In this document: positions 1 through 64,000 of the stretch, one piece after another
Layout of the letters: the number at the start of each line of letters is the position of its first letter
Position numbering within the stretch: position 1 is the first letter of the stretch
NCBI RefSeq assembly: GCF_014217875.1
Contig: NZ_CP059060.1
Span: forward strand, 1,798,001-1,862,000
Source: Synechococcus sp. LTW-R
GTDB taxonomy: Bacteria > Cyanobacteriota > Cyanobacteriia > PCC-6307 > Cyanobiaceae
Direction of reading: 5' to 3'
Length of the DNA stretch: 64,000 bases
Position numbers and translations under genes: made by a program
Notes under the pieces: generated by a model
Told to the model about the DNA's origin: nothing
Seen by the model: only the letters and a program-made list of their open reading frames with translations
The model's database searches: none

Positions 1-84
1 CCGGACAGGAGCACGGCGGTCAAAACGAGGACGGGGTGGCATTCAGATGGGCGAGAGGACGGAAAAACAGTTGCTGTTCACCGT

Positions 85-999
85 TCACCCTAGGACGTGC
101 TCGATCGCCGACAAGGCCCGTTCCAGTGGATCGCCGTCTTGGCCCGGTGCATCCAGCCAAAGGGGTTGATGCTGGCGGCGAAACCACGTTCGCTGGCGCT
201 TGGCGAATTGCTGGGTGCGTTTGGTGGTCTGCGCGATGGCCTGCTGCTCGTTCAACTGACCCCGCAGCAGGGCGGCTGCTTCTGCGTAGCCGATGGTGTC
301 CAGCAGTGGGCAGTCCGCTCCGTAGCGCTGTTGGAGCGTTTGCGTTTCAGCCACCAAGCCATCGCTGTACAGCGCATGGCTGCGTTGGGCAATGCGTTGT
401 TTGAGGTTGCTCGGGTTGAGCCCCAGCTCAAGGACACGCCAGGGCGGTGGATTGGAGCCCTGTTGCTGGCTGAGGGGACGACCCGTGGCATAGAGCACCT
501 CCAGGGCGCGCTGGGTTCGCACGGCGTCGTTGGCCATGATCCGCTCAGCGGCGCTTGGATCCGCTTGGCGCAGCAGGGCGTAGCACTGGTTCTGGCCCAG
601 GGCCTCGAGCTCCCCCCGTAGTTGTGGTTGCGGCGGCACCGCCGGTGGCGTCATCCCCTGGGTGATGGCCTTGATGTAGAGACCGCTGCCGCCCACGAGA
701 AAGGCCACCCCGCGCCTCTGGTGTTCCGCGGCGATAGCTCGGTCGGCTTCCTGGCGGAACTCCTGCAAATTGATGGGTTGATCGGGAGCCCGCAGGTCCA
801 GCAGCTCATGGCGAACGGCGGCCCGTTGCTCGGCCGTCGGTTTGGCCGTGCCGATCGTCATGTCCTTGTAAAGCTGCCTGGAATCGACGGACAGCACAGC
901 GAGGTCAAGGGCCTTGGCGATCTCAATGCCAAGTGCGGTTTTGCCGCTGGCCGTTGGCCCCAGCAAGGCGATGACGAGGGGCTGACTGGATGGACTCAT
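85..999 (-). CDS. miaA: tRNA dimethylallyltransferase
   Basis: MiaA transfers a dimethylallyl group to N6 of adenosine 37 in tRNAs that read codons beginning with U, in the cytoplasm. The 304-residue product shows the P-loop GPTASGKT at residues 14-21, then [18 protein letters not shown] in the middle, and a basic [12 protein letters not shown] stretch near the C-terminus, all typical of the family. I start at the ATG at 999, because the family begins just ahead of the P-loop; a longer reading from 1026 adds nine unsupported residues. It diverges from gyrB, leaving about 180 nt for two promoters. Bases 1-84 beyond its stop are too short to interpret. Confidence 0.95.
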
Positions 1000-1111
1000 C
1001 ACCGCACTTTGCCGGGTGACCTGCAAACCGAGGGGTGCCCCCCTTGCCGAAATTGCCCCTCAGCGGCCCCTACAAGCGCCTCTATTGCATCGGTGGTAGA
1101 TTGACCCCTAA

Positions 1112-3144
<2,033 letters not shown>

Positions 3145-3145
<1 letters not shown>

Positions 3146-3456
3146 TGCCGGCCCAGCCGTACGCCAGCTTGCGCTGGGGCGCTCTCTTGGCCTTCGCGTT
3201 ATTTGCACCCATTGGCCTTCCGGCGGGTGGTGCGGAGCGTCGTCAGGCGGAGGTTCGCCGGCGTTGCTCCAGCGAGCCCCTGCTGAGTACTTCCAGAGGC
3301 TGTCTGCAAGCAGCTCCGGAGCGCCAGGCTCCCGTGCTTGCCCAGGTGCCTGTGGATTCTTCGATTGAGGTTCTGCGCAGCTGGAGTAACCAGCGCGGTG
3401 AGCGCTGGCTCCAGGTGAAAGTGGCCTCCCGCCGGGGCTGGATGGTGGCTGCTTAA
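3145..3456 (+). CDS. Small secreted SH3-like protein
   Basis: This is a 103-residue protein with an N-terminal signal-like segment (hydrophobic stretch ALLAFALFAPIGLPAGG, then an Ala-rich junction near residue 30), so it is probably exported. The second half reads like one bacterial SH3 (SH3b) domain: SIEVLRSW, then RGERWLQVKV, ending RRGWM. Such domains usually bind peptidoglycan or peptides, but no enzyme domain is attached here. Two cysteines (in RRCSSE and RGCLQ) could form a disulfide. The start codon overlaps the gyrB stop by one base. The function is unknown; SH3b is an inference from the pattern of Trp, Gly and beta-strand residues. Confidence 0.7.
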
Positions 3457-3461
3457 CGCCG

Positions 3462-3824
3462 ATGCGTGATGCCCTTCTGCTAGCGATTGGCGCTGTGCCA
3501 GGGGCTTGGTTGCGTTTTCGGGTGGTGAATCACCTGGAGCCGATGCTGCCTCGCAAGCACTGGGGCACCTTCATGGTGAATGTCATCGCCTGTTTTGCCC
3601 TGGGCTTGGTCGCGGCCCTGGCCAATCACTGCGGGCCTGACCAGCGGTTGGGTTTGCTGCTTGGCACCGGCTTCTTGGGGAGCCTCAGCACGTTTTCGAC
3701 CTTCAGCGTTGAATTGCTGCAGACCTTGCGGTCTGGCCTCTTCCGTGAGACAGCGCTGTTGGCCGTTGGCTCTGTCTTAGTGGGAGTTGTTGCCGTACTA
3801 GCGGGGATGGCCACCGTTGGCTGA
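3462..3824 (+). CDS. crcB: Fluoride channel subunit FluC/CrcB, copy 1
   Basis: FluC (CrcB) exports fluoride through a dimeric, dual-topology channel in the inner membrane. This 120-residue protein has four hydrophobic segments, the GAVPGAWLRF start motif, the channel-lining Asn region FMVNVIACFALG and the phenylalanine-box motif GFLGSLSTFSTF with both Phe present. The next gene encodes a second FluC-like subunit overlapping by eight bases, so the pair probably assembles as a heterodimer, as is known for paired crcB genes. It starts six bases after the preceding stop. No fluoride riboswitch is visible upstream. Confidence 0.9.
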   Translation: MRDALLLAIGAVPGAWLRFRVVNHLEPMLPRKHWGTFMVNVIACFALGLVAALANHCGPDQRLGLLLGTGFLGSLSTFSTFSVELLQTLRSGLFRETALLAVGSVLVGVVAVLAGMATVG

Positions 3825-4212
3825 TCGGAACCTGCGTTTTGCCCTGAAGGAGCTCGGCTTGGTCGCCTGCGGGGCGGTGCCTGGTGCCTGGTTGCGCTGG
3901 CAGAGCGGGATCCATCTCGGTCCGCTGCTGGGCGGGGCTGCGATCTCCAACCTGTTGGTGAACGTGATCGGGTCCCTGATCCTGGGATTACTGGCCGGAC
4001 CGATTCCGCGTCGGCCAAGCCTCCTCTTGCTATTGGGGATTGGTTTTTGCGGCTGTCTGACCACCTTCAGCAGCTGGATGCTGGACGTCGTCAAGCTCAT
4101 CAACGCTGGCCAGCCCGTGTTGGGTCTGCTGATGATTGTTGTCAGCCTGATCTTGGGAGTGGCGAGCGCGGCGGCTGGTTATCAGCTCAGCCGCCACGTC
4201 TTTGACGCCTAG
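3817..4212 (+). CDS. crcB: Fluoride channel subunit FluC/CrcB, copy 2
   Basis: This is the second subunit of the probable FluC heterodimer, 131 residues with four membrane segments. The start is TTG at 3817, inside the end of copy 1, which implies translational coupling; no later start would keep the conserved GAVPGAWLRW motif intact. NLLVNVIGSLILG matches the pore Asn segment. The phenylalanine-box region reads GFCGCLTTFSSW: the first Phe is kept, but the second position is Trp and the usual following acidic residue is shifted. The two pore halves are therefore not equivalent. Its TAG lies within a CTAG that also provides the stop of the convergent peroxidase gene. Confidence 0.88.
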   Translation: MADRNLRFALKELGLVACGAVPGAWLRWQSGIHLGPLLGGAAISNLLVNVIGSLILGLLAGPIPRRPSLLLLLGIGFCGCLTTFSSWMLDVVKLINAGQPVLGLLMIVVSLILGVASAAAGYQLSRHVFDA

Positions 4213-4676
4213 GCCAGAGCTGCCTCGATGGCGCCCTTGAGCTCAGCGGAGTCGGGCTCCACATTGCTCTTGAAGCGCTTGAGCACAGTGCCGTCCTTGC
4301 CGATGAGGAACTTCTCGAAGTTCCAGGCCACAGCACCGGCCGGCTCGGCCTGGGTCAGGGTGCTGAAGGGGGCATCGCCGATGGCGACCTTGGCGTAGAC
4401 GGGGAAGGTCACGCCGTAGGTGGTTGAGCAGAACTGCTTGATCTCCTCGAGGCTGCTGGGCTCCTGGGCGCCGAAGTCATTGCATGGGAAGGCGATCACG
4501 CTGAAACCCTGGCTGCCGTAGGCCTCTTGCAGGGCTTGCAGGCCGGCGTACTGGCGGGTGAAACCGCAACGGCTGGCCACGTTCACGGCCAGCACCACCT
4601 GACCGTTCAGGTCGCCGAGGCGTTGCTGCTCGCCACTGCCGTTGGTCACCACAACATCGTTGACGCTGATGGCCAT
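4209..4676 (-). CDS. Glutathione peroxidase family protein (thiol peroxidase)
   Basis: This cytoplasmic peroxidase reduces hydrogen or lipid peroxides with thiols, in non-animal members usually thioredoxin. The 155-residue product has the peroxidatic cysteine in NVASRCGFT, the FPCNDFGAQEP block, a probable resolving cysteine in FCSTTYGVTFP, and WNFEKFL with the catalytic Trp and Asn. It uses Cys, not Sec. The position that is Gln in animal enzymes (FPCNQF) is Asp here. I chose the ATG at 4676 (MAISVND); the longer frame upstream runs into the mgtE start region and has no family character. It is convergent with the second fluoride channel gene and diverges from mgtE. Confidence 0.92.
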   Translation of the reverse strand: MAISVNDVVVTNGSGEQQRLGDLNGQVVLAVNVASRCGFTRQYAGLQALQEAYGSQGFSVIAFPCNDFGAQEPSSLEEIKQFCSTTYGVTFPVYAKVAIGDAPFSTLTQAEPAGAVAWNFEKFLIGKDGTVLKRFKSNVEPDSAELKGAIEAALA

Positions 4677-4748
4677 GGAATTGGTATGGGGGAAGCGGGA
4701 CCCTAGCGGCCCTTCCCCATAAAATCGGCCTGGTGCAGCTGAGGGGCC

Positions 4749-6134
4749 ATGAGCGAGGCGTCCGCTGCGGCGACGAATCCTGAGGTGTTTGTCCAGGAGC
4801 TGCGCGGGCTGCTGGAGGCCGGCAACTACGACGCGGTGAAGCTGCTGCTGCAGCCCGTCCAAGAAGTGGATATCGCTGAAGCGATTGGCGGGTTGCCGCG
4901 CACGCTGCAGGCTTTGGCGTTCCGGCTGCTGCCGAAAGACGAAGCGATCGCGGTTTACGAGTACCTCGAGCCCACCGTTCAGCAGACCCTGCTGGAGCGC
5001 CTGCGCTCAAGCGAAGTGCTCGAGCTCGTGGAGGAGATGTCCCCCGACGACCGGGTTGACCTCTTTGATGAGCTGCCCGCCAAGGTTGTCCGTCGTCTCC
5101 TCGCGGAACTCAGCCCGGCGGAACGCCGGGTGACGGCTCAGCTGCTCGGCTACGAACCCGAGACGGCGGGCCGGTTGATGACGACCGAGTTCATCGATCT
5201 CAAGGAGTTCCACAGCGTGGCCCAGGCGCTGACGATCGTGCGGCGCCGCGCCCGGGACACCGAGACGATCTATGCGCTTTATGTGACGGACGCCTCACGC
5301 CATCTGACGGGGATCCTGTCGCTGCGGGACCTGGTGGTGGCCGATCCGGAGCAGCGGGTGGGGGACGTGATGACCAGAGAGGTGGTCAGCGTTGGCACGG
5401 ACACCGACCAGGAAGAGGTGGCCCGGGTGATCCAGCGCTACGACTTTTTGGCGGTCCCCGTTGTGGATCGCGAGGAGCGCCTTGTGGGGATCGTCACCGT
5501 CGATGACGTGATCGACGTGATCCAGCAGGAGGCCACCCGCGATCTTTACGCCGCCGGTGCGGTGCAGGCCGGCGACGAGGACGACTACTTCCAGAGCAAT
5601 CTCTTCAGCGTGGCCCGGCGCCGGGTGGTGTGGCTGTTGGTCCTCTTGATCGCCAACAGCGGCACGGCGGCGGTCATTGCCTCGATGGACGGCGTGCTGA
5701 AACAGGTGGTGGTCCTGGCGGCGTTCATTCCCCTGTTGATTGGCACGGGGGGCAACGTCGGCGCTCAAAGCTCCACGGTGGTGATTCGCGGTTTAAGCAC
5801 CCAGCGCATCCAGGGCCTCGGTCCAGCCCTGGCCATTGGCCGGGAAGCAATCGCTGGGGCCCTGCTGGGACTGTTGATGGTCCTGGTGGTGGTGCCCTGG
5901 ACGGCCTACGTCAGTGGAGGCAACTGGTTGGTGGCTTCGGCGGCGGGGATCAGCCTGGTGGCGATCACGACCTTGGCGGCCACGGCTGGAGCCGCTCTGC
6001 CGCTGCTCTTCAACAGCCTGGGCTTGGATCCGGCTCTCATGTCGGCCCCCTTCATTGCCACCGCAACGGATGTGGCGGGGGTCTTCATCTACCTGCAGAC
6101 CGCGAGCTGGCTGTTGACTCGCGCCTCGGGCTAA
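4749..6134 (+). CDS. mgtE: Magnesium transporter MgtE
   Basis: MgtE is a Mg2+-gated channel of the inner membrane. The 461 residues read as an N-terminal alpha-helical Mg-sensor domain (about 1-130, Asp/Glu rich, with EEMSPDDRVDLFDELP), a CBS pair (about 135-255, with MTTEFIDL and VPVVDREERLVGIVTVDDVIDV), a connecting helix, and five membrane segments from about residue 290. The pore region GTGGNVGAQSS and the ATDVAG motif with its Mg-binding Asp in the last helix are present. The domain order and length match the family. The start is the ATG at 4749, about 72 nt from the divergent peroxidase start. Confidence 0.95.
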   Translation: MSEASAAATNPEVFVQELRGLLEAGNYDAVKLLLQPVQEVDIAEAIGGLPRTLQALAFRLLPKDEAIAVYEYLEPTVQQTLLERLRSSEVLELVEEMSPDDRVDLFDELPAKVVRRLLAELSPAERRVTAQLLGYEPETAGRLMTTEFIDLKEFHSVAQALTIVRRRARDTETIYALYVTDASRHLTGILSLRDLVVADPEQRVGDVMTREVVSVGTDTDQEEVARVIQRYDFLAVPVVDREERLVGIVTVDDVIDVIQQEATRDLYAAGAVQAGDEDDYFQSNLFSVARRRVVWLLVLLIANSGTAAVIASMDGVLKQVVVLAAFIPLLIGTGGNVGAQSSTVVIRGLSTQRIQGLGPALAIGREAIAGALLGLLMVLVVVPWTAYVSGGNWLVASAAGISLVAITTLAATAGAALPLLFNSLGLDPALMSAPFIATATDVAGVFIYLQTASWLLTRASG

Positions 6135-6157
6135 GTGATTTGGCTTCCTGAGAGTCT

Positions 6158-6187
6158 CTTTACACTTCTTTAGGGTAGGCTTTACAC
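6158..6187. promoter_or_regulatory. Direct repeat CTTTACAC x2 upstream of a sigma factor gene
   Basis: The octamer CTTTACAC occurs at 6158-6165 and again at 6180-6187, with starts 22 nt apart (about two helical turns), in the 71-nt gap between mgtE and the sigma factor gene. Each unit resembles a half-site of the HLR1 element bound by RpaB (core TTACA), but the spacing is not the HLR1 spacing. It may be an operator, or the TTTACA units may act as -35 elements. Confidence 0.35.
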
Positions 6188-6205
6188 CAGTTCACGTTTC
6201 GAGCC

Positions 6206-7228
6206 GTGGTCGTTGCAATCGCTTCGAGCCGACCCGCTGCCGCTGACCGCGAGACCGCGCTGGCCGGCGGAACGGATTTGGTGCGCTCGTACCTGCGGGA
6301 CATCGGCCGGGTGCCGCTGCTGACCCACGAGCAGGAGATCACCCTTGGCCGTCAGGTTCAAGAGCTTGTGGCGCTTGAGGTGCTGGAGCAGGAACTGGCG
6401 AGCCGTGAGGGCGTCGAGAAGCCTTCGCCTGCGGTGCTGGCTAAGGAAGCGGGTCTGACCCAGGTTCAACTCAAGAAGCGGCTGCGCAGTGGCCAGCGGG
6501 CGAAGGAGCGGATGGTGGCCGCCAACTTGAGGTTGGTGGTGAGCGTGGCCAAGAAGTACACCAAGCGGAATATGGAGCTCCTGGACCTGATCCAGGAGGG
6601 AACCATCGGCCTGGTGCGGGGCGTGGAGAAGTTCGACCCGACCCGGGGCTACAAGTTCAGTACCTATGCGTATTGGTGGATCCGCCAGGGGATCACACGG
6701 GCCATTGCAGAGAAGAGCCGCACGATCCGCCTACCGATCCACATCACGGAGACCCTGAACAAGCTCAAGAAAGGCCAGCGGGAACTGAGCCAAGAGCTTG
6801 GCCGGACCCCAACCGTGACGGAGCTGGCTGAGTTTGTTGACCTGCCGGAGGAGGAGGTGAAGGACCTGCTCTGCCGCGCGCGTCAGCCCGTGAGCCTGGA
6901 GACCAAGGTGGGCGACGGGGATGACACGGAGCTGCTGGACCTACTGGCGGCCGATGGCACCCAGCCGTCTGAGCTGGTGGATGGGGAGTGCTTGCGGATG
7001 GATATGCGGGGACTGCTGGACCAACTGCCGGACCTGCAGGGACGTGTCCTGAAGATGCGCTACGCGATTCCCTGCCGCGATGTGCCCGATCCGGACGAGC
7101 CGATGAGCCTGACTGGTATTGGTCGGGTCCTGGGTATTAGCCGTGATCGCGTTCGCAACCTTGAGCGTGATGGTTTGGCGGGTTTGCGTCGCTTGAGCCA
7201 GAACGTTCAGGCCTACGTGGCTGTTTAA
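6206..7228 (+). CDS. Group 2 sigma-70 family sigma factor
   Basis: This is an alternative RNA polymerase sigma factor of the RpoD-like (SigB-E) type found in several copies in cyanobacteria. The 340 residues include region 1.2 ([16 protein letters not shown]), region 2 with [15 protein letters not shown] and [17 protein letters not shown], the -10-reading segment [15 protein letters not shown], region 3 ([12 protein letters not shown]) and region 4 with a helix-turn-helix ending [12 protein letters not shown]. The start is GTG at 6206. Region 4 is unusual: the common RYGL is [15 protein letters not shown], a longer loop, and the recognition helix is diverged, which suggests altered -35 recognition. 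Which paralogue this is cannot be told by eye. Confidence 0.9.
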
Positions 7229-7262
7229 GACTTACCGTCAGCCAGCGCATTCAGGTCCGGGT

Positions 7263-9032
7263 TTGAGTTCGACCAAGGAGCTTCTTCTCGGCATCGCTGG
7301 CCACCTCACAGCTAGACGGAAGCGACAGCTCATTGTTCTGAGCCTGGTCACTCTGGCTTCCGCTGTTGCCGAGCTTGTCTCTTTGGGATCGGCGCTGCCC
7401 TTTTTGGCTGTGTTGACCGAGCCAGAGCAGCTTTGGAAGGCTCCTTGGATTCAGCAGTGGGCCCCGAAGCTTGGCTGGAGTTCTCCTTCTGAACTCCTTG
7501 GGCCTGCAGCTGGGGTGTTTGCTTTTGCTGCAGTTACAGCTGCCTTGGTCCGTTTGGCCAATCTTTGGTTGAGTGGGCAACTTGCTGCTGCCATTGGCTC
7601 AGATCTCAGTTGTGAAGCCTATCGAAAGACGCTTTATCAGCCCTATTCCGTCCATGTAAGGCGCAATAGCAGTGCCGTCATCAATTCAGTGACCGGTCAG
7701 ATTGGTACAACGGTTTCGGCAATTAATCTTGTTCTTCAGACCAGCACTTCAACGCTGGTTGCGATCTCTTTATTGTTAGGCTTGTTTTGCATTGACTGGG
7801 CAGTTGCGTTGAGTGCGGCTGGCTTGTTTGGAGGTTCATACGTCTTGATCGGCTTCTTTAGTCGTCGAGCCCTTCTTGCCAATGGTCGAATCATTAATGA
7901 TTCGAGGAAAGATGTAGTTAAGTCTCTTCAAGAGGGGATTGGTGCGATACGTGATGTGATCTTAGATGGAACTCAAAACCTCTACTTGGATATTTACAGA
8001 AGATCAGACCGTCCTCAGCGTCAGTTTCAAGCGAGAAACCAGTTTCTTTCTTTGTTTCCTCGGTTTTCCCTCGAGGCATTGGGTTTGATTGCGATTTCAG
8101 TTTTGGCAACGGCTCTGGCTGCGCAGAAAGGCGGAGGTGCAGCTGCGATGCCTGTGCTTGGCGCTTTTGCTTTGGGAGCTCAGAGGCTTTTGCCTGCAAT
8201 GCAGCAAACCTACTCGGGTTGGTCGAACCTCAAGGGCTTTTCGGCAGACCTCGGGGGAGTTTTGGAGATGCTGCAGCAACCACTTCCGGACGTTTTAGAG
8301 GTCAATAAGAAACTAGTTTTGAAGTCGGAGGTTCGTTTTTGTGAGGTTTGCTTCTCTTACGGACAAGGACATGCAGGCGTCTTGAATGACCTCAGCTTGA
8401 AAATTGAGCGTGGTCAACGCGTTGGATTTATTGGTTCGACTGGCAGTGGTAAGAGCACTACTGTTGATGTCTTGATGGGTTTGCTGTCCCCAACGAAAGG
8501 TCAAATCCTTGTCGATGAACTTAATCTGCATGACCACGCTTACCCCGAACGACTTTTGGCGTGGCGTTCAGCGATAGCTCATGTTCCTCAAAGTATCTAT
8601 CTGGCGGACAGCTCCATTGCTGGAAATATTGCTTTTGGGGTTCCGACAGATCAAATCGACTTCGATCGCGTCCGATTGGCTGCGCAGCAAGCGCAGATTG
8701 CATCGTTTATTGAAGCGAGCCCTGATGGCTACGACAGTTTTGTTGGTGAGCGGGGGATTCGTCTCAGCGGTGGTCAGCGTCAGCGTCTTGGGATCGCTCG
8801 GGCCCTCTACAAACAGGCTCAAGTCTTGATCTTGGACGAGGCCACCAGCGCCTTGGATAACGACACCGAGCAGGCGGTGATGGATGCGATCAATCAACTT
8901 GACCGCAATCTCACGGTCGTGATGATTGCCCACCGGCTGAGCACCGTCGCGAAGTGTGATCGCGTCATCCGTTTGGACCACGGGCGTGTCGTCGCTGATG
9001 GACCGCCATCTGAGGTCTTGGCTCAGGCTTGA
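7263..9032 (+). CDS. ABC exporter, fused permease and ATPase
   Basis: This is a 589-residue half-transporter with an N-terminal membrane domain of about six helices (residues 20-330) and a C-terminal ATPase (about 345-589) carrying Walker A GSTGSGKST, signature LSGGQRQR, Walker B VLILDEATSALD and the switch His in MIAHRLS. Overall it resembles lipid- or glycan-flipping exporters such as MsbA and PglK; the substrate is not known. The start is TTG at 7263, 34 nt after the sigma factor stop. Base composition is mosaic: the line 7861-7920 is about 43% GC, while 8821-8880 is about 60%. This points to a foreign membrane domain or to recombination within the gene. It overlaps mutY by four bases. Confidence 0.88.
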   Translation: MSSTKELLLGIAGHLTARRKRQLIVLSLVTLASAVAELVSLGSALPFLAVLTEPEQLWKAPWIQQWAPKLGWSSPSELLGPAAGVFAFAAVTAALVRLANLWLSGQLAAAIGSDLSCEAYRKTLYQPYSVHVRRNSSAVINSVTGQIGTTVSAINLVLQTSTSTLVAISLLLGLFCIDWAVALSAAGLFGGSYVLIGFFSRRALLANGRIINDSRKDVVKSLQEGIGAIRDVILDGTQNLYLDIYRRSDRPQRQFQARNQFLSLFPRFSLEALGLIAISVLATALAAQKGGGAAAMPVLGAFALGAQRLLPAMQQTYSGWSNLKGFSADLGGVLEMLQQPLPDVLEVNKKLVLKSEVRFCEVCFSYGQGHAGVLNDLSLKIERGQRVGFIGSTGSGKSTTVDVLMGLLSPTKGQILVDELNLHDHAYPERLLAWRSAIAHVPQSIYLADSSIAGNIAFGVPTDQIDFDRVRLAAQQAQIASFIEASPDGYDSFVGERGIRLSGGQRQRLGIARALYKQAQVLILDEATSALDNDTEQAVMDAINQLDRNLTVVMIAHRLSTVAKCDRVIRLDHGRVVADGPPSEVLAQA

Positions 9033-10183
9033 GGGTTCCAGCCTCTTTGAGTACAGAACAGGCATCTGTCCTGCGGCACAAGCTTTTGCGCTGGTGGCAG
9101 GTCCATGGCCGCCATGGAATTCCTTGGAAGCGCGCCGCTCAGGGTGTCTTGCCCAAGGGCGGTGAGGAGCTGAATCCCTACCCCACATGGGTTGCGGAGG
9201 TCATGCTTCAGCAAACCCAGCTCCAAGTTGTCTTGCCCTATTGGCAGCGTTGGATGGTGCGGTTCCCAACGCTGCAATCTTTGGCCGGCGCGGATGAACA
9301 GGAGGTCCTTTTGCTTTGGCAGGGCCTTGGGTACTACTCACGTGCTCGCCGGCTGCATCAAGGGGCGCAGCAGTTGGTTGAGCGTGAAGACTCCGTTTGG
9401 CCCCGTGACCTTGAGGGTTGGTTGGCGTTGCCGGGAATTGGCCCCAGCACCGCCGGCAGCATTCTCTCTTCGGCGTTTGATCTGCCGTTTCCGATCCTGG
9501 ACGGCAACGTCAAAAGGGTGCTCTCCCGCTTGATCGCCAGTCCACAGCCGCCGGTCCGCAACAGCAAAGCGCTCTGGCAGTTGAGTGCTGAACTCCTGGA
9601 TCCCGAGCAGCCCCGCTCCTTCAACCAAGCCCTGATGGATCTGGGGGCCACGGTTTGCACCCCCAAGACCCCCAGCTGCCAGCACTGCCCTTGGAGCGAC
9701 CAGTGCGCTGCCTACGCTTCCGGCGATCCAGCCGCCTATCCCGTGAAGGAAGCCCCGCGAGAACTGCCCTTTCAGGTCATCGGCGTTGGCGTGGTGCTCA
9801 ACGACGCCGGCGAGGTGTTGATTGATCAGCGCCTGAATGAGGGTCTGCTCGGCGGGCTCTGGGAATTCCCTGGGGGGAAGCAGGAATCCGGAGAGGCCAT
9901 TGAGGCCACCATCTGCCGCGAGTTGCAGGAGGAGCTGGCGATTGAGGTGGAAGTGGGCGAGGAGTTGATCAGCCTGGATCACGCCTACAGCCACAAGCGA
10001 CTGCGGTTTGTTGTCCACCTCTGCCAGTGGCGCGCCGGTGAGCCGCAGCCCTTGGCTTCACAGCAGGTGCGCTGGGTGAAGCCCCAGCAGCTCAGCGACT
10101 ATCCCTTCCCAGCCGCCAATGCGCGGATCATTGCCGCATTGCTGGCGCGTCTCCACCCTGAGGAGGGAACCGACGCGGCCTGA
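9029..10183 (+). CDS. mutY: A/G-specific adenine glycosylase
   Basis: MutY removes adenine mispaired with 8-oxoguanine. The 384 residues contain the catalytic N-terminal domain with EVMLQQTQ (catalytic Glu), the helix-hairpin-helix LPGIGPSTAGSI followed by DGNVKRVLSR (catalytic Asp), and an iron-sulfur loop with four cysteines in the MutY spacing (CTPKTPSC, then HCPWSDQC). The C-terminal domain (from about 245) is MutT-like and recognises 8-oxoG. It keeps a nearly full Nudix box, GGKQESGEAIEATICRELQE. The start is TTG at 9029, overlapping the ABC gene stop; another TTG lies 18 nt downstream, so the exact start is uncertain. Confidence 0.95.
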   Translation: MRVPASLSTEQASVLRHKLLRWWQVHGRHGIPWKRAAQGVLPKGGEELNPYPTWVAEVMLQQTQLQVVLPYWQRWMVRFPTLQSLAGADEQEVLLLWQGLGYYSRARRLHQGAQQLVEREDSVWPRDLEGWLALPGIGPSTAGSILSSAFDLPFPILDGNVKRVLSRLIASPQPPVRNSKALWQLSAELLDPEQPRSFNQALMDLGATVCTPKTPSCQHCPWSDQCAAYASGDPAAYPVKEAPRELPFQVIGVGVVLNDAGEVLIDQRLNEGLLGGLWEFPGGKQESGEAIEATICRELQEELAIEVEVGEELISLDHAYSHKRLRFVVHLCQWRAGEPQPLASQQVRWVKPQQLSDYPFPAANARIIAALLARLHPEEGTDAA

Positions 10184-10186
10184 TCG

Positions 10187-11176
10187 ATGAACCCAGCCCC
10201 CAAGGTGATTTGTCTGGGCGAGGCCCTGGTGGATCGATTGGGGCCTCTGGGGGGAGATCCGGTCACGGCATCACTGGATCAGTGCGATGACCGATTGGGC
10301 GGCGCCCCGGCCAATGTCGCCTGTGCCCTGGCACGTCTAGGAACGCCTTCGGCGTTCGTGGGCCGCTTGGGACAGGACGCGATTGGGGAGTCCTTTGAGC
10401 GGTTAATGGCTGACCGGGGCGTGGAGCTTGCCGGGTTGCAACGGGATGCCACGCGACCCAGTCGCGTGGTGCTCGTACGCCGCCACGCAGACGGTGAAAG
10501 GGTTTTCCAGGGATTTGCCGGCGATCAGGGCCAGGGGTTTGCCGATCAGGCTCTGGATTGCTCCGAGCTGCGAGCCGTCTGGCTCGCCTTGGCGGCTCAA
10601 GCCCAGTGGTTGCTGGTGGGCACGATTCCGCTGGCCACAGCGGCATCAGCGGAGAGCCTCCGCTGGGCCGTGGATCAGGCCAAGGGCGCAGGTGTGCGGA
10701 TTGCCTTGGATGTGAATTGGCGACCCACCTTCTGGGATGAACACCGCGATCCCGCTGCGGGTCCGGACTCGGCAGCCTTGAGCGCCATGCAACCCCTAGT
10801 GGCTGCGGCATCGCTGTTGAAGCTGGCCAAGGAAGAGGCCCTCTGGCTCTTTGGCAGTGCCGACCCCAGCACGATTTCGGCTGGTCTTCCGCAGGCCCCC
10901 GATGTGGTGGTCACCGATGGCGGCAACCCCGTGCGGTGGCATTTGGCCGGTGAGTCCGGGGTGCTTGAAGCCTTGGCACCGCCCCAGGTGGTGGACACAA
11001 CGGGAGCGGGCGATGCCTTTAGTTCCGGTCTGCTGCACCAGCTCGTGCAGGGTTCGGTGTCCCCAGAGACGATGCTGCGTTTTGCCGCGGCCTGCGGGGC
11101 TTTGGTCTGTGGGGGCGCTGGGGCGATTGACCCCCAACCCGATGCGGCTGCGGTGCAGCGATTTCTGCAGCGCTAG
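10187..11176 (+). CDS. PfkB-family sugar kinase, probable fructokinase
   Basis: This is a cytoplasmic ribokinase-fold kinase that phosphorylates a sugar with ATP. The 329 residues show both PfkB signatures: GGAPANVACALARLG near residue 37, and DTTGAGDAFSSGLL near residue 270, which holds the catalytic Asp. ALDVNWRPTFW in the middle resembles fructokinases, which is why I favour fructose over ribose or adenosine, but the substrate is an inference. It starts three bases after the mutY stop and is probably cotranscribed with it. Its TAG shares a CTAG with the stop of the convergent tsaE. Confidence 0.85.
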   Translation: MNPAPKVICLGEALVDRLGPLGGDPVTASLDQCDDRLGGAPANVACALARLGTPSAFVGRLGQDAIGESFERLMADRGVELAGLQRDATRPSRVVLVRRHADGERVFQGFAGDQGQGFADQALDCSELRAVWLALAAQAQWLLVGTIPLATAASAESLRWAVDQAKGAGVRIALDVNWRPTFWDEHRDPAAGPDSAALSAMQPLVAAASLLKLAKEEALWLFGSADPSTISAGLPQAPDVVVTDGGNPVRWHLAGESGVLEALAPPQVVDTTGAGDAFSSGLLHQLVQGSVSPETMLRFAAACGALVCGGAGAIDPQPDAAAVQRFLQR

Positions 11177-11625
11177 TGCTCTAGCCGGGCCAGCCTTCCA
11201 GCATCCGGATCGTCAGGATCCAGCAGGTCTAAGTGCAGGATCCAGGCCTCCTCGGGCCGAAAGCTCAGGCGTCCGGGCCACTCCACGGCCATCAGGGCAC
11301 TAAGGGCTTGGGCTTCCTCCTCTTCTTGGCAGAAGAGCTCATCGGCTGAGGCGCTGTGTTCCAGGCGGTAGAGGTCCAGATGGACAAGGGCCCCTGCCTG
11401 TCCTTGGTAGTGCTGCGCCAGAGCAAAGGTGGGGCTGGTGATTGGCTCATCAATGCCAAGACCTTGTGCAATCCCTTGCACTAGCGAGGTTTTGCCGGCC
11501 CCGAGATCCCCCTCCAACAGCAGGATCGGCTTGGGCTGTGGAAACGCCAGCCAGTCCAAGGCCAGCTGTCGGCCCAGATCTTGGGTGGCCGCCGTATCCC
11601 CTAGCTGCACGCTCTGTTGTTGCAT
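11173..11625 (-). CDS. tsaE: tRNA threonylcarbamoyladenosine biosynthesis ATPase TsaE
   Basis: TsaE is the ATPase that works with TsaB and TsaD to place threonylcarbamoyl on A37 of tRNAs reading ANN codons. The 150-residue product has the P-loop LLLEGDLGAGKTSLVQG (around residues 37-53), the SPTFALAQHY segment and the HLDLYRLEH motif with the Mg-binding residues. Length and motif order fit the family. The ATG at 11625 is the natural start. It is convergent with the PfkB kinase gene, overlapping by four bases, and diverges from ahcY with 124 nt between them. Confidence 0.93.
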   Translation of the reverse strand: MQQQSVQLGDTAATQDLGRQLALDWLAFPQPKPILLLEGDLGAGKTSLVQGIAQGLGIDEPITSPTFALAQHYQGQAGALVHLDLYRLEHSASADELFCQEEEEAQALSALMAVEWPGRLSFRPEEAWILHLDLLDPDDPDAGRLARLEH

Positions 11626-11749
11626 ACCGATAGATTGGATCTAAGCGAGCCCGAAGCCTCGGCGTCTCTGCAGATATTCCAACCCTCTTGCCTTCCCCGC
11701 CGGGATCTCCCTCGGATGGCGAGACGCATTCACCTCAAGACAACAAACC

Positions 11750-13177
<1,428 letters not shown>

Positions 13178-13191
13178 GCCCAGAGACAACA

Positions 13192-13254
13192 AAGCCCCTC
13201 ATCAAGAGGGGCTTCCCATCACGAGGCCCGGTCTGACATGGACCGGGCTTTTTT
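13192..13254. terminator. Two-hairpin terminator between convergent ahcY and ssb
   Basis: A first stem pairs 13192-13200 with 13206-13214 (AAGCCCCTC / GAGGGGCTT). A second pairs 13226-13233 with 13241-13248 (GCCCGGTC / GACCGGGC, with one mismatch-free 8-bp stem) and is followed by six Ts at 13249-13254. The second is a classic intrinsic terminator for ahcY. The first, read on the minus strand, is followed by a T-rich stretch and may serve ssb. Confidence 0.85.
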
Positions 13255-13266
13255 GTGCTTCTGATC

Positions 13267-13656
13267 TCAGAACGGCACTTCTTCTTCGCTCGGGGCGCCG
13301 CCACCGAAGCCGCCGCCGCCATAGCCGTTGGACTCGGCGTCACGCTTGGAGCCCAGCAGCTCGAGGCGATCGACGCGGACCACGGGCTTGCTGCGCTCTT
13401 CACCGCTGTTGCGGTCCGTCCAGCGGTCGAGCTTGAAGCTGCCGACGATCCCGAGCAGGGACCCTTTGCGGACGTAATCGGCGGCCACCTGGGCTTGCTT
13501 GCCCCAGATCTCAAGGTTGAACCAGTCCGGCTCGTCGTTGTTGCTGCGGCGGTTCACCGCGATGGTCAGGTTGGCCACCATGCTGCCGGATTCGAAGTAG
13601 CGCACTTCGGGGTCACGGCCAGCTCGGCCAACCAGGGTGACGGAATTGACGCCCAT
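13267..13656 (-). CDS. ssb: Single-stranded DNA-binding protein
   Basis: SSB coats single-stranded DNA during replication and repair. The 129-residue product starts MGVNSVTLVGRAGRDPEVRY, has the OB-fold signature around WFNLEIWGKQAQVAADYVRKG, then a short Gly-rich linker, and ends EEEVPF, the acidic tip that recruits partner proteins. I chose the ATG at 13656, because an AGGAG ribosome-binding site lies just upstream on the minus strand; a longer frame to 13749 lacks family character. It is somewhat shorter than the E. coli protein, mainly in the linker. It diverges from mreB. Confidence 0.94.
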   Translation of the reverse strand: MGVNSVTLVGRAGRDPEVRYFESGSMVANLTIAVNRRSNNDEPDWFNLEIWGKQAQVAADYVRKGSLLGIVGSFKLDRWTDRNSGEERSKPVVRVDRLELLGSKRDAESNGYGGGGFGGGAPSEEEVPF

Positions 13657-13838
13657 GGCGTTCTCCTGCGTTTGCGTTGGATCAATGATGCAGTCCCCGG
13701 GCGGGGAGCTTCGAGGTGAGAGTTCCACCCTTTGCCCCGGATGCGTCACCGCTGCCGCAAAACCCAGGTCGCTGCTTGGGTCTTGCAGGATGTCAGATCG
13801 CAGGATCTACCTATGCTTTGACGGAATGGGGGGCGTCT

Positions 13839-14885
13839 GTGTTCTTCAAACGTTTCCAGCTCTCCCGCGACATCGGCATTGATCTCGGGACGGCGAACAC
13901 CCTGATGTACGTCAGCGGCAAGGGGATCGTCCTGCAGGAACCCTCCGTGGTGGCGATCGACCTGGAGCGGGGTGTACCCCTCGCGGTGGGTGATGAGGCC
14001 AAGCTGATGCTGGGCCGCACCCCTGGAAACATCCGCGCGGTGCGCCCGCTGCGCGATGGCGTTATCGCTGATTTCGACGCCGCCGAGCAGATGATCAAGA
14101 CCTTCATTCAGAAAGGGAATGAGGGCCGCGGCATCGTGGCGCCCCGCTTGGTCATCGGCATCCCCAGTGGTGTCACCGGTGTCGAGCGCCGCGCGGTGCG
14201 CGAAGCCGGCTTGGCGGGGGCCCGCAATGTTCATTTGATTGAGGAGCCCGTCGCGGCCGCGATTGGAGCGGGTCTACCGGTCACCGAGCCGGTGGGCACG
14301 ATGATTGTCGACATCGGCGGCGGCACCACCGAGGTGGCCGTGCTGTCCCTGGGCGGAACAGTGCTCAGTGAGTCGGTGCGGGTTGCCGGCGATGAGCTCA
14401 GCGATTCGATCAGCACCTATCTCAAAAAGGTGCACAACCTGGTGGTTGGTGAGCGGACCGCTGAGGAGATCAAGATCCGGATTGGCTCCGCGTTCCCCGA
14501 CGACGCCCACGACGAGTCGACGATGGATGTCCGGGGTTTGCACCTGCTCTCGGGCTTGCCCCGCACGATTCCCGTGCGCGCCGGCGACATCCGCGAGGCG
14601 ATGGCGGAACCCCTCAACGTGATCGTAGAGGCGGTTAAACGGACCCTGGAGCGCACGCCTCCGGAGTTGGCGGCCGACATCGTCGATCGGGGCATCGTGC
14701 TGGCGGGCGGCGGTGCTTTGGTCCGCCGCATCACCGACCTGATCAGCCACGAGACCGGGATCTTGGTGCACATCGCCGACGACCCCTTGCTCTGTGTGGT
14801 CAACGGTTGCGGCCGCGTGATCGAGGACTACCAGCGCCTTGAGCGGGTGCTCGACACCCCTGACTTCAGCAGGCTGAGCGCGTGA
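13839..14885 (+). CDS. mreB: Rod shape-determining protein MreB
   Basis: MreB is the bacterial actin homologue that positions cell-wall synthesis along the cylinder. The 348 residues include the phosphate-1 loop GIDLGTANTLMYVSGKGIV, EEPVAAAIGAGLPV, the phosphate-2 loop IVDIGGGTTEVAVLSLGG and the adenosine motif VLAGGGALVRRI. I use the GTG at 13839 (protein begins MFFKRFQLSRDIGID, as in relatives); the in-frame extension to 13716 reads into the ssb upstream region. It is the first gene of an mreB-mreC-mreD operon: its stop overlaps mreC by four bases. Confidence 0.95.
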   Translation: MFFKRFQLSRDIGIDLGTANTLMYVSGKGIVLQEPSVVAIDLERGVPLAVGDEAKLMLGRTPGNIRAVRPLRDGVIADFDAAEQMIKTFIQKGNEGRGIVAPRLVIGIPSGVTGVERRAVREAGLAGARNVHLIEEPVAAAIGAGLPVTEPVGTMIVDIGGGTTEVAVLSLGGTVLSESVRVAGDELSDSISTYLKKVHNLVVGERTAEEIKIRIGSAFPDDAHDESTMDVRGLHLLSGLPRTIPVRAGDIREAMAEPLNVIVEAVKRTLERTPPELAADIVDRGIVLAGGGALVRRITDLISHETGILVHIADDPLLCVVNGCGRVIEDYQRLERVLDTPDFSRLSA

Positions 14886-15628
14886 AACCGATGGCTGGCC
14901 GCATTCTTCGTGTCCCCCTGCTGCAGAAGCTGCTGCAGGCCTGGCCCTGGTGGCTCCTGCTCGCGGTGTTGGCGGGGGTACGCCTGACCAAGGGGGCCGG
15001 CGTCCTCGATGCCTACGCTCTCCTCACCCGTCCGTTTTGGCCGGGCCCAGCCCAGTCGGAATGGCTGCGCTCCGCCCAGCAGTTGGACCAGCAAACCCGG
15101 CTGCAACAGCTCGAGAGCGACAACGCCCGTCTGCGCGGTTTGATTGCTCTGGATCAAGCCAGGGGTGCGCGCGTCTCGGCTCCGGTGATCTCTCGTCAGG
15201 CCTCCGGTTGGTGGCAGCAGTTGGAGTTGGGTCAGGGCAGCCTGCAGGGGTTGCGTGCTGGCTCGGCTGTACTGGCTCCAGGCGGGCTGATTGGTCGCGT
15301 AGCCAGCGTCACCCCAACCACCGCCCGTGTCGCCCTGTTGACCAACAGCACCAGTCGCCTGGGGGTCTGGGTCCCGCGGGTGAAGCGCCATGGATTGTTG
15401 ATTGGCGGCGATACGCCGCGGCCGCGGCTGCAGTTCCTCGATAAAGACACGGGGGTGCGTCCTGGGGATGTGGTCACCACGTCACCGGCCAGCACCTTGT
15501 TGCCTCCCAACCTCACCATCGGCGTTGTGCAGAGCGTCGATGAAGAGTTGGTCCCGGCCCCGGATGCCGTCGTTCAGCTGAGTGCCCCGATCGACGCCGT
15601 CGATTGGGTGCAGTTGGTGTCCCGTTAG
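14882..15628 (+). CDS. mreC: Rod shape-determining protein MreC
   Basis: MreC is a bitopic membrane protein that links MreB to the periplasmic wall-synthesis machinery. The 248 residues show one membrane helix near the N-terminus (WPWWLLLAVLAGV), a coiled-coil segment with QLDQQTRLQQLESDNARLRGL at about 60-80, and a C-terminal beta-barrel domain with RVASVTPTTARVALLTNSTSRLGVW and a GDVVTTSP element. Length is near the family norm. The start ATG at 14882 overlaps the mreB stop; the mreD start lies two bases after its own stop. Confidence 0.92.
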   Translation: MKPMAGRILRVPLLQKLLQAWPWWLLLAVLAGVRLTKGAGVLDAYALLTRPFWPGPAQSEWLRSAQQLDQQTRLQQLESDNARLRGLIALDQARGARVSAPVISRQASGWWQQLELGQGSLQGLRAGSAVLAPGGLIGRVASVTPTTARVALLTNSTSRLGVWVPRVKRHGLLIGGDTPRPRLQFLDKDTGVRPGDVVTTSPASTLLPPNLTIGVVQSVDEELVPAPDAVVQLSAPIDAVDWVQLVSR

Positions 15629-15630
15629 CG

Positions 15631-16128
15631 ATGGCTGGTTTGCATCGCCATGGCCTCAGCGTGGGCTCTGCCTTGGTTGTCCCGGCGTTGACCTTGCTGT
15701 CCCCGGGCTGGTTGAGCCTGAATGGCGTCTCCCCCAGTTGGGCCGTGCTTTGGCTGTTGCCCTGGGCCTTGGCGGATGGTCCCTTGTCCGGGGCGTTTGC
15801 GGGTTTGGCCTTGGGGCTGCTGCTCGATGGCTTGCACGTCGGACATGTCACCCAGCTGCCGGCTCTGGTGCTGTTGGGCTGGTGGTGGGGCCGTTTGGGC
15901 CGGCGGGGCAGTCCGATTGAGCGCAGCTTCAATTTGGGACTGCTGGCGGCCCTGGGCAGCCTGCTCTTGGGGGGCAGCTTTCTGTTGCAGTGGCAGTTCC
16001 TCGGCGTTTTGCCGGAGGGTGGCTTGCAGCTGCTGGCGGCTCAGGCTTTGATCACGGCCTTGCTGGCTCCCCTGATTTGTTCGCTGTTGCTGCTGCGTTG
16101 GCGAAAACTGCTCTCCGCCCGGGGATGA
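15631..16128 (+). CDS. mreD: Rod shape-determining protein MreD
   Basis: This is the small integral membrane partner of MreC in the elongation complex. The 165 residues are almost entirely hydrophobic, with about five membrane segments; GAFAGLALGLLLDGLHVGHV matches the best conserved MreD region. I use the ATG at 15631 directly after the mreC stop instead of a start inside mreC. The assignment rests on position after mreBC and on topology, since MreD is poorly conserved. Its stop overlaps the next start as ATGA. Confidence 0.88.
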   Translation: MAGLHRHGLSVGSALVVPALTLLSPGWLSLNGVSPSWAVLWLLPWALADGPLSGAFAGLALGLLLDGLHVGHVTQLPALVLLGWWWGRLGRRGSPIERSFNLGLLAALGSLLLGGSFLLQWQFLGVLPEGGLQLLAAQALITALLAPLICSLLLLRWRKLLSARG

Positions 16129-17447
16129 GGAGACCACAGCGTCTGGCGGGCGCCTTGCTGGCGGCCATGGCCATGGCCGGCGTGCTTTCGGCCTGTGCCC
16201 CGGCGCGTCGCCAGGCCACCGACCGCCAATCGATCCAGTTTTGGACCTTGGATTTGGCCCCCAAATTCAATGGCTACCTCAACGACGTCATTGCCCGCTG
16301 GGAGCACCAGAACCCCGGCTATGACGTGGTTTGGACCGATGTTCCCTGGGGCTCGGTCGAGCGGAAATTGCTGGCGGCGGTGTTCGCGCGGACAGCCCCC
16401 GATGTGGTGAACCTGAATCCGCTCTTCGCCGCCAATTTGGCCAGCAAAGGTGGCCTCCAGCCCCTGGAGCCGTTGTTGCCCGAGGGCTCTTCAACGACCT
16501 ATCTGCCGCGGATCTGGCAAGCCGGCCAAAGTGCCGCGCCCGACGGGCAGCCGCAGCAGTTCGCCATTCCTTGGTATCTGACGGCCCGCATCACCCTGGC
16601 CAACACGCAGATCCTGAGTGAGGCCGGCTACAGCGAGCCTCCGCGCACCTGGGCCGAGGTGCCCGCCTACGCCGAAGCCGTGAAACGCCGGACGGGTCGC
16701 TACGCACTCTTTGTCACGGTCGTTCCCGAGGACTCCGCGGAACTGCTGGAGTCGCTGGTGCAGATGGGGGTGACGCTCCTGGACGGGCGTCAGCGGGCTG
16801 CGTTCAACACGCCGGCGGGGCGACAGGCGTTTGCCTTCTGGAGCGATCTCTATCGCCGCGGCTTGCTGCCCCGCGAGGTGGTCAGCCAGGGCTACCGGCG
16901 GGCGATTGAGCTCTACCAAAGCGGCGAACTGGCCCAGGTAGGCAGCGGCGCGGAATTCCTGCGCAGCATCCAAACCAATGCGCCCCAGGTGGCCGCGGCC
17001 ACTCGTCCCTATCCGCCCCTTACCGGGGCCAATGGTGCCGCCAATGTGGCGGTGATGACCCTGGCCATTCCCCGCCAAAGCAAGGTGGCGGAGCCGGCGA
17101 CTCGCTTCGCCCTGTTCCTGACGGATGCCAGCAATCAGGCTCGCTTTGCGGAGCAGGCGCGGGTCCTTCCCTCCTCCATCGGTGCGCTGCAGAACGTCAA
17201 GGCGGTCTTGGAGGCGGAGCAACCGGCGACGCAACCGGAGCAGTTGGTGCGGCAGGCCCGCCTGCTCTCGGCTCAAACCTTGTCCTCAGCCCGGGTGTTG
17301 GTGCCGGCTAGCCCTGGCGTGAAACGGCTTCAGGCCATCGTCTACACCCAGCTCCAGCGGGCGATGTTGGGCCAGGCCAGCAGCGATGCGGCCTTGGCGG
17401 AGGCTGAGCGTCAGTGGAACGCCTACGCGGCGGGTCGCTGGCCCTAG
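16125..17447 (+). CDS. Sugar ABC transporter substrate-binding lipoprotein
   Basis: This 440-residue extracytoplasmic solute-binding protein belongs to the family that includes the maltose and glycerol-3-phosphate binders. The N-terminus has a signal peptide ending in the lipobox LSAC (Cys about residue 22), so it should be a lipid-anchored protein. The mature part starts with IQFWTLDLAPKFN and contains WTDVPWGSVERKLLAAVFARTAPDVV, the hallmark of family 1 sugar binders. No permease or ATPase gene lies beside it, so the partner must be elsewhere. The ATGA overlap with mreD places it at the end of the shape operon. The ligand is unknown. Confidence 0.85.
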   Translation: MRRPQRLAGALLAAMAMAGVLSACAPARRQATDRQSIQFWTLDLAPKFNGYLNDVIARWEHQNPGYDVVWTDVPWGSVERKLLAAVFARTAPDVVNLNPLFAANLASKGGLQPLEPLLPEGSSTTYLPRIWQAGQSAAPDGQPQQFAIPWYLTARITLANTQILSEAGYSEPPRTWAEVPAYAEAVKRRTGRYALFVTVVPEDSAELLESLVQMGVTLLDGRQRAAFNTPAGRQAFAFWSDLYRRGLLPREVVSQGYRRAIELYQSGELAQVGSGAEFLRSIQTNAPQVAAATRPYPPLTGANGAANVAVMTLAIPRQSKVAEPATRFALFLTDASNQARFAEQARVLPSSIGALQNVKAVLEAEQPATQPEQLVRQARLLSAQTLSSARVLVPASPGVKRLQAIVYTQLQRAMLGQASSDAALAEAERQWNAYAAGRWP

Positions 17448-17561
17448 TCCGGCCTTGAGAAATCCTTAAGACTGAGGCCGCTTAGCTCAGGTCGCCTGCA
17501 AATGGCTATCGCCAGAAGGGGTCTGAGAGTTAACGTTGCGCTTCTTCACGCTGTGTAGTGC

Positions 17562-18368
17562 ATGCCGCTCGACGAGCAGCAACGACAGAGTGATGCCTCA
17601 TCTGTCGAGGCTTCGTCAGAGCAGCGCGCCACCGTGATGGTGGTGGATGACGAGCCGGCCGTGCGTCGCGTACTGGTCATGCGTCTCCAGCTGGCCGGTT
17701 ACAAGGTGGTCTGCGCCGAGGACGGCGAAGAGGCGCTGACCCTGTTCCACAAAGAGCAGCCCGACCTGGTGGTGCTCGATGTGATGCTCCCGAAGCTCGA
17801 TGGCTTCGCGGTTTGCCGGCGCCTGCGGGCCGAGTCCTGCGTGCCGATCATTTTTCTTTCGGCCCTGGATGCCATTGCCGAGCGGGTGGCGGGCTTGGAT
17901 CTGGGGGCTGACGACTATTTGCCCAAGCCCTTCAGCCCCAAAGAGCTGGAGGCACGGATCGCCACGATCCTGCGCCGTGTGGGCCGCGGTTCGGCCACCA
18001 ACGAGCCCCGTGACGTCCCCGCCGGTCAGGGGGTGCTTCGGGTTGGCGATCTGGTGGTGGACACCAACCGCCGTCAGGTCACCCGCGATGGTGAGCGCAT
18101 TGGTCTGACCTACACCGAGTTCAGCCTGCTCGAGCTGCTGTTCCGGGAGCCCGGACGGGTGGTTCCCCGGGCCGAGATTCTCGAACAGCTCTGGGGTTAT
18201 CCGCCACGCCGCGCCGCTGACCTGCGGGTTGTGGACGTCTATGTGGCCCGTCTGCGGGGCAAGCTCGAGCCCGATCCTCGCAATCCCGAGTTGATCCTCA
18301 CCGTGCGCGGTACGGGTTACGCCTCCCAGCGCATGGGCGAGAACGCCCCGATGGCCGCCGCCAGCTGA
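17562..18368 (+). CDS. rpaB: OmpR-family response regulator, probable RpaB
   Basis: This two-component regulator has an N-terminal receiver domain and a C-terminal winged helix. The 268 residues have the acidic pocket VVDDEPAVRR, the phospho-acceptor Asp in VVLDVMLPKLDGF, the Lys in DYLPKPFSPKELEAR, and a DNA-binding part from about 150 with LTYTEFSLLELLF and ending VRGTGYASQRMG. This pattern, and the position directly ahead of lysS, fit RpaB, the essential cyanobacterial regulator of high-light and photosystem genes. An N-terminal extension of about 24 polar residues precedes the receiver. The 114-nt gap upstream holds no clear HLR1 site. Confidence 0.85.
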   Translation: MPLDEQQRQSDASSVEASSEQRATVMVVDDEPAVRRVLVMRLQLAGYKVVCAEDGEEALTLFHKEQPDLVVLDVMLPKLDGFAVCRRLRAESCVPIIFLSALDAIAERVAGLDLGADDYLPKPFSPKELEARIATILRRVGRGSATNEPRDVPAGQGVLRVGDLVVDTNRRQVTRDGERIGLTYTEFSLLELLFREPGRVVPRAEILEQLWGYPPRRAADLRVVDVYVARLRGKLEPDPRNPELILTVRGTGYASQRMGENAPMAAAS

Positions 18369-18405
18369 TCCTGCAGGATGGCCGAACGCTGATTGATTCG
18401 GTCCT

Positions 18406-19905
18406 TTGTCTGAGCTGCGCGAGACCCGCCTCGAGAAAGGCAAGGCCCTAGCGGAGTTGGGCCAGGGTCCCTACGCCCTGCGCTTTGAGCCCAGTCACCG
18501 CACCGCTGAGCTGCAGCAGGCCCATGCGGACTTGCCCAATGGTGAAGAACGGGACGTGGCCGTTGCCGTGGCCGGCAGGGTGATGACCCGCCGCGTGATG
18601 GGCAAGCTCGCCTTTTTCACCCTGGCCGATGAGACCGGTCCGATCCAGCTCTTCATCGAGAAGGCGACCCTCGGAGACGACTTTGGTCACCTCACATCCT
18701 TGGTGGATGCCGGCGACCTGATTGGGGTCAGCGGCAGCTTGCGCCGCACCGATCGCGGTGAGCTGTCCGTGAAGGTCCAGAGCTGGCAGATGCTCAGCAA
18801 GAGCTTGCAGCCCCTGCCGGACAAGTGGCATGGCTTGGCCGATGTGGAGAAGCGCTATCGCCAGCGCTACCTCGACCTGATCGTGTCGCCGGACACCCGC
18901 GAAACCTTCCGTCGCCGGGCCGTGGCGGTCAGTTCGATCCGCCGCTGGCTGGATGAGCGTGGTTTCCTTGAGATTGAAACTCCGGTGCTGCAAAGCGTGC
19001 CGGGTGGCGCCGACGCGCGTCCCTTCGAGACCCATCACAACGCTCTGGACCTGCCGCTGACCCTGCGGATCGCCACCGAATTGCACCTCAAACGCCTGGT
19101 GGTGGGCGGCTTTGAGCGGGTCTATGAGCTGGGCCGGATCTTCCGCAACGAAGGCATCAGCACCCGGCACAACCCTGAGTTCACCTCGATCGAGGTGTAT
19201 CAGGCCTATGCCGACTACAACGACATGATGGATCTCACGGAGCAACTGATTGCTCACGTGTGCCAGCAGGTCTGCGGGACGACCCGCATCAACTACCAGG
19301 GCACGGAGATCGACCTGACGCCCCCTTGGCGCCGGGCAACCATGCACGAGCTGGTGCTCGATGCGACCGGCTTGGACTTCAGCGCCTTCAGCAGCCGGGC
19401 TGAGGCGGCCGCGGCGATGCAGGCCCAGGGCTTGGCCGTTCCGGAACTGGCGGACTCGGTGGGACGTCTGTTGGTGGAAGCCTTCGATCAGAAGGTGGAG
19501 AGCACCCTGATCCAACCCACCTTTGTGATCGATTACCCGGTTGAGAACTCACCGTTGGCGCGGGCCCACCGCAGCAAGCCTGGTCTGGTGGAGCGCTTTG
19601 AGTTGTTCATCGTCGGCCGCGAAACGGCCAATGCCTTCAGCGAATTGATTGATCCTGTCGATCAGCGCCAGCGGCTCGAAGCGCAGATGGCTCGCAAAGC
19701 CGCCGGTGATGACGAGGCCCAGGAGGTGGACGAGGACTTCATCAATGCCCTCGAGGTGGGCATGCCCCCGACGGGCGGTTTGGGCATCGGCATTGACCGT
19801 CTTGTGATGTTGCTGACCGACAGCCCGTCCATCCGCGACGTGATCGCCTTCCCCTTGCTGCGTCCTGAGGCGCGATCGGGCGCAGTGCCGCCTGCAATGG
19901 GATAA
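18406..19905 (+). CDS. lysS: Lysyl-tRNA synthetase, class II
   Basis: It charges tRNA-Lys with lysine in the cytoplasm. The 499 residues have an N-terminal OB-fold anticodon-binding domain ([21 protein letters not shown]) and a class II catalytic core with motif 1 around [18 protein letters not shown], motif 2 [23 protein letters not shown] region, and motif 3 [16 protein letters not shown]. The start is TTG at 18406 ([17 protein letters not shown]), which fits the family N-terminus. It sits 37 nt after rpaB and may be cotranscribed with it. Confidence 0.96.
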
Positions 19906-19920
19906 TCGAACCTAGTAGGC

Positions 19921-19948
19921 AATCTCCCCCATTCGGGGGCTCGAGATT
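19921..19948 (+). promoter_or_regulatory. Hairpin covering the ribosome-binding region of the 87-residue gene
   Basis: A 28-nt inverted repeat ends two bases before the ATG at 19951. The outer arms AATCT (19921-19925) and AGATT (19944-19948) pair, and an inner CCCCC/GGGGG stem has an ATTC loop, with a CTCG bulge between. No T-run follows, so it is unlikely to be a terminator. In RNA it would bury the start region and could limit translation, or it could be a protein-binding palindrome. Confidence 0.45.
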
Positions 19949-19950
19949 CG

Positions 19951-20214
19951 ATGAGTGGCGAACGCGTCGGCTTCCGCTTTAAGCACGCAGATGCTGTGGT
20001 GAAGCGCAATCCCCAGGGCCGCTCCCGCCGGGGTTGGGTGATGGAGCCGGTGGAGCAAACCACCAGCCGTGGCACCAAGATGCCCGCTTATCGGATTCGC
20101 TGGCGCGATAGCGAGCGCCCCGAGATCGTGCTGCAGCACATGCTGATCGCCGATCCCGATCCCACCCCTCCGCCCGAGGGCGTGAGCCTGGTTCCCCCCG
20201 AACCCAAGAAGTGA
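19951..20214 (+). CDS. Conserved small protein of unknown function
   Basis: This 87-residue, basic, soluble protein has no membrane segment or signal peptide. It begins MSGERVGFRFKHADAVVKRN, has a central segment GRSRRGWVMEPVEQTTSRGTKMPAYRIRW that looks like a small beta-barrel, and a Pro-rich acidic tail ending PPEPKK. I know of no function. Codon use matches its neighbours and a terminator follows, so it is a real gene. It is 45 nt from lysS, and a strong hairpin covers its translation start. Confidence 0.8.
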   Translation: MSGERVGFRFKHADAVVKRNPQGRSRRGWVMEPVEQTTSRGTKMPAYRIRWRDSERPEIVLQHMLIADPDPTPPPEGVSLVPPEPKK

Positions 20215-20222
20215 TTTGTAAG

Positions 20223-20244
20223 GGCCCCGCTTAGGGGCCTTTTT
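20223..20244 (+). terminator. Rho-independent terminator
   Basis: GGCCCC at 20223-20228 pairs with GGGGCC at 20234-20239, with a five-base loop, followed by five Ts at 20240-20244. It ends the rpaB-lysS-small gene transcription unit and lies directly against the stop of the convergent YdcF-like gene. Confidence 0.8.
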
Positions 20245-21044
20245 CATGCCCAGCCCTTAAGGCGATAGAGCGCTAGCCCCAGGTGTTCCTTGAGGGCCAC
20301 GCTGCTCAGGTACAGCGCTCCTGCATCGGGCAGGAGGTCTTGAATGAAGGAGCTCGCCGTGGGGCGTCCCAATCGTTGTCGCTCCGGCAATAGGAAATCG
20401 CAGGCGACTGGAATCACCGTGAGGCCGCTGCGCTTCTCAAATGTGGCGAGCGAGCGCGGCAGGTGAAATGCGCTTGTGACCAGCAGCACCGTTCTCCAGC
20501 CCCGCGCTTGGGCGAGTTGGCCGATGTCGCGGGCTTCTTCGGCGGTGGTTTTCGAGAGGGGGTTGGGCAGGATCCGCTGGCTTGGTACTCCGAGTTCCTC
20601 GGCCAGGACCTTGGCGGAGAAGGCTTCGGCGGGGGCGGGATCCGCCGCGGTGAAGCTGATCTGGGCACCGCTGGTCACCAGGGTGCCCGCCTTCTTCTGG
20701 CGCATCAGCCGCACCCCTGTCAGTAGGCGATCTCCCCCTTCGCTCACTTCAACCCCCCGCCTCGGTGGCAAGGCCGGCTTGAGGCCGCCGCCGAGCACGA
20801 CGATGGCGTCGGCGTTGGGGATCGCCTGTGGCGTGAGCGCCGCCGCCCGCTCCTCCAGGCCCCAGATCAACTGTCGGCTGGTGACTGGCATGGCAAACAG
20901 CCAGACCATGGCGATGCCTGAGGCCCCTAGGGCGCGGCTGAGTTTGGCTCTGCGGTCACTGGTGAGTCCGGCGAGTTGCAGCAGCAACCCCAGGCCTAGG
21001 GGATAGACCAGCAACGGCAGCAGTTTGGAGAGCAGAAAGCCCAT
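20244..21044 (-). CDS. YdcF/ElyC-like membrane protein (DUF218)
   Basis: This is a 266-residue inner-membrane protein with two N-terminal hydrophobic segments and a C-terminal DUF218 domain from about residue 75. The domain is recognised by ADAIVVLGGG, GDRLLTGVRLMRQ, LPNPLSKTTAEEARDI and VLLVTSAFHLPRSLATFEK. Relatives (ElyC, SanA, YdcF) are linked to envelope integrity and lipid-carrier metabolism in E. coli; the activity is not settled. Its start overlaps the preceding gene as ATGA, making it the last gene of the ergothioneine operon. Whether it works in that pathway or merely shares transcription is unknown. Confidence 0.8.
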   Translation of the reverse strand: MGFLLSKLLPLLVYPLGLGLLLQLAGLTSDRRAKLSRALGASGIAMVWLFAMPVTSRQLIWGLEERAAALTPQAIPNADAIVVLGGGLKPALPPRRGVEVSEGGDRLLTGVRLMRQKKAGTLVTSGAQISFTAADPAPAEAFSAKVLAEELGVPSQRILPNPLSKTTAEEARDIGQLAQARGWRTVLLVTSAFHLPRSLATFEKRSGLTVIPVACDFLLPERQRLGRPTASSFIQDLLPDAGALYLSSVALKEHLGLALYRLKGWA

Positions 21045-21445
21045 CAGAGCCCCTGCCGCCGGCGCAGCTCTTCAAGGGCCTGCTCCGTTTCAAAGCGGGC
21101 CCAGGCCGAATCCAGGTCTTCGCTGCGTGGGGCTGGCTGGTGCAGGTCTTGGCCGATGGCTTCCAGCTGTTGCCAGAGCTCACGACCCTGTTGCATCAGC
21201 TGCTCCAGGTGCTGCTGGGCCCGTTGGGCCAGGTCCTGGGCACCGGCGGCCTGGGCCTTTTGCGTCCGTTCTTGCCACTGCTTGATCTCCGCAGCCAGCT
21301 CGAGAAGCTGGCGCCGCAGCTGGGCGGCCTCATTCAGCTGCTCTTGCCGGAGCCGCTCGCTCTGTTCGGGATGGGACTTGAGGAAGGCCTCGAGCTGTTG
21401 CTCGAGTTTTTGCTCCAGCTCATCCCACCAGGACCAGGAACTCAT
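21044..21445 (-). CDS. Coiled-coil companion protein of the ergothioneine cluster
   Basis: This 133-residue, Gln- and Glu-rich protein is predicted to be almost entirely helical with a long coiled coil (about 10-100). It begins MSSWSWWDELEQKLEQQLEAF, a Trp-rich N-terminal tip that may contact membrane or partner. I recognise it as the larger of two conserved cyanobacterial proteins that accompany egtB and egtD and are annotated as hercynine metabolism proteins; no biochemical role is known to me. It overlaps the upstream small gene and the downstream YdcF-like gene by ATGA junctions. Confidence 0.72.
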   Translation of the reverse strand: MSSWSWWDELEQKLEQQLEAFLKSHPEQSERLRQEQLNEAAQLRRQLLELAAEIKQWQERTQKAQAAGAQDLAQRAQQHLEQLMQQGRELWQQLEAIGQDLHQPAPRSEDLDSAWARFETEQALEELRRRQGL

Positions 21446-21669
21446 GCCGAGGGGGGTCGGGTGATCAGGGGCGCTTCGATCTCCTCCTGCAGGGGAGTGA
21501 TCGCCGCCTCCCGCGAGCGCAGCAACAACTGGGTGAGCCGGGCGATGGCGCCCTCCCCGAGGTTCTGCGTGGTCAGCTGTTCGAAGGCTTCGCCGTAGAG
21601 CTCCTCGAGCCGCTCAATCAGGCCTTCCCGCAGTTCCCGGGAGGCTCGCCGCTGATCTTCCCTCGCCAT
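21442..21669 (-). CDS. Small companion protein of the ergothioneine cluster
   Basis: This 75-residue helical protein begins MAREDQRRASRELREGLIERL and contains LEELYGEAFEQLTTQNLGEGAIARLTQLL. It matches my memory of the smaller hercynine metabolism protein that sits beside egtD in cyanobacteria. The function is unknown. It lies 19 nt after egtD and is coupled to the next gene by a four-base overlap. The absence of catalytic-looking residues suggests an adaptor or regulatory role, which is only inference. Confidence 0.7.
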   Translation of the reverse strand: MAREDQRRASRELREGLIERLEELYGEAFEQLTTQNLGEGAIARLTQLLLRSREAAITPLQEEIEAPLITRPPSA

Positions 21670-21688
21670 CGCACGTCCTTGAGGGCGT

Positions 21689-22666
21689 TCAGTCTGCCTG
21701 CTTCAGCAGGTGCAGCGATAGGTCATTGCGGGGATCACTCCAACGGGCCTCGCTGGTCCAGCCCGCCCGCGCGGCCAGGTTCAGAAAGGCCTCGGGGCTG
21801 TACTTGTGGCTCGTTTCGGTGATTAAGGACTCTCCTTCAGCGAAGTGCCAGCTGCGGCCACAGGCCTGCACGGTTTGATCCCGCTGGCTGATTAGGGCCA
21901 TTTCGATGTGGCTGGCTGCGGCGACCCAGCGGGCTTGGTAGCGGAACTGATCGAGGTCGAAATCACAGCCGAGGTCGCGGTTCAACCGCTCCAGCAGGTT
22001 CAGGGCGAAGCGGGCGGAGATACCGGCTGCATCGTCGTAGGCCGCCTCGAGCCGCTCCGTTGCCTTGGGCTGGTCGATCCCGATCAGCAGTGTTCCATCA
22101 GGACCAAGCAGACGCCGAAATTGCCGCAGCAGGGTCTCGGCGGCTGTGGTGGTGAAGTTCCCCAGGGAGCTGCCGGGGAAGAAACCCAGGCGCCGCTGCT
22201 GCAGCAAGGGGTGGCTGGGGAGCTGCTCCAGTTGGCTGTAGTCGCAGCAGATACCCACCATCGGCACGTCTGGATGGTCCTTTTGGAGCCGCGCGCAGGC
22301 CTGGGCGAGATGGTCCGCGCTGATGTCGAGGGCGACGTAGGCCGGCCGCTGCAGCGCCTCGAGCAGCGGTCCAACCTTGCGGGCGCTGCCGGCGCCGAAT
22401 TCCACCAGGGTGCCGTCCCCAAGGGCCGCGGCCATGGCCTGGGCCTGGTCCTCAAGCAGCGCGGTTTCGGTCTTGGTCAGGCTGTATTCGGGCTGCTGGC
22501 AAATCAGGTCGAAGAGGCGCGAGCCCTCGGCGTCATAGAGAAACCAGGCGGGCAATTGTTTGGGGGTTTGGCTGAGGCCCTCAATCACCAGCTGGCGCAT
22601 GTCTGCGGCGGCGGGATGCAGATCGAGCAGTTCGGGGGTGCCGCTGCGATGCAGGGTGCTGGTCAT
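21689..22666 (-). CDS. egtD: L-histidine N-alpha-methyltransferase
   Basis: EgtD trimethylates histidine with three SAM to give hercynine, the first step of ergothioneine synthesis. The 325 residues show the family N-terminus LPAWFLYDAEGSRLFDLIC and PEYSLTKTETALL, the SAM-binding GTLVEFGAGSARKVGPLL, YVALDISADHL, FFPGSSLGNFT and ARWVAAASHIEMALIS near the C-terminus. I start at ATG 22666, which overlaps the egtB stop (ATGA). SAH produced here would be removed by AhcY, also in this window. Confidence 0.93.
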   Translation of the reverse strand: MTSTLHRSGTPELLDLHPAAADMRQLVIEGLSQTPKQLPAWFLYDAEGSRLFDLICQQPEYSLTKTETALLEDQAQAMAAALGDGTLVEFGAGSARKVGPLLEALQRPAYVALDISADHLAQACARLQKDHPDVPMVGICCDYSQLEQLPSHPLLQQRRLGFFPGSSLGNFTTTAAETLLRQFRRLLGPDGTLLIGIDQPKATERLEAAYDDAAGISARFALNLLERLNRDLGCDFDLDQFRYQARWVAAASHIEMALISQRDQTVQACGRSWHFAEGESLITETSHKYSPEAFLNLAARAGWTSEARWSDPRNDLSLHLLKQAD

Positions 22667-23844
22667 GGCTGGCCCCCCATAGCCAGTCGAATCCCGCTGG
22701 CCATCCAACGGCTGTGGGGCGGGTAGAAGTTGCGGTAGGTGAGGCGTTCGTGGCCGGCTGGGGTCAAGAAGCAGCTGCCCCGCAGCACGAACTGCGAGCT
22801 CATGAATTTGCCGTTGTATTCACCAATGGCCCCTGCGGCGGGCGTAAAACCCGGATAGGGCCGGTAGGGGCTGCCGGTCCATTGCCACAGGCAGCCAAAC
22901 ACCTTCTCGAGCTGCCCGCTGCCGGCCGCCAGTTCCCATTCGCCTTCTTCGGGGAGGCGGGCCCCAGCCCAGCGGGCGTAGGCATCGGCTTCAAACCAAC
23001 TGATGTGTCTGACGGGAGCGTCGGGATGGCGTGCCCTCCGGCCCGCGAGGCTGAACTCCCAGTCACCGCGCCAGTAGCGCGGCGCCTGCCAGCCCCGTTC
23101 TTGCACCAGGGCCCAGCCCTCACTCATCCAGAGGTCGGCGCGCTGGTAGCCCCCATCGGCGATGAAGGCGGCGTACTCGCCATTGGTCACCAGCCCATGG
23201 CTGATCGCGAAGGGGTCCAACCAGATCCGGTGCCGGGGCGCCTCGTTGTCGAAGTGGAAGACCTCCGAGTCAGGCTCCAAGCCGATCTCCACGAGGCCCC
23301 CCTCGAAGCGGTGCCAGCCCTGGGGACTCGGACTGCTCCAGCTGGCGTCGTAGGGCGCGTCGTGGAGTGGGTTGGCGGCTGGTTCGAGCGGATTGCGGCT
23401 GAAGCCGTCCAGGAGATCCATCAACAGCAGCTCTTGGTGCTGCTGCTCGTGCTGCAGTCCGAGTTCCACCAGGGCTGCGGGAAGGTGATCCAGTTCGGCC
23501 ATCAGGGCCTCACTGACCCGCTGGCGCCAGGCCAGCACCTCGGTGATCGAGGGTCTGCTCAAGAGGCCCCGCTCCGGCCTGGGGTGCCGTTCGCCGACGG
23601 CCTCGTAATAGCTGTTGAAGAGGTAGCACCAGCGGCTGTCGGCGCAGGCGTAGCCCTCCCTCTGGCTCAGCAGGAACTCCTCGAAAAACCAGGTGGTGTG
23701 GGCCAGATGCCATTTCGCGGGACTGGCGTCCGGCATCCCCTGGAGGCAGAGGTCCTCGGCTTCCAGGCCTTCGATCAGGGCCTCCGTGGCACGGCGGATC
23801 TCCTGCAGCCGCGGCAAGACGGCGGCAGCTGAGGTCGACACCAT
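22663..23844 (-). CDS. egtB: Hercynine oxygenase / sulfoxide synthase EgtB
   Basis: EgtB is a non-haem iron enzyme that joins hercynine to a thiol (gamma-glutamylcysteine or cysteine) with oxygen to form the sulfoxide precursor of ergothioneine. The 393 residues have a DinB-like N-terminal domain with HLAHTTWFFEEF and the iron-binding LGLQHEQQHQELL, and a formylglycine-enzyme-like C-terminal domain (from about 190) with HRIWLDPFAISHGLVTNGEY, ISWFEADAYARWAG, WELAAG and LWQWTGSPYRPYPGF. The thiol donor cannot be read by eye. No egtA, egtC or egtE is present here. I use the ATG at 23844; the frame runs on antisense to the cysteine synthase gene. Confidence 0.92.
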   Translation of the reverse strand: MVSTSAAAVLPRLQEIRRATEALIEGLEAEDLCLQGMPDASPAKWHLAHTTWFFEEFLLSQREGYACADSRWCYLFNSYYEAVGERHPRPERGLLSRPSITEVLAWRQRVSEALMAELDHLPAALVELGLQHEQQHQELLLMDLLDGFSRNPLEPAANPLHDAPYDASWSSPSPQGWHRFEGGLVEIGLEPDSEVFHFDNEAPRHRIWLDPFAISHGLVTNGEYAAFIADGGYQRADLWMSEGWALVQERGWQAPRYWRGDWEFSLAGRRARHPDAPVRHISWFEADAYARWAGARLPEEGEWELAAGSGQLEKVFGCLWQWTGSPYRPYPGFTPAAGAIGEYNGKFMSSQFVLRGSCFLTPAGHERLTYRNFYPPHSRWMASGIRLAMGGQP

Positions 23845-23928
23845 CCCAACGGCTCCTGCTGAGCGGACCCTAGAAGCCCAACCCTGTTGCATCAACGCTT
23901 CTACGATCACTGCAACGCAGGGACGGGC

Positions 23929-24930
23929 ATGGGCGCCAGCACTCCGGGGATTGCATCCGGCTTTGTCGGTGCGGTGGGCCAGACCCCGCTGATTCGTCTG
24001 AACGCCCTGAGTGCCCTGACCGGCTGCGAGATCCTCGGCAAGGCTGAGTTCATGAACCCGGGCGGGTCGGTCAAGGACCGGGCGGCCCTCGGGATTCTGT
24101 TGGAGGCCGAAGAGCAGGGCGTCCTCAAACCTGGCGGCACCGTGGTCGAGGGCACGGCGGGTAACACCGGGATTGGCCTGACGCACCTCTGCAATGCCCG
24201 TGGTTACCGGGCGGTGATCGTGATCCCGGAGACCCAATCCGCGGAGAAGATCGGTCTGCTGCGTAGCCTGGGGGCCGAGGTGCGCACCGTTCCCGCCGTT
24301 CCCTACAAGGACCCCAATAATTACGTCCGCCTCTCGGGCCGCATCGCGGAAGAGATCCCGGGGGCGGTCTGGGCCAATCAGTTCGACAACCTCGCCAACC
24401 GCCGCGCCCACTACCGGACCACGGGTCCGGAGATCTGGGAGCAAACCGGCGGCCAGGTGGATGCCTGGGTGGCTGCCACGGGCACTGGCGGCACCTATGC
24501 CGGTGTGGCGCTCTATTTGAAGGAGCAAAAGCCACAGCTGCGCTGTGTCCTGGCGGATCCCCATGGCAGCGCCCTGTACAGCTGGGCCACCAGCGGCGAA
24601 CTCAGCAGCGAGGGCAACTCGATCACGGAGGGCATTGGCAATAGCCGCGTGACCGCGAACCTGGAGGGAGCTCCGGTGGACGACGCGGTCCGGATCCACG
24701 ATCAGGATGCGCTCCAGACGATTTACGACCTGCTTTGGCAGGAGGGTCTGTTCCTGGGCGGATCCGTCGGCATCAATGTGGCCGCAGCCGTCGAGACAGC
24801 CCGTCGCATGGGGCCGGGCCACACCATCGTCACGGTCCTCTGCGACAGCGGAGATCGCTATCGGTCACGGCTTTATGACGCTGAGTGGCTGAAGGGCAAA
24901 GGTCTGCAGCAACCTGAGCGCGCGGCCTGA
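23929..24930 (+). CDS. PLP-dependent cysteine synthase family protein
   Basis: It makes cysteine from O-acetylserine and sulfide, or a related beta-replacement. The 333 residues include the PLP lysine in EFMNPGGSVKDRAA, the substrate loop GTAGNTGIGL, the phosphate-binding GTGGTYAG, and GLFLGGSVGINVAAA near the C-terminus. This form resembles the cyanobacterial CysK variants closer to CBS-type enzymes than to E. coli CysK. It starts 84 nt from the divergent egtB, so the two may share a control region; providing cysteine for EgtB is an attractive inference. The ATG at 23929 is preferred over an upstream ATG at 23887. Confidence 0.9.
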   Translation: MGASTPGIASGFVGAVGQTPLIRLNALSALTGCEILGKAEFMNPGGSVKDRAALGILLEAEEQGVLKPGGTVVEGTAGNTGIGLTHLCNARGYRAVIVIPETQSAEKIGLLRSLGAEVRTVPAVPYKDPNNYVRLSGRIAEEIPGAVWANQFDNLANRRAHYRTTGPEIWEQTGGQVDAWVAATGTGGTYAGVALYLKEQKPQLRCVLADPHGSALYSWATSGELSSEGNSITEGIGNSRVTANLEGAPVDDAVRIHDQDALQTIYDLLWQEGLFLGGSVGINVAAAVETARRMGPGHTIVTVLCDSGDRYRSRLYDAEWLKGKGLQQPERAA

Positions 24931-24936
24931 TCCACG

Positions 24937-26538
24937 TTGGTGGAAGACGATCCGAGTTTGGAGCCGGGAGCGCTTATCGGCGGTCGCTACCGCTTGGAGC
25001 GTTCCCTGTCGGATGACCGCTGGTTGGCCTTGGATCAGGCGGCTGCCGATGCGCCGACCCATCTCACTGTCCTGAGTGAACTGACGGAGGAGCAAGGGGA
25101 GGAACTGAGCAAGCGCTGGCTTCAGCTCCAGAGGGTCTTGCATCCCCAGCTGCCTCGTTTTGGGGATCTGATCAACACCGGTGAGGCCCTCTGGCTGCCT
25201 CGCCCCTGGCAGGAGGGAGAGACCCTGCAGGCCCTGCTGGATGCCGGCGAGACCTTCTCGCTGGAGGACGTCTTGGTGTTGCTGCGTCAGCTGTTGCCGG
25301 TTCTGGCCCAGCTGCATAGCCAGCGTCTGTCCTGCGCGGATTGGTCACCGGCTCACATTCTGCGGCGATCGCCGGATGGTCTGACGGTTCCCTTGGCGCT
25401 GGAGCAGCCAGCCCCTTGGGATCCCCAGCGCGATCTGCTGGCCATCGCTGAGTTGGCCCAAACCTTGCTGGCGGACCAGGCCCCATCCGCCTTGGCCTCG
25501 ATTGGGCCGCTCCAGGCCTTGAGCAGCGATCAGCCGGCGTTGCGTTTCCCCTCTGCCGCCGCTGCCCTCGCCGCCTTTCAACAGTTCACGCCTGTTGCCA
25601 CTGCGCCAGCGGTGGTGCGCCATTCGACCCCGTCCCGAAGACGGAAGCGTCAACAGGAGCAGGACGCGGAAGGTCGGCTCTGGCCAGTGGTCGTTGCCCT
25701 GGTCCTGGCCGCGCTGGTGGGGACGGCGGTGGGTTGGTTGCTGTTGAGCCGAGGCAAGGTCACGGGCCCGACGGCGCTCCCGAGTTTTCGGCTGCGTTCG
25801 AGCTTGCCGGCGGCGGAGATCAACCAGCGCGAGCAGCTACTGAATCGCCTCCGGGCCCTGCAGGTCGATCGGCGTTGGTTCCTCAAGTTGGTGGACGCGA
25901 GCTTCCTGGAGCGCGGCGGCCGGCTGCCCTCCGATAGCCAAGCGGATGCTCCCCTGCGCAAGGTCTGGAGCGAACTGGCCGAAGACTGGCTAAGCCGTGT
26001 GGAGCAGCTACCCCTGCCGCTACGCCCCCGCTTGGGCAACCTGACGGCCACCGATTGGAACCGGCGCCAACAGGGCCTTGTGGCCCAGGGGCTGAGTCCG
26101 GAGGTGGTGCAGAAGCTCGTCTCGGGCAGTGCCTTGAACCTGCTGAACGGACCCCAGGCCGCTGAGATCCCCGCGGAGCCCTTTCGCCAGCTCTGGTACG
26201 CCGCCGCCGAGCAGGCCCTTGGCAACCTGCAGATCGAGTTGATCAAAGGGCAGCGCAACAGCACCAAAACCATCTCCGCCAGGGTCCCGGCGGGTGGTGC
26301 CCGGGTCTTCCCGATTCAGGTGCCGTCGGGCAGTCGCCTGGTCCTGGGGGTCAAGGGCTCCCCGTTGATGCAGATGAGTGTGTTCGCGGCGGATGGTCAG
26401 CTGCTGGAAGCCCGTGGTCCGCTGCGGGTGGTGAGCCTGGGGGAGGTCAAACGCTCCCCAGTTCAGGTCTTGATCAGCAACGACGGTCTGTCGTCGGCGA
26501 GCCTGACCCTCTCCCTGCGTGTGGATCCAACTCAGTAG
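24937..26538 (+). CDS. Membrane pseudokinase-like protein
   Basis: This 533-residue protein has three parts. The N-terminal 230 residues are shaped like a Ser/Thr kinase: [10 protein letters not shown] resembles the glycine-loop strand, and [12 protein letters not shown] sits where HRDLKPENI is expected. The Asp is kept, but the Lys and Asn are replaced, no DFG is visible, and no convincing ATP-anchoring Lys is seen. A basic stretch (RRRKRQQEQ) and one membrane helix ([20 protein letters not shown], about 250-270) follow, then an outer region of about 250 residues with helices and a terminal beta-sandwich-like domain. It probably senses or scaffolds rather than phosphorylates. The start is TTG at 24937, six bases after the cysteine synthase gene. 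Confidence 0.7.
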
Positions 26539-27029
26539 CGGGAGATGGCTTTTTTGGCGTCCTTGATGTCCTGCTTGCGCCGCTCCTCTTGACGCTTGTC
26601 ATGGAGCTTGCGGCCCTTGCCCACGCCAATGGTCGCCTTGATCCAGGACCCCTTCAGGTGGATGTTCAGGGGAATCAAGGTGAGGCCCTTCTGGTCCACG
26701 GCGATCCGCAGCTTGTCGATCTCCTTGCGGTGGGCGAGCAGGCGACGGGTTCGGAGGGGTTCGTGGTTGAAGTAGGCGCCGGCGTGGGTGTGGGGTGAGA
26801 TGTGGACGTTGTGCAGTTGCAGCTGCCCTTTGCGGATCAGGCAGAAGCCATCGCGCAGGTTCACTTGGCCCGCTCGGATGGACTTGACTTCGGTGCCCAT
26901 CAGCTCAACGCCGCACTCCAGCGTTTCCAGAATTTCGTACTGATGCCGTGCGAAGCGGTTGTCCGCCAGCAGTTTGTTGGCGGCTTCCCGAAGGGCCTTG
27001 GCGTTCTTTTTGCCCCCGCCCTTGGCCAT
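26532..27029 (-). CDS. smpB: SsrA-binding protein
   Basis: SmpB binds tmRNA and delivers it to stalled ribosomes for trans-translation. The 165 residues have [29 protein letters not shown] at the start of the OB-fold core, [32 protein letters not shown], and the basic C-terminal tail [12 protein letters not shown] that acts in decoding. The start ATG at 27029 matches the usual MAKGGGKKN beginning. It overlaps the end of the convergent pseudokinase gene by seven bases. The tmRNA gene is not in this window. Confidence 0.96.
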
Positions 27030-27107
27030 GGCGCTGTGATCCAGGTCCACCGACCCTAGGGATGGACCCGCTGGCCGGCGGCCGTCCCCTGCCGATACCC
27101 TCGGGCG

Positions 27108-28148
27108 ATGGCCATCGTCTCTTCGGGATCAACAGCGCCGCGCGAGCCGGCCCCGAGGTTGGTCGATCCCGCTGTGAGCGAGCAAGAGAAGCCGCTGCAG
27201 CGGGAAGATTCGCTCCGGCCTAAGCAGTTGGCGGATTACATCGGCCAGAGCGAGCTCAAACAGGTTCTTGGGATTGCGATTGAGGCCACCCAAGCGCGGG
27301 ATGAAGCCCTCGATCACGTCTTGCTCTATGGCCCCCCCGGGTTGGGCAAGACCACGATGGCGATGGTCTTGGCCGAGGAGTTGGGGGTGCGTTGCCGCAT
27401 CACCAGTGCCCCGGCGTTGGAGCGCCCCCGTGACATCGTTGGATTGCTCGTGAATCTGCAGCCCCGGGAGCTGCTGTTCATCGACGAAATTCACCGCCTG
27501 ACCCGGGTGGCCGAAGAGTTGCTCTACCCGGCGATGGAGGACTTTCGCCTCGATCTCACCGTCGGCAAGGGCACGACGGCCCGCACCCGAACGATTCCCT
27601 TGGCTCCTTTCACCTTGGTGGGGGCGACGACGCGGGCGGGTTCGTTGAGTTCTCCGCTGCGGGATCGCTTTGGTCTGATCCAGCGGCTGGAGTTCTACGG
27701 ACTGGAAGACCTTCAGGCGATCGTGCAGCGGGCCGCCGGTTTGCTTCAACTCGACTTGGCGGAAGAGGCGGCCCTCGAGGTGGCCCGCCGTTGCCGGGGC
27801 ACCCCCCGGATCGCGAATCGCCTGCTGCGTCGGGTGCGCGATGTCGCCTCTGTTGGTGGCCATGCGCGGGTGAGTGCCGAGTTGGTGCAGCAGGCCTTGA
27901 GCCTGCATCGGGTGGATGGCCGCGGCTTGGATGCCAGCGACCGGCGTCTGTTGGACCTGCTCCACAGCGGCTATGGCGGTGGACCGGTGGGCCTCGACAC
28001 CCTCGCGGCTGGCTTGGGGGAAGACCCCGTCACCCTGGAATCGGTGGTGGAGCCGTTCCTGTTGCAGCAGGGCCTGTTGCAGCGCACCCCCCGCGGGCGC
28101 GTCATTACCCAGGCCGGCATTGATCACCTGCAGGATCAGGCGGCATGA
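27108..28148 (+). CDS. ruvB: Holliday junction branch-migration ATPase RuvB
   Basis: RuvB is the hexameric motor that drives branch migration of Holliday junctions together with RuvA. The 346 residues contain [12 protein letters not shown], Walker [13 protein letters not shown], Walker [11 protein letters not shown], sensor 1 [20 protein letters not shown] with the Arg finger, and the winged-helix C-terminus with [12 protein letters not shown] and [17 protein letters not shown]. An N-terminal extension of about 35 residues precedes the conserved core. It diverges from smpB across 78 nt and overlaps the TPR gene by ATGA. Confidence 0.97.
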
Positions 28149-28882
28149 CGGCACTGTTCGCGCTTCTGCTGGCGGTGCAGCTGAGCCTGCCTCAACTCTT
28201 TGATCAGGCCCTGACGGCCAGTCGCGAGGGGGCCTTCCCCCAGGCGCTCGACCTTTGGAATCAGGTGCTGGAGCTGGCTCCGGAGGACGCGGCGGCTTGG
28301 AGTAATCGCGGCAACATCCAGCTGGCCCTCGGGGATCCCGAGGCGGCCATTGCCGATCAGACCAAGGCGATGGAGCTGGATTCCAGCAACGCTGATCCCC
28401 ATCTGAACCGCGGTACTGCCGAAGAAGCCCTGAAGCAGTGGGACGCCGCTGAAGCCGATTACCGCTGGATCCTCGAGCGTGGCCCCGATGCCTCGGCTCT
28501 CTACAACCTGGGCAATGTCCAGGGTTCCAAAGGCGATTGGCAGCAGGCCCGGGACAGTTTTGAGCAGGCCTCCCAGGAACGTCCCGGCTTTGCGATGGCC
28601 CGCTCCAGTGCGGCCTTGGCGGACTTTCAGTTGGGCGATCTGGACCTGGCGGAGAAGGAGTTGCGCAACATCATTCGCCGCTATCCCCTCTTTGCCGATG
28701 CCAGGGCCGCATTGACCGCCTTGTTGTGGCGCAAGGGTGAATCCGGGGAAGCCGAGAGCCATTGGGCCTCGGCTGCGGGCTTGGATCCCCGTTATCGCCA
28801 GCCAGAATGGCTCTTAGAGATCCGGCGCTGGCCGCCGGTTCCGACCCAAGCGCTGTCTGACTTTTTGGCCCTGAGCAGCTGA
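28145..28882 (+). CDS. Exported TPR-repeat protein
   Basis: This 245-residue protein has an N-terminal hydrophobic signal ([16 protein letters not shown]), followed by at least four tetratricopeptide repeats; [29 protein letters not shown] split across two repeats and [25 protein letters not shown] are typical. TPRs serve as docking surfaces; the partner is unknown. It could be periplasmic, luminal or membrane-anchored. It is coupled by overlap to ruvB upstream and to the amidohydrolase downstream. No enzymatic residues are evident. Confidence 0.82.
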
Positions 28883-30072
28883 TGCCCGATCTGCTCTCCT
28901 GCGATCAGCTCAAGGCGGATGTCCAAGCCGCCCAGCAGGAGCTGCTGGCCATCCGGCGGCATTTGCATGCCCATCCGGAACTCAGCGGCAACGAGCACCA
29001 GACCGCCGCGTTGGTGGCCGGTGAGCTGCGCAAGTTGGGCTGGAGGGTCCAGGAAGGCGTTGGCCGCACCGGGGTGGTGGCTGAACTGGGTTCAGGCAGT
29101 GGTCCCGTGGTGGCCCTGCGGGTGGACATGGACGCGCTGCCGGTTGAGGAGCGCACGGGCCTGCCCTATGCCTCGTTGAATCAGGGCTTGATGCATGCCT
29201 GCGGCCACGACATCCACACCACGGTGGGGTTGGGGGTGGCTCGGATTCTTGGGCCCTTGGCCGAGCGGCTGGGCGGCAAGGTGCGGTTGCTGTTTCAACC
29301 GGCGGAGGAGACCGCCCAAGGGGCAGCCTGGATGGTGGCCGATGGGGCGATGCAGGGGGTGGACGCTCTGTTTGGGGTGCACGTTTTCCCGAGCCTGCCG
29401 GTGGGGACGATTGGGGTGCGCAGTGGCAGCTTGACGGCGGCGGCGGGCGAGTTGGAGGTGGAGGTCTTGGGCGAGGGAGGCCATGGGGCCCGTCCCCACC
29501 AGAGCACCGATGCCATCTGGATTGCGGCACGGGTGGTGAGTGGCTTGCAGGAGGCGATCAGCCGCAGGCTGGATGCCCTGCATCCTGTGGTGGTCAGCTT
29601 TGGCCGGATTGAAGGGGGGAAAGCCTTCAACGTGATCGCCGATCACGTGCGCCTGCTGGGAACGGTCCGTTGCCTGGATCTAGACCTCCATGCCCAGTTG
29701 CCGGGATGGATTGAGGAGACCGTCCAGGCCATCTGTAAGGGCTATGGCGGCGAGGCCCGGGTGCGCTACCGCTGCATCTCGCCACCGGTTCACAACGACG
29801 CTGAGCTCACCCAGCTTCTGGCGGATGAAGCGGTGGCCCTGCTGGGACGTCCCCAGGTGGAGTGGCTTGAGCAGCCATCGCTTGGGGCTGAGGATTTTGC
29901 GGAGTTGCAGCGGGAGACCCCGAGCACGATGTTCCGTTTGGGTGTGGCGGGACCCAATGGCTGCACACCGCTGCACAGCAACACCTTTGCTGCCGATGAG
30001 GCCTCAGTGGCCGTTGGCGTCGAGGTCCTGAGCGCAAGTCTGTTGCGCTGGTTGGAGCGGGCCGCGGCATGA
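28882..30072 (+). CDS. M20-family amidohydrolase
   Basis: This 396-residue metal-dependent hydrolase is of the M20D type (relatives cleave N-acyl amino acids, hippurate or auxin conjugates). It has HLHAHPELSGNE, the metal ligands in GLMHACGHDIHTTVGLG and QPAEETAQGA, the dimerisation-domain motif GEGGHGARPHQSTDAIWIA and the last His in GCTPLHSNTF. The substrate cannot be predicted; plain amino-acid deacetylation is the default guess. The start overlaps the TPR gene stop (TGATG), and its stop overlaps the next small gene. Confidence 0.9.
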   Translation: MPDLLSCDQLKADVQAAQQELLAIRRHLHAHPELSGNEHQTAALVAGELRKLGWRVQEGVGRTGVVAELGSGSGPVVALRVDMDALPVEERTGLPYASLNQGLMHACGHDIHTTVGLGVARILGPLAERLGGKVRLLFQPAEETAQGAAWMVADGAMQGVDALFGVHVFPSLPVGTIGVRSGSLTAAAGELEVEVLGEGGHGARPHQSTDAIWIAARVVSGLQEAISRRLDALHPVVVSFGRIEGGKAFNVIADHVRLLGTVRCLDLDLHAQLPGWIEETVQAICKGYGGEARVRYRCISPPVHNDAELTQLLADEAVALLGRPQVEWLEQPSLGAEDFAELQRETPSTMFRLGVAGPNGCTPLHSNTFAADEASVAVGVEVLSASLLRWLERAAA

Positions 30073-30284
30073 CCCCCATAAGTCGACTCGGACGAGATCT
30101 GCTGGCGTGCTCCACCCTGCTTTTGGTGGTGCTGGGGCTGCTCGGCGTCTTACTGCGTCAAGGTCCGGATCGCCTGCAGGCCCTGCCGGCCCTGTTGATC
30201 GGCTTGGCTCTCTTGCTCCAGAGCGCCTGGAGTTGGCGTCGCCGGCGCCGCTCGATTCTCGGCATCCTCAGGGACGAGCAGTAG
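30069..30284 (+). CDS. Small two-helix membrane protein
   Basis: This is a 71-residue protein with two hydrophobic segments (LLACSTLLLVVLGLLGVLL and ALPALLIGLALLLQSAW) joined by a short polar turn, then a strongly basic cytoplasmic tail (WRRRRRS). It resembles small cyanobacterial proteins of the DUF3188 type, a tentative match. The ATGA overlap with the amidohydrolase gene supports real translation. Its role is unknown. Confidence 0.65.
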   Translation: MTPISRLGRDLLACSTLLLVVLGLLGVLLRQGPDRLQALPALLIGLALLLQSAWSWRRRRRSILGILRDEQ

Positions 30285-30299
30285 AGGCAAACTGGGCCG

Positions 30300-30872
30300 A
30301 TGAACGTCGACGAACTGCGCGAGGCGATTGCCTCGGACAACCCCGGCAAGGCGCGTCCTGCGCTGGCAAGCCTGGTTCATGCCAGTGCCGAAGAGGCGGA
30401 ACCGCTGCTGCTGTTGGGGCTGGAGCAGAGCGACATGATCTTGCGCCAACTCAGCTGCTCAGGCTTGGGTCACAAGCCCACGGCCGCCGGTTGGGAGCCG
30501 CTGGTACGGACCTTGAAGCACGACTCCGAGGTGGCCGTGCGTGCGGAAGCGGCGAACGCCTTGGTCAGTCACGGTCTGGATCGGGCTTGGCCCTTGCTGC
30601 TGGAGTCGTTTCAGTCCGAGACCGAATGGCTGATTCACTGCAGCATCCTCTCGGCGGTGGCCGAGCACCCTGAGATTGCTCCGGAACAGTTGCTTGAGTT
30701 AGCGCGGCTCGCCGTGGCCGAAGCCGATGGGACGGTGCGCGTCGGCGGCACGGAAATCCTGGGTCGCCTGGTGCGGGAAGGCAGCAGCGAGGCGCGAGAG
30801 GTGCTCCAGGGTCTGCAGCAGGACAGCGATCACCGCGTTGTCGCGGCAGCCTTGAATGGGTTGCAGGGTTAA
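30300..30872 (+). CDS. HEAT-repeat protein
   Basis: This 190-residue all-helical protein is built of four to five HEAT/PBS-lyase-like repeats; VAVRAEAANALVSHG and VRVGGTEILGRLVREGS are typical repeat segments. Cyanobacterial relatives include phycobilin lyase subunits (CpcE) and NblB-like proteins, but the short length and lack of a phycobilisome neighbour leave the role open. It starts 15 nt after the small membrane gene, and its TAA overlaps the kdsD start (TAATG). Confidence 0.78.
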   Translation: MNVDELREAIASDNPGKARPALASLVHASAEEAEPLLLLGLEQSDMILRQLSCSGLGHKPTAAGWEPLVRTLKHDSEVAVRAEAANALVSHGLDRAWPLLLESFQSETEWLIHCSILSAVAEHPEIAPEQLLELARLAVAEADGTVRVGGTEILGRLVREGSSEAREVLQGLQQDSDHRVVAAALNGLQG

Positions 30873-31870
30873 TGACAGAAATCATGTCTGCCTTGACGCG
30901 CTGCCTACAGCAGGAGGCCGCTGCCATCGCCGATACGGCGTCTCGCTTGAGTGTTGAACAAGTCGAGGCAGCGCTCAAGCTGCTGCAGCATTGCAGTGAT
31001 CAGGGCCGCAAGCTGGTGATCAGTGGGGTCGGGAAGAGCGGCATCGTGGCCAGGAAAATTGCCGCGACCTTCTCATCGATTGGCTTAACTGCGATCTATC
31101 TCAATCCCTTGGATGCGCTCCATGGCGACTTAGGGGTTGTCGTTCAAGACGATGTTGTTTTGCTGCTCTCGAACAGCGGTGAAACCGAGGAATTGGTGCA
31201 ACTGCTTCCTCACCTGAAACGCCGGGGTGCGCCGACGATTGCTTTGGTGGGTCGTCTTCAATCCAGCTTGGCTCGTGTCAGTGACGTGGTGCTGGATGGC
31301 TCCGTTGATCGCGAGGTCTGTCCGCTCAATCTGGCACCGACGGCGAGCACCGCTGTGGCTATGGCCATTGGTGATGCCTTGGCAGCGGTCTGGATGGAGC
31401 GCTCGGGGGTGTCGCCTCAGGATTTTGCCCTCAATCACCCGGCTGGCGCGTTGGGTAAGAAGCTCACGCTGACCGCGGCAGATTTGATGGTTCCCGTGGC
31501 CCGCGTGCGGTCATTGGCACCAGCGGCTCCTTTACAAGAGGTCATTGCCGCTTTGACGGATGCCGGTGTGGGCGCCTCATGGGTTGCTAGCCCGCAGGAC
31601 GCCACTCAGCTTGTCGGTTTAATTACGGACGGCGACCTGCGCCGGGCGCTGCAAGAGGCTGGATCTGGGGGTTGGGCCCACTTGCAGGCGTCCGATCTGA
31701 TGACCGTTGATCCGATCACCGTTCCAGCCGCCACTTTGGCTGTTGATGCGATGGAGCTGATGGAGCGCAATCGCCGTAAGGCGATCGCGGTGCTGCCGGT
31801 GGTGGCGGAATCGGGCGAGTTAGAAGGGTTACTGCGATTGCACGATCTCGTTCAAGCTGGGTTGCGTTGA
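30872..31870 (+). CDS. kdsD: Arabinose-5-phosphate isomerase (KpsF/GutQ family)
   Basis: It converts ribulose 5-phosphate to arabinose 5-phosphate, the first step to Kdo. The 332 residues have a SIS domain (about 35-180) with GVGKSGIVARKIAATFSS, LNPLDALHGDLG and SNSGETEELVQLL, then SVCPLNLAPTAST-like CPLNLAPTASTAVAMAIGDALA, NHPAGALGKKL, and a CBS pair (about 205-330). The domain order is exactly that of KdsD/KpsF. It is followed without a gap by kdsC, and kdsB and kdsA lie within 3.5 kb, which strongly supports a Kdo role. Confidence 0.93.
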   Translation: MTEIMSALTRCLQQEAAAIADTASRLSVEQVEAALKLLQHCSDQGRKLVISGVGKSGIVARKIAATFSSIGLTAIYLNPLDALHGDLGVVVQDDVVLLLSNSGETEELVQLLPHLKRRGAPTIALVGRLQSSLARVSDVVLDGSVDREVCPLNLAPTASTAVAMAIGDALAAVWMERSGVSPQDFALNHPAGALGKKLTLTAADLMVPVARVRSLAPAAPLQEVIAALTDAGVGASWVASPQDATQLVGLITDGDLRRALQEAGSGGWAHLQASDLMTVDPITVPAATLAVDAMELMERNRRKAIAVLPVVAESGELEGLLRLHDLVQAGLR

Positions 31871-32424
31871 TGTGGGCTCGATGGCGCTGGAGAGGGCTTA
31901 CGAAGCGCTTGGCAACGATCCAGCTCGTGCTCCTCGATGTGGATGGTGTGCTGACAGATGGTTCCCTCTTCTATGGACCGGAAGGTGAGCTGAGTAAATG
32001 CTTCAATGTGCGAGATGGACTAGGGATCCGCCTGCTTCAGAACGCCGGTATCGAGGTGGCTTTTCTGAGCGGCGGCCGCGGCGGCGCCACAGAAGTGAGG
32101 GCCCAACACCTAGGGATCCGTCACTGCCTTGTTGGTGCAATGGATAAGCCCCATGCTCTGACTGAGCTGTGTCAACGCGTGGGTGTGGGTCCTGAGCAGA
32201 TTGTCTATGTCGGAGACGATCTCAATGATCTGGCCTTACGGGGCAGAGTGGGTTTGTTGATTGCTCCGGCGGATGCCGTACCAGCCTTGCGTCGTCGCGC
32301 TGATGCGGTGCTCATTCGCAAAGGTGGCCATGGAGCGGTGCGAGAGCTCGCTGAACGCTTGTTGAAATCCCGGGGTGAGTGGGAACAGCTCTGCCGGCAG
32401 GGCTGGCGTGATCGCAATGACTGA
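31870..32424 (+). CDS. kdsC: Kdo-8-phosphate phosphatase (HAD family)
   Basis: KdsC removes phosphate from Kdo 8-phosphate. The 184 residues carry the HAD nucleophile motif LVLLDVDGVLTDGSLFY, then KCFNVRDGLGIRLL, the motif 2 Ser in FLSGGRG, and VYVGDDLNDLALRGRVGL, characteristic of the capless KdsC group. I choose the ATG at 31870, which overlaps the kdsD stop by one base. It is convergent with kdsB, seven bases apart, so the plus-strand kdsD-kdsC pair and the minus-strand kdsB unit end against each other. Confidence 0.92.
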   Translation: MWARWRWRGLTKRLATIQLVLLDVDGVLTDGSLFYGPEGELSKCFNVRDGLGIRLLQNAGIEVAFLSGGRGGATEVRAQHLGIRHCLVGAMDKPHALTELCQRVGVGPEQIVYVGDDLNDLALRGRVGLLIAPADAVPALRRRADAVLIRKGGHGAVRELAERLLKSRGEWEQLCRQGWRDRND

Positions 32425-32430
32425 TTGCGA

Positions 32431-33201
32431 TTAGAGCTCTGCCGAAGCGATTACCCTAGCTTGTTCGAGTTGCTCAGCGGTATCAACAGACAGCGATTCG
32501 TCTTCTACTTGAAAGGTGCCGATCTCAATGCCGGCTTCGATCAACCTGAGCTGCTCCAATTTCTCAATCTGCTCAAGCGGTGAATTAGGTAGATCGTTCC
32601 ACTGCTGAAGGACATCTGCCCGGTAGCCGTAGATCCCGACGTGTCCCCAGTAGCTGGCATATTCTCCCCAGTGCTTGGGATCGACCCCGCGCACATGCGG
32701 AATCGCCGAGCGCGAGAAATAGAGGGCCCGACCATCTGCTGCTAACAGGGTCTTCACCACATTGGGATTGTGAATGTTCTTGGCAGACATTCGATACACC
32801 GGTGTTAATACCTCGGGTGTGGGATTCCGATTGATGAAGGCATCAGCCATCGCATCAATCACGCGTGGATCGATGAATGGTTGATCGCCCTGGACGTTGA
32901 TGATCAAGCTCGATTTTGCTGATCCACCCCATTGGCTGATCAATTGCTCGCTTACCGAGGCGATGCGCTCACTGCCTGAGGCGCAGCTGGGGCTTGTGAG
33001 AAGTGCCTCAAAGCCCCAAATTTTGGCTTTTTGTAGCAGTTGGTCGCTGTCGGTGCAGAGCACGACTGCAGAGGGTCTGTTGGCTTTGGCGCAGCGTTCG
33101 AGCACTCGCTGCAGCATCGGCTTGCCGCCAACGTCGGCCAGCACCTTGTTGGGAAGGCGGCTTGATTCCAGGCGAGCTGGAACGGCGACTAGACAATTCA
33201 T
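32431..33201 (-). CDS. kdsB: CMP-Kdo synthetase
   Basis: KdsB activates Kdo with CTP to CMP-Kdo, the donor for Kdo transferases. The 256 residues have the nucleotide-binding PARLESSRLPNKVLADVGGKPML, ERIASVSEQL, the metal-binding NVQGDQPFIDP, and HVGIYGYRADVLQQW near residue 190. All fit the family. Its ATG overlaps the stop of the upstream glycosyltransferase gene, so the two are cotranscribed. Confidence 0.94.
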   Translation of the reverse strand: MNCLVAVPARLESSRLPNKVLADVGGKPMLQRVLERCAKANRPSAVVLCTDSDQLLQKAKIWGFEALLTSPSCASGSERIASVSEQLISQWGGSAKSSLIINVQGDQPFIDPRVIDAMADAFINRNPTPEVLTPVYRMSAKNIHNPNVVKTLLAADGRALYFSRSAIPHVRGVDPKHWGEYASYWGHVGIYGYRADVLQQWNDLPNSPLEQIEKLEQLRLIEAGIEIGTFQVEDESLSVDTAEQLEQARVIASAEL

Positions 33202-33899
33202 TATTCAAACAAGCGGAAGGCTTCATCACGGGCAACAAACCACTCAGCAGCGAGCGTCCCACCCATGGTCCGCTGGGCCTGAAACCAGGGACCTCCGAGG
33301 GTCCAGTGCAGCAGTGATGCTGATTCAGCCTTCGCTGGCTCCTGAACGGCAACCAGGTGGTTCCAGCCATCGGGAAGTGCCCCGATCTCGTGATCCCCGG
33401 CTAGCCAGTGGAAGCGGTGTAACTCGAGGCCGCTGGCGCTGTTGACGTACTCGGGCGTGAGAGCGGCGCAGCGGCTGCAGTTAAGCAGCATCAGAGAGCT
33501 CCAATTTTTTTTCGGGTAGACGCTCTGAACTTCACCGAGAAACTTCGTGGTTTCGCCGGGCACATGCTCGTGCTGAACGCACTGCACGCTGAACTGCTCA
33601 TCGCGCAATGCCCAAAGCTCGGCAATGTCGCCGCGGGCGAGCATGTCGCAGTCCATGAAAATGGCCCAGCCCCGATAGCCCATCAGATGGGGGACCAGAA
33701 AGCGCGTGAAGGAGAAGGCGGTGCTCTGTTTGGGATCACGGGGACGCCAGTAGAGCTGCTGCGCTTCGAGCTGCGGGGTCACGAGCGGCGTGATCGCTAG
33801 GGGCACACTGCTGTGCTGGCTCAGGCTGTCAATCAAGACGTTGGTCGCGGCTCGCTCACGCGGGTCAACGCCAATGAAGATGGGGATAGGCCTGCTCAT
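33201..33899 (-). CDS. Probable glycosyltransferase with DCD motif
   Basis: This 232-residue GT-A-like protein begins PIPIFIGVDPRERAATNVLIDSL and contains AIFMDCDMLA, the metal- and nucleotide-binding DxD region, and later MLLNCSRC and GDHEIGALPDGWNHL, the order seen in GT8-related transferases. Donor and acceptor are unknown. Its gene sits between kdsB and the HIT gene, so it may act on the same glycan, for example on Kdo-containing surface polymer. There is no membrane segment. Confidence 0.75.
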   Translation of the reverse strand: MSRPIPIFIGVDPRERAATNVLIDSLSQHSSVPLAITPLVTPQLEAQQLYWRPRDPKQSTAFSFTRFLVPHLMGYRGWAIFMDCDMLARGDIAELWALRDEQFSVQCVQHEHVPGETTKFLGEVQSVYPKKNWSSLMLLNCSRCAALTPEYVNSASGLELHRFHWLAGDHEIGALPDGWNHLVAVQEPAKAESASLLHWTLGGPWFQAQRTMGGTLAAEWFVARDEAFRLFE

Positions 33900-33908
33900 T
33901 TCTGGAGA

Positions 33909-35215
<1,307 letters not shown>

Positions 35216-35254
35216 GGCATTGAGCTAACTGGCCTTGCTAGGTTGAAGGGGTCA

Positions 35255-36762
<1,508 letters not shown>

Positions 36763-36787
36763 CTCCAGCTCCCTGTTCGAAGCAATC

Positions 36788-36811
36788 AGCCCGGTCGCTA
36801 GCCCGGGCTTT
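36788..36811 (+). terminator. Probable terminator after thiC
   Basis: AGCCCGG (36788-36794) pairs with CCGGGCT (36803-36809), followed by only three Ts. It lies 26 nt after the thiC stop. The short T-run makes it a modest candidate. Confidence 0.6.
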
Positions 36812-36913
36812 ATGGCCAGATCACTGATGTTGCGCACCCTCCATGATGCGGTTAATTATTAAACAAACGTCACGGTGGGGTTGGGTCAATTATTGCGTTG
36901 AGACCGACTGCAG

Positions 36914-37053
36914 AGAGCTTTCGCTTAGGCCGCAACGTTCTTGACAGGGAAGACTCATCTGTCTATTAGGACAAGGCTGAGGACGGAAATTCTGAAGCGG
37001 TCGACGAATACCGTGTCGCCCTCGAGGGCTGTTTGCTCGTGTCAGCGGAAGCC
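36914..37053 (-). pseudogene. tkt: Decayed 3' remnant of a transketolase gene
   Basis: This 140-nt stretch aligns without gaps to the last part of the intact tkt gene (43952-44091); by hand count about 99 of 140 bases agree, including AGAGCTTTCG and GAAGCGGTCG blocks. Read on the minus strand in the tkt frame, EGDTV, VDRF, KNVAA and AKAL are still visible against EGDTV, IDRF, ENVVA and AKAL of Tkt, but the frame has three stops. It is a non-functional scar. The rest of the 376-nt gap (36763-36913 and 37054-37138) holds the thiC terminator and otherwise nothing I can name. Confidence 0.85.
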
Positions 37054-37138
37054 ACTTCAGCTGGGGCATTCATGTGTCCGGATCACTGTTTAGTGAGAAA
37101 TTGCCCAGTGAGGTTTCCTCAGCAAATACCGTGTAAAG

Positions 37139-38266
37139 CTAACAGATCTGCGATGAGAATTCGTTAATGCAAGCACACACGTACAGCGCTTGCTCAGACG
37201 TAACTGTTGGCCCAATGGGCAAGCTCAGGCAGTTGTCATGGATAAAGTTAGAGACAGGGTACATCTCTGGATCTATGTGTAGTCCGGCATAGGCCTTTTG
37301 TTTGTAAGGAGGCAATGGATAGTGCTTCATTGTCTGTATATTCATTCCACGCAGGTAATCTGAAAGCTGGTCACTAAATGGGCAAAGAATGACAAACAAA
37401 TGCCAGGCATGGTAATATTCACTAATTGGTTTACCGGGCAATCGAATATTGACGCCCTCCTTGATGTTTTGCATATAAACAGATGCAATCATGTTGCGAT
37501 GATTGTTGTCAGCATTTAAATAAGGTAATTTGCAATTCAGAAAAGATGCCTGCAACTCGTCAAGCCTTGAGTTTCTTCCAGGTATATCATTATAATACTT
37601 TAATTCGGAACCATAATTTCTTGTAAGTCTAGCTTTCCTTGCCAAGATGTCGTCATTTGTGCTGATGGCTCCTCCATCACCTAAGCATCCTAGATTCTTT
37701 CCGGGATAGAAGCTGAAAGCCGCCGCATCTCCAAGGTTTCCACATCTAACTCCATTTGCTGATGCGCCATGAGCTTGAGCTGCGTCTTCTAAGATCTTGA
37801 GAGAATATTTATTCGCAATCTGTTTAATCTTGTTCATCTCACAAGGCAGCCCATACAAATGGACAACCAAAATTGCTTTTGTCTTATCAGTAACTCTTTC
37901 CTCAATTCGTTCTGGATCTATATTAAATGTAGATATATCAGGTTCGACGGGAATTGGTACAGCACCAACTCGCGTAATTGCAAGCCACGTAGCAATGTAA
38001 GTGTTGGCAGGCACAATTACTTCATCTCCAGCGCCAATATTCCAGCACTCTAAGACAATCTCCAGTGCATCTAATCCATTGCCAACACCAATACAGTGCT
38101 TAACGCCTAAATAGTTCGCAAAGTTATGCTCAAAACTCTTTAACTCGTCAGATAAAACTATCCATGATTGTTTTAGGAACTTATCAAATGAATCCTTGAA
38201 ATGGCGGTCGAACCGGCGATTGATTGATTCAAGATCTAAGAACTTGATCATGGATTTATCGTACAT
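37139..38266 (-). CDS. DegT/DnrJ/EryC1-family sugar aminotransferase
   Basis: This PLP enzyme transfers an amino group to a keto-sugar nucleotide for surface glycan synthesis. The 375 residues have [25 protein letters not shown], the cofactor Asp in [11 protein letters not shown], the PLP Lys in [16 protein letters not shown] and the [22 protein letters not shown] region. The C-3 versus C-4 aminotransferase type cannot be told by eye. I keep the ATG at 38266, because GGAGAGG stands six bases before it on the minus strand; it overlaps the methyltransferase gene end. Low GC (about 40% in 37921-37980) marks island DNA. Confidence 0.9.
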
Positions 38267-39470
38267 CTAAAACCTCTCCGAAATAACCATTGCTTTTTAA
38301 GTTCTGGCGAACTTCAGAGGGTAAGTGCCATGCTAAGTTCAGAATCTTGCGCTGAGGTGTTTTAAGTTCATATAAATCCTTCTCCGGATAGATTGGAATC
38401 CTTGTCCCTGGAACATAGTAGCCAGTCTTGATCGAACCTTTAATTTCATAGACTGCCGAGATCTTTGATTCATCAAGACCAAGCATCTTTACCAGAATGG
38501 CGGCTCTTCCAGGAAATGCCTTTGCAGGCATTGGGCCGCCCTTAGACACTTCTTCGTCAATCATTTGACTGGTCTTTTTAATCCAATGATCAATATCTGA
38601 GTTCATGCTCTTTAAGCCATCGAAGAAATGATCTTCTTGGATATGTTTGTTATGCTTTGGCATTTGACTTATGTGAACCCTTATGTTTCCGCCATACCTA
38701 CTAACAAACTCAACATCTGATATGTTCATGCCAAGAGACTTGGCGATAAACTCGAATGACTTGTGGCTATATGTTCTAGGATGCTCATGATAAAAGGTGT
38801 CAAACTGCCCCCTTGATATGATATCCCCAAGATAATGATTCTCGATTATAACTATCGTCTTTTCGTTAGAAACGAGCCTCAGATTTGCAATTAATGCTGG
38901 CAAGTCTTCTATGTGCGCAAAAACGTTGGTGAATGTTATAAAGTCAAAGTCGCCAACTGTTCTTTTTAGTTCTGAGGCGACAGAGTCATCAAAATATCTG
39001 TTGACTAAATTGTGGTGGTCCGATGCATCTCGAATTGCGCCAGTTGGGTCTACTCCATAGGTGATGCATCCTTTCTCCCTGAAAATATCTAGCAGGCTTC
39101 CATCGTTGCAGCCAATATCCAGGACTTTCTTGTTTGCTAAGCTTCCGTACCTTTGCTCTGCGCCGTCTACAAGGCCTCGCATACCATCTGTCACGCTCTT
39201 AGTTACTCTTGCGCGATAATGATATTCCTGATTGAACAACGTCTTTTTGTTTACTTGATACCTTTGATGGGCTGTATTGCATTCGCTGCAATATATTATG
39301 TCAATTGGATATTCGATGCATCTTCTCTGTTCTCCAATCTTGACTAGATCATCGCATAAAGGATGCAGTCCCAAATTTAAGGCATCAAAAAGTTGGTCAT
39401 TTCCGCACACTTCGCATGAAGTAACGAAAGCCAGCTTTTCCAATTGGTTAGGTTGATATCCTGTTGACAT
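38256..39470 (-). CDS. Sugar C-methyltransferase-like SAM enzyme
   Basis: This 404-residue, three-part methyltransferase is of the type acting on nucleotide-linked sugars (TylC3-like). An N-terminal zinc module has Cys pairs CEVCGN and YCSECNTAH; the central Rossmann domain has [15 protein letters not shown] and [13 protein letters not shown]; the C-terminal domain ends with [18 protein letters not shown] and [16 protein letters not shown], the signature of this family. Branched-sugar synthesis is expected. The ATG at 39470 is preferred, though a GTG six bases earlier is possible. Upstream, 39477-39684 is AT-rich non-coding DNA where a promoter could lie. Confidence 0.87.
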
Positions 39471-39684
39471 TAGCACGCCAAGCAGATTGATGCTCTAATC
39501 CACTATAGAACACACTGTCATGCGCAGACTAGTATGAAAAAATAATAAACTCTGATTGAACAAGAGTGCAAAGAACAAGCGCTAAATGTTTCTGAGGCCA
39601 TACTCTCGATTCAGATGAGTCAGGCGCATACGAAGAAAGATTGATTACGTGATCTATGCTCTATGCCAATTTGAATCATAACGT

Positions 39685-40176
39685 TCATTGATCTAATAAT
39701 CGGATTACTCTCGCCGGATTCCCTGCAACAACTGTATGCGGAGCGACTGACTTTGTTACAACGCTTCCTGCCCCAACGATAGAGCCCTTTCCAATCTTTA
39801 TACTTGGCAAGATAACAGCTCCCGCACCAATACTGCAACCTTCTTCAACTATTGTCATCTCAGGCTCTTTATATTTTCGGCTTCTCGGGTAAGAGTCGTT
39901 GCAGAATGATACCCCAGGTCCTATGAAAACATCATCCATAATCACAACTCCTAGCCAAAGAGACACTCCTGTCTTGATAGTAACTCGGTTGCCTACAATC
40001 GCTCCACTCTCAACAAAACACCTATCACATATGTTGCAGTCAGCACCAATTATTGCTCCCGACATGATGTTGACGTAAGACCATATGCGCGACCTTTCGC
40101 CGATTTGCAAAGTCTTAATCACAGAGTGACGACCTTTGTAAATACCTTTAAGCCGCAACCGCAAACCTATGAGCAT
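39685..40176 (-). CDS. Left-handed beta-helix acyltransferase
   Basis: This 163-residue hexapeptide-repeat acetyltransferase shows repeats through SRIWSYVNIMSGAIIGADCNI split over several turns, VFIGPGVSFCND, CSIGAGAVILPSIKIGKG, and the C-terminal tail VVAGNPARVIR. The best fit is N-acetylation of an amino sugar such as dTDP-3-amino-3,6-dideoxyhexose (FdtC/QdtC type), which would use the product of the neighbouring aminotransferase; no matching ketoisomerase is present here. The start is uncertain. The next gene begins 31 nt away on the other strand. Confidence 0.82.
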   Translation of the reverse strand: MLIGLRLRLKGIYKGRHSVIKTLQIGERSRIWSYVNIMSGAIIGADCNICDRCFVESGAIVGNRVTIKTGVSLWLGVVIMDDVFIGPGVSFCNDSYPRSRKYKEPEMTIVEEGCSIGAGAVILPSIKIGKGSIVGAGSVVTKSVAPHTVVAGNPARVIRLLDQ

Positions 40177-40207
40177 GATATTATGAGATTCATAGATAAT
40201 AACCCGA

Positions 40208-41527
40208 ATGGATCAGGCCAATGCAATAAAGCTGCTGTCAGAAGGCAAAATGAGCACGCTCTGCTTGGAGTTGATGGACTATGACTATGATCTTTATGCT
40301 CAGGTAAAAGAGAACGAAGGACAATATAGCTATCTTAAATACCAAGCCACGATAGAGTCGACTGTTGAAAACTATCTATACACTAGACTTGGTGGGTCAG
40401 CAGAACCTGCGGCTACTTCGTTAGCAAATAATCGTCTAAATACACAAGCTTCTGACAAATCAAAGTATTTCGGAAAAACAATAATCCTCTTGCATAACCC
40501 AAGTATAGACGCGCATGTCACGGTGCTTGTGTCTATGCAGAAGGCTTTTTTTGATGTGTTCAATCCGGACGACCTATATATAGCCGTCTTGTATAAATAC
40601 ACTGACTATACTCCATGGAAGGATCTGATTGAACTTCGAGGATTTACTTGCATTCCTCAACATGATGGTAATGCAGTTGAAATGCTGGCAGAATTACGTG
40701 ACGTCTACCGACCTAAGCAATACATATGGTGGGGGCCTCCCGTCTACCAATGGCTTGGCCCTTTAATTGATCCAGGCGCCATTCATCGGAGCGTGAGCTT
40801 TAAATATGATATCCCTCAGTCGCCGCGCTTCAATTCACACCATATTGGCTATGGAAAAAACTATGCATGCAAAATCAGTTCGGAAGTTCCAATTTATGGC
40901 TTCCACCAGCCAATTACTCGTTCATCGATTCCAGATATTTCACCTTTCCAGCTTCAAGAAGCAGCATTTCAGTCTGAAATGTCTTTGAGAAACAATCCGC
41001 TGAAAACACGATCCAGAATAAATATTGGTGTAATTGGACGAGCCGAAAAAATCGCTCAGCCAAGCTATCTAGATTCAATTGTGCAAATACTTCGTCAAGA
41101 TAATAGGCTTATCTTTCACTGGACAGGACAGCACGAACGCGAAATATCGACCTATTTTGAAAATCATGGCCTGGGACATAGACATCAGTTTCATGGTTGG
41201 GTCTGTTCCTACGACTTTCTTTGTGAACTCGATATCTATCTAGATACTTTTCCTTTTGGCACTGGTCAAAGCCTTGCGCTGGCTGGGTATATGGGAAAGC
41301 CGATCATTTCCATGGTCTCACCTTATGAAGCTAGCTTCACTAATCTCTTCAACTCCTTTCTGGTGGAGCTGCTTACAGTGAAGTCAGCCAAAGACTATGT
41401 AGCTCGCGTTCTTGACATATGCGCCCAAAAGCATGAAGTGCCCAATGGTCTTGAATTGCACGATCAATTTAGCTTATGCTTCGATGATCAATCCCTGATT
41501 GATCTCCCGGCTCAACTTGCTCTGTAA
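40208..41527 (+). CDS. Glycosyltransferase-like protein, specificity unknown
   Basis: This is a 439-residue protein that I cannot place firmly. The N-terminal 200 residues have no recognisable motif. The C-terminal half resembles a GT-B transferase of the GT41/GT4 kind: INIGVIGRAEKIAQPSYLD, then IFHWTGQHEREI, QFHGWVCSYDFLCELDIYLDT and PFGTGQSLALAGYMGKPII, where small residues would bind the donor phosphate. No signal peptide or membrane helix is seen. It is translationally coupled (TAATG) to the next gene, so the two likely act together. It is AT-rich (about 40% GC in 41041-41100). Confidence 0.65.
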   Translation: MDQANAIKLLSEGKMSTLCLELMDYDYDLYAQVKENEGQYSYLKYQATIESTVENYLYTRLGGSAEPAATSLANNRLNTQASDKSKYFGKTIILLHNPSIDAHVTVLVSMQKAFFDVFNPDDLYIAVLYKYTDYTPWKDLIELRGFTCIPQHDGNAVEMLAELRDVYRPKQYIWWGPPVYQWLGPLIDPGAIHRSVSFKYDIPQSPRFNSHHIGYGKNYACKISSEVPIYGFHQPITRSSIPDISPFQLQEAAFQSEMSLRNNPLKTRSRINIGVIGRAEKIAQPSYLDSIVQILRQDNRLIFHWTGQHEREISTYFENHGLGHRHQFHGWVCSYDFLCELDIYLDTFPFGTGQSLALAGYMGKPIISMVSPYEASFTNLFNSFLVELLTVKSAKDYVARVLDICAQKHEVPNGLELHDQFSLCFDDQSLIDLPAQLAL

Positions 41528-42297
41528 TGGCCTTTAACGGACACTTCTTGACCATTGTTAAAACATATATTGACTTGATCAACAGTAGAAATGAACCAAT
41601 GCATCCAACGCGTGCGCTTTTTAGCGTAGGCTTTCCTGACATCATTTCCAAACAAGGTTCCCTCGATTGTCACCTCGAACAGAACTTAAAACCCTTTGAG
41701 ACTCATAGCCCAGAAACTCTTAGGTGGCATGGTCTTCCTGATGATAATCTATATACCACTTTCAGCATGCCAAAATTTTGTGCCAGTGAAGGATGGGATT
41801 TTCAATACCTAGACATTGCCCCGGGCACCGGTGACAACTCTTCATCATTTCATCAGCTCGATCTTAATCATGACCTAGATCCGTCTTTGTACTCATCTTG
41901 TGACATACTAATTGATAGCGGCACTGCTGAGCACTGCTTTAATATAGGGAAGGTATTCGAAAACTACTTCCATATACTTCGACCTGGAGGCTTTGTGTTG
42001 CAATATATTCCCTTCTTGTCGCCGAATCATGGATTCTGGAGCGCCAATCCAACTGTTTTTTATGACTTAGCAAGCTGTAATCCAATCAAGGTCTTCTTGT
42101 GTGAAATGCAGTCATTTGCCAGCTATAGAGACTATTTCTCGGGCAACTATCACCGCATCTCGTTTTCCCCTGTCAATAGGTTTGTATTGCCTTCTGATCT
42201 AAGCCTTGATCTGACAGTGCTCATATTTGCTGTATATAAAAAGTACAAAAAAAGTCCTTTTAAGTATCCTATGCAGGCCAAATATCGCTCACAGTAA
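41527..42297 (+). CDS. Methyltransferase-like protein
   Basis: This 256-residue protein has a weak class I SAM-methyltransferase pattern: DFQYLDIAPGTGDNSSSF would be motif I, ILIDSGTAEHCFNIGKVFENYFHILRP split by position gives the motif IV and post-motif region, and GGFVLQYIPFL follows. The glycine-rich loop is atypical, so binding of SAM is uncertain. Its ATG overlaps the stop of the upstream GT-like gene. It could modify the sugar added by that protein. A 310-nt stretch after it (42298-42607) has no recognised feature apart from the uncertain start region of the next gene. Confidence 0.6.
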   Translation: MAFNGHFLTIVKTYIDLINSRNEPMHPTRALFSVGFPDIISKQGSLDCHLEQNLKPFETHSPETLRWHGLPDDNLYTTFSMPKFCASEGWDFQYLDIAPGTGDNSSSFHQLDLNHDLDPSLYSSCDILIDSGTAEHCFNIGKVFENYFHILRPGGFVLQYIPFLSPNHGFWSANPTVFYDLASCNPIKVFLCEMQSFASYRDYFSGNYHRISFSPVNRFVLPSDLSLDLTVLIFAVYKKYKKSPFKYPMQAKYRSQ

Positions 42298-42607
42298 GCC
42301 GGTTGGCCGCCTCGCTTGTGCAAAGAATGCTCCATCTCATTTTCAGAGCCTAATTCCTTTGCTGATATGTCTAGCCTTTGCGTTAAGCAAGCCTTGGCTT
42401 TTCTCTGGCTAGCCACTTGGAAGGACGCGAGTCGATCAACTAATTAGACCCTGACTCGCTGCTTACCCCTTAATTGCTAACGATTCTTTGGTTGCCTGAT
42501 GGCATTACGTTCTTAGCCTTCTCACAGAAATGCTCCCTTAGCACGGAAGTGAATGATAGCTACTACGTATGTCTGCTATGATTTGCTTACTCTCTGGTTT
42601 TGTTGGC

Positions 42608-43192
42608 ATGAGTGTTATTACAGATGCATACCGCATAGAGCAGAAAGCATTACATGAAAATCCCTTCTATGGAGTTGCCTCCAAGCATTACGCCCCACTT
42701 GTAAGTGAGATAATAAAAAAGCTAGGTATATCGTCACTGACTGATTATGGTGCCGGGAAGAAAAGGCTTTTTCAGTCCTTAGTTGATATCGGTATTGACC
42801 TTAAAGAATACAATCCATATGATCCAGCTTTTCCTGAGTACGGCAAACCAATGCCCGCGCAGCTGGTCTGTTGTATAGATGTGCTTGAACACGTTGAACT
42901 GGACTGCTTGGACGACGTGTTATCTGAAATTCATGCAAATATGCAAAACTACTGCTTCTTGACTGTTCACACGGGGCCAGCAATGAAGCATCTCTCTGAT
43001 GGCCGCAATGCTCATATCACTCAGGCACCATCATCATGGTGGCTTAAAAAGCTTACAGACTATTTCGAAGTTCTACAGCTTCAAACCACTACTAAGTTTG
43101 GAAAAGGTTTTTGGATAATAGGGAGCAAGAAGAATGGAGCGCTGAAGGTAAACTCGCATGAAAAGTTCAACGCCCCAGCTGCCACGAAATAA
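42608..43192 (+). CDS. Small SAM methyltransferase-like protein
   Basis: This 194-residue protein begins AYRIEQKALHENPFYGVASK, typical of a small group of class I methyltransferase-like proteins found in surface-glycan and phage clusters. LTDYGAGKKRLFQSLVD takes the place of motif I, and CCIDVLEHVELDCLDDVLSEI that of motifs IV-V. I use the ATG at 42608, because the extra 13 residues from an upstream ATG at 42569 are hydrophobic and unlike the family. The substrate is unknown. It is the last island gene before a long gap. Confidence 0.7.
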   Translation: MSVITDAYRIEQKALHENPFYGVASKHYAPLVSEIIKKLGISSLTDYGAGKKRLFQSLVDIGIDLKEYNPYDPAFPEYGKPMPAQLVCCIDVLEHVELDCLDDVLSEIHANMQNYCFLTVHTGPAMKHLSDGRNAHITQAPSSWWLKKLTDYFEVLQLQTTTKFGKGFWIIGSKKNGALKVNSHEKFNAPAATK

Positions 43193-43888
43193 CTCCTACA
43201 AAGCAATTGTGCCTTTCTGGTATTGATTGATGGTCTTCATGCTTACTGTTCAAACTGTGTGGAGATTACCCGTATAACATATCGGAAAGTGTTTCTTTGG
43301 GTTTGGATTTGTGCGTTCTCTTGAGGCGGCTTTTATCGGCCTTTGCGTTTTAGTATGACTGGAGATTTCAGTCCTTTCGAGATCTACGCGGGTTCATCCG
43401 CTGTCGCGGTTGTAGCTTTCTTGTGCTACAGATAAACATGCTGAATTCACCTCTCTAGAATTAATTTCCTTGTAGCCCATAGGAAGCTTGTAGGAGGTCA
43501 GTCTCGGCGTCTCGCTTGACGAATATAGCGTAAAGACTGACCATGAAAAGTTCGGCAAATATGTTTTCAGGAGGTAGATGCAACTTGTATGCTTGCTTTA
43601 TTGGGGGCTGATACTTTCTACGATTAGCCCTAGACCTTCGCGGAGATTGTACTCTGGCTCTATTTATGCTGGTGATCGACGTCTTTTAGGCATGAAACGT
43701 AGCATTCCCTCTTTGTCGTGAGAGTGTTCTGTGGGCCTTTTGGCAATATAGCGTGCAAGGTCTGGCTGAAATATAGAATCACCTCCGCATATCATAAGTA
43801 CCTCTTTGAAAGAGTGTGCCGGGCATTGCTCCGGGGCTTTTATTCCGGACCATCGATGTCTTGCAGCACAGGTGCGGTTGAATTTCCC
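43193..43888. other. Long non-coding stretch at the right edge of the island
   Basis: Nearly 700 nt with stops in all frames and intermediate GC. On the minus strand, a short frame ending at 43664 contains MICGGDSIFQPDLARYIAKR, which looks coding but has no recognisable family; it may be the tail of a lost gene. GACTG/CAGTC at about 43357-43372 forms a small hairpin. No transposase, tRNA or integrase fragment was identified. It most likely holds debris of island genes. Confidence 0.5.
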
Positions 43889-43915
43889 AAAAAAAGCCCC
43901 GCCAATAGCGGGGCT
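43889..43915 (-). terminator. Terminator of the transketolase gene
   Basis: On the minus strand, an eight-base stem (43908-43915 with 43895-43902; AGCCCCGC / GCGGGGCT) is followed by a run of Ts opposite the seven As at 43889-43895. It lies about 30 nt beyond the tkt stop. It sets the boundary between core DNA and island. Confidence 0.9.
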
Positions 43916-43944
43916 TGAGGGCATCAACGTGTTGATCTAGTTGA

Positions 43945-45948
43945 TCATCCCAGAGCTTTCGCTTTGGCCACCACGTTCTCGACGGTGAAGCCGAACTTCT
44001 CCATGAGCAGAGGGCCAGGTGCGGAAGCACCGAAGCGGTCGATGGAGACGGTATCGCCTTCGAAGCCGGTGTACTTGTGCCAGCCGAAGCTGCTGGAGGC
44101 TTCGACCACTAGGCGCTTGCGGCAAGCGGCGGGAAGCACGCTCTCGCGGTAGGCGGCGTCCTGTTCTTCGAATAGGTCCACGCAGGGCATGGAGACGACG
44201 CGGACGTTCTTGCCTTCAGCGCGCAGCTGGGCGGCGGCCTTGACGCAGAGGTCGAGCTCGGTGCCGGTGCCGATCAGGATCAGGTCAGGGGTGCCGTTGC
44301 TGTCCTCAAGGATGTAGCCACCCTTGGCCACGTGGTCAGCGTTGGAGTTGCCCTGGTTGGCCATCGCCTGACGGCTGAGGAACAGCACGGTGGGGCGGTG
44401 GCGGTTCGCCACAGCCACCTTGTAGGCACCGCTGGTTTCGTTGCCATCTCCAGGGCGGATCACCAGCATGTTCGGGATCGAACGCAGGCTGGCCAGGGTC
44501 TCGATCGGCTGGTGGGTGGGGCCGTCTTCACCCAGACCGATGGAGTCGTGGGTCAGGACGTAGATCACACCCAGTTCGCTCAGGGCGGATAGGCGCATGG
44601 CGCCCACCATGTAGCCAGCAAACACGCAGAAGGTGCCGCCGTAGGGAACCAGGCCGCTGCCGTGATAGGCGAGGCCGTTCAGGATCGCGCCCATGGCGTG
44701 CTCGCGCACACCGAAGTGCAGGTAGCGGTTGCCCTCGGCACCTTTCTGGAAACCGGACTCACCCTTGATGTCCGTCAGGTTGGAGTGGGTCAGGTCGGCG
44801 GAGCCACCGATCAGCTCGGGCAGGTTGGGGCCGATGGCATTCAGGCAGTTGTAGGAATGCATCCGGGTGGCCACGCCCTTGTCGTCAGGGGTGTAGCTGG
44901 GCAGGTTCGCGTCCCATCCCTGGGGCAGCTCACCGCGCAGTTGACGCTCGAACTGAGCGGCTTCGGTGGGGTACTTGCTGCGGTAGTCAGCCAGGGTGGC
45001 GTTCCAGGCGGCTTCGGCGGCGGCGCCACGCTCGATGGCCTTGCGCCACTGGTCGTAGGACTCCTGGGGAACTTCGAATTCGCCGTAGTTCCAACCCAGG
45101 TTCTGGCGGGTCGCGGCGGCTTCGTCAGCACCCAGAGCAGCGCCGTGCACACCGGCGGTGTTGGCCTTGTTAGGGGAGCCGTAACCGATGGTGGTGGTCA
45201 CCTTGATCATCGAAGGACGATCGGTGACGGCCTTGGCCTCTTCAATCGCCTTGGCAATCGCGCCAAGGTCGGTGTTGCCGTCGGCGACGTGGATCGTGTG
45301 CCAGCCGTAGGCCTCGTAGCGCTTCAGCACATCTTCGGTGAAGGAAACGTTGGTGTTTCCGTCGATCGTGATGTGGTTGTCGTCGTAGAGCGCGATCAGC
45401 TTGCCCAGGCCCAGGTGACCGGCCAGGGAAGCGGCCTCACCGCTGACACCCTCCTGGTGGCAGCCGTCGCCCATGATCACGTAGGTGGTGTGATCAACGA
45501 GCTTGCAATCAGGCTTGTTGAACTTGGCCGCGAGGTGTGCCTCGGCCATGGCCAGGCCGACGGCGTTGGCGATGCCCTGACCCAGAGGACCGGTTGTGAC
45601 TTCGACGCCGGCGGTCTCGAAGGTTTCGGGGTGACCAGGGGTCTTGGAGCCCCACTGGCGGAATTGCTTGATGTCCTCGATCGTGACCGAGTCGTAGCCG
45701 CTCAGGTGCAGCAGCGCGTACAGCAGCATGCAGCCGTGGCCGGCGGACAGCACGAAGCGGTCACGGTTGAACCACTTCGGGTTCTTCGGGTTGTGCTGGA
45801 GGAACTTGTCCCACAGGGTGTAGGCCATGGGAGCGCAACCCATGGGCAGGCCGGGGTGACCGGAGTTGCTCTTGTTGATCGCGTCGACGGCCAGGAAGCG
45901 AATGCTGTTGACGCAAAGCGTGTCGACGGAAGCGGGAGCGACGACCAT
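43945..45948 (-). CDS. tkt: Transketolase
   Basis: Transketolase moves two-carbon units between sugar phosphates in the Calvin cycle and pentose phosphate pathway. The 667 residues have [33 protein letters not shown], the TPP/Mg motif MGDGCHQEG with ALYDDN following, and the pyrimidine-domain region [19 protein letters not shown]. Length is normal. A decayed copy of its 3' end lies at 36914-37053, beyond the island, so this locus has been rearranged. It is transcribed towards the island with fabF upstream. Confidence 0.97.
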
Positions 45949-45992
45949 GGGTTACGGGTAGGGGAAGGGTGTACGGGCGGGGAGACCGCGGG

Positions 45993-47243
45993 TTAGTTGA
46001 ACCGGCGGAACGCCAGGCAAACGTTGTGGCCGCCGAACCCAAAGGAATTCGAGAGCACCACGTTCAGTTTGTGTTCCCGGGCCTGATTGGGAACGACATC
46101 CAGATCACAGGCAGGATCCGGATTTTGGTAATTGATCGTAGGCGGGACCAGGTTGTGGCCAATCGCCAGGACCCCAGCAACGGCTTCAATGCCGCCGCTG
46201 CCGCCCAACAGGTGCCCGGTCATCGACTTCGTCGAGCTCACAGGAATCTGTTTCGCCCGCTCCCCCAGGGAGGACTTGATGGCGGAGGACTCGTTGGAGT
46301 CGTTCGCCGGGGTGCTGGTGCCGTGGGCGTTGACGTAATCGACTGCGTCCGCCTCGATGCGTGCGTCTTGCAGGGCAAGGCGCATTGCTTCAGCACCACC
46401 CACGCCGCCGGGGGTGGGGGAGGTGATGTGGTGGGCGTCGCAGGTCATGCCGTAGCCCACAACCTCAGCCAGGATCGTGGCGCCGCGGGCCTTCGCGTGC
46501 TCCAGGCTTTCGAGGACGAGCACACCGGCGCCCTCGCCGATGACGAAGCCGTCCCGTTCCGCGTCGAACGGGCGACTCGCCGTCGCTGGATCGTCGTTGC
46601 GGAAGGAGAGGGCCTTGGCGCTGGCGAAGCCAGCAACGCCCAGGGGGGTGATGGCGGATTCCGCACCACCGCAAACCATGGCGTCGGCTTGACCCAGCTG
46701 GATCAGGCGAAAGGCATCACCGATGGCGTTGGAGCCTGCGGCACAGGCCGTGGCCACCGCGGTGCTGGGGCCCTTCGCGCCGATGGCGATCGCCGTCAGG
46801 CCCGTGGCCATGTTCGGGATCATCATCGGCACCGTGAACGGGCTGACCCGTGACGGGCCTTTGCCTTCGAGCACGTGGGCCTGGGTCTCCATCATCAGCA
46901 GGCCGCCCACACCCGAACCGATGGCGGTTCCGATGCGGTGTGCATTGCTGTCATCAATGGTCAACCCGGCTTGGGCAACGGCCTGCTTGGCGGCGACAAC
47001 GCCGAACTGACAGAACCGATCCCAGCGCTTGCTTTCCTTGGGCTCGATGTAGGCGGAGGGATCGAAATCCTTCACCTCAGCCGCAAAACGGCAGGCATGG
47101 GCAGATGCATCGAACAGGGTGATCGGTGCCACCCCGTTGCGACCACTGCTCAGTCCTTCCCAATAGGAAGTGACGTCATTCCCAATCGGTGTGACCGCGC
47201 CAAGGCCGGTGACGACGACGCGGCGGAGACCCTCCACCATCAA
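45993..47243 (-). CDS. fabF: Beta-ketoacyl-ACP synthase II
   Basis: FabF condenses malonyl-ACP with a growing acyl-ACP in fatty-acid elongation. The 416 residues have RRVVVTGLGAVTPIGND at the start, the catalytic Cys in ATACAAGSNAIGDA, and the two His in VNAHGTSTPAND and KSMTGHLLGGSGG. It lies nine bases after acpP in a typical acpP-fabF order and is followed by tkt after 44 nt. Confidence 0.96.
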   Translation of the reverse strand: MMVEGLRRVVVTGLGAVTPIGNDVTSYWEGLSSGRNGVAPITLFDASAHACRFAAEVKDFDPSAYIEPKESKRWDRFCQFGVVAAKQAVAQAGLTIDDSNAHRIGTAIGSGVGGLLMMETQAHVLEGKGPSRVSPFTVPMMIPNMATGLTAIAIGAKGPSTAVATACAAGSNAIGDAFRLIQLGQADAMVCGGAESAITPLGVAGFASAKALSFRNDDPATASRPFDAERDGFVIGEGAGVLVLESLEHAKARGATILAEVVGYGMTCDAHHITSPTPGGVGGAEAMRLALQDARIEADAVDYVNAHGTSTPANDSNESSAIKSSLGERAKQIPVSSTKSMTGHLLGGSGGIEAVAGVLAIGHNLVPPTINYQNPDPACDLDVVPNQAREHKLNVVLSNSFGFGGHNVCLAFRRFN

Positions 47244-47251
47244 TCCCTTCC

Positions 47252-47494
47252 TCAGGCCTGCTTGTCCTGGATGTACTTGACGGCGTCGCCAACGGTGGCG
47301 ATGCCCTCAGCGGCTTCGTCGGGGATCTCGATATCGAAGGCCTCTTCCAGGGCCATCACGAGTTCAACGGTGTCGAGGGAGTCAGCGCCCAGATCGTTCT
47401 GGAAGTTGGATTCAGGCTTGACCTCGCCGGCATCAACGCTCAGCTGCTCAACAACGATCGAGCGGACTTTCTCGAAGATCGCTTCCTGGGACAT
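47252..47494 (-). CDS. acpP: Acyl carrier protein
   Basis: This is the carrier of fatty-acyl chains on a phosphopantetheine arm. The 80-residue acidic protein has the attachment Ser in [18 protein letters not shown], preceded by NFQND, as in all bacterial ACPs. It is upstream of fabF in one transcript and diverges from psaC over 136 nt. Confidence 0.97.
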
Positions 47495-47561
47495 GGCCGG
47501 AGTGTCGGACGCCGCATCCTACGGGTATGTGCGCCAGCGGCCCCCGTATGAACAAGGGTGA

Positions 47562-47876
<315 letters not shown>

Positions 47877-47896
47877 GCCCGCCTCCCATAAGCTCA

Positions 47897-47920
47897 AGCC
47901 CGGCCCAGCCGGGCTTTTTT
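47897..47920 (+). terminator. Terminator after psaC
   Basis: AGCCCGGC (47897-47904) and GCCGGGCT (47908-47915) form an eight-base stem with a CCA loop, followed by a T-run to 47920. It lies 20 nt beyond the psaC stop and 16 nt ahead of the glmS start. Confidence 0.93.
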
Positions 47921-47936
47921 ATTGGTTCCAGGCGCT

Positions 47937-49829
47937 ATGTGCGGCATCGTTGCGGTGATTGGTTCGCGCGAAGCGGCACCGCTCCTGTTGGAGGGTCTGC
48001 GTCAGCTCGAATACCGGGGCTACGACTCAGCCGGCATTGCCACAGTTGCTGCTGATGCAGGGCTGACCTGTCTGCGTGCAGAGGGCAAGCTCGCGAACCT
48101 CACTGCCCGTTTTGAGGCCCAAGGGGCGCAAGGGCACTGCGGCATCGGTCACACGCGCTGGGCGACCCACGGCAAGCCGGAGGAGCGCAACGCTCACCCG
48201 CACCTCGACGGTCCATGCCGCCTCGCGGTGGTGCAGAACGGGATCATCGAGAACTACCGGAGCTTGCGCGAGGAGCTCCAGGCCACCGGTGTGGTCTTCC
48301 GCTCGGACACCGACACCGAGGTCATTCCTCACCTTTTGAGCCAGGAGCTCGATCGCCTGGAGGCATCGGGCCAGACCCCGTCTCCGCAGCTGTTGCTCGC
48401 GGCGGTTCAAGCCGTTTTGCCTCGCCTGCATGGGGCCTATGCCCTTGCCGTGGTTTGGGCGGCCCTCCCTGGAGCGTTGGTGGTGGCCCGCAAGGCTGCG
48501 CCCCTGTTGATTGGTCTTGGGGAAGGGGAATTCCTCTGCGCTAGCGACACCCCGGCCCTGGCGGGATTTACCCGCACCATCCTGCCGATGGAAGACGGGG
48601 AGGTGGCCTTGCTGACCCCATTGGGCATTGAGCTCTACGACGAGGCCGGAGCGCGGGTTCAGCGTGCGCCGACGCTCCTGAGTGGGAGCGACCACGTGGC
48701 GGACAAGCGCAGCTTCCGCCACTTCATGCTCAAGGAAATCCACGAGCAGCCTGAGACCGCGGCGCTGTGGGTTGCGCGCCATCTTCCGGACGCTTCAGCG
48801 CGGGTCGCTCTGCCCCTCGATGAGAGCGTCTTTGAAGGCATCGAGCGCATCCAGGTGCTCGCCTGTGGCACCAGTCGCCACGCCGCCCTGGTGGGGACCT
48901 ATCTCCTGGAGCAGCTGGCCGGGATCCCCACCAGCGTCTTCTATGCCAGCGAATTCCGCTACGCCCCGCCCCCGCTCGCCCCGAACACCCTCACCATCGG
49001 TGTGACCCAGTCGGGCGAAACCGCCGACACCCTGGCGGCCCTGGCGATGGAGCAGGAGCGTCGCCGCGGTGTTGCCGATCCTGCCTATGCACCCCGCCTG
49101 CTCGGGATCACCAACCGCCCCGAAAGCTCCCTGGGCCGGATGGTCGATCAAATTCTCGACATCGGCGCCGGCATTGAGGTGGGTGTGGCCGCCACCAAGA
49201 CTTTCCTCGGCCAACTATTGGCCTTCTACGGCTTAGCCATTGCCTTTGCCGAGCGTCGCTCCGGCCGGCCTGGGGTTCTGGGTGCGGAGGCTGTGCAGCA
49301 GCTGATCGCTGGTCTGCGGGCGCTGCCCCAGCAGCTGCGCAGCTTGGTGGACGACCACGACAGCCGCTGCGAGCAGATGGCCCATCTGTTCGCGGATACC
49401 CAGGACGTGATCTTCCTGGGACGGGGAATCAACTATCCGATTGCCCTCGAGGGGGCGCTGAAGCTCAAGGAAATCAGCTACATCCATGCCGAGGGTTACC
49501 CAGCCGGCGAGATGAAGCACGGACCGATTGCCCTGTTGGATGTTCGGGTGCCCGTCGTTTCGATCGCCGTGCCGGGGACCGTCTTCGACAAGGTGCTCAG
49601 CAATGCCCAGGAGGCCAAGGCCCGGGATGCCCAGTTGGTGGGTGTTGCCCCGAACTGTCCAGATGCGGAGCTCTTCGACACCCTGTTGCCGGTGCCGGAA
49701 GTCGACGAGCTGCTCAGCCCGCTGTTGACGGTCGTGCCGATGCAGCTGCTCAGCTATCACATCGCAGCCCACCGGGGGCTGGATGTCGATCAGCCCCGCA
49801 ACCTCGCCAAGAGCGTGACGGTGGAATAG
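47937..49829 (+). CDS. glmS: Glutamine-fructose-6-phosphate aminotransferase
   Basis: GlmS makes glucosamine 6-phosphate, the entry to peptidoglycan and lipopolysaccharide amino sugars. The 630 residues start MCGIVAVIGSR, so Cys2 is the glutaminase nucleophile after Met removal; GHTRWATHGKP and HNG-equivalent VQNGIIENY follow. Two SIS domains (from about 295) have ACGTSRHAALVGTY and GRGINYPIALEGALKLKEISYIHAE in parts, and the C-terminal tail ends PRNLAKSVTVE. The ATG at 47937 is fixed by Cys2. No glmS ribozyme-like element is visible in the short leader. Confidence 0.96.
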   Translation: MCGIVAVIGSREAAPLLLEGLRQLEYRGYDSAGIATVAADAGLTCLRAEGKLANLTARFEAQGAQGHCGIGHTRWATHGKPEERNAHPHLDGPCRLAVVQNGIIENYRSLREELQATGVVFRSDTDTEVIPHLLSQELDRLEASGQTPSPQLLLAAVQAVLPRLHGAYALAVVWAALPGALVVARKAAPLLIGLGEGEFLCASDTPALAGFTRTILPMEDGEVALLTPLGIELYDEAGARVQRAPTLLSGSDHVADKRSFRHFMLKEIHEQPETAALWVARHLPDASARVALPLDESVFEGIERIQVLACGTSRHAALVGTYLLEQLAGIPTSVFYASEFRYAPPPLAPNTLTIGVTQSGETADTLAALAMEQERRRGVADPAYAPRLLGITNRPESSLGRMVDQILDIGAGIEVGVAATKTFLGQLLAFYGLAIAFAERRSGRPGVLGAEAVQQLIAGLRALPQQLRSLVDDHDSRCEQMAHLFADTQDVIFLGRGINYPIALEGALKLKEISYIHAEGYPAGEMKHGPIALLDVRVPVVSIAVPGTVFDKVLSNAQEAKARDAQLVGVAPNCPDAELFDTLLPVPEVDELLSPLLTVVPMQLLSYHIAAHRGLDVDQPRNLAKSVTVE

Positions 49830-49834
49830 CGCCC

Positions 49835-51265
49835 TTAGGCGCTGCGTCCGTAGAGGTCCTCGAAGCGGACGATGTCGTCCTCGCCGAGGTAGGGGCCGCT
49901 CTGGACCTCAATCATCTCGACGGGGATCTTGCCGGGGTTGGACAGGCGGTGTTTGCAGCCCAGGGGGATGTAGGTGCTCTGGTTCTCGCCCACCAACTCC
50001 TCCACGCCGTCCTTCTCGACGACGGCGGTGCCTTGCACCACGATCCAGTGTTCCGCCCTGTGGTGGTGCATCTGCAATGACAGAGAGGCGCCGGGGTTCA
50101 CGCTGATGCGCTTCACCTGCCAGCGGTCGCCTTCGGTGATGCCGTCATAGGCGCCCCAGGGCCGGTAGATCTTGCGGTGGGCCTTGCTCTCCGGTGCGCC
50201 GCTTTGCTCGAGCAGCCCGACAATGCTTTTGACGTTCTGGGCCTGATCCCGCTTCGCCACGAGCACCACGTCATTGGTTTCCACCACCACGAGGTCCTCG
50301 ACGCCCAGGCCCACCACCAAACGGTGTTCACTGCGCAGGTAGCAGTTGCGGCTGTTCTCGCTGATGACCCGGCCCCGCAGCACGTTGCCCTGCTCGTCCT
50401 GGTCGGCGGTTTCCCAGAGGGCGCTCCAGCTGCCCACATCGCTCCAGCCGGCCTGCAGCGGCAGCACGGCGCCCCGGTCGGTTCGCTCCATCACGGCCAC
50501 GTCGATGGCGACGTTCGGGCACTGGGCAAAGGCGTCCTTCTCGAGGCGTTGGAAGTTCAGGTCTGAGCCGCCTTGGGCGAGGGCACTGCGGCAGGCCTGG
50601 ACCACCTCGGGAGCGAGTCGTTCCAGTTCCGCCAGGATCACGCTGGCCTTGAACAGGAACATGCCGCTGTTCCAGGTGAAGCGGCCGGTGGCCAGGAAGC
50701 CTTCTGCGGTGGCACGGTCGGGCTTCTCCACGAACCGAGCGATCGGCACCGGGGTGCCCGCATCCCCCAGGGGTTGGGCGGCTTCGATGTAGCCGTAGCC
50801 GGTCTCGGGGGCGGTGGGGACGATCCCGAAGGTCACCAGTTGGCCCGACTCCGCGGCCTGGACTCCCGCTTGGACCGTCTGCCGGAAGGCCGCGCCATCG
50901 CGGATGACATGGTCGGCAGCGAGCACCAGCAGCAGCGGGTCATCGCCCGCGGCCATGGCCTGGAGTGCGGCAATGGCCACGGCCGGTGCGGTGTTGCGGC
51001 CCACGGGCTCCAGCAGGATCGCCGAGGGATCCACGCCGATCTGGCGCATCTGCTCGGCCACGATGAAGCGGTGGTCTTCGTTGCAGATCAGCAGCGGCGG
51101 CTGGAGATCTGCAATTCCCTCCAGCCGTTGCTGGGTTTGCTGAAGCAGGGTCTCTTCGCCTTGGCCCGCGAGGGCCCAGTACTGCTTGGGGTAACTAGCC
51201 CTGGATAGGGGCCAGAGGCGGGTTCCAGTCCCACCGCAAAGAATGACTGGAACCAGGGCCGCCAT
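49835..51265 (-). CDS. manC: Mannose-1-phosphate guanylyltransferase / mannose-6-phosphate isomerase
   Basis: It forms GDP-mannose, the precursor of mannose, fucose and related glycans. The 476 residues have the nucleotidyltransferase signature VILCGGTGTRLWPLSR, PKQYW, LVLAADHVI and FVEKPDRATAEGFL, and from about residue 360 a type II phosphomannose-isomerase cupin domain with RPWGAYDGITEGD, NPGASLSLQMHHHRAEHW. Both activities are usual for this length. I use the ATG at 51265. It ends six bases from the glmS stop, convergent. Confidence 0.94.
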   Translation of the reverse strand: MAALVPVILCGGTGTRLWPLSRASYPKQYWALAGQGEETLLQQTQQRLEGIADLQPPLLICNEDHRFIVAEQMRQIGVDPSAILLEPVGRNTAPAVAIAALQAMAAGDDPLLLVLAADHVIRDGAAFRQTVQAGVQAAESGQLVTFGIVPTAPETGYGYIEAAQPLGDAGTPVPIARFVEKPDRATAEGFLATGRFTWNSGMFLFKASVILAELERLAPEVVQACRSALAQGGSDLNFQRLEKDAFAQCPNVAIDVAVMERTDRGAVLPLQAGWSDVGSWSALWETADQDEQGNVLRGRVISENSRNCYLRSEHRLVVGLGVEDLVVVETNDVVLVAKRDQAQNVKSIVGLLEQSGAPESKAHRKIYRPWGAYDGITEGDRWQVKRISVNPGASLSLQMHHHRAEHWIVVQGTAVVEKDGVEELVGENQSTYIPLGCKHRLSNPGKIPVEMIEVQSGPYLGEDDIVRFEDLYGRSA

Positions 51266-51334
51266 GGAGTGCACTCCTCTTGCACACCATTTCAAACCAA
51301 GCCCGGTCGCTTTGCCTGCGGTCTTGGTGCTGGT

Positions 51335-51916
51335 TTAGCTCTGTCCGTCCTCGGCCTTGGTTTCGGCGAGCTCCAGCAAGCCCGGCGGCGGGGTGATGCC
51401 GATCCAGCCCTCCTGGAGCTCCACCCGCGGAACAATCGATTCGACAAAGGGGATCCAGAGGGGCTGCTTTTTCCCGTCGAGTTGCACCTCCAGGAGGTCG
51501 TTGCCGGCATGGAGCAGGTCTTGCACGCGGCCGATGGGGGTGCCGCTCTCAAGCAGCCTGACCTCCAGGCCCACCAGATCCAGGAGGTGGAACTCGCCCT
51601 TCGCCAGTTTGGGCCGTTCGTCGCTGGGGACCAAGACTTCCTGGCCGACGCAGGCTTCAGCGCTGCTGCGGTCGTTGATGCCCTCGAGCCGAATCACAAA
51701 CAGCTCTTTCCCGGGCAGTTTCCGGCCGGAGAGCAGCTGAACGGCTTGGGGCTCCGCTGCGGGTCCTCGCTTTTGGGCTGGCGGCCGCAGCCAGCGGGGC
51801 CCGGCCTTGGTGAAGCGTTCGGGGAAATCGCTGAGGGGATTGACACGCAGTTCGCCGCGCAGGCCTTGGGCGGCAACGATCTTTCCGACCACCAGCAGCT
51901 CGGGTTGTTGCTCCAT
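51335..51916 (-). CDS. rimM: 16S rRNA processing protein RimM
   Basis: RimM helps mature the 30S subunit head through binding to S19. The 193 residues have [27 protein letters not shown] at the N-terminus, a middle segment [19 protein letters not shown], and the PRC-barrel with [24 protein letters not shown] and [13 protein letters not shown]. The ATG at 51916 gives the normal start. There is an unusual polar insertion around [14 protein letters not shown], common in picocyanobacteria as far as I recall. It diverges from ndhS. Confidence 0.93.
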
Positions 51917-51970
51917 CAGCCCAAGGGCCACACCTCAGCCTCGATAATGATTGGACGACTGGGCCTTCCT

Positions 51971-52153
51971 ATGGCTGATTCCCTGCCGATCCTGCCTGGC
52001 TCCACCGTGGTGGTGCGCGATAGCCGCTCCATCTACAACGGCTACCAGGGCTTCGTGCAGCGCATCAGCGGCAGCAATGCGGCCGTGCTCTTTGAAGGCG
52101 GCAACTGGGACAAGCTCGTCACCATGCCCCTCAAGATTCTCGAGCAGGCCTGA
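51971..52153 (+). CDS. ndhS: NDH-1 complex subunit S
   Basis: NdhS is the SH3-like peripheral subunit of cyanobacterial NDH-1 that helps dock ferredoxin for cyclic electron flow. The 60-residue product contains LPGSTVVVRDSRSIYNGYQG, then GFVQRISGSNAAVLFEGGNW and DKLVTMPL; the block AAVLFEGGNWDKLVT is the hallmark of Ssl0352-type proteins. The ATG at 51971 is chosen over upstream in-frame codons that overlap rimM. Its 3' end overlaps the convergent rnc gene by 23 nt. Confidence 0.88.
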   Translation: MADSLPILPGSTVVVRDSRSIYNGYQGFVQRISGSNAAVLFEGGNWDKLVTMPLKILEQA

Positions 52154-52841
52154 TCCGCGCGAGGGCCGCGCGGGCGGCCTCCTGTTCGGCCTGCCTGCGG
52201 GACCTGCCCCAGCCTTCGCCGAGGACCTGCTCCCCCAGATTCACCTGGCAGTGGAAGCGCCGGGGATCGGCGTGGATCTGACTGATTTCCTGGCAGCGGT
52301 AATTGGGAAGGCCGCGTTTTTGCCCCTGGCTCCATTCCTGCAGGGCTGATTTCCAATTGTGCAGATGGGGGTCGGCTTCAAAGGCCTTGGCGGTGGTTTG
52401 CCAGTGGGGGGTTAGCCAGCGCAGCACGGGCGTCAGATCCCCCCAGAGCCGGTAGAGCGCCCCAATGCAGGCTTCACAGGCTTCGGCCCTGAGGGTGGCT
52501 CGGGCGCTGGAATCTCCCGCGGCCGTTGGTCCAATGCGTAAGACGGACTCGATGCCGATTGCTTGGCCGAGTTCGCCGAGCCAGCGGTCACTGACCAGTT
52601 GGGCCCGCAGCGCGGAGCTCTGCCCCACGCTCAAGTTGGGGTAGTGCTGCTCCAGGAATTCCGAAGCCGCGAGGCGCAGCACGGCATCCCCCAGAAATTC
52701 CAGTTTTTCGTGGTTCAGGCTGAGCCCCGCGGAGGTGTGGGTTAGGGCCTCATCCAGCCGCTCTAGGTCCATGCCGGCTAGGGGCTTCAGCCCCAGGCTG
52801 TCCAGGAACTGCAGCAGTTGGGCGTGGCGCTCAGCGTTCAT
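52131..52841 (-). CDS. rnc: Ribonuclease III
   Basis: RNase III cleaves double-stranded RNA in rRNA processing and antisense regulation. The 236 residues have the catalytic signature HEKLEFLGDAVLRLAASEFL, EACEACIGALYRLWGD with the second acidic pair, and a C-terminal dsRNA-binding domain with FHCQVNLGEQVLGEGWGRSRRQAEQEAA. It follows the RNase P RNA gene on the same strand by a few bases, so the two RNA-processing genes may be linked in expression. Confidence 0.94.
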   Translation of the reverse strand: MNAERHAQLLQFLDSLGLKPLAGMDLERLDEALTHTSAGLSLNHEKLEFLGDAVLRLAASEFLEQHYPNLSVGQSSALRAQLVSDRWLGELGQAIGIESVLRIGPTAAGDSSARATLRAEACEACIGALYRLWGDLTPVLRWLTPHWQTTAKAFEADPHLHNWKSALQEWSQGQKRGLPNYRCQEISQIHADPRRFHCQVNLGEQVLGEGWGRSRRQAEQEAARAALARIRPARES

Positions 52842-52852
52842 TGGGGTGAAAG

Positions 52853-53240
52853 CAGGACGTAAGCCGGGTTCTGTTCTCCTCTCCGAAGAAAGGGGGCGAT
52901 CATCTGTCTGGGACCACCGTTACCGGTGGCCTCAAGCGGCGCAAGAAAAACGGAACGGGTGTCATGGCCAACCCTTGTTCCTAGGCCTTGCTCCCAGCCG
53001 GGGTTTACCGAGCCAGCACCTCTCGATGCTGCTGGTGCGCTCTTACCGCACCTTTGCACCCTTGCCTGATCCCCGAGGGGCCATCGGCGGTGTGTTTCTG
53101 TGGCACTCTCCTCACGGTCACCCGCACTGGGCGTTACCCAGCAAGCCTGGCCATTGGGGAGCCCGGACTTTCCTCAACCGGTCCGTTCCACCAGCCAGAG
53201 GGCTTGGGCGTCTCCCGGTCGCGATCACCTCGCCTGCTTT
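52853..53240 (-). ncRNA. rnpB: RNase P RNA
   Basis: This is the catalytic RNA of RNase P, which matures tRNA 5' ends. On the minus strand, GAGGAAAGTCCGGGCTCCC (opposite 53157-53175) is the universal 5' core, and ACAGAACCCGGCTTA (opposite 52860-52874) is the conserved 3' core. The stretch between has the helices expected of a type A molecule. Ends are estimated from the cores and could be off by about ten bases. No protein frame fits here. Confidence 0.93.
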
Positions 53241-53263
53241 CAAACCCCATAATGGCGACCTGG

Positions 53264-53337
<74 letters not shown>

Positions 53338-53423
53338 TTCTCGATTCGTTCAGGGGTATCCACCGCTACCGGTAGTGGCGTGCTGGACCTTGCCACTGCC
53401 GCTAGCGTGTAGGCAATCGCCAC

Positions 53424-53744
53424 ATGGCCATGGCACAGCTGCATGATCTCAGGCTGCGGCTACTGGTGCAACAGGAGAGTGAGCGCATCGTCGACAGCCT
53501 TCCCGACGGCCTCGACCTCTCGGTGATCCAGGCCCGCTGCCTGTGCTGGCTGGCCCTCTTGGCCGAGGCCCATGAGGACAGCGCCAACGAAGCCGTCCAC
53601 GAAGGTGACACCGATCAGGCCATGGCCTGGTTCGCCGATTCGATGCGTCTGCGTGACGTGATTCAGGTGGTCAGCTCGATCGAGATCCCCATCCCGGGAG
53701 CCATCGACGACGCCAGTGACTCCGGCGACTCACTGGCCGCTTGA
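53424..53744 (+). CDS. Conserved small acidic protein of unknown function
   Basis: This 106-residue soluble protein is probably helical, with QLHDLRLRLLVQQESERIVDSL, then QARCLCWLALLAEAHEDSANEAVHEG and a Ser/Asp-rich tail. I recognise no domain. Base composition and codon use agree with the core genome. It may begin at the second ATG (53430). It lies 86 nt after tRNA-Arg; the gap contains a CCGCTACCGGTAGTGG palindrome of unknown role. Confidence 0.72.
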   Translation: MAMAQLHDLRLRLLVQQESERIVDSLPDGLDLSVIQARCLCWLALLAEAHEDSANEAVHEGDTDQAMAWFADSMRLRDVIQVVSSIEIPIPGAIDDASDSGDSLAA

Positions 53745-53820
53745 GCCAACAGATTCAGAATCTCTTTATTTCTGAGTCGTCCTGGTGTCATGATGGGATT
53801 TGACCCACGAAGGGACTGCG

Positions 53821-54279
53821 GTGCCGGAAGAGCCCTGCCAATGCCCTGACTGCCAGCGGTTCTACAGGGAACACGACCGACTGATTCGTGAGAACCCCAC
53901 GCTGCGTCAGCAACAGGAGCTGAGCTGGGCTGCCCTGCAGTCATTCCGGACCTTGGCCGGACGGGTTCTCGAAGATCTACAGAAATCCACCCCAGAGCCT
54001 GGCGCCCAGCCTCCAGCTGCCGCCGCCGCTGGTGCTGCTCCCCAGGAAGCCTCGGCGCAAGAGGCTCTACAGCAGGCCGTCAGCGACCTCGAGAACATCA
54101 ACGCCCATCTTTTCTCGATCGAAGCGCTGATGGAGCGCATCTTTGATGTGCGCGTTCCCGAGCCCGTGGAACACAAGTTCCGGGAGATTGCCGGTGAGCT
54201 GGCTCCCGATCCGCTGAATGCTGATCGCCTGCGTCTTAACCGACTGCTGCACCAAACCCCCGATCTGCCTGATCGCTGA
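53821..54279 (+). CDS. Conserved hypothetical protein with N-terminal cysteine motif
   Basis: This 152-residue protein opens with PEEPCQCPDCQRFYREHDRL, where three cysteines may bind a metal, followed by a helical part, an Ala/Pro-rich linker (PPAAAAAGAAPQEAS) and a helical C-terminus with LENINAHLFSIEALMERIFDV. I know no function. The GTG at 53821 is preferred because AGGGA precedes it at a suitable distance; a TTG at 53800 is also in frame. Its last 44 bases overlap the convergent ackA gene. Confidence 0.7.
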   Translation: MPEEPCQCPDCQRFYREHDRLIRENPTLRQQQELSWAALQSFRTLAGRVLEDLQKSTPEPGAQPPAAAAAGAAPQEASAQEALQQAVSDLENINAHLFSIEALMERIFDVRVPEPVEHKFREIAGELAPDPLNADRLRLNRLLHQTPDLPDR

Positions 54280-55258
54280 TCAGCCGGGCGATCATCCCCT
54301 CCTCGTCGGCGGGGATCTGCAGCCACTGGACTGATCCCAGCCAGCGCATTTCCGCCTGTAGCTGCTCAAGAAGCTGGTTGTCATTGGCGCCGATACCTCC
54401 AGTGAGTGCGATCTGATCGACGCCCCCCAGGCTGGCTGCCATTGCTGCGATCCCCGCTTTGAGCCGGTGCACAAAGACCTCAACTGCTAACTGGGCACCG
54501 TTGTGGCCTTGAGCCGCCGCGGCCCGCAGCTCGGTCCAATCACCGCTCAGACCGGACAGACCGGCGAGGCCGCTCTGGTGGTTCAGAGTCTCGCCGAGGT
54601 CGCTGGCGTCCCGGCCCGTTTGCAGTAAGGCCAGCAGGAGTCCAGGGTCGATCGAGCCGCAGCGGGTGGCCATCACCAGCCCTTCCATCGGTGTGAAACC
54701 CATTGAGGTGTCGATGCACTGGCCGCCTGCGATGGCGGCCACGGAGCAGCCGGCACCGAGGTGAACGCTGATCAGTCGCGGCCCCGGCGCCTGCTCGGCC
54801 ACGTGTTGGTGGTTGATTCCATGGAAGCCAAAGCGGCGGTAGCCCTGCCGCCGCAGCGCCTGGGGGATGGCGTAGCTGTAGGCCGCCTCCGGCAGGGTGG
54901 CGTGGAAAGCGGTGTCAAAGCAGGCCCATTGCGGTAGGTCTGGCCGCCGCTGCTGCAGCCAACCGATCGCGGCGAGGGCCGGTGGATTGTGGAGCGGAGC
55001 GAGGGGGCTCAAGGCCTCCAGCTCAGGCAGGGTCGAAGCGTTGATCGGCGTCGGCGCCCGGAACCGTTCACCGCCATGGACCACCCGGTGGCCGGCCCGC
55101 GAGAGCCGGTCCCACCAGGGCGCCAGCGCGGGTTCGAGCCAGGCCCCGACATCGCTGAGACCCGAATGGGAGTTACTCCAGAGTCGCTGGGTTCCGGATG
55201 CGTCAAAGACAGCGGCCTTGAGGCTGGAGCTGCCGAGGTTGAGCACCAGGATCGCCAC
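54236..55258 (-). CDS. ackA: Acetate kinase
   Basis: AckA makes ATP from acetyl phosphate, giving acetate. The 340 residues keep the key motifs: LNLGSSSLKAAVFD, the Arg in HRVVHGGE, catalytic Asp in CFDTAFHATLP, FGFHGINH, HLGAGCSVAAI, the Arg in TRCGSIDPG and an EEGMIAR in place of the usual C-terminal Glu motif. It is about 60 residues shorter than the common form, lacking peripheral parts. It is the last gene of the xfp-glgP-ackA operon, 15 nt after glgP; acetyl phosphate from phosphoketolase would have been its substrate. Confidence 0.92.
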   Translation of the reverse strand: MAILVLNLGSSSLKAAVFDASGTQRLWSNSHSGLSDVGAWLEPALAPWWDRLSRAGHRVVHGGERFRAPTPINASTLPELEALSPLAPLHNPPALAAIGWLQQRRPDLPQWACFDTAFHATLPEAAYSYAIPQALRRQGYRRFGFHGINHQHVAEQAPGPRLISVHLGAGCSVAAIAGGQCIDTSMGFTPMEGLVMATRCGSIDPGLLLALLQTGRDASDLGETLNHQSGLAGLSGLSGDWTELRAAAAQGHNGAQLAVEVFVHRLKAGIAAMAASLGGVDQIALTGGIGANDNQLLEQLQAEMRWLGSVQWLQIPADEEGMIARLISDQADRGFGAAVG

Positions 55259-55273
55259 GGCGACGCCGGCTCC

Positions 55274-57798
<2,525 letters not shown>

Positions 57799-57799
<1 letters not shown>

Positions 57800-60218
57800 C
57801 AGGCCAGCTCGGTTTGGACTGCAGTGCTCCACTGCCAGTTGCTGATCTCCGGGGCATCCATCCCGTGCTCATGCGCGTAGGCGCGATTCGCGAGGATCGA
57901 TTCCTTCATCTGCTCCTTGATGTGAGCAGCGCGGGACCTTAACCCTGGAACTCTGTCGATCACATCAATCACCAAGCTGAACCGGTCGATCTGGTTGTTC
58001 ATCGCCAGCTCAAGCGGGGTGTTGATGTTGCCTTTTTCCTTGTATCCGCGGACATGGAAATTGGCATGGTTGCGGCGCCGGTAGGTCAACCGGTGGATCA
58101 ACCAGGGGTAGCCGTGGAAGTTGAACAGAACCGGGCGATCTGTGGTGAAGAGTGTGTCGAAATCCCGATCGCTTAAGTCGTGGGGATGTTCGCTCGGTTG
58201 CGTCAGGGCAAAGAGTTTGACCACATTCAGGACCCGGACCCGCAGCTCGGGCAGTTTCTGGCGCAGGATCTCCACCGCGGCCAGGGTCTCCTGGGTGGGG
58301 ATGTCTCCGGCGCAGGCCATCACCACATCGGGCTCATCCGGCTGGCCGCTGCTGTGATCATTGCTGGCCCAGCTCCAGAGGCCAATGCCCTTGGCGACAT
58401 GGCTTCGGGCCTGCTCCAGGCTGAGGTATTGCAGGTGCTCCTGCTTGTCGCTGACGATCAGGTTGCAGACATTGGGCTCCACTAGCGCCTCCTCGGCCAC
58501 GGCCAACAGGCAGTTGGCATCGGCCGGCAGGTAGACCCGCACCACATCACCGCTTTTGTTGCCCGTCAGGTCGATGAATCCCAGGTCCTGGTGGGTGAAC
58601 CCGTTGTGGTCCTGGCGCCAGACCGTGGAGGAGATCAGGCAGGTCCACGGGGCGATTGAGGCGCGCCATGGGGCGTGGTGACGGCAGCTCTCCAGCCATT
58701 TGGCGTGCTGGTTGAACATCGAGGCGATCACGTGGGCGAAGGCCTCTTAGGCGTGGAATAGGCCATAGCGGCCCGTCAGGAGATAGCCCTCGAGCATCCC
58801 CACCAGGGTGTGTTCGCTGAGCATCTCCACGACGCGCCCCTGCCGGGCCAGCTCTCCGCCGTCGCCGTCCTCGGGCCGCAGCTCCTCCATCCAGACCTTC
58901 TTGCTGCGCTCGTAGATGGCCTGGAGCCGGTTGGAGGCGGTTTCGTCGGGGCCAAAGACCCGCAGATTGTTCGGGTTGGCGGCGATCGCGTCCCGCAGCA
59001 GCTCCCCGAGGGCCGCGGTGTTGCCGTGGCGACGCACCCCGGGGGCTGAAACCGGCACCGCGTAGCTCTCCCGATCGGGGAGGGTGAGGGAGTGGCGCAG
59101 CAGCCCTCCGTTCGCGTGGGGGTTGGAACCCATTCGCTGGGCGCCGCTGGGGGAGAGCGCCTGCAGTTCGGGCCGGAGCTTGCCCCATCGTCAAAGAGTT
59201 CGCCGGGGCTATAGCTCTTGAGCCAGGCCTCCAATTGCTGGAGTTGCGCCGGATCCTGCTTGGGGTTCGGCAGGGGCACTTGATGGGAGCGCCAGAACCC
59301 TTCAATCTGCTTGCCGTTGAGGGCGTCAGGTCCGGTCCAGCCCTTGGGGGAGCTCAGGACGATCATCGGCCAGATCGGCCGGCTGGCCTGGTCGGCTCCG
59401 CCTTCCTCCTGGGCGCCTTGGCGGATCTCCTGGAGCCGGCGGACGACCTGATCCATGGCGGCCGCCATCGCTTGGTGCATCGCCTGCGGTTCGCTGCCTT
59501 CCACAAACAGCGGCTCCCAGCCGTAGCCCCGCAGCAGGCTGCTGAGCTCTGTTTTGGGGATGCGGGCCAGCAGGGTTGGGTTGGCGATCTTGTAGCCGTT
59601 GAGGTGCAGTACGGGCAGCACCACCCCATCGCTGAGTGGGTTCAGGAACTTGTTGATGTGCCAGCTGGTGGCTAGGGGCCCCGTCTCCGCCTCCCCATCG
59701 CCGACACAGGCAATGGCGATCAGCTCCGGGTTGTCGAAGACCGCACCGCAGGCATGGGAGAGGACGTAGCCCAGTTCGCCGCCTTCATGGATGGACCCCG
59801 GGGTCTCGGGGGTGCAGTGACTGCCGATATGGCCGGGGAAGGAGAACTGCTTGAAGAAGCGCTTGAGCCCTTCTGTGTCTTGGGATTTGTCCGGATAGAT
59901 CTCTGAATAGGAGCCATCCAGGTAGGTGGGGCCAAGTACCCCCGGGGCTCCATGGCCAGGACCCGAGAGGTAGATGGCATTCAGACCGTGGCGTTGGATC
60001 ACCCGATTGGCATGGGCCCAGATGAAGGCCTGACCGGGGCTCGAGCCCCAGTGTCCGAGCAGGCGGTTTTTGATGTGCTCGGGCTTCAGTGGTTCCCGCA
60101 GCAGCGGGTTGTCCTGGAGATAGATCATTCCAACCGCCAGGTAGTTGGCGGCCCGCCACCAGGCGTCGAGCCGCTCAAACTCACCGGCTACCAAGGGATG
60201 GGCGGCATCGCTGGCCAT
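57799..60218 (-). pseudogene. xfp: Phosphoketolase, disrupted by a frameshift and a stop codon
   Basis: Xfp splits xylulose or fructose phosphate into acetyl phosphate and an aldose phosphate. The reading frame starts at 60218 and is normal through [21 protein letters not shown]-type motifs, [20 protein letters not shown] and [12 protein letters not shown]. In a run of Cs at 59183-59186 one base is missing compared with the expected GDD-GGKLRPEL frame; the protein continues in a second frame ([25 protein letters not shown]). At 58747-58749 that frame meets TAA where Tyr is expected (GLFHA-stop-EAFAHV). The remaining frame runs to 57799. No full-length protein can be made. The rest is well conserved, so loss is recent, or there are sequence errors. 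Confidence 0.85.
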
Positions 60219-60313
60219 GGCTTCCGCTGCTTGTGCCTGCGCGGAAAGTAGCCGTTGTCACAGGAGATGACTCCGTCGGGCGAGACTCTCGTTCGGAATC
60301 ACTCACGACTGCT

Positions 60314-61651
60314 ATGCCGGAGATCGGCGCCCACCAGCTCGAAGTGGTCGAAACCCTGATCGGGGTCGGTCGCTTCCTGGTGATTTTTGTGGCGGCTCGC
60401 CTGCTGGCGGAACTGTTGGTGCGCTGGCAGTTGCCCACAATCCTGGGTGAGCTGATCGCCGGCGTGATCGTCGGCGCCTCGGGTCTGCACCTGATCGTGC
60501 CGCCGGAGACCCAGGCGGCAGTTGCGAACTGGGCGCTCCAGCTGATGGGTTCGCTCGCGGATGTTCCTCCCCAGCTGGTGGGCGAGGTCTACAACGAAAG
60601 TTTCCCTAGCCTGCAGGCGGTGGCCACCTTGGGCCTCTTTGCCCTGCTCTTCCTCACGGGCCTGGAAAGCGACCTCGATGAGCTGGTCGCCGTCGGCGCC
60701 CAAGCGATCACCGTGGCCGTGGCCGGCGTTGCCGTGCCCTTCGCCCTCGGCACCGCCGGCTTGATGGCGATCTTCCATGTGGAGGTGATCCCCGCCGTCT
60801 TTGCGGGTGCAGCGATGACGGCCACGAGCATCGGCATCACCGCCAGCGTCTTTGGCGAGCTCAAGATGCTGCGCTCCCGGGAGGGGCAGATCGTGATCGG
60901 CGCCGCTGTCCTGGACGACATCCTGGGCATCGTCATCCTCGCGGTGGTGGTGAGCATTGCCGGCGGCGGCAGCCTCGAGCTGGGTCCGATCCTCAAGTTG
61001 CTGGCCGCCGCCGTGGTCTTTGTGGTCGCGGCCATTGGTCTGAGCCGAACCGCGGCTCCCGGATTTGATTGGGTGATCGATCGCCTCAAGGCTCCCGGTG
61101 ATGTGGTGGTGGCCTCGTTTGTGGTGTTGACGCTCTGCTGCTTCGCGGCCACAGCGATCGGCCTGGAGGCGGCCTTGGGGGCCTTCGCTGCCGGTCTGAT
61201 TTTGAGCAAGTCCAACCACACCCACGCCATCGAGGCGGCGGTGAAGCCGGTGGTGGCGCTTTTCGCCACGATCTTCTTTGTGCTGATTGGCACCGGCATG
61301 GATCTGTCGGTGCTCAATCCTCTGGACCCCGACAACCGTGCGGGTCTGGTGATCGCTGCCTTCCTGCTCGTGGTGGCGATCCTGGGCAAGGTGGTGTCCG
61401 GTTGGACCTTCCTCTCCAAGGAGCCCACGAACCGTCTGGTGGTGGGCCTCGGGATGATGCCCCGCGGGGAAGTCGGCCTGATCTTCCTGGGTCTCGGTAC
61501 CCAGGCGAAGCTACTCAGCCCGGCCCTAGAGGCGGCGATCCTGTTGATGGTGATCGGCACCACCTTCTTGGCCCCGATCCTGCTCAGACTGGTCTTGGCT
61601 GGAAAGAGTGATGGACCCGACCTCGACCCCCTCGCCGAAATCCCCACTTAA
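60314..61651 (+). CDS. CPA2-type Na+/H+ antiporter
   Basis: This 445-residue membrane antiporter has 12-13 helices. FVAARLLAELLVRWQLPTILGELIAG and TGLESDLDELVAVG open it; GAAVLDDILGIVIL has the two Asp typical of electrogenic exchangers such as NapA and NhaS3; GLGMMPRGEVGLIFLG near the C-terminus holds a conserved Arg and Glu. It most resembles cyanobacterial NhaS3, which sits in the thylakoid in Synechocystis; that location is inference here. I use the ATG at 60314, 95 nt from the divergent xfp start. It overlaps the next gene by about 40 nt. Confidence 0.88.
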   Translation: MPEIGAHQLEVVETLIGVGRFLVIFVAARLLAELLVRWQLPTILGELIAGVIVGASGLHLIVPPETQAAVANWALQLMGSLADVPPQLVGEVYNESFPSLQAVATLGLFALLFLTGLESDLDELVAVGAQAITVAVAGVAVPFALGTAGLMAIFHVEVIPAVFAGAAMTATSIGITASVFGELKMLRSREGQIVIGAAVLDDILGIVILAVVVSIAGGGSLELGPILKLLAAAVVFVVAAIGLSRTAAPGFDWVIDRLKAPGDVVVASFVVLTLCCFAATAIGLEAALGAFAAGLILSKSNHTHAIEAAVKPVVALFATIFFVLIGTGMDLSVLNPLDPDNRAGLVIAAFLLVVAILGKVVSGWTFLSKEPTNRLVVGLGMMPRGEVGLIFLGLGTQAKLLSPALEAAILLMVIGTTFLAPILLRLVLAGKSDGPDLDPLAEIPT

Positions 61652-62162
61652 GGGTTGGCAGTTCAGTTGGGGCGGTTGGCTCGACAACCGCCACGGGGAG
61701 TGGTGGCTGCTGGCGCAGCTGTTGCTGATCGCGGCCACCCTGTTTCCCGCTTGGCCAGCCCCCGGGAGTTGGGGCTATGCCTGGCCCCTGCCCTTCGCCC
61801 TCGCTGGTGCGCTGCTGTTCCTGGTCGGCTTGCTCATGGCCGCCCAAGCCTTCTGGCGTTTGGGCTCCAGCCTGACGCCCCTGCCCGATCCCAAGCCTGG
61901 TGCGGCCTTGGTCACGAGCGGGGCCTACGGGCGCTGCCGCCATCCGCTCTATCAGGCCGTTTTGCTCTGTGAGCTCGGGGTAGCTTTCGCCCTCGGCAGC
62001 CTGTTCCACCTGGGACTCTTCCTCGCCTTGGCCGCGGTCTTGGGCGGCAAAGCGCGCCGGGAGGAGCGCTTGCTCGTCCCGCTCCATCCCGAGTACGTCA
62101 GCTATCGCCGGACGACCCCGGCGATCCTGCCGGGTTTGCCTGGGTTGGACTGGCGGAGCTGA
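61611..62162 (+). CDS. Isoprenylcysteine methyltransferase-like membrane protein
   Basis: This is a 183-residue membrane protein with about four helices. It matches the ICMT/PEMT fold: after a helix with ALAGALLFLVGLLMAAQAFW comes SGAYGRCRHPLYQAVLL, the SAM- and substrate-binding motif, and RREERLLVPLHPEYVSYRRTTPAILPG ends it, in two pieces. Bacterial members methylate varied lipids or thiols, and this one's substrate is unknown. The start ATG at 61611 lies inside the antiporter gene; a GTG three bases earlier also fits. Its stop almost touches the convergent dus gene. Confidence 0.82.
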   Translation: MDPTSTPSPKSPLKGWQFSWGGWLDNRHGEWWLLAQLLLIAATLFPAWPAPGSWGYAWPLPFALAGALLFLVGLLMAAQAFWRLGSSLTPLPDPKPGAALVTSGAYGRCRHPLYQAVLLCELGVAFALGSLFHLGLFLALAAVLGGKARREERLLVPLHPEYVSYRRTTPAILPGLPGLDWRS

Positions 62163-62163
62163 G

Positions 62164-63162
62164 TCAGAGCCCGCGCTCTTCCAATTGCTGGGCGGCCCGC
62201 TCGAGGACCTCCGGGCCGGCGTCCCGTTGGCCAGCGGCTTGACCCAAATTCCGCCGCCAATGGCGGGCGCCGCTTACCCCTTCCACCACCTGCACCAGGT
62301 GTCGGGCGATGGACCACAGCCGCCCACCATTGCTGCACCAGCCTTCCGCATAGGGAATCAGGCCCCGCACCACCGTGGAGGCCTTCGCCACCGCCTGGCT
62401 GTCGTCTCTGAAGAGATCGCGGTCCACCGTGGCCCAGCGCAAGGGGTGGTCGTAGGCGGCGCGGCCCACCATCACCCCGTCCACCGCCTCCAGTTGCTCG
62501 AGGCAGCTGCTGAGCTCCAGCAGGCCGCCGTTGAGTTCGATGGTCAGCTGGGGCCGGTCGGCCTTGAGCTGATGCACCAGCTCGTAGCGCAGGGGGGGAA
62601 TCGTGCGGTTTTGCTTGGGGTCTAAGCCGTCGAGCCAGGCTTTGCGGGCATGGACGCTGAAGCGCTGGGCACCAGCCGCGGCCACGGTGTCGACAAAGGC
62701 CAGCAGCTCCCCATAGGAATCGCGCTCATCGATGCCGATGCGGTGCTTCACCGTGACCGGCAGCGGCGAGGCCTCGGCCATGGCGCTGATGCAACGGGCC
62801 ACCTGTTCGGGCTCGGCCATTAGGCAGGCCCCAAAGCGCCCCTTCTGGACCTTCTCGCTGGGACAGCCGACGTTGAGGTTGATCTCGTCGTAGCCGCGGT
62901 CGGCGGCGATGCGCGCGGCTTCAGCCAGCAGAACGGGATCGTCCCCCCCCACCTGCAGGGCAATCGGGTGCTCGATCGGGTCGAAGTCGATCAGCCGGTC
63001 GCGCCGCTCGCTGTGGTGGAGCGCCTGGGCCACCACCATTTCGGTGTACAGCAGGCTGCGACGGCTGATCTGCCGCATCAGCACCCGGAAGTGCCGATCG
63101 GTGTAGTCCATCATCGGAGCCACACTGAAGCGGTAGGCCCCGTTCAGCAGCGAATCGGGCAT
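62164..63162 (-). CDS. dusA: tRNA-dihydrouridine synthase, DusA type
   Basis: Dus enzymes reduce uridines in tRNA D loops with FMN and NADPH. The 332 residues have RFSVAPMMDYTDRHFRVLMR, YTEMVVAQALHH, ALQVGGDDPVLLAEAA, the catalytic Cys in NLNVGCPSEKVQKGRFGACLM, VTVKHRIGID, SVHARKAWLDGLDPKQNR and ELNGGLLEL, with DGVMVGRAAYDHP near the end. The combination points to DusA. I use the ATG at 63162; the longer frame upstream reads antisense into the flavoprotein gene. Confidence 0.94.
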   Translation of the reverse strand: MPDSLLNGAYRFSVAPMMDYTDRHFRVLMRQISRRSLLYTEMVVAQALHHSERRDRLIDFDPIEHPIALQVGGDDPVLLAEAARIAADRGYDEINLNVGCPSEKVQKGRFGACLMAEPEQVARCISAMAEASPLPVTVKHRIGIDERDSYGELLAFVDTVAAAGAQRFSVHARKAWLDGLDPKQNRTIPPLRYELVHQLKADRPQLTIELNGGLLELSSCLEQLEAVDGVMVGRAAYDHPLRWATVDRDLFRDDSQAVAKASTVVRGLIPYAEGWCSNGGRLWSIARHLVQVVEGVSGARHWRRNLGQAAGQRDAGPEVLERAAQQLEERGL

Positions 63163-63187
63163 CACCCCATGCTCGCCTTTCACGCTG

Positions 63188-64000
63188 ATGCCCCCCCGTT
63201 CTGAGCACTGGTCCCTGGTGGTGGCGGGCGGCGGCCCCGCCGGCTTTATGGCGGCCATCGCCGCCGCCGAGGCGGGTCAGCGCCGCGTTCTCGTGTTGGA
63301 GAGCACCCCGGAGCCCCTGGGCAAGGTCTTGATTAGCGGCGGTGGCCGCTGCAATGTCACCCACGCCTGCTGGGATCCGCGTGAATTGGTGGGCTTCTAT
63401 CCCCGTGGGGGCAAGGCCCTACGGGGACCCTTCAGCCGCTTTGCCGCCGGCGATGCCGTCTCCTGGTTTGACGACCACGGCCTGACCCTGGTGGAGGAGG
63501 CCGATGGCCGCATGTTTCCCCAGGCCAACCGCTCCACCGCCGTCATCCAGTGCCTGCGGCAGGCCGCGGAACGGGCGGGGGTGACCCTGCGCAGCAGTGA
63601 GGCGCTGCAGCAGGCAGGCCAGGGACCTACGGGCGGGTTTGAGCTCACGCTCCGCAGTGGCACCCAGCTCAGCGCTGATCGCCTGGTGCTGGCCACCGGT
63701 AGCCATCCCAGCGGCCGGCGTTTGGTCTCAGGGTTGGGCCATGACTTGGTGGCGCCGGTGCCCTCGCTGTTCACCCTCGCTTTGAAGCCCAATCCCCTGG
63801 TGGGCCTAGCGGGTGTGGTGATGGATCCGGTGGACCTGGAGCTGGAGGCGGGGGGGCAGCGCTTCCGCCAGAGCGGCCCGGTGCTGATCACCCATTGGGG
63901 CCTGAGCGGTCCGGCGACCCTGCGGCTGACCGCCTTTGCCGCCCGGGCCCTCCATGGCGCGGGTTACCGGGCCAACCTTCAGGTGGATTGGAGCGGCGGC
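63188..64000 (+). CDS. HI0933/BaiN-type flavoprotein (5' part)
   Basis: The window ends inside this gene; 271 codons are present. The product begins with a short leader and an FAD-binding Rossmann motif, VVAGGGPAGFMAAIAAA, then LGKVLISGGGRCNVTH, PRGGKALRGPFSRF, GRMFPQANRS, LVLATGSHPSGRRLV and HWGLSGPATLRL, all marks of the HI0933/YhiN-like family of NAD(P)/FAD-dependent oxidoreductases. Substrates are mostly undefined in this family. It diverges from dusA with about 25 nt between starts. The C-terminal third is missing only because the sequence stops. Confidence 0.9.
   Translation, partial: MPPRSEHWSLVVAGGGPAGFMAAIAAAEAGQRRVLVLESTPEPLGKVLISGGGRCNVTHACWDPRELVGFYPRGGKALRGPFSRFAAGDAVSWFDDHGLTLVEEADGRMFPQANRSTAVIQCLRQAAERAGVTLRSSEALQQAGQGPTGGFELTLRSGTQLSADRLVLATGSHPSGRRLVSGLGHDLVAPVPSLFTLALKPNPLVGLAGVVMDPVDLELEAGGQRFRQSGPVLITHWGLSGPATLRLTAFAARALHGAGYRANLQVDWSGG

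Follow-up and report, generated by a model that had tools for sequence, protein, structure and literature searches.

A duplicated transketolase end and intergenic spacer flank a surface-glycan island at the variable thiC-tkt junction of Synechococcus sp. LTW-R

In the genome of Synechococcus sp. LTW-R (G000; complete, 2.416 Mb), a freshwater-type cyanobacterium, a decayed copy of the last part of the transketolase gene tkt lies beside thiC, and an island of surface-glycan genes separates it from the intact tkt. Not only the tkt end, but also the spacer between the two core genes is present on both sides of this island. The window, i.e. the whole stretch of DNA that was analysed, comprises 64,000 nucleotides, and its features are listed in Table 1. 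In picocyanobacteria, thiC and tkt are convergent core genes, and what is inserted between them varies. The locus was compared with those of other genomes, above all with G020 and G023, the closest complete relatives. Altogether, it is probable that gene blocks swap at this junction by recombination at the flanking core genes, without the help of a phage or transposon, and that such an event, of the additive kind, produced the structure found in LTW-R.

The earlier note had counted by hand a gapless match of about 99 bases between the 140 nt at 36914-37053 and the end of the intact tkt at 43952-44091. The ungapped comparison gave exactly 99/140 matches, far above chance, while the runner-up among all 140-base positions of the window on either strand reached 63. 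In the frame of tkt the scar reads GFR*HEQTALEGDTVFVDRFRISVLSLVLIDR*VFPVKNVAA*AKA (asterisks mark stops) and aligns to 46 residues of the intact protein. The three in-frame stops described before are present, and EGDTV, DRF, NV and AKA are conserved. A DNA profile of the tkt 3' end detected the scar with an E value of 6.9e-13, while the reversed controls remained empty, and the scar is oriented as the resident tkt. A chance similarity or a conserved motif in place of a gene remnant, for which the short length and the identity of 71% could be cited and nothing else, has practically no probability left: it is refuted by the distance to the runner-up, the profile E value and the empty reversed control, and it is also contradicted by the correct order, orientation and spacing of the scar after thiC.

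The duplication of the tkt end claimed earlier is real, but its extent was underestimated. With about double the length of the scar, the duplicated unit includes the whole ancestral thiC-tkt spacer with both terminators, which is also present twice. In G023, taken as reference, this spacer comprises 164 bp and holds two terminators. Compared to it, the left copy showed 101/149 matches (score 88, shuffle maximum 35) and the right copy 114/165 (score 108, shuffle maximum 34), and both flanks of the island align to the G023 spacer starting at its first bases. As one and the same G023 spacer is the counterpart of both sides, positions 17449-17509 of the G023 locus (L060) were covered in BLAST by both ends of the window. 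On the left, colinearity with G023 extends from thiC via the spacer through the scar up to its inner end, over 1,834 bp at 88%. Since both flanks align to the same spacer and the left side is colinear, the order of the locus is thiC-spacer-tkt'-glycan genes-spacer-tkt. At the right side of the island no thiC coding remnant was detected, either with the thiC 3' profile or in the spacer alignment. In a very close relative, G018, contig C123 (L080) ends at tkt codon 617, adjoining the position of the inner end of the LTW-R scar, perhaps because the assembly broke at a repeat.

Table 1. Features of the thiC-tkt locus of Synechococcus sp. LTW-R (positions in the window).
Feature	Position	Strand	Evidence
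TPP riboswitch of thiC	35247-35344		Rfam
thiC, left core flank	35329..36762	+	protein identity 98-99% in G020, G023
Left spacer copy; thiC terminator kept (36787-36815), tkt terminator copy decayed	36764..36901	.	G023 alignment, folding
tkt' scar, decayed last ~46 codons of tkt	36914..37053	-	99/140, three stops, profile
DegT/DnrJ/EryC1 sugar aminotransferase	37139..38266	-	PF01041, E 7.9e-106
Sugar C-methyltransferase type, Methyltransf_13/23/14 architecture	38256..39476	-	PF08421, PF13489, PF08484
Hexapeptide acyltransferase	39685..40176	-	PF00132, E 1.8e-20
439-aa protein, putative glycosyltransferase by eye	40208..41527	+	no Pfam or NCBIfam match
256-aa protein, methyltransferase-like by eye	41527..42297	+	no Pfam/NCBIfam match; weak relative in G190 island
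207-aa protein, methyltransferase-like by eye	42569..43192	+	no Pfam/NCBIfam match
Right spacer copy; tkt terminator kept (43889-43917), thiC terminator copy (43816-43844) partly decayed	43789..43947	.	
Intact tkt, 667 aa, right core flank; 43952-44091 is the scar counterpart	43945..45948	-	

The mismatches between scar and tkt were distributed over the three codon positions with 13/47, 10/47 and 18/46. This is the pattern expected for a pseudogene opposite a functional copy and points to neutral decay. The divergence at codon positions one and two was about 0.25, or 0.30 after correction, compared to about 0.13 to 0.28, depending on the gene, for half of the fourfold-site distance between LTW-R and G023. 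By this rough estimate, the age of the scar would approximately equal that of the split from G023 or exceed it somewhat. For the tkt terminator, folding yielded 0.0 kcal/mol in the left copy and -18.4 kcal/mol in the right one, while the thiC terminator showed -14.1 kcal/mol on the left and -11.6 kcal/mol on the right. Judged by these energies, the redundant terminators have decayed reciprocally in the two spacer copies.

The cargo between scar and intact tkt consists of six genes with a GC content of about 43%, compared to about 62% in the flanks. For the 439-aa protein, a probable glycosyltransferase, weak relatives are encoded at the same junction by the glycan islands of G124 and G220. Five of the cargo proteins were compared with a defence library and gave zero matches. 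Elsewhere in the genus the cargo DNA was not found, save for a 236-bp stretch at 66% in G016, and the approximately 600 bp of non-coding DNA from the last cargo gene to the right spacer copy (43193-43788) were similar to none of the compared loci. On the other side of thiC, a Kdo cassette (window 30867-35231) comprising an SIS/CBS isomerase, KdsC, KdsB, a GT8-like gene, a 159-aa gene lacking a family match and KdsA sits between a HEAT-repeat gene and the thiC riboswitch; it is exactly absent from G020 and G023. Toward this cassette the identity between LTW-R and G023 drops from 92% to 84%. With the Kdo cassette and the thiC-tkt island, variable surface genes therefore flank thiC on both sides.

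The coordinates of tkt and thiC were surveyed in 112 picocyanobacterial genomes carrying both genes on one contig. As stated in the earlier note, the two genes are neighbours in related picocyanobacteria, lying convergently in 109 of the 112. The gap between them ranges from 65 bp to 34,688 bp, with at most 400 bp in 41 genomes, 400-1000 bp in 8, 1-5 kb in 27, 5-10 kb in 12 and more than 10 kb in 21, so that 60/109 intervals exceed 1 kb. The expectation that the junction is empty in some strains and holds other cassettes in others was borne out by these gaps and by their varied content. In G020 and G023, whose tkt shows 94% DNA identity to that of LTW-R over the gene, 140-164 bp lie between thiC and tkt, with neither island nor scar, and no island-free strain with the remnant was found. 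Close pairs differ strongly: the gap is 183 bp in G024 and 22,885 bp in G015, though their tkt ends are 96.6% identical. On the control side, the distance between fabF and tkt amounted to 46-181 bp in 40/40 named loci. Most Prochlorococcus among these loci showed a tkt-thiC spacing of 9-44 bp, and the site is therefore empty in them. Representative island proteins were chiefly nucleotide-sugar epimerases/dehydratases, methyltransferases and glycosyltransferases, with KatG and a vapBC-like pair as exceptions judged by eye; transposase core domains were matched by 3/123 of them.

The scar of LTW-R is not the only one. When 582 kb of interval interiors from 74 genomes were searched with DNA profiles for the 3' ends of tkt and thiC, tkt scars were detected in G008 (2e-38), G253 (4e-35), G168 (4.5e-14) and, weakly, in G135 (3e-4), besides LTW-R itself. 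All five lie on the strand of the resident tkt, and reversed controls gave nothing. A thiC scar was found in G008 only. Among the islands longer than 1 kb, 5/60 have a tkt scar and 55/60 none that is detectable; scars are therefore a by-product rather than the rule. The genes between scar and tkt, named by eye, include a GtrII-like glucosyltransferase in G253, a GT2-type glycosyltransferase in G135 and KatG in G168. In trees, the short scars formed long branches, and most AU tests did not discriminate between their possible placements; rejected were a grouping of the G253 scar with its own tkt (p 0.019) and of the LTW-R scar with G024 (p 0.045). The proposal that a donor segment with glycan genes and a tkt end recombined at tkt is borne out in so far as the site is variable and four more genomes carry tkt 3' scars. 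A donor tract at the intact tkt end of LTW-R was not seen: this part of the gene is 93-97% identical to G023 and G020 through to its last bases and is not visibly foreign.

In G008, the arrangement can be read in blocks. By eye, the order is tkt, an AllA-like gene, thiC', tkt', a vapBC-like pair and functional thiC. Compared to G013, the side comprising tkt, the AllA-like gene and thiC' showed 94.9% identity over 2,647 bp and the flanking DNA 94-97%, while past the thiC' break the values decreased to 86-90% for thiC and 76-85% for the HEAT-repeat gene, before the identity returned to 94-96% about 8.7 kb further on. This block of about 8.7 kb (L064 2711-11400) contains the tkt 3' fragment, the vapBC-like pair, functional thiC, the HEAT-repeat gene and Kdo genes; the latter are absent from the G013 locus and lie on the opposite side of the HEAT-repeat gene compared to LTW-R. 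The thiC' piece matches G013 at 91/95 positions and the functional thiC of its own genome at 81/95. Since the tree of this short piece, which carries an internal deletion, did not reject a grouping with its own thiC, it is the block-wise identity profile that carries the inference of an import. On the simplest reading of these sequences, a chromosomal block of another lineage, ending in a tkt fragment, would have entered G008, joined by homology on the far side and irregularly at the broken native thiC.

The following course would account for these findings. Gene blocks, mostly for surface glycans, would enter and leave the junction as chromosomal DNA of related picocyanobacteria recombines with the flanking core genes. 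Usually, both ends would be resolved by homology and no trace would remain. Occasionally, one end may be joined without proper homology, or a circular piece may integrate via one crossover, and in either case a core-gene end would be left duplicated. For LTW-R, an additive event would have placed thiC-spacer-tkt' on the left and spacer-tkt on the right with the glycan genes in the middle, after which the redundant halves would have decayed, tkt' becoming a pseudogene, the left tkt terminator being lost and the right thiC terminator weakened. The duplication, the island, the empty site of relatives, the variability of the junction, the recurring scars and a foreign block in G008 are observed; that the same process acted in LTW-R is an inference, and either of its two copies may be the newcomer.

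Two other origins have to be weighed against recombination at the core genes. Unequal crossing over could have doubled the spacer and the tkt 3' end within the lineage, the glycan genes having entered later by any route. Such an internal tandem duplication requires no donor carrying the junction, and it agrees with flanks that look native, G023 being the best match for either spacer copy and the intact tkt end being free of a foreign tract. We nevertheless regard it as rather unlikely, as no relative was found that has the duplication but lacks the cargo, the sides of G008 differ in allele lineage and cassette, unlike in a plain duplication, and the recurrence of scars at a variable site in distant genera would be left unexplained.

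Far less probable still is a site-specific integration at the tkt 3' end, in which the incoming phage or satellite would make the end of the gene complete again. In E. coli, prophage e14 integrates at icd and leaves a displaced core-gene 3' end, for which it needs an integrase and short att sites. A displaced gene end in direct orientation would be left in this way as well, and in the aligned stretches of tkt only about 5 nt separate the inner end of the LTW-R scar (window 37053) from that of the G253 scar (L254), a nearness that may be coincidence; the scars of G168 and G008, however, have their inner ends at other tkt positions. Moreover, the duplicated unit is the whole spacer including the thiC terminator, which is not expected of an att site, and among the matches listed for tyrosine recombinases (47 genomes) and serine recombinases (27 genomes), none lies inside a thiC-tkt interval. 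The tkt end was found on neither phage records nor viral contigs, and plasmid matches to it were just ordinary enterobacterial tkt genes; carriage by phage or plasmid was rejected on these searches. The interval of LTW-R also contains no tRNA. The idea of tkt as an entry point that needs neither tRNA nor integrase is supported as a property of the site.

Regarding the uptake of DNA, ComEC was present in 7/7 genomes tested and DprA in the other 6/7, LTW-R being the one without it; G020 and G023 have intact comEC and dprA. In LTW-R, comEC is split by a frameshift near codon 415 (G000:C1:1215500-1219000, L253), possibly a sequencing error. These gene contents suggest a recent loss of natural competence. 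If frameshift and dprA absence are correct, LTW-R would have lost the capacity for transformation by this route, in keeping with an old event.

The exchange of replacement flexible genomic islands by homologous recombination has been inferred from SNP peaks at their borders (Lopez-Perez et al. 2014, PMC4033161); the authors report no clear illegitimate hallmarks, and duplications or remnants are unmentioned in the text. The thiC-tkt islands resemble these islands in the same core-gene position, the differing surface-glycan content and the missing integrase hallmark. The core neighbours are the same across strains (109/112 convergent) with variable content, and the differing genes are of similar surface function. 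In contrast, an island is not present in all strains, and since many sites are empty (the 41/109 intervals of at most 400 bp), the locus is additive as well as replacement. A further difference is that duplicated core-gene ends mark some of the thiC-tkt events. A rise in nucleotide differences at the border is absent at tkt of LTW-R, present beside the Kdo cassette, and represented in G008 by the foreign block. Homology-facilitated illegitimate recombination is known from laboratory transformation and conjugation (e.g. PMC3240628). With homology at one end and an illegitimate join at the other, the arrangement of G008 would result and that of LTW-R can result, but compared to the laboratory process, the one considered here is deduced from natural genomes alone, and LTW-R equally fits the integration of a circle by a single crossover.

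In two studies (Dufresne et al. 2008, PMC2441476; Dore et al. 2020, PMC7522525), islands of marine Synechococcus and Prochlorococcus are likewise rich in acquired genes, some of the islands carry glycosyltransferases, and common core flanks serve to recognise them, as is the case for the thiC-tkt islands. The main texts of both studies mention neither thiC nor transketolase, and no paper was found that joins genomic island, Synechococcus, transketolase and homologous recombination. Since the exchange of surface islands at core flanks is already published (PMC4033161), and thiC-tkt is absent from the main texts searched, the thiC-tkt junction with its core-gene scars is a new instance of a known exchange.

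Only tentatively can a wider reading be put forward, in which picocyanobacteria other than the streamlined Prochlorococcus may have at tkt-thiC a standing site of cassette exchange, imports would regularly be joined by homology at one end and illegitimately at the other, and decayed core-gene ends would record past glycan exchanges made without mobile-element machinery. As a rule, subtle SNP peaks are the basis on which the movement of integrase-free glycan islands is deduced. Core-gene ends that are duplicated, with terminators that have decayed, trace such events directly and physically; any genome set can be screened for them, and here they point to one defined junction. In consequence, the mechanism and the rate of surface-antigen exchange, which is relevant to phage resistance, become testable in this group.
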